26,432 nucleotides of DNA, taken from positions 1 to 26,432 of IMG/VR virus record IMGVR_UViG_3300045918_000014; one strand, written 5' to 3'. The translations under genes and the position numbers were made by a program. The notes below the pieces were generated by a model. That model did no database searches. It saw only the letters and a list, made by a program, of their open reading frames with translations, and was not told the origin of the DNA. Position 1 is the stretch's first letter. Every line of letters begins with the position of its first letter. This document shows, piece by piece, positions 1 to 26,432 of this stretch. The DNA comes from a virus.

Positions 1-190
1 GGGGTGGATCTATGATTTGGAAGTTCAGCCTATACAGCACTGCAAGTGTGTCTAAGTAAAATAAAATAAAGGGTTTGCTTCCTACATAGACACTTAAGTA
101 ATAAAATTTACCCAGATCCAAATTCTGCAAGGATACCTATATAATAACCATCACTTACATTTGTTTCCATTTTCTCTAAAGGGTTTACTC

Positions 191-231
191 ATCATTAGCT
201 AGTAAATGATAAACATTAACTAGCTAATGAT
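191..231. repeat. 13-bp inverted repeat, possible operator or hairpin
   Basis: ATCATTAGCTAGT at 191-203 is the exact reverse complement of 219-231, with a 15-nt spacer. The octamer ATGATAAA also occurs twice, at 206-213 and 227-234, so the site combines a dyad and a direct repeat. It is followed by no T run, so a terminator is unlikely. A protein-binding site in the leader is the simplest reading, and this is inference. Confidence 0.6.
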
Positions 232-433
232 AAATCCTTATCTCTAAAACCCTAACCTAACTTATTCTACCTACGTTTATTTCCTTTCATACCTTTTACT
301 TTTATCTCTAAGTTCAAAAATTATAAATTATAGGTTTCATCTATTGAAAAATCGTTTACTATCTTTGCTGTGCATTCCCTTATATATAATATATAGAAAT
401 TTTATATAATAATTATAATTACTTAGGTAACAA

Positions 434-479
434 TTACCCTTACTTTTTGGTATAGTAACTTTTATTTACCCTTGCTTTT
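434..479 (+). repeat. 14-nt direct repeat upstream of first gene
   Basis: TTACCCTTACTTTT at 434-447 recurs as TTACCCTTGCTTTT at 466-479, one mismatch, with starts 32 nt apart (about three helical turns). The pair sits 50-95 nt upstream of the start at 528, a place suited to an activator or polymerase binding site. The function is not known. Confidence 0.5.
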
Positions 480-527
480 CTTATGGGTATCCTGTATTCA
501 TCAGGTATAACCTAAAGGAGAGATAGA

Positions 528-971
528 ATGGAAACTAATATCACTGCACACCTAGCACATGATGAAGAACTTGTTGTCACAAAACGAGCAACAAGAAAAG
601 TTCATGTGCCAGCTTATGATTGCTTTGGAGGCAATACTAATATGAAAACTCAAGAACCATCATTCCCAAATTTATATCTTGTCTTTGGTAATCTGTCTAA
701 GCCAGCAAGTTGGATGTGGTGGTCACTTGTTAAAAGCAGGAATGCAGCAACAAATGAGGTTGTCTTTAAGGCTGCAGACAAGTTGTGGGAGATGAAGATA
801 ACCAAGGCGTATAAAGAATTATGTGAGGTAGACTTGGTTCGTCGTATCAGGAGACAACATTACTTAATAAACCCGAAAGCAGTGATACCTATATTTGATA
901 ATTTCAGGGGTATCACTGACAAGTGGGATAACTTAGGAGATAAGAAAGTAGAACCAAGGGCGGTTCCATAA
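528..971 (+). CDS. putative winged-helix DNA-binding protein
   Basis: This is a 147-residue protein with a very good Shine-Dalgarno site (AAAGGAG) 7 nt before the ATG. Residues about 65-125 read as a winged helix-turn-helix: a helix with paired Trp (MWWSLVKSR), a second helix (KAYKELCEVDLVRRIRRQ), then the wing-like strand HYLINPKAVIP. The pattern of a helix ending in LVRRIRR followed by YLINP resembles the winged helix of plasmid replication and RepL-like proteins and of some phage regulators. No catalytic residues are seen. It is the first gene after the long leader and is followed 40 nt later by the DUF6011 gene, so the two are probably co-transcribed. A regulatory or replication-associated role is inferred; the exact family is uncertain. 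Confidence 0.55.
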   Translation: METNITAHLAHDEELVVTKRATRKVHVPAYDCFGGNTNMKTQEPSFPNLYLVFGNLSKPASWMWWSLVKSRNAATNEVVFKAADKLWEMKITKAYKELCEVDLVRRIRRQHYLINPKAVIPIFDNFRGITDKWDNLGDKKVEPRAVP

Positions 972-1011
972 TAGGAACCAGAGCAATCAAGTCTAACAGG
1001 AGATAGACAAG

Positions 1012-1413
1012 ATGAAGAACCCATTGACAGTGTACAACTACCTAAAGGCAGGGAATGCTACAGTCACTCTCACTGATACCAGAGATGGATGCTGGTTCAC
1101 TTATAGAGTGCTGAAGAACCGAACTAAAGGCTGGGGTGTATTTCTCATGGTTCAAGCTGAGAAGTATGTTTACATTGGGGTGATTAAGAAGGGGATGTTT
1201 CACCATACAGGAGGGAGTAAGTTAACTGAAGATAGTAAGGGATTTGGTATATTCGATAGTCTCATTATTGGTTTAACTAAGAAGTGGGCTATTCCGAGTC
1301 ATGTGAATGTTCAACATGCCGGCCAGTGTGGTAGGTGTGGAAGGAAGCTTACCACACCAAAGAGTATTGAGATTGGTTTAGGCCCCGATTGCATGGAAAT
1401 TGTTTATGCTTAA
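1012..1413 (+). CDS. DUF6011-type zinc-motif protein
   Basis: This 133-residue protein has Shine-Dalgarno AGGAGA 8 nt before the ATG. The C-terminal third carries the signature H-x-G-x-C-x2-C-G-R-x-L-T-x-P-x-S-I-x2-G-x-G-P-x-C, with His102, Cys106, Cys109 and Cys127 as likely metal ligands. This is the hallmark of the DUF6011 family, common in phages and often joined, as here, to an N-terminal beta-rich domain (residues about 5-65, GCWFTYRV and YVYIGVI strands). The biochemical function of the family is not known; a small nucleic-acid- or protein-binding zinc module is the usual guess. It lies between the winged-helix gene and a strongly structured non-coding element that begins 10 nt after its stop. 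Confidence 0.75.
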   Translation: MKNPLTVYNYLKAGNATVTLTDTRDGCWFTYRVLKNRTKGWGVFLMVQAEKYVYIGVIKKGMFHHTGGSKLTEDSKGFGIFDSLIIGLTKKWAIPSHVNVQHAGQCGRCGRKLTTPKSIEIGLGPDCMEIVYA

Positions 1414-1422
1414 CTAATGCTC

Positions 1423-1525
1423 GTTTAGTCTATCCTGTGAGGAGTAGGTTTGTGGGGGACGAGGTGGAGCGAAGCGACACCTCAAGTCCTGTAACAAAAC
1501 TGCGACGAGTCAGGATAGACTAAAC
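1423..1525 (+). ncRNA. candidate structured RNA with 15-bp closing stem
   Basis: GTTTAGTCTATCCTG (1423-1437) is the exact reverse complement of 1511-1525. Inside it further pairing is nested: TTTGT 1449-1453 with ACAAA 1494-1498; GGGAC 1456-1460 with GTCCT 1486-1490 (one G-U); GAGGTG 1461-1466 with CACCTC 1478-1483, separated from the previous helix by an AA bulge (1484-1485); and a GCGAAGC mini-hairpin (1469-1475) at the tip. Together these make a long rod-like fold. It is richer in G+C than its surroundings and is not followed by a T run, so it is not a standard intrinsic terminator. It could be a stable small RNA, an RNase III processing site, or a 5' control element for the gene at 1618. 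Covariation was not tested. Confidence 0.5.
1452..1523 (+). CDS. possible 23-residue micro-ORF inside the structured element
   Basis: A GTG at 1452 is preceded by GAGGAG (1439-1444) with 7 nt spacing and opens 23 codons ending in TAA at 1521-1523. The peptide begins MGDEVERSD and ends with a basic segment, KLRRVRID. The reading frame runs through the whole hairpin, so either the RNA fold or the peptide, or neither, may be functional. The Shine-Dalgarno would be in an internal loop, next to the stem. Support is only the start context, so confidence is low. Confidence 0.15.
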   Translation: MGDEVERSDTSSPVTKLRRVRID

Positions 1526-1543
1526 ATAAGAATATAAAATATA

Positions 1544-1572
1544 TTGACTATAATTTAATTTAGACATATATG
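1544..1572 (+). promoter_or_regulatory. candidate sigma70-type promoter
   Basis: TTGACT (1544-1549, 5 of 6 to consensus) is followed after 17 nt by TATATG (1567-1572, 4 of 6). It lies in the gap between the structured element and the gene at 1618, about 45 nt before that start. In N4 the late genes are read by host sigma70 polymerase, so a host-type promoter here would fit. A+T-rich DNA makes chance matches common. Confidence 0.35.
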
Positions 1573-1617
1573 ACTACATAGACCCTATAGTCTAACTAAT
1601 TAAACCGAGAGGATTGT

Positions 1618-2163
1618 ATGGAAACAAAGATTATAGAAGAGGCTTTGCAAAGTAAGATTTCAAACATTGAACAGCTCAAGTTTGTCACTAAAGGAGGGCA
1701 GATTCTACGATGGGTTGTAGTGACTATGGCTAATGGATTTGCTGTCACAGGTAAGCCATCATGTGCAGTTGATCCTACTAATGATGATGAAGAGCTAGGC
1801 CAGAAGATTGCTTTGCAGAATGCTATTAATGAAGCATGGATTCTGGAAGGATATGCTCTGAAAGAGAAGTTGGCTAACCCCACATATAATATCAATCCAG
1901 TTCCTGCTCCTACAATGAATATGTCCTTTGGTGACGCTATCACTGCAATGAAACAAGGCAGTGACGTAGCTAGATTAGGTTGGAATGGTAAGGGTATATT
2001 CATATCCCTGCAAACACCAACTGATCAGAGTTATATGACCACTCCTTACATCTACATCGATAGTACTCAGTTACAGACAGACAATCCTGATGCTGTGTTG
2101 AATCGTGTACCTTGGTTCCCATCACAGACAGATTTATTGTCAATGGATTGGTTCATTGTATGA
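1618..2163 (+). CDS. N4 Gp49/Sf6 gp66-like domain fused to DUF2829 (Tad2-like)
   Basis: This 181-residue protein has two domains. Residues about 10-85 match the pattern of the N4 Gp49/phage Sf6 gene 66 family, with the strands VVVTMANGFAVTGKPSCAVDP, then ELGQKIALQNA and WILEGYALKEKL. After a Pro/Asn-rich linker (86-100), residues 101-181 match DUF2829: MSFGDAITAMKQG, ARLGWNGKGIFISLQ, PYIYI and the closing PWFPSQTDLLSMDW. DUF2829 is the family of Tad2, a phage protein that sequesters the signal molecule of Thoeris defence and, in some members, CBASS cyclic nucleotides. Whether this fusion binds a nucleotide is not shown. The start ATG is supported by AGAGG 6 nt upstream (1607-1611). The stop overlaps the next gene (ATGA). 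Confidence 0.8.
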   Translation: METKIIEEALQSKISNIEQLKFVTKGGQILRWVVVTMANGFAVTGKPSCAVDPTNDDEELGQKIALQNAINEAWILEGYALKEKLANPTYNINPVPAPTMNMSFGDAITAMKQGSDVARLGWNGKGIFISLQTPTDQSYMTTPYIYIDSTQLQTDNPDAVLNRVPWFPSQTDLLSMDWFIV

Positions 2164-2315
2164 TGGATGACTTCAAAGTGGAATGTCCCCCCAAGGAAGA
2201 TACACACGGCCAACCCAAACCTACCCATATTGACATTCATACCCTTATTCGAATGAGGGCTACTCAGTTAAAGAAGTCCCGTAGTAAACGGAACAAATTA
2301 CACCTCGCACGATAA
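2160..2315 (+). CDS. small basic protein, unknown function
   Basis: A 51-residue frame begins at the ATG that overlaps the previous stop codon (ATGA at 2160-2163), a common arrangement for translational coupling; a second ATG follows at 2163. Its first half is mixed (MMDDFKVECPPKEDTHG) and its end is strongly basic (KKSRSKRNKLHLAR), which suggests RNA or DNA contact. No family is recognised. It is the last gene before a hairpin at 2336-2373 and the terminase genes. Its reality rests on the overlap and the tight operon context, since a frame this short could be open by chance. Confidence 0.45.
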   Translation: MMDDFKVECPPKEDTHGQPKPTHIDIHTLIRMRATQLKKSRSKRNKLHLAR

Positions 2316-2335
2316 GTAGTATCCTCCTATCTCAT

Positions 2336-2373
2336 CTGAGTTTCTAGCCCTCTTTCTATAGAGGGTAACTCAG
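2336..2373 (+). promoter_or_regulatory. two-tier hairpin upstream of terminase genes
   Basis: CTGAGTT (2336-2342) pairs with AACTCAG (2367-2373), and inside it CCCTCT (2348-2353) pairs with AGAGGG (2360-2365), around the loop TTCTAT. An internal loop (TCTAG opposite T) separates the two helices. The sequence after it is TTGAACC, not a T run, so it is probably an mRNA processing or stabilising structure or a weak terminator. Confidence 0.5.
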
Positions 2374-2407
2374 TTGAACCAAATCCGCTTCACTTCTAGG
2401 TAACAAA

Positions 2408-3172
2408 ATGAACGCGCTCACCCTGGATCAGTTCAAACAAGTCCTTCCTGCCAAGATGAAGAAGTCCGTGAACCAAGAGTTATTGGATCGGATTAATTCT
2501 ACGTTAGAACATCCCGAAACCCTCGCCATACTACGGGAGAATATGCTCTCGTACACCCATGTAATTCAGGATGGGCGTTTCAAACTAGACAGTTATGTCA
2601 ACGCAGTCAAATATTGTAGCTTCAAGTTCATGGGAGATACGAACAGGAAAGCATACATCAGAACCTTTCCTGATAAGTACACTCAGTTCATGGCTGATGG
2701 TGTGTCTGAGAAGGACATCGCCAGTTACTACACGGCATACAACAAGAGTAAGTTAGTCACCATGATCATGGAACAGGCTCTGGTTCCTACTCATATCTTG
2801 AATAATCATTTGTACCAGGATGCCTTAAATGTACAGGCTGACCTGATGATGACAGCCACCAGTGAAAAGGTACGATGTGATGCAGCCAATAGTCTGTTGG
2901 TAAATCTCAAACCACCTGAGAATAAGAAGACAGAGATCAATCTTGGAATAGAACAAAGTTCAGTCATCGAGGATTATCAACAGGCCATGGTGTTGATGGT
3001 TAGAAAGCAGAAGGAATTGATCGAAGCCGGTGGTGATCTACTATCTATTACCAACGCTTCCATCAAGAGAGTGGAACAGACTAAAGAAGACAACACTATC
3101 AACATTACACCTGCAAAGCTAATCCCAAGACCTATCAATACAGATACCTCTCCGTTGAATCTGACCCCCTAA
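2408..3172 (+). CDS. putative terminase small subunit
   Basis: This 254-residue, mostly helical protein lies directly before the large terminase gene: its TAA (3170-3172) is followed at once by the next ATG. AGGTAA at 2398-2403 is the ribosome site. The segment around residues 155-165 (EKVRCDAANSLLVNLKPPE) followed by a charged tail resembles the C-terminal half of small terminase or terminase-associated proteins in other large podoviruses. The same slot in N4 holds gp69. The small subunit normally recognises the packaging site and regulates the ATPase. The call rests mainly on position, since small terminases diverge quickly. Confidence 0.6.
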   Translation: MNALTLDQFKQVLPAKMKKSVNQELLDRINSTLEHPETLAILRENMLSYTHVIQDGRFKLDSYVNAVKYCSFKFMGDTNRKAYIRTFPDKYTQFMADGVSEKDIASYYTAYNKSKLVTMIMEQALVPTHILNNHLYQDALNVQADLMMTATSEKVRCDAANSLLVNLKPPENKKTEINLGIEQSSVIEDYQQAMVLMVRKQKELIEAGGDLLSITNASIKRVEQTKEDNTINITPAKLIPRPINTDTSPLNLTP

Positions 3173-4825
3173 ATGTCTAGTTACATAAAGAAGCCAGTTG
3201 AAGACTGGCTTAAAGATCTGGATTACCGATTCATGGGCTATATGCCTTCTGACGAGGCTCTGTTATTTGTCAACTTTATCAAAGAAGTGAATGGTGGGGC
3301 AGAGGAGAACGAAACTCCTTTGGTTCATCTGAAGATGATGGACAATGTATTCAATAAAGAACGTAGATGCGCCATCCTATGTCATCGTGGGATTGGTAAG
3401 ACAACTGTGTTTGCTGAGTATCTGATTCTATTCGTTGCAGCCTTTGGGGTATTCCCTGGTTTCGGCCTGGTCAACTTAATACTGTATGTCACCGACTCTA
3501 TTGAGAATGGTGTTAAGAATCTTAGAAGGAATATCGAATTTCGTTACAATGACAGTTCATTTCTGCAGAAACTCATACCCGACCAACGTATATCTGTGGG
3601 TACAGATGGTGTTGGTTTCGTTGGGACAGATGAGTATGAGAGGCAAGTCACAGCAGGACGTAAGTTCACGGATATCCGGATAGAATTCCGTAACAACAAA
3701 GGTCATATCCTGATTGTAAAAGGGTACGGGTCAAAAACTGGGGTGAGGGGAGCCAAGGAATTAGGTAAACGTCCTACTATAGCTATACTTGATGACCTGG
3801 TTTCAGACACAGATGCAGAATCTCAGACAGTCATCAAGACCATTGAGAATACTGTTTATAAAGCAGTATCCAAAGCTCTCCACCCAACCAGACAGAAGAT
3901 AATATGGCTAGGTACACCATTCAATGCCCGAGATCCTCTGTATAAAGCAGTTGAATCTGGGGCATGGCAGGTAAGCGTATTCCCTATTTGTGAACAATTC
4001 CCTGTTACTGAAGTAGAGTTCCGTGGTTCATGGGAAGATCGCTTCCCATACTCGTATGTGAAGGCTGAGTATGATGAGGCCCAAGCTCTGGGTAAGCCAG
4101 AGAACTTCAACCAGGAGTTAATGCTGAGAATTATGTCTGATGAGGATCGATTGGTTCATGATGATGACATAGTTTGGTGCAAACTCAAGCATATTCTCAG
4201 TAACAAGAATGCCTTCAATTATTACATAACTACGGACTTTGCCACCAGTAAGGAGCAAGCTGCAGATTACTCTGTAATCAGTGTATGGGCAGTGAATTAC
4301 AAGGGTTATTTCTATTGGGTCGATGGCATTTGTGCTCAACAGGATATGTCCCAGAATTTGAAGGATCTGTTTAGATTGGCTCAAAAGTGGAATCCACAGT
4401 CAGTGGGTGTTGAAGTGACAGGGCAGCAAGGTGGTTTTGTCTCTATCATCATGGAGATGATGATGGATAAGAACATCTACTTTACCCTAGCCTCAGAGGG
4501 TAATAAAGGTAAACCTGGGATCAGACCTGTCTCAAATAAACTGGTTCGATTCAATACAATATTACCTAAATTCAAATCAAGAGAAGTATTCTTCCCTATT
4601 GAACTCAAGAACGAGAAACCAATGTTGGAGTGTATGGATGAGTTGAAACTGCTCTCTAAAGCAGGGTTTAAATCCAAGCATGACGACTTTGGTGATAGTA
4701 TTTCACAGTTATCAAGTATGACAATATGGCGTCCAAGTGAACCAGTAACACTAATTGAAAAGGACGGTATTTATGAGTTAGAGGAAGAGGATGAATCCTC
4801 TGTGTTATCTTCCTACATAGTATAA
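3173..4825 (+). CDS. terL: terminase large subunit
   Basis: This 550-residue DNA-packaging motor protein has both activities visible. The ATPase has Walker A CHRGIGKT at residues 70-77, Walker B IAILDD at 203-208 (Asp-Asp followed by the DTDAES segment) and the coupling motif WLGTPFNARDPLY at 245-257. The C-terminal RNase H-like nuclease has candidate metal ligands Asp355 in TTDFATS, Glu414 in GVEVTG and Asp505/Asp508 in HDDFGDSI. It is the equivalent of N4 gp68 by position. There is no clear Shine-Dalgarno, and the start directly abuts the previous stop, so translation is probably coupled. It cuts concatemeric DNA and pumps it through the portal encoded at 9010. Confidence 0.95.
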   Translation: MSSYIKKPVEDWLKDLDYRFMGYMPSDEALLFVNFIKEVNGGAEENETPLVHLKMMDNVFNKERRCAILCHRGIGKTTVFAEYLILFVAAFGVFPGFGLVNLILYVTDSIENGVKNLRRNIEFRYNDSSFLQKLIPDQRISVGTDGVGFVGTDEYERQVTAGRKFTDIRIEFRNNKGHILIVKGYGSKTGVRGAKELGKRPTIAILDDLVSDTDAESQTVIKTIENTVYKAVSKALHPTRQKIIWLGTPFNARDPLYKAVESGAWQVSVFPICEQFPVTEVEFRGSWEDRFPYSYVKAEYDEAQALGKPENFNQELMLRIMSDEDRLVHDDDIVWCKLKHILSNKNAFNYYITTDFATSKEQAADYSVISVWAVNYKGYFYWVDGICAQQDMSQNLKDLFRLAQKWNPQSVGVEVTGQQGGFVSIIMEMMMDKNIYFTLASEGNKGKPGIRPVSNKLVRFNTILPKFKSREVFFPIELKNEKPMLECMDELKLLSKAGFKSKHDDFGDSISQLSSMTIWRPSEPVTLIEKDGIYELEEEDESSVLSSYIV

Positions 4826-4888
4826 CTTTACTTACTAGACGAAATTGAGTAGATACTTAATATAGTAATCCTCCTTCCTGCAATCCTA

Positions 4889-4901
4889 CTCCGTTCTGGA
4901 G
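4889..4901 (+). promoter_or_regulatory. small hairpin covering the ribosome site of the next gene
   Basis: CTCC (4889-4892) can pair with GGAG (4898-4901), which is the core of the Shine-Dalgarno site GGAGAA of the gene at 4910; the loop is GTTCT. A second anti-Shine-Dalgarno stretch, CCTCC, lies 15-25 nt further upstream. The stem has only 4 bp, so any effect on translation would be modest. Confidence 0.3.
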
Positions 4902-4909
4902 AACACTCA

Positions 4910-5632
4910 ATGATCACACTACAAGAAGTATTTGATACATTAGCAACAGGTGAATTCTCAAATCTGAAGTTGGGTAATTCACTGTTAGGTACTATTGCTG
5001 AAGAGGATTATCCTAAAATGGTAAGTGCCATTAATTTAGGTTTATTGGATCTCCATAAGAGATTCCCTCTTCGAGATGGTGAGATAATTGTCCAACAACA
5101 CAAAGATGTAACCAAGTATGAGTTACGTGAAGAGCGTTCTGCCACAGCAGATCTAATGGATGATGAATATTACATCGCACTTGCTGAAGATGAAGATTGG
5201 CCAGATGATCTGATTAAAGTTGATAGCCTATGGGAAGATGATGGTACAGAGATTCCTTTGAATGACCTTCGTTGTGCAGATATAGGTGGATTCACTCCAT
5301 CATTTGATATCTTAAAGATGACCCCACGTTCACCAGCGATACGAGTGCATGTGAAGTATCGAGCCAAGTATCCTAAGATAGTTATCACTGAAGGTTTTGA
5401 TCCTACACAAGAATTACTGCAGGTGCCTGACTATATACTGGAAGCACTCTTGTTCTTTGTAGCAGCCAGAGTATTCAGAGGAATATCCTCCAAGGCTAGT
5501 GAAGGAGAAACCACTTCTGCTCACATGTATTCTACGTTGTATAGAACAGCGTGCCAAGAAATCGATAACCAAGGATTGGTATCACAAGACACCAATGCTA
5601 CAGATCATTTCATTAATAATGGTTGGGTATAA
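4910..5632 (+). CDS. putative tail adaptor/tube protein (N4 gp67 position)
   Basis: This 240-residue protein, GGAGAA Shine-Dalgarno 6 nt before the ATG, lies directly after the large terminase gene, the slot of the 30-kDa tail protein gp67 in N4. Residues about 1-60 (AINLGLLDLHKRFPL) and 175-240 (YILEALLFFVAARVFRG, then HMYSTLYRTACQEI) form the helices typical of head-tail adaptor and gp11-like tail tube proteins that dock under the portal. A beta-rich middle (about 60-165) contains several acidic stretches. It probably joins the portal to the tail. Family membership is inferred from pattern and position. Confidence 0.6.
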   Translation: MITLQEVFDTLATGEFSNLKLGNSLLGTIAEEDYPKMVSAINLGLLDLHKRFPLRDGEIIVQQHKDVTKYELREERSATADLMDDEYYIALAEDEDWPDDLIKVDSLWEDDGTEIPLNDLRCADIGGFTPSFDILKMTPRSPAIRVHVKYRAKYPKIVITEGFDPTQELLQVPDYILEALLFFVAARVFRGISSKASEGETTSAHMYSTLYRTACQEIDNQGLVSQDTNATDHFINNGWV

Positions 5633-5634
5633 CT

Positions 5635-6033
5635 ATGTTAGCTTCTAAATATGATCCTACCCTACAGCGTGGGGGTACATTTTCTATTGCCATTACATCT
5701 AAAGATGTAAATGGCGCTTCTATTGATTTCTCTAAATATGATTTTATGAATCTGCATGTAAGACCTGCCTGGGTAGGTAAACCTGGCTCAATTACAGATG
5801 CACCATTGTTGGCTCTATCCACTGAAACAGGTGAAATAACCCTTCCTGATATCCACACAATACAGATAGACATCTCTGCTACAGCTACGGCTGCACTCAC
5901 TTTTAATAGTGGTAAGTATGAATTGGAGATGGTGCAGAATCCCGATCTTTTAGCCGATCCCCCTATACCAGTGAGGATTGTGGATAAGTTACTCTTCGGT
6001 ATTATGTCTGTAACAGGAGAGATCCTCGTATGA
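5635..6033 (+). CDS. beta-sandwich tail accessory protein
   Basis: A 132-residue protein with a pattern common in genes just before phage fibres: RGGTFSIAITSKDVNG, then ISATATAALTFNSGKYELEM, then RIVDKLLFGIMSVTGEI. This matches small beta-sandwich proteins (LtfC/p132-type) that accompany receptor-binding proteins. I chose the ATG at 5635, 2 nt after the previous stop, over the TTG at 5623, because the coupled position is more natural and no good ribosome site supports the TTG. Its stop overlaps the fibre start (ATGA at 6030-6033). It is expected to be a structural part of the tail tip, but its precise role is unknown. Confidence 0.6.
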   Translation: MLASKYDPTLQRGGTFSIAITSKDVNGASIDFSKYDFMNLHVRPAWVGKPGSITDAPLLALSTETGEITLPDIHTIQIDISATATAALTFNSGKYELEMVQNPDLLADPPIPVRIVDKLLFGIMSVTGEILV

Positions 6034-8189
6034 GTGAAAGTGTCGTCATAGTAAGTAATCCCTTAGCTGTAACTATCAATGACGGTTCACCTACTCGGGT
6101 TACTGTTGTTGATAATAACTCAGGGAAAATCACTATTATCGATGGAACTCCTCGGGTGGCAGTTAAAACTAACCAACCTACGGAAATTATCATACACAGT
6201 GGTATTGGGGGTCGTTATGACTTCGATACTATTGAAGGTATGCTATTTAATAAAATCACCAGTGACTTTCTTAATCCAACCCTAAATACAGATATAAATA
6301 ATATCCGTAATCTATGGACTCGAATAGGTGCTGAGATCGTGTTACTCCAAGCAGATGGAGAAGCCATATCAGCAGTTAATCAAGGTTACACCGATGGTAA
6401 GTTTACTCAAGCTCTCCTTGAAGCGGCTGTAGATGCTGAAGGTAGATTAGAACTTAGAGCATCAAGTATTGAACAAGACATTAACTCAATAGCAAATACA
6501 GTACTGGATATTACTCGATCCGATGATGGGGCTCTGGTCATCTTACAGAGTAACATAAACCAGACGGCAGAAGATATAATCAGTACAGTTCTACGTATTG
6601 ATGCTATTGATGACCCAGTTACAGGTGTGTTGGCGGCACACTTAACTAGCATTCAGCAGAGTGCAGCAGAGATAGAATTGCGATTGAAAACTACTGACCT
6701 GGACACTCATCAGGTTATTGTAGACATGGGTACGAATATGTCTGCCATAGAAGGCAACATATCTAGTTGGGTTACTCAATTTGGTATATTAGATGGTTCA
6801 TTCCAATCAGCACGATCTGAACTTACTGCGACTACAGCGAAGACGGAAATAGCTGAAGGTAGTGTTAATCAACATGAATGGAGGATCACAGCAGCAGAAA
6901 CAATGCTCTCCAGCAAATGGGGTGTAACCATTGCAGAGACTACCGGAGGTATAAAATATGTAACTGGTGTAGGGTTATTCTTGCATCCTGACTGGCAATC
7001 AGGACAATCCTACGTAACAGGGAATTATGTCTTTTTCTTCGATGGTTCAACAGCATCTGTTTATATTGCTTTACAGAATCATGTGTCATCCTCTGCTAAT
7101 AGTCCTTTATCTGGTTTAGGTACACATTGGTCGGTGAGCGCAGGGAGTAAGTCTAGCTTTATCATTCAGGCAGATGAACTCAAAGTAATCAGTCCTAATA
7201 ACACAGTAACACCGTTACTCACTCTAAATGGAAATGCCCTAACTTTAGGCCCAGCAATCGCATTACGCTCTGCCAATTACGGGCATACCACTGAGCCGTG
7301 GTTTAACTTTAACCCAGCCACAGGGCAGGCTGAGTTAAGAAACATGACTATGACCTTCTCGGGTTCAGGTAAAACTGTTGTTCAGACAGCATTGAACGTA
7401 GCTGATGGTGCTACAGTAAATCAACCTGATGTTACCACCAATACTGCTATTTCTGAGGCAGCTAAAACAGCCACTAATTGGAGTCATGCAAGCAATGTCA
7501 CAACTATTGATGGGGGTAAGATTTACACTGGTTCTATCGCTGCTGATAAAATAAATGTAACTAATCTATCTGTTGTGTCTACATACACTGGCGCATTGAC
7601 AGTGGATAGTTCTATCACTGTTGGAAATGGTGCTAGTTTGACTTATATTTGCTCCAATGGGAAATGGTGGGAGGATAACGTTGGGGGTTTTTGGTTATCA
7701 AATGAGCCTTCTTGCACACTTTTTGAAGTGGGAAATGCAAACAGCAAAATATACTTTAACTCCGCTGAAGGTGTATTTCATGTAGTTGGGGACATAATAG
7801 CTACGGGGAATATAGTGGCTGACGGTGTATCAACACTACGAGTTTCTACGAGTGGATATAAGACAGTAGGACAAACTCCAATTATTATTTGCGGAGTCTA
7901 CACCATACAAATACCAGCATGCAGTACAGGGGTCATACTAACGATTAACGCTCAAACAGGAGCTGCTCCGGTAGACACAGAGGTTTATTTTTTTATTACA
8001 AATATCGCCGGGGCTGTCATCGGAGGTAGCAATATGGGTATTACGAGAGGTAAAACAAGTATGTTTTCTTATGTTATCCCTTACTTCCCAGGCCCTTCTT
8101 GGGAGGATTTCAATCTTCAGTTCTATTGTTCAAACGATACCGTTAGCGTGGGAAGCGCATCGTTGACTGTAGTGGTAGCTAAAAGATGA
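6030..8189 (+). CDS. tail fibre / receptor-binding protein
   Basis: This 719-residue protein is modular. Residues 1-60 are short beta repeats rich in Thr/Val/Ile. Residues about 85-290 are long heptad-like helices (SSIEQDINSIANTVLD, NQTAEDIISTVLRI, QQSAAEIELRLK), as in the helical regions of tail-tip fibres with DUF1983. Residues about 318-372 form a carbohydrate-binding-like module with the pattern DW-x2-G-x-SYV-x-GNYV ... YIAL-x-NH-x-SS ... W. Residues about 490-510 contain GGKIYTGSIAADKI, a motif frequent in J-like fibres. The last 130 residues are beta-rich and probably the receptor-binding tip. In N4 this interval holds the sheath gp65 and appendage gp66, and no such long sheath is seen here. 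The exact receptor is unknown. Confidence 0.8.
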   Translation: MSESVVIVSNPLAVTINDGSPTRVTVVDNNSGKITIIDGTPRVAVKTNQPTEIIIHSGIGGRYDFDTIEGMLFNKITSDFLNPTLNTDINNIRNLWTRIGAEIVLLQADGEAISAVNQGYTDGKFTQALLEAAVDAEGRLELRASSIEQDINSIANTVLDITRSDDGALVILQSNINQTAEDIISTVLRIDAIDDPVTGVLAAHLTSIQQSAAEIELRLKTTDLDTHQVIVDMGTNMSAIEGNISSWVTQFGILDGSFQSARSELTATTAKTEIAEGSVNQHEWRITAAETMLSSKWGVTIAETTGGIKYVTGVGLFLHPDWQSGQSYVTGNYVFFFDGSTASVYIALQNHVSSSANSPLSGLGTHWSVSAGSKSSFIIQADELKVISPNNTVTPLLTLNGNALTLGPAIALRSANYGHTTEPWFNFNPATGQAELRNMTMTFSGSGKTVVQTALNVADGATVNQPDVTTNTAISEAAKTATNWSHASNVTTIDGGKIYTGSIAADKINVTNLSVVSTYTGALTVDSSITVGNGASLTYICSNGKWWEDNVGGFWLSNEPSCTLFEVGNANSKIYFNSAEGVFHVVGDIIATGNIVADGVSTLRVSTSGYKTVGQTPIIICGVYTIQIPACSTGVILTINAQTGAAPVDTEVYFFITNIAGAVIGGSNMGITRGKTSMFSYVIPYFPGPSWEDFNLQFYCSNDTVSVGSASLTVVVAKR

Positions 8190-8584
8190 AAGAATTTATT
8201 TATTTTTATTACAATACTGGGGCGATATTCCAGACGGTAAAATCAAGTTCACCAATAAGTACGCAGGGTACCCCTTCGGGGCTGGGAGTTATAGATGGGA
8301 ATTGTGATATAGACAAGTCGTATATCGATATTTACGACTATTATGTCCTGAAATCAAAAACAGAATCTCCTGCAACCATAGATAAAACAACCATTCCTGC
8401 TAACTCTATTGACACCTGCATAATTTCAAACGTACCAAACCCATCCACGGTGACTATAGCCAGTACAAGTGAGATAGTAACAGATGGGGAATTCGAGTTC
8501 ACCATAGACTTACCTGGGATTTACAAAGTAAAAATAGAATCGGTAGCCTACTTAGATAAAACCTTCACGGTAACCGCCACATGA
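8186..8584 (+). CDS. fibre-associated accessory protein
   Basis: A 132-residue protein whose ATG overlaps the fibre stop (ATGA at 8186-8189) and whose own stop overlaps the next start. The N-terminus (YFYYNTGAIFQTV) and the C-terminal half, a single Ig-like fold (SNVPNPSTVTIAS, DGEFEFTIDLPGIYKVKIE), resemble small proteins encoded directly behind tail fibres in many prophages. It may help fold the fibre or cap its tip. The three-gene chain of overlapping starts indicates that fibre, this protein and the next are made together. No enzyme motif is visible. Confidence 0.55.
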   Translation: MKEFIYFYYNTGAIFQTVKSSSPISTQGTPSGLGVIDGNCDIDKSYIDIYDYYVLKSKTESPATIDKTTIPANSIDTCIISNVPNPSTVTIASTSEIVTDGEFEFTIDLPGIYKVKIESVAYLDKTFTVTAT

Positions 8585-8910
8585 GAGTAAACATCACACA
8601 TTCAAAATTGGTTCGCGAATCTGAAATACGCCAACGCTACTCTGCACTGATGTCCCAGGTGGCACAACCATACACACAAACAGAGCGTGAAACCTGGTTC
8701 ACTCAACTCAAAGAAGCTGACGCATTTATCCTTGATAACAACGCAGTTACGCCGCTATTATCTGCCATGGCTACAGCCAGAGGGATATCCATTAGCTTAC
8801 TAGCCACGAAGATAAAAGAGAATGATGCCTTATTCTGCCAAGTGATCGGTGACTTATTGGGTCAGCAACAAGCAGAACTTGACAGACTAATTTTATCTGC
8901 TAATAATTAG
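8581..8910 (+). CDS. tail-fibre assembly / chaperone-like protein
   Basis: This 109-residue helical protein starts at an ATGA overlap with the gene before. The middle carries the recognisable pattern YTQTERETWFTQLKEADAF ... TPLLSAMATARGISISLLATKI ... IGDLLGQQQAELDRL, shared by small proteins encoded after fibres in many phages and often annotated as tail or fibre assembly proteins (XkdW/DUF4376-like). Known members are thought to assist assembly rather than be virion parts. Its stop codon lies inside a 13-nt direct repeat. It closes the receptor-binding block. Confidence 0.6.
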   Translation: MRVNITHSKLVRESEIRQRYSALMSQVAQPYTQTERETWFTQLKEADAFILDNNAVTPLLSAMATARGISISLLATKIKENDALFCQVIGDLLGQQQAELDRLILSANN

Positions 8911-8934
8911 ACAAATATATCTAATTAGACAAAT
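8904..8934 (+). repeat. 13-nt direct repeat at end of fibre block
   Basis: TAATTAGACAAAT occurs at 8904-8916 and again at 8922-8934, starts 18 nt apart. The first copy contains the stop codon of the preceding gene. It may mark a recombination boundary or a tandem binding site at the start of the portal-capsid block. Confidence 0.6.
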
Positions 8935-8955
8935 GTAGTTTACAATAAATATATT
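8926..8955 (+). promoter_or_regulatory. candidate sigma70-type promoter before portal gene
   Basis: TAGACA (8926-8931, 5 of 6 to the -35 consensus) is followed by an 18-nt spacer and TATATT (8950-8955, 5 of 6 to the -10). It would start transcription about 45 nt before the portal gene, in one of the longer gaps between late genes. A 5-bp hairpin (GTGTA 8959-8963 with TACAC 8971-8975) follows at once. Confidence 0.4.
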
Positions 8956-9009
8956 TTAGTGTAGTTGTCTTACACAAGTAGTTCTGAAATACCAAAAGGT
9001 AACTAACTT

Positions 9010-11253
9010 ATGCCCCAGCCTAACATTGACAATGAAGAATTAGAAAGCAACGCAGAGCTGGATGATGTTGCAGAAGACACACCTAAAGTAAGAAAGGCAA
9101 AGTTACAGCCTGAGTGGAAGAACGAACCAACAGTAGAAATGCTCAAGCAGGATCTAATCGATGCTGATCCTGAGAACTCCACACATAAATCCAATGTCAC
9201 CCGTTGGCTCAATAATATGTATGTAACTGGTAAAGCAAAGACTCTACCAGTTACAGGTAAATCTAGTGTTGTCCCTAAACTTATCCGCAAACAAGCAGAA
9301 TGGCGATATGCTTCTCTGTCTGAACCGTTTCTGAGTACGGAAGACATCTTCAATGTTTCCCCTACAACAGCAGGTGATAAGAAACGAGCTGGTCAAAATG
9401 AATTGGTTCTGAACCAACAGTTCAATACTAAGATCAAGAAAGTAGCTTTCATAGATGAGTATGTTCGAGATGCTGTTGATATTGGTACTGTCCTGGTCGA
9501 AGTGGGTTGGTTGAGTGAAACTGAGTTGGTTAAGCAAATGCAACCAACCTACGATTTCACTCCTGAGCCAACGGGACAATTAGCTGAACAGTATAAACAG
9601 TTCATACAGATGCAGCAGGAAGACCCAGAAGGGTACATGGATTATTCTACACCTGGCTTAGATCAGGCATTGCAGTCTTTCCAAGTAGATGGTGTTGCTC
9701 TATTCCCCCAGCAGACCGGGGAGGAAGAAGTAGAGGTAGAGAAAGAAACAAAGAACCATCCTACTGTCGAAGTATGTGATACTTTAAATATTGTCATCGA
9801 TCCTGGATGTAATGGTGACTTGGATAAAGCTGGTTTTATAGCCAAGAAGTTCAAGAGTTCACTTTCTAATCTCAAGAAAGATGGGCGTTATCATAATTTA
9901 GACTTCATCGATATTGAAGGTGCTTCACCCTTTGGTCAAGCTGACTACGATGAACCAACTGAAAATGGCTCATTCAACTTCACTGATAAACCCCGTAAAC
10001 AATTTGTTGTTCACTCCTATTGGGGTTATTGGGATATTCATAACACAGGTAAGACAGCCCCTATCGTTGCTGCCTGGGTGGGTGATACCATTATCCGAAT
10101 GGAAGAGAATCCCTTCCCTGATCGTAAACCTCCTTTTGTCAAAGTAGTTTATCTCCCAAAGAGAAAATCTGTCTATGGTGAACCTGATGGTGAACTATTA
10201 GAAGATAATCAGAAGATCTCAGGGGCTATTGTCAGAGGTATGATTGACCTAATGGGTAAATCTGCCAATAGCCAAACTGGTATGCGTAAGGACATGCTTG
10301 ATGTAACTAATAAGCGTAAGTTCCTTCGTGGGGATAACTATGAATACAATGCCAATGTTGATCCTCGCATGGGTGTCTATACACACACTTTCCCAGAGAT
10401 CCCACAGTCTGCCTATAACATGCTCACCTTACAGAATAACGAGGCTGAGTCACTAACAGGGACGAAAGCATTCAGTTCTGGGATTAATGGTCAAGCTCTT
10501 GGTTCAAGTGTAGGCAATGCTCGCGGTGCCATGGATGCAGCTAGTAAGAGAGAGATGAGCATTCTTCGTAGACTAGCTGAAGGTATTGTAGAGATTGGTA
10601 GAAAGATAGTCAGTATGAATGCTGTATTCCTCTCTGAAGAGGAAGTTGTTCGTATCACAGCAGAAGATTTTATCACTGTACGTAGAGATGACCTTGCAGG
10701 TGAATTTGACATTAAACTGTCTATATCTACTCCTGAAGCTGACAATGAAAAGGCACAAGAACTAGCCTTCATGCTTCAGACTAACGGCCCTAATGCAGAT
10801 CCTGGTGAAGTACGCATGATCCGAGCTGAGATAGCCCGTTTACGTAAGATGCCAGATCTGGCCAAGAAGATTGAAGAGTATCAACCACAGCCAGATCCAT
10901 TGCAAGTCATGAAGGCCCAGCTTGAGATTGAACTACTCAAGAAACAGATTGCTAAGGAAGAAGCCCTAACTCAGAAACACTCTTCTGAAGCCAGTGTGAA
11001 TGTAGCTAGAGAGTACAAAGAAGGAGCTCAAGGTGAACTGAACGTAGCCAAGGCTGCAACTGAGGGAGCTAAGACAAGGAATCTACACAGCGATTCTGAT
11101 AACAAAGATCTTGGATTCTTAGAACAAGAAAAAGGTGTTCATCAAGCTAGGGAGCTTGAGAAAATTGACAAGCAACAGGAACATAATATGCAAAGTAAAG
11201 CTATTGATGCTCACTTTAATAAGCAAGCTACCAAAGTTAAACCAACACTGTAA
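9010..11253 (+). CDS. portal protein (N4 gp59-like)
   Basis: This 747-residue protein has the size of N4 gp59 and is placed as in N4, upstream of the capsid genes. After an acidic, Lys-rich start, residues about 40-130 (THKSNVTRWLNNMYVTG, IRKQAEWRYASLSEPFL) and 135-180 form the wing region. The segment about 330-400 (HSYWGYWDIH, then PPFVKVVYLPKRKSVYGEPDGELLEDNQK) and the long helices about 490-550 make up the core and stem. From about residue 615 onward the chain is a highly charged coiled coil, likely a C-terminal barrel or crown. The dodecameric portal is the DNA gate and the nucleus of capsid assembly. Ribosome site AAAGGTAA precedes the ATG. Confidence 0.9.
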   Translation: MPQPNIDNEELESNAELDDVAEDTPKVRKAKLQPEWKNEPTVEMLKQDLIDADPENSTHKSNVTRWLNNMYVTGKAKTLPVTGKSSVVPKLIRKQAEWRYASLSEPFLSTEDIFNVSPTTAGDKKRAGQNELVLNQQFNTKIKKVAFIDEYVRDAVDIGTVLVEVGWLSETELVKQMQPTYDFTPEPTGQLAEQYKQFIQMQQEDPEGYMDYSTPGLDQALQSFQVDGVALFPQQTGEEEVEVEKETKNHPTVEVCDTLNIVIDPGCNGDLDKAGFIAKKFKSSLSNLKKDGRYHNLDFIDIEGASPFGQADYDEPTENGSFNFTDKPRKQFVVHSYWGYWDIHNTGKTAPIVAAWVGDTIIRMEENPFPDRKPPFVKVVYLPKRKSVYGEPDGELLEDNQKISGAIVRGMIDLMGKSANSQTGMRKDMLDVTNKRKFLRGDNYEYNANVDPRMGVYTHTFPEIPQSAYNMLTLQNNEAESLTGTKAFSSGINGQALGSSVGNARGAMDAASKREMSILRRLAEGIVEIGRKIVSMNAVFLSEEEVVRITAEDFITVRRDDLAGEFDIKLSISTPEADNEKAQELAFMLQTNGPNADPGEVRMIRAEIARLRKMPDLAKKIEEYQPQPDPLQVMKAQLEIELLKKQIAKEEALTQKHSSEASVNVAREYKEGAQGELNVAKAATEGAKTRNLHSDSDNKDLGFLEQEKGVHQARELEKIDKQQEHNMQSKAIDAHFNKQATKVKPTL

Positions 11254-11308
11254 GTAGTATTAATGTTGTGGGTGCTCACAGCGATGACCAATAACGGTCG
11301 ATAATTAT

Positions 11309-11329
11309 CTCTTCTAGGAAACTAGAGAG
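11309..11329 (+). promoter_or_regulatory. GAAA-tetraloop hairpin between portal and next gene
   Basis: TCTAG (11313-11317) pairs with CTAGA (11322-11326) around a GAAA tetraloop, and CTC (11309-11311) pairs with GAG (11327-11329) past one bulged T. GNRA loops are unusually stable in RNA. The hairpin ends 6 nt before the ribosome site of the gene at 11350 and lacks a T run, so it probably acts in mRNA processing or stability. Confidence 0.5.
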
Positions 11330-11349
11330 GACACAAAAAGGATGGATCC

Positions 11350-11694
11350 ATGAGTGGGAATAATGAACAAGAATTAGAACAGTTGGAGATGTCAATTGAG
11401 ATGGCCCGTAAGAAAGTTACACTAGGTGAAGCTATTACCCAGTTGCAACGTAACCCTTATTTCAAGATGCTCATCCTTGATGAGTACCTGAAGAACTATA
11501 CTGTACACCTAGTTATGAATAAAGCTAGTTACGGTATGCAGGGTGATAAAGACCAAAAGTTTATCAATGATCAACTCATTGGTATTGGTCATTTGGATCA
11601 ATTCCTTCGTTACACTGCTCAGGAGGGTCGTGAAGCTGCTGCAGCAATTAAGGTTGATGAAGAGACAAGATCTGAAATTATGGGTGAGGCATAA
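11350..11694 (+). CDS. conserved small head-region protein (N4 gp58 position)
   Basis: A 114-residue, mostly helical, acidic protein with a ribosome site AAAAGG 8 nt before the ATG. Residues about 20-60 read LGEAITQLQRNPYFKMLILDEYLKNYTVHLVM, and the region ends in an Ala-rich acidic helix. The same small gene lies between portal and scaffold-like protein in N4-type phages. No function is recognised; a head assembly or completion role is suggested only by position. Confidence 0.65.
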   Translation: MSGNNEQELEQLEMSIEMARKKVTLGEAITQLQRNPYFKMLILDEYLKNYTVHLVMNKASYGMQGDKDQKFINDQLIGIGHLDQFLRYTAQEGREAAAAIKVDEETRSEIMGEA

Positions 11695-11700
11695 TCTATC

Positions 11701-12813
11701 ATGGCTACTGATGATGACGCTGAGAACGATGTTACTCCAGAAGCTGAGGAAGATTCTACCTCTGATTATATGGGTCTCTCCGATGAGGACTTCCTCAAAA
11801 CGGAGTCTCCATCCTCTGATGAGGATAAAAGTAAACCTGAACCAGATAATGTAGAAATAGATTCTACTGGGTCAACTGATACTACCAAGTCTGATGCAAC
11901 TGTAGAAGATCCAGTTGTTGCTGATAAGACTGAAACCAAAGATGACACTACAGTTACAGATGAAACTGTAGAAGTTGATTATAAGGCTGAATTTGAAAAG
12001 GTAATGGCTCCATTCCAAGCCAATGGCATGGAGATGAAACCCAAGAGCATTGAAGACGTTACCCGTCTAATGCAAATGGGGGCCAACTATCATAAGAAGA
12101 TGGCCGGCCTTAAACCATCCCTGAAGATCCTGAAGTTGTTGGAGAACAATCAGTTACTCGACCCAGAGAAGATTAACTTCCTGATTGATCTGAATAGTAA
12201 GAATCCCGCCGCTATAACCAAATTATTGAAAGAGAGTGGAATGGATCCACTTGATATTGATACCAAAGGCGATACTGCTTATACCCCTACATCCAGAAGT
12301 GTTAGCGATACAGAACTTGACTTGGATTCGGTGCTTGAATCGATCAAGGACACACCGACATACAACAAGACACTCACTATCGTAACTAAGGATTGGGATG
12401 CAAGTAGTCGTCACGCAGCAGCAAATGCCCCAAACACACTAGCCATCATTAATCAGCATGTAGCTGATGGCACGTATGAAAAGGTTATGGGAGCTGTGCA
12501 GTATGAACGTAGTTTAGGTAAGTTACAAGGTGTATCTGATTTCGATGCTTACAAAGCAATGGGCGACCAACTTTGGAACCAAGGCGTAATTGGTACATCT
12601 AACACTCAAACCAATACTACTGCTCCTAAAGTCACACCTGTCAAACCTAAGACACTTCCCGTTACTGATGCTAAGAGACAAGCTCAGAAGAAAGCTGCCA
12701 GCCCTACGGTAAACCAAGGTAAGTCAGCAGCTACTCCGAACTTCAATCCCTTAACTATGTCAGACGAGGAAATCGCTAAGTTTGATGAAAGTCGGTTAAA
12801 GGCATTCGCCTAA
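11701..12813 (+). CDS. putative capsid scaffold protein (N4 gp57 position)
   Basis: This 370-residue protein lies immediately before the capsid gene, the usual place of scaffolds. The first 100 residues are extremely acidic and low in complexity (Asp, Glu, Ser, Thr), a common trait of scaffolding proteins. The middle, about 110-170, has a conserved-looking helix pair (MKPKSIEDVTRLMQMGANYHKKM). The C-terminal quarter is Lys/Thr/Pro-rich and basic, then ends with a short acidic helix (MSDEEIAKFDESRLKAF), as in scaffolds whose C-terminus binds the shell. No peptidase or enzyme motif is seen. Alternatively it is a minor structural protein of the N4 gp57 kind. Confidence 0.6.
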   Translation: MATDDDAENDVTPEAEEDSTSDYMGLSDEDFLKTESPSSDEDKSKPEPDNVEIDSTGSTDTTKSDATVEDPVVADKTETKDDTTVTDETVEVDYKAEFEKVMAPFQANGMEMKPKSIEDVTRLMQMGANYHKKMAGLKPSLKILKLLENNQLLDPEKINFLIDLNSKNPAAITKLLKESGMDPLDIDTKGDTAYTPTSRSVSDTELDLDSVLESIKDTPTYNKTLTIVTKDWDASSRHAAANAPNTLAIINQHVADGTYEKVMGAVQYERSLGKLQGVSDFDAYKAMGDQLWNQGVIGTSNTQTNTTAPKVTPVKPKTLPVTDAKRQAQKKAASPTVNQGKSAATPNFNPLTMSDEEIAKFDESRLKAFA

Positions 12814-12830
12814 ACCTGTTCCATGTCTAC

Positions 12831-12852
12831 ATCTAGTCAAAAATGACTAGAT
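12831..12852 (+). promoter_or_regulatory. perfect 9-bp hairpin before capsid gene
   Basis: ATCTAGTCA (12831-12839) is exactly complementary to TGACTAGAT (12844-12852), with an AAAA loop. It lies 35 nt before the capsid start and is not followed by T residues. It may protect the 5' end of a processed capsid mRNA or be a protein-binding site. Confidence 0.6.
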
Positions 12853-12887
12853 CCCTCCACAATCTAATCCCAATATAGGTGACTACT

Positions 12888-14429
12888 ATGTCTTATGATG
12901 GTCAAGTTTATGGTGCCACTAACGGCAATACTTCCACAGTCGGTACTCAGTTACGTACCAATTTTTATCAGAAGAAAGCTCTCATTGATGTCAAGAAAGA
13001 GCGGTTCTTCGGTCAGCTTGCTGATGTTACTAACATGCCCAAGAACATGGGTAAAACTATCAAGTGTTATCATTACTTACCTTTGCTGGATGATGCTAAC
13101 CTGAATGACCAGGGTATTGATGCCAATGGTGTTGGTTCAGATGATACGTCATTTGAAGCACAGGTAGTTGTCACCATGTCAGATGGTAAGAGTATCCCTC
13201 GTATCCCGCCTTACTTTGGTACGTCTTCTGACAACAAAGTACATTTTACTGGCATTGGAACCTCTGCTGCCCTTGCCGCAGACGCTGCCGGTACTGCTGT
13301 TCTTAACTGGATCACTGCTACGACTGCCAGTGGTGGTCTTGGTCAAGTAGCTGCAAGTATCGACGCTGCTGAAGTTCTGTGTACTACTGGCGGTGCAGTT
13401 TACGCCCTTGGCTTCCGCTTTGCTGATGGTGTGGGTGTTGCACTCACTGGTGTAGAAATGCTCAACACTGACCTGGAAGCTGCTGCCAGACCTCACTCTG
13501 GTAATCTGTATGGTTCAAGTAAAGATATTGGAACTATTAGTGGTAAGCTCCCCTACCTATCTGAAACTGGTGGTCGGGTTAACCGGGTTGGTTTCAAGCG
13601 TATCACTCTTGAAGGCACTATTGCCAAGTTCGGTTTCTTCGACGAGTACACCCAGGAAACCTTGGACTTTGATACTGACGCTGACTTGGAGATGCACATC
13701 AATCGTGAGATGCTTCGTGGTGCTAATGAGATCACTGAAGACGCCTTGCAGATTGACTTGATCAATGCTGCTGGCCTAGTTCGTTATCCCGGTACGGCTA
13801 CCTCAGTAACGGCGATGACTGGTATTGGTACCACCCCAACGGAAGTATCCTATGGTGATCTACAGAAGTTGTCTGTGGACTTGGATAATAACCGTTGTCC
13901 TAAGCATACTAAGATCATCACTGGTACTCGGATGGTTGATACCAAAGTAATCAATGCTGCTCGTATCTTGTATTGTGGTTCTGAGATGCAAGAGACTCTG
14001 GAGCGTATGAAGGACTACTTCCAGAACCAGGCATTCATTCCATTGGCTAAGTATGCTGCTGCTGGTTCAGAGATTAATGGTGAGATTGGTTCCATTGGTA
14101 ACTTCCGTATCGTCATTGTGCCTGAGATGCTGCACAAGGCAGGTGTAGGTGTCAATGAAGGTGTGAACACTGGATACCGTGTCACCTCCGGTAAATATGA
14201 TGCCTACCCTCTGTTGGTTGTTGGTTCTGAGTCCTTCACTACTATTGGCTTCCAGACTTCTGGTAACTCCGTGAAATTCAAGGTTTATCATAAGGCTCCT
14301 GGAGAAGATCAGGCTAACACTGCTGATCCTTATGGTGAAACCGGCTTCATGAGCATCAAATGGTATTATGGCTTTATGGCTCTCAGGCCGGAACAGATTG
14401 CTCTGGTATGGTCAGTTGCGAGATGGTAA
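12888..14429 (+). CDS. major capsid protein, N4-gp56 family
   Basis: This 513-residue protein shows the family signature throughout: RFFGQLADVTNMPKNMGKTIKCYHYLPLL and LNDQGID near the N-terminus, then GNLYGSSKDIGTISGKLP, GGRVNRVGFKR, KFGFFDEYTQETLDFD, MLRGANEITEDALQIDLINAAG and KIITGTRMVDTKVI. It forms the icosahedral shell. I chose the ATG at 12888, which has AGGTGA 5 nt upstream, over the GTG at 12879 that lies inside that ribosome site. Residues about 86-204 look like an extra block compared with N4 gp56 (about 401 residues). A strong terminator follows, which fits a need for high expression. Confidence 0.95.
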   Translation: MSYDGQVYGATNGNTSTVGTQLRTNFYQKKALIDVKKERFFGQLADVTNMPKNMGKTIKCYHYLPLLDDANLNDQGIDANGVGSDDTSFEAQVVVTMSDGKSIPRIPPYFGTSSDNKVHFTGIGTSAALAADAAGTAVLNWITATTASGGLGQVAASIDAAEVLCTTGGAVYALGFRFADGVGVALTGVEMLNTDLEAAARPHSGNLYGSSKDIGTISGKLPYLSETGGRVNRVGFKRITLEGTIAKFGFFDEYTQETLDFDTDADLEMHINREMLRGANEITEDALQIDLINAAGLVRYPGTATSVTAMTGIGTTPTEVSYGDLQKLSVDLDNNRCPKHTKIITGTRMVDTKVINAARILYCGSEMQETLERMKDYFQNQAFIPLAKYAAAGSEINGEIGSIGNFRIVIVPEMLHKAGVGVNEGVNTGYRVTSGKYDAYPLLVVGSESFTTIGFQTSGNSVKFKVYHKAPGEDQANTADPYGETGFMSIKWYYGFMALRPEQIALVWSVARW

Positions 14430-14450
14430 GCACTATTAACCAATAAACTG

Positions 14451-14479
14451 AGCCTCCCCTGAAATAGGGGAGGCTTTCT
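14451..14479 (+). terminator. strong intrinsic terminator after capsid gene
   Basis: AGCCTCCCCT (14451-14460) pairs perfectly with AGGGGAGGCT (14466-14475) around the loop GAAAT, giving a 10-bp GC-rich stem, followed by TTCT. It lies 22 nt after the capsid stop and should lower transcription of the genes downstream relative to the capsid. Confidence 0.85.
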
Positions 14480-14519
14480 ATATCAACTGTTACCTGACAC
14501 AAATAAAGGTGAGATTACT

Positions 14520-15122
14520 ATGGATGAATTATTAGAGAATGACGAAGATGTAGTAGTGGAGAGTGAGCTCGATCTATTGAAAGAACGGGCTGTACAGATG
14601 GGGGTATCTTTCCATCCTGCTATTGGGGTGGATAAGTTACGTGATAAGATCAACGCTGTTTTGAATAGTACTGATTCAGTTAGTGAAGATGAGATAAGTG
14701 AACCTACAGTTCAAGTAGCTAAACCAAGTAATCAGGTATCAAAAGCAGATTTGATGCGCCAGTATCATGTCCGTTTGCGTCAAGAAGCTAATAAGCTGAT
14801 TCGTGTACGAGTTACCTGCATGAATCCCAATAAGAAAGATTGGCCAGGTGAAATCATCAGTGTTAGTAATGCTGTCATTGGTACGGTAAAGAAGTATGTT
14901 CCTTTCAATATTGAGGAAGGTTACCACATACCTGCTGTACTACTTACCCTGCTTAAAGAAAGACAGTATCAGCATTTTACGCGAATCAAACTCCCCAATG
15001 GCCGTGTACAAATAAAGCCAAAGATGCTACCTGAATTTGCCATTGAAGAGATGACTCCTCTTACCAAACAAGAGCTCGATGCTTTAGCCCAGCGACAAGC
15101 AATGAGTAATAGTGTCGAATAA
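14520..15122 (+). CDS. structural protein with HeH/LEM-like N-terminus (N4 gp55 position)
   Basis: This 200-residue protein has the ribosome site AAAGGTGAG 6 nt before its ATG. Residues about 15-50 (LDLLKERAVQMGVSFHPAIGVDKLRDKIN) form a small helix-extended-helix (HeH/LEM/SAP-like) module common in phage proteins. The C-terminal half (RVRVTCMNPNKKDWPGEII, then PFNIEEGYHIPAVLLTLLKER and the IKLPNGRVQIKPKMLPEFAIE beta segment) is a well-kept pattern in proteins encoded next to N4-gp56 capsid genes. It could serve in capsid stabilisation or head completion. No enzyme motif is visible. Confidence 0.65.
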   Translation: MDELLENDEDVVVESELDLLKERAVQMGVSFHPAIGVDKLRDKINAVLNSTDSVSEDEISEPTVQVAKPSNQVSKADLMRQYHVRLRQEANKLIRVRVTCMNPNKKDWPGEIISVSNAVIGTVKKYVPFNIEEGYHIPAVLLTLLKERQYQHFTRIKLPNGRVQIKPKMLPEFAIEEMTPLTKQELDALAQRQAMSNSVE

Positions 15123-15132
15123 AGGATAAGCT

Positions 15133-16089
15133 ATGACAATAATTATGGATCATATCAGTGTAACTGGGGCTGATATTGGTAGTTCAAATATAGCCCTCTT
15201 AACAGAGGGTGCTATTAATGGTGCGGGTATCTTTGATACTCTGATCCGTACTGTAAAGTTACACTTGCAAGAAGAATATGACCAAGGTCGTATTAGTGGC
15301 AAGGAATACAGCACTGTATATCTTGGTGCATTAGCTGCTGTGTTGCAACAGTCTGTATCTTATATGGTAGCCAACAAAGAAATGGAGAAGTCTGATGCAG
15401 TTATTGGCCTAACTCGTCAACAGATCGTTACAGAGTTAGCCAAGACAGATGACACTATTCCTGAGCTCTTGGCTTTCAATAGTACAACTGCAGTAGCAGG
15501 TTTGATGGGGCAAGAACAGGATATTAATGCACAGAAGATCCTGTCTGCTATAGAAGAAGTGGCTAAAGCTAAAGATGAGAGAGCATTGCTTGGGCAGAAG
15601 ATTGTAACAGAACTAGCCCTTACAGATAACTCTTTAGTAGGGGCGAATACAGAAGGTTACGGGTTCAATAGTTCCAATACTATCGCAGGCACTATTGCTC
15701 TGGAGAAGCTAAAGATATCTGCAGAAACCACTCTACTCACACATAAGTCAACCACTGAAGTAGATAGTGATTTATTGGTTCAAAAAGAGATAACCAAAGC
15801 TACAGCGGAGATTGCCTTATTAAACCAAAAGACTGTCTCTGAGGTAGCACAGACAGTAGATGGTAGTGTCACAGGTGTAATTGGTAAGCAAAAAGAGTTG
15901 TTTGCTGCTCAGACTGCTGGATTTGCCCGAGATGCAGAACAGAAATTACTCAAGATCATGATTGATCCACTTGTTGCTCGGATAGCAGGAGACTCAGGTA
16001 TTCTGTCTCCCACCAATCTGAATAACAATAATCTTAACGTAGCCATAGCAAAAGCTATGACTGGTATTGCCGTAACCCCGGTGGCTTAA
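15133..16089 (+). CDS. virion protein with helical repeats (N4 gp54 position)
   Basis: A 318-residue protein preceded by AAAGGATAAG. Residues 96-105 and 155-164 share the near-identical phrase QIVTELAKTD / KIVTELALTD, and QKTVSEVAQT at 232-241 is a third, weaker copy, so the centre is a degenerate repeat with a period of about 60-75 residues, mostly helical. The first 60 residues include DHISVTGADIGSSNIALL. Size and position match the 32-kDa N4 gp54, one of the ejected proteins. Its stop overlaps the next ATG (TAATG). The repeats are probably a rod that packs under the portal. Confidence 0.65.
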   Translation: MTIIMDHISVTGADIGSSNIALLTEGAINGAGIFDTLIRTVKLHLQEEYDQGRISGKEYSTVYLGALAAVLQQSVSYMVANKEMEKSDAVIGLTRQQIVTELAKTDDTIPELLAFNSTTAVAGLMGQEQDINAQKILSAIEEVAKAKDERALLGQKIVTELALTDNSLVGANTEGYGFNSSNTIAGTIALEKLKISAETTLLTHKSTTEVDSDLLVQKEITKATAEIALLNQKTVSEVAQTVDGSVTGVIGKQKELFAAQTAGFARDAEQKLLKIMIDPLVARIAGDSGILSPTNLNNNNLNVAIAKAMTGIAVTPVA

Positions 16090-18341
16090 TGGGTTTATTT
16101 AGTAGTAAGACTGTAGTCAATGTATTCTCTAATGCCATCCCATTGGTAGATGAGGATTATAACCCTGTCACACGTACTATCCTTAACGCAGTACTTAACA
16201 ACAGGGACATAGCACAGAGTCTCACTGCTAATCTTATTACAGGCACATCTATGTGTGTGAATAACATGCTGGAGTATGCGAGAAACCACTATACTCTTGG
16301 TTTATCGCAAGGCACAAAGCATGTTACTCCCGCCATAGATGATGCCGATCTTGAGGCCATTATAACAGGTAATTTATCACTGCCTTATGGCTGTGTTCTG
16401 GATTACAGTTACATATCACCCCTTACTGTTGATCACGTTGTACTCCCATTTTTGGTTAATACCCGAGGCTATGATTTAGCCACTGATCGTGTTGCAATTA
16501 CAAAAGCTCCTCCTGGTTTGAACTTACCCGCTTTCTATCAGAATGATAAAAGAAAGCCTTTAACTCACAATATTTCAGTTGAAGCTGTCACTTATGATGT
16601 CCTCACGAACACTGCCAATATTCATTATAAGTTAGTCTCATCCTACAAAGCTATAAGCTATGTCATATTAAGTTTAGAGCCTGAATCTCTGGTTACAACA
16701 CCTCCTGTATTTTGTGATGAAACATACATAATACCCGCAGGTACACGTATTGGTAGAACCTATTGTATAGCCCATTACTTTGAACTAAACTCATCCTACA
16801 ATGCAGCAGGTTTAAGTAAAGTATGGCTCTATGATATTGGTGCTGGTCTATACCCTGAAATAACAAATGCTACCATCCCTGATCCAAATTTAGACTTCTT
16901 CCCCGTTGTACCTATTCGTTATTATAATGCTGACTTAACTTCTGTTGGTTATCGAAATACAGATCTTTATAAAACGAGTAAGCAACTATTAAAAAAGGTG
17001 AATCTGGATATTAATGTACTAGGGGATAGAATTAATGATAATCCTAACGTAGCTGAGATCGATCACGCCTACGTTATGTTTGGTATAAATCTTCAATCAA
17101 ATAAGAAAGAGAGTTTACTTTACTTGATTGAATTCTTCGACTCTCTTTATGATGAAGCTATCATCGAGGAAGACGCTTATATTAATTCTCAGCTAAATGA
17201 TGGAGTTGTAAAACAGGTTTACTATAATTTCAATGGTGCCATTGTACCAGGAGGTGTAACCACTGAGACTTCTTATACCTCAGATGAGTCAGGAAGTTAC
17301 ACGACTACGCATACCATCATCAACAGCACAACAGCCGCCAGTCTAACTGAATCAGGGCTTGACACTGCGATTAGATATAGTTCAATTCGTTCCTGTTATA
17401 AGCATGGTTCAATAGGTGCAATAGGTGCGGTGACTAAAGCATTTGTCAGTAGTGTCAGTTACATCTCTACAGGTATAATCAATTCCAGAACTACAGTAGA
17501 TAGTTCTCAGTTAATTCTATGTCACCAGATTACGGCTTCCATGTATAAAGAAGTTGTTGTCACTGGTCTGACCCATGTGAATAATGTATACAAAGGGTAT
17601 TCTGTAACAACAACCATAACAGCCCTTATCAATGATGCTGATAATGATAATTTTATTATTCCACTACACTATGGGATATGTAAGAGACTACCACTATCAA
17701 CTAGAAACAGCCTTTATTTACAGTCTCTCCACATTGTCATTAACGGGTACCATAAGACTAAAGTAAAATGGTATCAGAAGAGTTTTTTTAAGTTCTTCGC
17801 TATGGTAGTAGTAGCTGTATTCGCAGTGGTGACTCAGCAATACTGGATGTTGGCTGCAATGATGGTTACGGAAGTGTTGACTAGAATAGTACCGTCAGAT
17901 GTAATGATGGCATTAAAACTGGTTTATACTGTCTATAACATAGTCACTGCTAATTGGGGTGCAATAGTCGCAAACATGGCTAGTGCATCCCAACTACTCA
18001 GTATGGTGTCTTCCCTAGCTGACTTGGCGCAGATCCCTATGCAACTGCGTCTTGCAGATACCATGGGTGAAATAGAAGATTTGGCTGCAGAGAAAGTAAT
18101 TAAAACCAAGTTACTTGAAGATGCTTGGGCAGCATTAGACACAGACTCATTACTTGACGCCGGTTTATTATTGAATTCTCCTAAATTACAATCGATACCA
18201 AATGAAAGTCCTTCTGCCTTCTATACTCGTACTCTAATGAATAATGCTGGCGTATTAACGCTGAATATAGTAGAAAACTATCATGAATCGATGCTCTCCC
18301 TTCCTGAAGTAAATTCTTACTTCTCCCCTTCTTATTCCTAA
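16089..18341 (+). CDS. large virion protein with C-terminal membrane-like block (N4 gp53 position)
   Basis: This 750-residue protein begins within the previous stop (TAATG). Its first 550 residues are mainly beta-rich with recurring Ser/Thr and Tyr. Residues about 567-660 are strikingly hydrophobic: FFKFFAMVVVAVFAVV, YWMLAAMMVTEVL, MALKLVYTVYNIV, then the Ala/Ser-rich helices ANMASASQLLSMVSSLADLA. The tail is helical. No enzyme motif is seen. The hydrophobic block could insert in the host membrane during ejection or pack in the tail. The position is that of N4 gp53. The role is inferred. Confidence 0.65.
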   Translation: MGLFSSKTVVNVFSNAIPLVDEDYNPVTRTILNAVLNNRDIAQSLTANLITGTSMCVNNMLEYARNHYTLGLSQGTKHVTPAIDDADLEAIITGNLSLPYGCVLDYSYISPLTVDHVVLPFLVNTRGYDLATDRVAITKAPPGLNLPAFYQNDKRKPLTHNISVEAVTYDVLTNTANIHYKLVSSYKAISYVILSLEPESLVTTPPVFCDETYIIPAGTRIGRTYCIAHYFELNSSYNAAGLSKVWLYDIGAGLYPEITNATIPDPNLDFFPVVPIRYYNADLTSVGYRNTDLYKTSKQLLKKVNLDINVLGDRINDNPNVAEIDHAYVMFGINLQSNKKESLLYLIEFFDSLYDEAIIEEDAYINSQLNDGVVKQVYYNFNGAIVPGGVTTETSYTSDESGSYTTTHTIINSTTAASLTESGLDTAIRYSSIRSCYKHGSIGAIGAVTKAFVSSVSYISTGIINSRTTVDSSQLILCHQITASMYKEVVVTGLTHVNNVYKGYSVTTTITALINDADNDNFIIPLHYGICKRLPLSTRNSLYLQSLHIVINGYHKTKVKWYQKSFFKFFAMVVVAVFAVVTQQYWMLAAMMVTEVLTRIVPSDVMMALKLVYTVYNIVTANWGAIVANMASASQLLSMVSSLADLAQIPMQLRLADTMGEIEDLAAEKVIKTKLLEDAWAALDTDSLLDAGLLLNSPKLQSIPNESPSAFYTRTLMNNAGVLTLNIVENYHESMLSLPEVNSYFSPSYS

Positions 18342-18353
18342 GAGGTGTCTATT

Positions 18354-18761
18354 ATGGCTGGTTATACCCCATTTACCGACTCATTCACTGATGAGATGTA
18401 CAAGAATGCTGGAATGGCTAATCCATCCAATCCAAGTATTACGGACATTGTGCCTACTGCTGGTGCTGATGCTGCATCCAAGTCTTGGAGCGAATTGTTA
18501 TTCGGTAAAATGAATGGCAATACAGGAATTAATCCTGGTGGAATGGCTCTACCTCTACTTGGCGCAGGATCTGCTTTACTCAATGGTTATACTGGTTTCC
18601 AGAATATGAAATTAGCTAAAGATACTCTGGACTTCCAGAAGAACGCCTTTAGTAAACAGTTTGAGAACCAACGTACTCTAGTAAACAATGAGATTCGCGA
18701 TAGAGAAGCGGTGAGACAAAGACAGGATTCTTCATATAAACCCTCTCTGCAGACAGTCTAA
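18354..18761 (+). CDS. small ejection protein (N4 gp52 position)
   Basis: This 135-residue protein (about 15 kDa) begins at the ATG at 18354, with ribosome site AGAGGTG (18341-18347) overlapping the previous stop; the in-frame GTG at 18345 lies inside that site and was not chosen. Residues about 65-85 are a hydrophobic, Gly-rich helix (GGMALPLLGAGSALLNGY), followed by an amphipathic charged helix (KLAKDTLDFQKNAFSKQFE, NEIRDREAVRQRQ). This layout is common in small internal virion proteins of podoviruses. It matches the 15-kDa N4 gp52 in size and place. It probably leaves the capsid with the DNA. Confidence 0.7.
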   Translation: MAGYTPFTDSFTDEMYKNAGMANPSNPSITDIVPTAGADAASKSWSELLFGKMNGNTGINPGGMALPLLGAGSALLNGYTGFQNMKLAKDTLDFQKNAFSKQFENQRTLVNNEIRDREAVRQRQDSSYKPSLQTV

Positions 18762-18772
18762 GGAATACTCCT

Positions 18773-20605
18773 ATGACAATGATAACTTGGCAGAATGTAG
18801 AAACGCCTAGATTCAAAGACACAATAGATGCAACGACAGCAGCTAATACACAGCTTGCAGGTATCCTCGATCCTCTCAAGACGATGGTCACTGATGCTCA
18901 AAAGCAAGAGAAGACAAACTTCGATGCTCAGGCTAAACTGAATACACAGAAGTTAATAGCAGTAGCACAGAGTTCAGATAGTGTGGATCAGCTAAAGAAT
19001 GAATTTAGCATGAAGAACATGATAGACTCCCAGGGTGGAGCTGCCATGGCAGACTTCGGTGCTGTCTTGAATGCGGCCAGGGATCGTAAGGGAGTTGTAG
19101 CTGATGAGAACACACAGAAATTGTATGCTGATGTACGAAACTTCACAGATATCAATCAATTGAATACTGAGTTTGACCCTGGAGTGTTGCAACAGAAGTT
19201 TGGTATTGGTGGATACAACCAAGATATGGTTGATAAGCAGGTGAAGGATCGAGTTGGTATTCTGAGACAGGAAGCTACTGATGAAGTGGTTGCCAATAGT
19301 CCTACGTTTAAGACACATGCTGAGATTAGTGATTATCTCAACAATGGTAAGTTCAGTAACCAGAATCTCGATAGAAAGGAAGTAGAGACTGCTCTGGTTA
19401 ATAAGTTGAATGGGGTTCAAGCTGATACCAAGGCTGTATGGGATAAACAGTCCCATGACAATAGCATGCAGGAACATGCACAAGCTACAGCTCTTTATAA
19501 TAAAAATCTCAACACAGATAACGCATTTAGTAGTCTTATCCCCGAGGTAATGGCTGGTGGTGATTTCAATAAACTTATCACCAAAGCTGGGAGTTTACCA
19601 GGTGTTGACACAAATAAACTAATAGCTAACTTGACCTCATTCCAAGAAGCTCGATCTAAAGGTACACCTCAAGAGCAGCTAGATATGGAGCGTTCCGTTA
19701 TCAAGGGTAGTGCAGAGGTAGACAACAATACATTGGGGTTTACTCAGAGTATACAAGATCTGACTAGCACTGCAGCCAAGGTGAACCCTATATCAGCCGG
19801 AACCAAGAAGGCTATTGAGACTTACGCCCTTACTACGGATAATCCTCAAAAGGCAATAAAAGACCAACTTCTGGCCGGTGCAGATTGGGGACAAAGTGGT
19901 GCGGGGGATATTGATAAAGCCTATAAAGCTGCTGCAGATAGGGGATTAACTCTAGCGCAACAACATGAAGTTGTGTTAGAGGCTTTCACCAGGACTAAAG
20001 CAAGTGGCGCTATGTGGGGTAGTAAAACAGGTAGCAATTTCTTACAAGAAGCAACTAACTTAACTACTAACACACTGAAAACAGTAGAACTGAGTAATAG
20101 TATTGAGGAGATGAACAAATTAAAAGATCAGTACACTACAATGGGTAAAGCGGCAGTTATTAAGAATTCTTTAGATTTCAAAGGTAGGATGATTCAAATA
20201 GGGAATGACTCTCAGACAGCAAGTCCATTATCTGATCCTGGATTGGATAAACTCAAGACTATAATAGAGAAGAAGGATGCAGACGTTAAAGCAAAGTTGG
20301 TAGAGTTGACTACAGCACAAGCTAAAGCTGCTTTGGGTAACCCTAGTAGTAATGGTGGTAGTTCTAGTGTGATATCTACTAACCCTTCTACTCTCACACC
20401 TGAAGACTTACTAAAAGCTGATCTTATGTCTAGTCTTAACAAGACAGGGACTACAAACCAAACTAATGTACTAACCCCACAAATAGACCAAAGTAGAGTA
20501 ACTGAAATACCCGCTCATACACCATTAACGGTGCAAGCTATTATTAAGGATCATCGAGATCGTGTTCGCTATGGAGAAGAGTACATGAAACAGCAAGGAC
20601 GTTAA
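18773..20605 (+). CDS. internal/ejection protein (N4 gp51 position)
   Basis: This 610-residue, largely helical, polar protein starts just after AAGGAA, which overlaps the previous stop. The N-terminus (ITWQNVETPRFKDTIDATTAAN) resembles the start of internal virion proteins that precede giant ejected proteins in podoviruses. The rest is Gln/Lys/Asp-rich helices without enzyme motifs; a low-complexity Ser/Asn/Gly stretch (NPSSNGGSSSVISTNPS, about 525-540) separates the main body from a short C-terminal segment. It lies 2 nt before the virion RNA polymerase gene and is the likely partner that travels with it. Confidence 0.65.
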   Translation: MTMITWQNVETPRFKDTIDATTAANTQLAGILDPLKTMVTDAQKQEKTNFDAQAKLNTQKLIAVAQSSDSVDQLKNEFSMKNMIDSQGGAAMADFGAVLNAARDRKGVVADENTQKLYADVRNFTDINQLNTEFDPGVLQQKFGIGGYNQDMVDKQVKDRVGILRQEATDEVVANSPTFKTHAEISDYLNNGKFSNQNLDRKEVETALVNKLNGVQADTKAVWDKQSHDNSMQEHAQATALYNKNLNTDNAFSSLIPEVMAGGDFNKLITKAGSLPGVDTNKLIANLTSFQEARSKGTPQEQLDMERSVIKGSAEVDNNTLGFTQSIQDLTSTAAKVNPISAGTKKAIETYALTTDNPQKAIKDQLLAGADWGQSGAGDIDKAYKAAADRGLTLAQQHEVVLEAFTRTKASGAMWGSKTGSNFLQEATNLTTNTLKTVELSNSIEEMNKLKDQYTTMGKAAVIKNSLDFKGRMIQIGNDSQTASPLSDPGLDKLKTIIEKKDADVKAKLVELTTAQAKAALGNPSSNGGSSSVISTNPSTLTPEDLLKADLMSSLNKTGTTNQTNVLTPQIDQSRVTEIPAHTPLTVQAIIKDHRDRVRYGEEYMKQQGR

Positions 20606-20607
20606 TA

Positions 20608-23600
20608 ATGCCCACACCTATGGACGTATTTACCATACCATCCCAGAGCAAAGCAGATGCATTACAGAGTACCTCTGAAGCGAAAGCTGTTTTGGTATCA
20701 GATATATCAGCACAGAAACGTGCTGATATGTTACAGCCGGTAGAAAACGCGATACAAGACGTTTCCTCTGCTAGTATGGGTGAGGCTATCAATAGCTTGC
20801 GCTCATCTCTTAATTCCTATTACGCTGCACCTTCACCTATTAAGGCTCCCATACACGAAGAAACCCTTATGGAAGCTGCATCCCGAGGTGGGTATGAAGC
20901 TTTGATGGGTGTACCCATGACAGCGGTTGGTTTAGCTGCTGGAGGAGCTGCAATAGGCGAGAAGGTATTTGGTAAAGGTGGATATGCTACGGATCTAAAA
21001 GAATCTGCTGTAAATAGTTATCGCCAGTTTGAAGAAGAGTTAGGTAAGAATTCTCGTCCAGAAGACTCAGCAACCTATTCATATAACCAAGCCAAGGAAG
21101 GGAATCTTGGAGCTCTAATATCATGGGCAGCTCATGGATCAGGATATGTTGGTGCTCAACTTGCTTCTATGCTTGTTGGTGTAGGTATGGTTGAGAAGGG
21201 TGTAGAACTCACTGGTAAGAAGGCAGTGGGTCAACTCATGAAAACATGGGTTGAGAAAGAAGCAGGACTCCTCGCTGGTGAAGCTGCAGTTACACCTGAG
21301 ATCATTGCTCAGGCTACTTCACAAGTAGCTAGTAAGGTGGGTCAGCACATTGGTATGGCTGCTACTGGTTATGGTATGGAAGGTGGTGAGATACTCGGTG
21401 ATCTTGCCTCTAAGACTGTAGGTGCAGACGGTAAGAGCACTGGAGAACTCTCTAATGAGCAGATTCTCAAAGGTCTGGTAGGTACAGGGGTTGCAGGTAC
21501 AATTGAATATGGAGAAACATTACTTGGTTGGAATGCCCTTAAAGGCAAGTTAGGCAAACTCCCTATTAAGAACATAGGTGATATAGATGGTTTAGCCGGC
21601 AAAGCCGTAAGAGCGGGTTTAGGTGGTGCTGAAGTAGCTGTTGCTGAAGGAGCACAAGAGTTCGCTCAAACAGGTGTTGAACAAGTAGCAAAAGGTGATC
21701 CTGTAAACTACACAGAAATGGTAGATGCTGGTTGGCTCGGTGCATTAGGAGCACAACATGCAATTCTCGGTGGAGCAGTTAGTAATTCCTCACGCGAAGA
21801 GCTAGTCAAAAATGTCTTAAAGCAGGCAGACACTTTAGTTAAAGCATCTTCGCAACCTGATCATGTGGAGAAGATCCAAGGTGCAGTAGAGGTTAAAGAT
21901 GTAAGTCAATATGCTGACCCAAAGAATGAGAACTATAATCCAGAAGTAGGTGTGTCAGCTCTCAAAGTAATGAGTGAGCAGAAAGATACTCCTGCCATTG
22001 ATAAAGACTCACACTACAACCAAGCTGTTGCTATCTATAATGGATTACAGGAGAAAGCAAAATCTGTACTAGACTCAGTTGGTAAGGGTGAGACACTGGA
22101 GAAAGATGCAGAAGCCTATGTAGATAAACTCACCCAGATTCGTGTAAACATTGGCCCTATGATACAAGCCATGGGGCCAAAGGGTACTACCTCTCCTGCG
22201 TTGAAACAGAAGCTCCTAGAAGCACAAGATAGTATGGGTGTGAAAGAGGCTATATCTAATATTCTTGGTTCAGATGCTAGAGGTCAAGATATAGAAAGTA
22301 AAGATATCCCTACTGAACAAATACTCAATAATACCAATGTTGATGACAGCACAAAGCAATTGGTTAAAAGTTATCAAGAATTGCTTGATAGTCAGGCTGA
22401 GATAGTATCTCAACGAGAGAAACTAAAACCATCCAATGAGAAAACTACCCTAGAAGTAACTGATAATATATTCAATAGTTCTGGTGAGCAGAAGGGTGTC
22501 AATATGTACATCTCTGCTATTCAGAATGCTGTGACAGAAGGTAAAACTGAAGTTGCACAGAAAGAACTCGATGGTCTTACTGCCTTTGCCGAACAAAAGC
22601 AGCAGAGAGCAACCGACTTCCGTGCTGCTATGAATGGGACTGTACTCCCTGCAAAGTATAACCAAGGCAGGAAGACACCCTATAAAATAACTGGCGCATT
22701 CAAGGATACTGTTAAAGCTATGGAACTGGAGGCAGCAACTCTAGGCAAGGCTGTTGTATTTGGTTCTAACATAGTTGGTTTACCCTCCGCATCAAATCCC
22801 CCCATTGTCTCCTCTTCCCCCGAGAACGTGTCCTCCCCACGTTCTGTCCCCCCAGCCGTTCTCACGGCACAGGCCAGTACAATGTCCTCTACATCCTCCG
22901 CCCGACCTCTGGCCAAGGTTGAGGTAGAGGGTAGTTCTTACAAATTAAGTGATAGCGCCCAACCGGGTGTAGTCAATATAGAGAAGATCTTGACTGGTTT
23001 AAAGCCTGCAGCTATTCAGACTATGCACAGCAATGCAATAGAAGGCACCGCTAAGAAGGTAGTCATAACAGACTTCATGCAACGCAATGGTATTGAAACC
23101 AATACTAATGAATCTATTGCGACAGAGCCTGCGGGCAACAAGGTGGAGCCTGCGACACCGCCAGTTGCAGAGCAGGCGATGGAAGCAGATAAGAATACTG
23201 AACAAACAACACCCCCAACGCCTCTGAATGAGACTAAGCAAGTAAAGGCAAGCGCACCATCTGGGGTTACTTATACTAAATCAACCGAGTCTGCTAATGC
23301 AGCTCAAACCAATAAATCTCAACAGGAGAACCAAGATGGCCAAGGCAAAGGGAACCAAACCAAAGAAGTGCTAAAAACTGAGGAGGGGTCTGCTAATAAA
23401 GAGACTCCTCCTACAGTTGTGTCAAGTGAATCTGACACTAAATCTGTTGTCATTAATGAAACAGGTAAAAGTGATACACAAAGTAATTTGTCGTTAACAG
23501 ATAAGATACAAGCCAATGTCAAAGACATCACAATTAGACAAGACAGGAATGACCTCAGACCAAATGATGCAACTGTGGTTATGGGTGATACAAATAGTAG

Positions 23601-26432
23601 TCGGGCAGGAAAGACAGTTGAATCCAAGGAAAAAGTGAATACCTCTGCTCTCCCTGAAACCAAGAATTTCATAGCTAAAGCATTAGACTATGGGATCCAT
23701 ACGGCTAGTGATTTCCTTGGTTCAATACGGGATAAGTATAAAAACGGCAATTTGAACCAAAATGAGAAAGCCGTATATGCCCATATTGGTAAGTATATAA
23801 GCGATACGATTGACACAATTAAAGGGAATAAAGATAAGAAGATCACTGCTTTATTTTATGACAGAGACTCAGCACGAGATATCATAGCCAATACTACAGA
23901 TGACAAGCAACGAGTGCAGTATGAAGGTTACTTGCTCGAAGATCCTCTGAATGAATTGGCTACTGATGGAATACTACCTGATAAAATTGCCGAAGCAATA
24001 GGGGCAGTAAGTTATAAATGGCTCGCTACCCGAGGTAGTGAAACTTGGTTCAATGAAGACAAAGACATTATCCAGATGTTTGACTTGGATGAAGATGCTG
24101 AGATAATTGGTGCAGCCCACCAGCATATACAGAGACTTGGTACAAGCGTATCTGCTTTGAGTGAGTCTATTGGTAGAGATATCTATAAGATGCTTGGCTA
24201 CAAAGCTAAAGACACAACTCAAACCCAGCACCAGGAGCGTATGGAAGTTGCTCTTGGTTTAATGGCTCTAGCTAGTATGGAGAAGATGGGCATGTTAGAG
24301 AGGAAGACTGTCTCCAGATCTGCCTTTACCAGACTTGAGAACGCTATCAAGGCAGAAGACAGTACCTTCACGATGACGGCACAAGAGTTTGCTGTACCTA
24401 ATATAAAGAAAGCGATGGCAACATGGCGTGAAGCCTACAAAGGCAAAATATCCGATAGAGAGGCAGAATCTAAGAAGTATTCTGCTGAGATTGGTGCCAA
24501 TATCAAATTCTTCCGAATTAGTGATAAAGCCAGAGGGGATGGTAAGACCACTGGTATCAAAGCCACATACAATAAGTCAGATAGGACTTGGGATAAGCTA
24601 TTCAGTAAAGAACAAGACATTACCCAATACGGTTGGGAAGAGTTCGAAAATCAGGGCATGGAGAAACTCCATAAGTCAGATCAGGTAGCCACTGCTAAAC
24701 AGACAGAGAATAAGAATCGTAATGAGAATAGACCATTCTTCATGGCTCATAATACAGTTAATGTTCTTGACTTCCTGGCGCAAGAGTATCGCGATAATAT
24801 CCTTGGTAAAGAACCGGAGGAAGGTCTACAAGAAGACCAAACTCGGGCTACCATAAGCACCAATGTAGGAATTGACAGACTGTATGACCACATGCAGGCA
24901 TGGAAGCAATCAGCTATGCAACAGCCAGCTAAGTTAGCATCCCTATTCTATATTCCTGCTTGGTTCGGTGCTAATGATCGTATGTACCAAGCAGGTACAA
25001 TTAACCTTCAAGGTAATAAGATCCATAGATATACATTCAGTATGTCAGACTGGATATCCAAGTTTAACCCGAGTGACACAGTAATGTCTGAGCTATTCCA
25101 TGAAGCAGTGGGACAGTCCCTGGGTATCGAAGTTAGTAAAAGAAGCACCTGGGGGGTTACTCGAAAGGAAATCCAAGATAAATTGGATAACCCTATTATC
25201 CAAGAAGCACTACATGCCATAGACAAGATACTGGATATAGTCAACACAGACACAGCCCTAGAAGAAGCTGATCTTGCCATTCTAAGTAAGGATCTTGGTT
25301 CAGACAAGCTCAATGAATACTCAGCATCAATAGCAGCCGGGGTAGCATTTGGTAAAGAAGCTGTACACAGTCTGAAAGGGTTGATTGAATATCAACGATT
25401 CCAACGAGCCAAAGCTGCTGAAGCTACTGCCATTAAGGAAGATAAAGAAGTTATTCCATTCACCACAGATCTTACGATTGAGATAGATGGTAAAGCCAAT
25501 GGTTCTGCTATTGGCGGTCTACAAATGACTGCAGGTACACTAACCAAGGAACAACTAGCTATCTATGAAAGTGTCGGTATCAGCTTCGCTAGTGAACGTC
25601 AAGAGAGTGCTCATTCTAGTGTACCAGACCCATATCAAGCAATAGGCGGGACAGCCAATACTCTGATCAAAGGACAAATGTCTGCTGCTCTTAAATTGGT
25701 TCAATCTGCTACAGGGAGTGCAAAGCAGAAAGCTGTTATGGCCTTGAACACACTAAAGGCGTCAGAATCCCTCTTAGGTCGCTTGAACGATCCTGCTGGT
25801 GCATTGACTGATGCAGCTAGAAAGCTCGCTAAGAATCGTTCTGTTGAGGCTCTCTATGGGGCAGGGATACTAAAGGTTAAGCACGGTTTGATGAATAGTG
25901 TGCTTATCAAAGGTGTAATCCAGAAGAAACTTACCCAATTTGCTAATTCTGATCTCACCACTGTAAAAGTACAAACAGAATATGCAGAGTTCCTTTTGCA
26001 AGTCAATACCATGGCCGGCACTACTGATACCATGGAATTTGGTAAGGATGTACCCTTAACCAAGAAAGACATCTTGGGTATCAAACTTAGCTCAGGCGTA
26101 AGAAAAGGGTTGTATGCTAACCTATCCGACAACTATGGTGAGGCTATATGGCAAGGCATAGCAACTATCTATGAGGATATCAGAAAGACACGAGAACCGT
26201 TAAATAGAGCCATTACCGTAGCAGTAGCATATTACAATGCTGCTTACTCACATCTCATTGAGGAACACCTAGACAAGCATGGAGAGATTACCGTAGGGGA
26301 TCTTGCCAGAATCAGAGAGCAGATTAAAGGCTTATTCCCCCGGGTAAAGACACCATTCTACGATGCTAAGACAGACACTGGTTACATCGAAGTTGCTGAA
26401 TTCGAACGTAGCAAAGACTATGCAGAGCTTGA
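20608..26432 (+). CDS. virion RNA polymerase, N4 gp50-like (partial, 3' end cut)
   Basis: An uninterrupted frame of 1,941 codons runs off the window. It starts at ATG with AAGGA 8 nt upstream. Residues 1-260 have several Gly/Ala-rich hydrophobic segments that may serve membrane entry. Residues about 724-770 are a Pro/Ser linker, followed by a Thr/Glu/Lys-rich spacer to about 1020. The polymerase domain has a TxxGR-like element ending at Arg1458 (GANDRMYQAGTINLQGN), motif A with Asp1627 (EIDGKANGSAIGGLQ) and motif B R-x3-K-x7-YG (Arg1738, Lys1742, Tyr1750, Gly1751), matching T7 R425, D537, R627, K631, Y639. Motif C (His-Asp) should lie past the end. In N4 this enzyme is ejected and transcribes early genes from hairpin promoters. 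Confidence 0.9.
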   Translation, partial: MPTPMDVFTIPSQSKADALQSTSEAKAVLVSDISAQKRADMLQPVENAIQDVSSASMGEAINSLRSSLNSYYAAPSPIKAPIHEETLMEAASRGGYEALMGVPMTAVGLAAGGAAIGEKVFGKGGYATDLKESAVNSYRQFEEELGKNSRPEDSATYSYNQAKEGNLGALISWAAHGSGYVGAQLASMLVGVGMVEKGVELTGKKAVGQLMKTWVEKEAGLLAGEAAVTPEIIAQATSQVASKVGQHIGMAATGYGMEGGEILGDLASKTVGADGKSTGELSNEQILKGLVGTGVAGTIEYGETLLGWNALKGKLGKLPIKNIGDIDGLAGKAVRAGLGGAEVAVAEGAQEFAQTGVEQVAKGDPVNYTEMVDAGWLGALGAQHAILGGAVSNSSREELVKNVLKQADTLVKASSQPDHVEKIQGAVEVKDVSQYADPKNENYNPEVGVSALKVMSEQKDTPAIDKDSHYNQAVAIYNGLQEKAKSVLDSVGKGETLEKDAEAYVDKLTQIRVNIGPMIQAMGPKGTTSPALKQKLLEAQDSMGVKEAISNILGSDARGQDIESKDIPTEQILNNTNVDDSTKQLVKSYQELLDSQAEIVSQREKLKPSNEKTTLEVTDNIFNSSGEQKGVNMYISAIQNAVTEGKTEVAQKELDGLTAFAEQKQQRATDFRAAMNGTVLPAKYNQGRKTPYKITGAFKDTVKAMELEAATLGKAVVFGSNIVGLPSASNPPIVSSSPENVSSPRSVPPAVLTAQASTMSSTSSARPLAKVEVEGSSYKLSDSAQPGVVNIEKILTGLKPAAIQTMHSNAIEGTAKKVVITDFMQRNGIETNTNESIATEPAGNKVEPATPPVAEQAMEADKNTEQTTPPTPLNETKQVKASAPSGVTYTKSTESANAAQTNKSQQENQDGQGKGNQTKEVLKTEEGSANKETPPTVVSSESDTKSVVINETGKSDTQSNLSLTDKIQANVKDITIRQDRNDLRPNDATVVMGDTNSSRAGKTVESKEKVNTSALPETKNFIAKALDYGIHTASDFLGSIRDKYKNGNLNQNEKAVYAHIGKYISDTIDTIKGNKDKKITALFYDRDSARDIIANTTDDKQRVQYEGYLLEDPLNELATDGILPDKIAEAIGAVSYKWLATRGSETWFNEDKDIIQMFDLDEDAEIIGAAHQHIQRLGTSVSALSESIGRDIYKMLGYKAKDTTQTQHQERMEVALGLMALASMEKMGMLERKTVSRSAFTRLENAIKAEDSTFTMTAQEFAVPNIKKAMATWREAYKGKISDREAESKKYSAEIGANIKFFRISDKARGDGKTTGIKATYNKSDRTWDKLFSKEQDITQYGWEEFENQGMEKLHKSDQVATAKQTENKNRNENRPFFMAHNTVNVLDFLAQEYRDNILGKEPEEGLQEDQTRATISTNVGIDRLYDHMQAWKQSAMQQPAKLASLFYIPAWFGANDRMYQAGTINLQGNKIHRYTFSMSDWISKFNPSDTVMSELFHEAVGQSLGIEVSKRSTWGVTRKEIQDKLDNPIIQEALHAIDKILDIVNTDTALEEADLAILSKDLGSDKLNEYSASIAAGVAFGKEAVHSLKGLIEYQRFQRAKAAEATAIKEDKEVIPFTTDLTIEIDGKANGSAIGGLQMTAGTLTKEQLAIYESVGISFASERQESAHSSVPDPYQAIGGTANTLIKGQMSAALKLVQSATGSAKQKAVMALNTLKASESLLGRLNDPAGALTDAARKLAKNRSVEALYGAGILKVKHGLMNSVLIKGVIQKKLTQFANSDLTTVKVQTEYAEFLLQVNTMAGTTDTMEFGKDVPLTKKDILGIKLSSGVRKGLYANLSDNYGEAIWQGIATIYEDIRKTREPLNRAITVAVAYYNAAYSHLIEEHLDKHGEITVGDLARIREQIKGLFPRVKTPFYDAKTDTGYIEVAEFERSKDYAEL

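Follow-up and report, generated by a model that had tools for sequence, protein, structure and literature searches.

An Acb4-Tad2 fusion protein of an N4-like phage as a putative sponge for two classes of immune signal

Two families of phage sponge, Acb4 and Tad2, provide the closest described relatives of the protein analysed here. Acb4, the family behind Pfam entry PF13876, is an anti-CBASS cyclic-dinucleotide sponge (Chang et al., PMC11722364; PDB 9E4W). Its SPO1 member (gp1.3) was discovered by a biochemical screen, forms a tetramer, has an affinity of about 157 nM for 3'3'-cGAMP and allows phage T4 to evade a CBASS system, and 3'3'-cGAMP was bound by eight of eight further Acb4 homologues (PMC11722364). 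Phage N4 gp48 is likewise a functional Acb4, being both necessary and sufficient for the triggering of Panoptes, which senses loss of a cyclic dinucleotide (PMC12657230), and hence acts on cyclic nucleotides in cells. The ligands of the Tad2 family vary and include gcADPR, His-ADPR and cyclic dinucleotides. HgmTad2 and SptTad2 bind cyclic dinucleotides besides ADP-ribose signals (PDB titles; review PMC12043709), and the cyclic-dinucleotide site has been ascribed to a long insertion that separates beta2 from beta5 (PMC12043709). RyR/RyDEP is an anti-Thoeris domain that degrades or sequesters cADPR signals (PMC13232231). SPO1 carries Acb4 and Tad2 in separate genes (PMC11722364).

At the locus described here, the two sponge families meet in one reading frame. 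The window, meaning the whole stretch of DNA that was analysed, is the 26.4-kb IMG/VR record IMGVR_UViG_3300045918_000014. Its Acb4-Tad2 fusion gene (1618..2163, plus strand), delineated by open reading frame, Pfam matches and AlphaFold2 model, runs from an ATG to a TGA, encodes 181 amino acids and is preceded by a Shine-Dalgarno-like AGAGGA that can be read directly from the sequence (1608..1613, +); its antisense contains many stops in the corresponding frame. An N-terminal Acb4 domain (residues 1-86; 1618..1875, +), assigned by Pfam, fold match and position in the Acb4 tree, is joined by a linker (residues 87-100; 1876..1917, +), where pLDDT dips to about 57 with a confident domain on either side, to a C-terminal Tad2 domain (residues 101-181; 1918..2160, +), assigned by Pfam, fold match and invariant motifs. 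Pfam recognizes Phage_gp49_66 (PF13876) at residues 23-85 with 56.8 bits (E 3e-15; cut-off 27) and Tad2-like (PF11195) at residues 102-181 with 73.5 bits (E 2e-20; cut-off 25); NCBIfam holds no model for proteins of these kinds. Purpose-built HMMs scored the ORF at 107 and 124 bits (E 7e-33 and 4e-38), as compared to 4.5 and 9.3 bits for the best of 2000 protein shuffles, and an HMM made from relatives of the window's Acb4 domain with SPO1 excluded recovered SPO1 Acb4 (E 7e-12). By PDB sequence comparison the C-terminal part matched SPO1 Tad2, SptTad2, HgmTad2/AcrIIA7 and ModTad2. The original prediction of a DUF2829 (Tad2-like) C-terminal domain is thereby confirmed, with the motifs lying where it had placed them. 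Its N4 Gp49/Sf6 gp66-like N-terminal domain is also borne out by the PF13876 match, but the accompanying description of that family as one of no known function does not stand, as the family is Acb4. Since no Shine-Dalgarno-like site was seen on inspection ahead of the ATGs that lie internally where the domains meet, one polypeptide is expected. An artefact of single-contig assembly was ruled out by fused homologues in other phage records and in bacterial contigs, and the recurrence of such homologues equally rules out a lost stop codon.

An AlphaFold2 model of the fusion, built from 125 sequences, has a mean pLDDT of 89 and predicts two confident domains with a weak joint at about residues 90-100, the Acb4 domain lying mostly at 95-98. 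Residues 5-83 of the model match SPO1 Acb4 (9E4W) with a Z of 9.3 and an rmsd of 2.4 over 74 residues; unrelated PDB entries for this domain come next, none above Z 8.0. They include dsRBDs, whose chains reach Z 6-7, in agreement with the resemblance of Acb4 to dsRBDs described in the literature (PMC11722364). Residues 99-181 are predicted to adopt the Tad2 fold, matching SPO1 Tad2 (8wje; Z 9.4, rmsd 2.2, 72 residues, 43% identity), ModTad2-hisADPR (9eib; Z 9.3) and HgmTad2/AcrIIA7 (8kbi; Z 9.1), so that profile and predicted fold both favour the Tad2-type anti-defence role suggested originally. Every residue that is invariant across an alignment of 69 relatives is retained in the Tad2 domain, with the GWNGKG and W-x2-SQTD-x4-DW motifs among them; R119, G121, W122, N123, G124, G126, W166, Q170, D172 and D177 are each present in 100% of those 69 rows.

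We propose, as the probable reading of sequence and model, that the protein is a sponge of two specificities, with Acb4 directed at CBASS signals and Tad2 at Thoeris signals. The Acb4 domain would sequester the cyclic dinucleotides that CBASS produces, along with signals of a similar sort, the Tad2 domain would sequester ADP-ribose-derived signals from Thoeris TIR proteins, and neither would degrade its ligand. As both families form homotetramers with pockets between protomers, four chains of the fusion, each with a flexible linker some 14 residues long, could assemble into one complex that carries pockets of either kind. Being fused, the two sponges would be held at a 1:1 ratio and delivered by one small gene, which would presumably protect the window's phage from defence. 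The two domains would also complement each other, because the window's short Tad2 domain (about 80 amino acids, vs 104 in HgmTad2) is without the extra length of the insertion linked to cyclic-dinucleotide binding. The earlier idea of a ligand sponge joined to a second activity or partner is thus upheld as regards two domains, the second activity most likely being a second sponge, Acb4.

The Acb4 domain is where this proposal meets a challenge. Comparison with ten SPO1 Acb4 ligand contacts (K36, F48, E49, V56, Y57, F62, N63, I66, T70 and K81) indicated by alignment that only F48 is kept in the window (as F41), together with a conservative replacement of I66 (L60), while K36, E49, V56, Y57, F62, N63, T70 and K81 are not; N4 gp48, a working Acb4, is also without K36, E49 and Y57 and retains F62 and N63. 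The beta3-alpha4 loop of the window's domain carries a one-residue insertion and, where SPO1 has the aromatic F62, an Asp. Its subfamily was delineated by subfamily searches, as querying viral contigs with the N-domain as a single sequence gave no matches and the broad Acb4 alignment held too much diversity for pattern search. This subfamily has a loop of the form G-[KR]-P-S ... N-D, one residue longer and without the pocket aromatic. Conceivably, then, only Tad2 works, and a divergent Acb4 domain without a pocket serves as oligomerisation scaffold or binds another molecule, e.g. RNA. The replaced aromatic, the extra loop residue and the dsRBD topology with its Z 6-7 matches would fit such an arrangement, which we nevertheless regard as unlikely: Asp occupies the pocket-loop position in 61% of 71 Acb4 rows, and retention of the ND-type loop throughout the subfamily suggests maintained function over decay, as does the fact that Acb4 genes of the window's type still adjoin Tad2 or RyR genes. 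From these substitutions we infer that ligand preference has changed in the window's Acb4 subfamily; its ligands might be other than CBASS signals, and the ND-type domains may bind a different signal. Conversely, both domains could take the same kind of signal, such as cyclic dinucleotides, and the protein could be a sponge of one system only, given that HgmTad2 and SptTad2 accept these ligands too (PDB titles; PMC12043709). The compact window Tad2, with nothing of the beta2-beta5 type of extra length, makes this improbable in our view.

Genomic setting bears on a further explanation. By sequence, the window's phage is an N4-like schitovirus (Schitoviridae), since TerL is 57% identical to that of Vibrio N4-like phages, the portal is 54-56% identical to those of Klebsiella phage Pylas and Salmonella FSL SP-058/076, and the gene order from terminase to the giant ORF at 20608 is as in Pylas. 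The fusion gene lies 244 bp upstream of, and on the same strand as, the gene in small-terminase position (2408..3172, +), which matches phrog_2109 (no named function) and occupies the same place upstream of TerL in Pylas; the large terminase, identified by PHROG match and identity, follows (3173..4825, +). This position directly before the terminase is what a virion or packaging role would draw on, but relatives are found at varying sites (next to lysis genes or to the gene for the virion RNA polymerase, behind the major capsid gene, on contigs of bacterial genomes) and Pylas has the same packaging module without the fusion gene, so that we consider such a role very improbable. The original prediction also found the place beside structural genes notable; it appears less so, as the Alcaligenes schitovirus QDWS595 uses the same slot before TerS, in the order DUF2829 - gp06 (Acb4 family) - TerS - TerL, and the N4 gp48-gp49 pair adjoins the virion RNA polymerase gene. 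The N-terminal part of the DUF2829 (Tad2) protein of QDWS595 is itself Acb4-like but diverged (PF13876 at 28.5 bits, against a cut-off of 27). Equally remote is an AcrIIA7-type anti-CRISPR function of the Tad2-like domain. AcrIIA7 does belong to the Tad2 family (8kbi, 9kzr), and Tad2-type and Acb4-type genes of Escherichia phage Huey are annotated as anti-CRISPR; AcrIIA7 structures, however, were solved with 1',2'-cADPR and cGG (8kbj, 8kbk), fitting a sponge, and the fact that an Acb4 gene bears the label too suggests a transferred annotation.

Several other elements flank the fusion gene. Directly upstream are a DUF6011 (PF19474) protein matched by Pfam (1012-1413, +) and a 103-nt element (1423-1525, +) with a perfect 15-bp terminal inverted repeat (GTTTAGTCTATCCTG), which as RNA folds at -56.3 kcal/mol (z -7.7) and has no Rfam family; Rfam detected no family anywhere in the window, and a promoter scan was at chance level. 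A 51-aa frame (2160-2315, +) overlaps the fusion's stop codon (ATGA), with no evidence of being a gene.

Domain identity, fold and the recurrent fusion or adjacency of Acb4 and Tad2 are established. A survey of how often the two domains are fused returned 15 distinct Acb4-Tad2 proteins (at 60% identity), with Acb4 first in every case, from Pasteurella phages, viral contigs and contigs of Ruminococcus, Psychrobacter, Moraxella, Neobacillus, Campylobacterota, Oceanospirillaceae and Verrucomicrobia. By parsimony the fused label changes 9 times on the Acb4 tree and 13 times on the Tad2 tree, at least 4 and at least 7 changes, respectively, being forced by well-supported branches; these counts do not separate gain from loss, and the Tad2 tree rests on few columns. 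The fusions probably arose in several events. The window's own looks like a separate one, because its Acb4 domain falls, with 94/97 support, into a subfamily that is otherwise unfused among the sampled members. At 80 loci chosen by this subfamily, none was fused; Tad2 was the immediate neighbour, in either order, at 13, lay further off at 4 and was not found within the stretch covered at the remaining 63. For a test of linkage we used viral loci chosen by Acb4 alone, with near-copies removed, as 369 bacterial genomes yielded only three PF13876 matches, which was too few. The 53 loci contained 13 Tad2/RyR domains, all 13 on the same strand and 10 of them within 400 bp, where uniform placement would give 2.1 (p < 5e-6). 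Starting instead from Tad2, PF13876 was found in 4 of 50 records, fused in one and within about 1.4 kb in three. The association is thus specific in place but not universal.

Tad2 is not the only partner of Acb4. Through a structural neighbour we reached NW77_088 of Erwinia phage phiEa2809 (L411:38228-39061, minus strand), in which profile matches reveal Acb4 (E 6.5e-12) fused to RyR (PF02026; E 8e-10); it has counterparts in 104 phage records at a coverage of 80% or more, mostly annotated as hypothetical and including those of Salmonella phages Marshall and Maynard (47% identity). Acb4, Tad2 and RyR genes are neighbours in three viral contigs (L397, L423 and L443), in one of which the three overlap within 1 kb (L423:1241-2233). 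A further component is SWSP, an uncharacterised domain of about 70 amino acids that forms the N-terminal part of N4 gp49 (L405:3372-3605; also in L109, L114, L045 and others), has the pattern YIGTKxxNAxPM...GYLVEYxDGG...GYxSWSPKxxFExAY and recurs as a fusion partner of Tad2, of Acb4 and of RyR. SWSP-Tad2 accounts for 65 ORFs, near-copies counted, and other architectures are Acb4-SWSP, an arrangement interrupted by RyR before Acb4, and SWSP-Acb4-Tad2, the last as a 294-aa open frame in a Verrucomicrobia MAG (L194:5719-6600). SWSP has no Pfam model and no solved structure related by sequence, a fold search returned a list taken up by Tad2 entries, and profile-profile comparison gave no common ancestry between SWSP, Tad2, Acb4 and RyR. 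Going by which stretches of their profiles were matched, PHROG 872, 9467, 18865 and 4435 seem to represent SWSP-Tad2, SWSP-Acb4, SWSP-RyR and Acb4-RyR, respectively. We tentatively suggest that phages may put together their counter-defence proteins from a kit of a few nucleotide-signal modules, namely Acb4 (anti-CBASS), Tad2 and RyR (both anti-Thoeris) and SWSP; the window's protein would be one such combination and SWSP a new signal-binding or assembly module. Separately, we observed proteins with two Tad2 domains in tandem on contigs of Clostridia and Tyzzerella (L176:5764-6237 and L177:5767-6261) and a frame in which Acb4 precedes a crAss001_48-related domain (PF21825; L326:3863-4429).

Both domains were already known; the two-sponge fusion and the combinatorial kit are new within the literature searched, where neither was found described, and a fusion with Tad2 was not found in the preprint version of the Acb4 paper (PMC11722364). 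Sponges of one domain that act against CBASS and Thoeris alike are known as well, and the same breadth is here apparently reached by repeated fusion of two sponge families. If so, one small gene could disarm two signalling immune systems. Fusion partners may then offer a route to new counter-defence domains, SWSP first, and phrog_872, phrog_9467, phrog_18865 and phrog_4435, all filed as of unknown function, become testable anti-CBASS or anti-Thoeris genes.

Set against the known systems, the window's protein has in common with SPO1 gp1.3 and N4 gp48 the Acb4 Pfam family and, in residues 5-83, the predicted dsRBD-like fold, but these are single-domain proteins, whereas the window's has the Asp for the aromatic, the additional loop residue and an added Tad2 domain. 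Its C-terminal domain agrees in family, predicted fold and invariant motifs with SPO1 gp34.65, ModTad2, HgmTad2/AcrIIA7 and SptTad2, although SPO1 Tad2 stands alone. N4, of the same phage family, likewise brings Acb4 and Tad2 domains together, yet does so through overlapping genes for two proteins, of which gp49 bears the extra N-terminal SWSP domain. A like layout is found in Pasteurella phages Pm86 and Pmp13, with a single ORF of Acb4-Tad2 order and 35% identity over the full length; their domains belong to other Acb4 and Tad2 subfamilies, and the gene of Pm86 (185 aa) is located in the lysis region. NW77_088 of phiEa2809 (Ackermannviridae) also fuses an N-terminal Acb4 to an anti-Thoeris domain, its partner being RyR/RyDEP (PF02026), a different family from Tad2.
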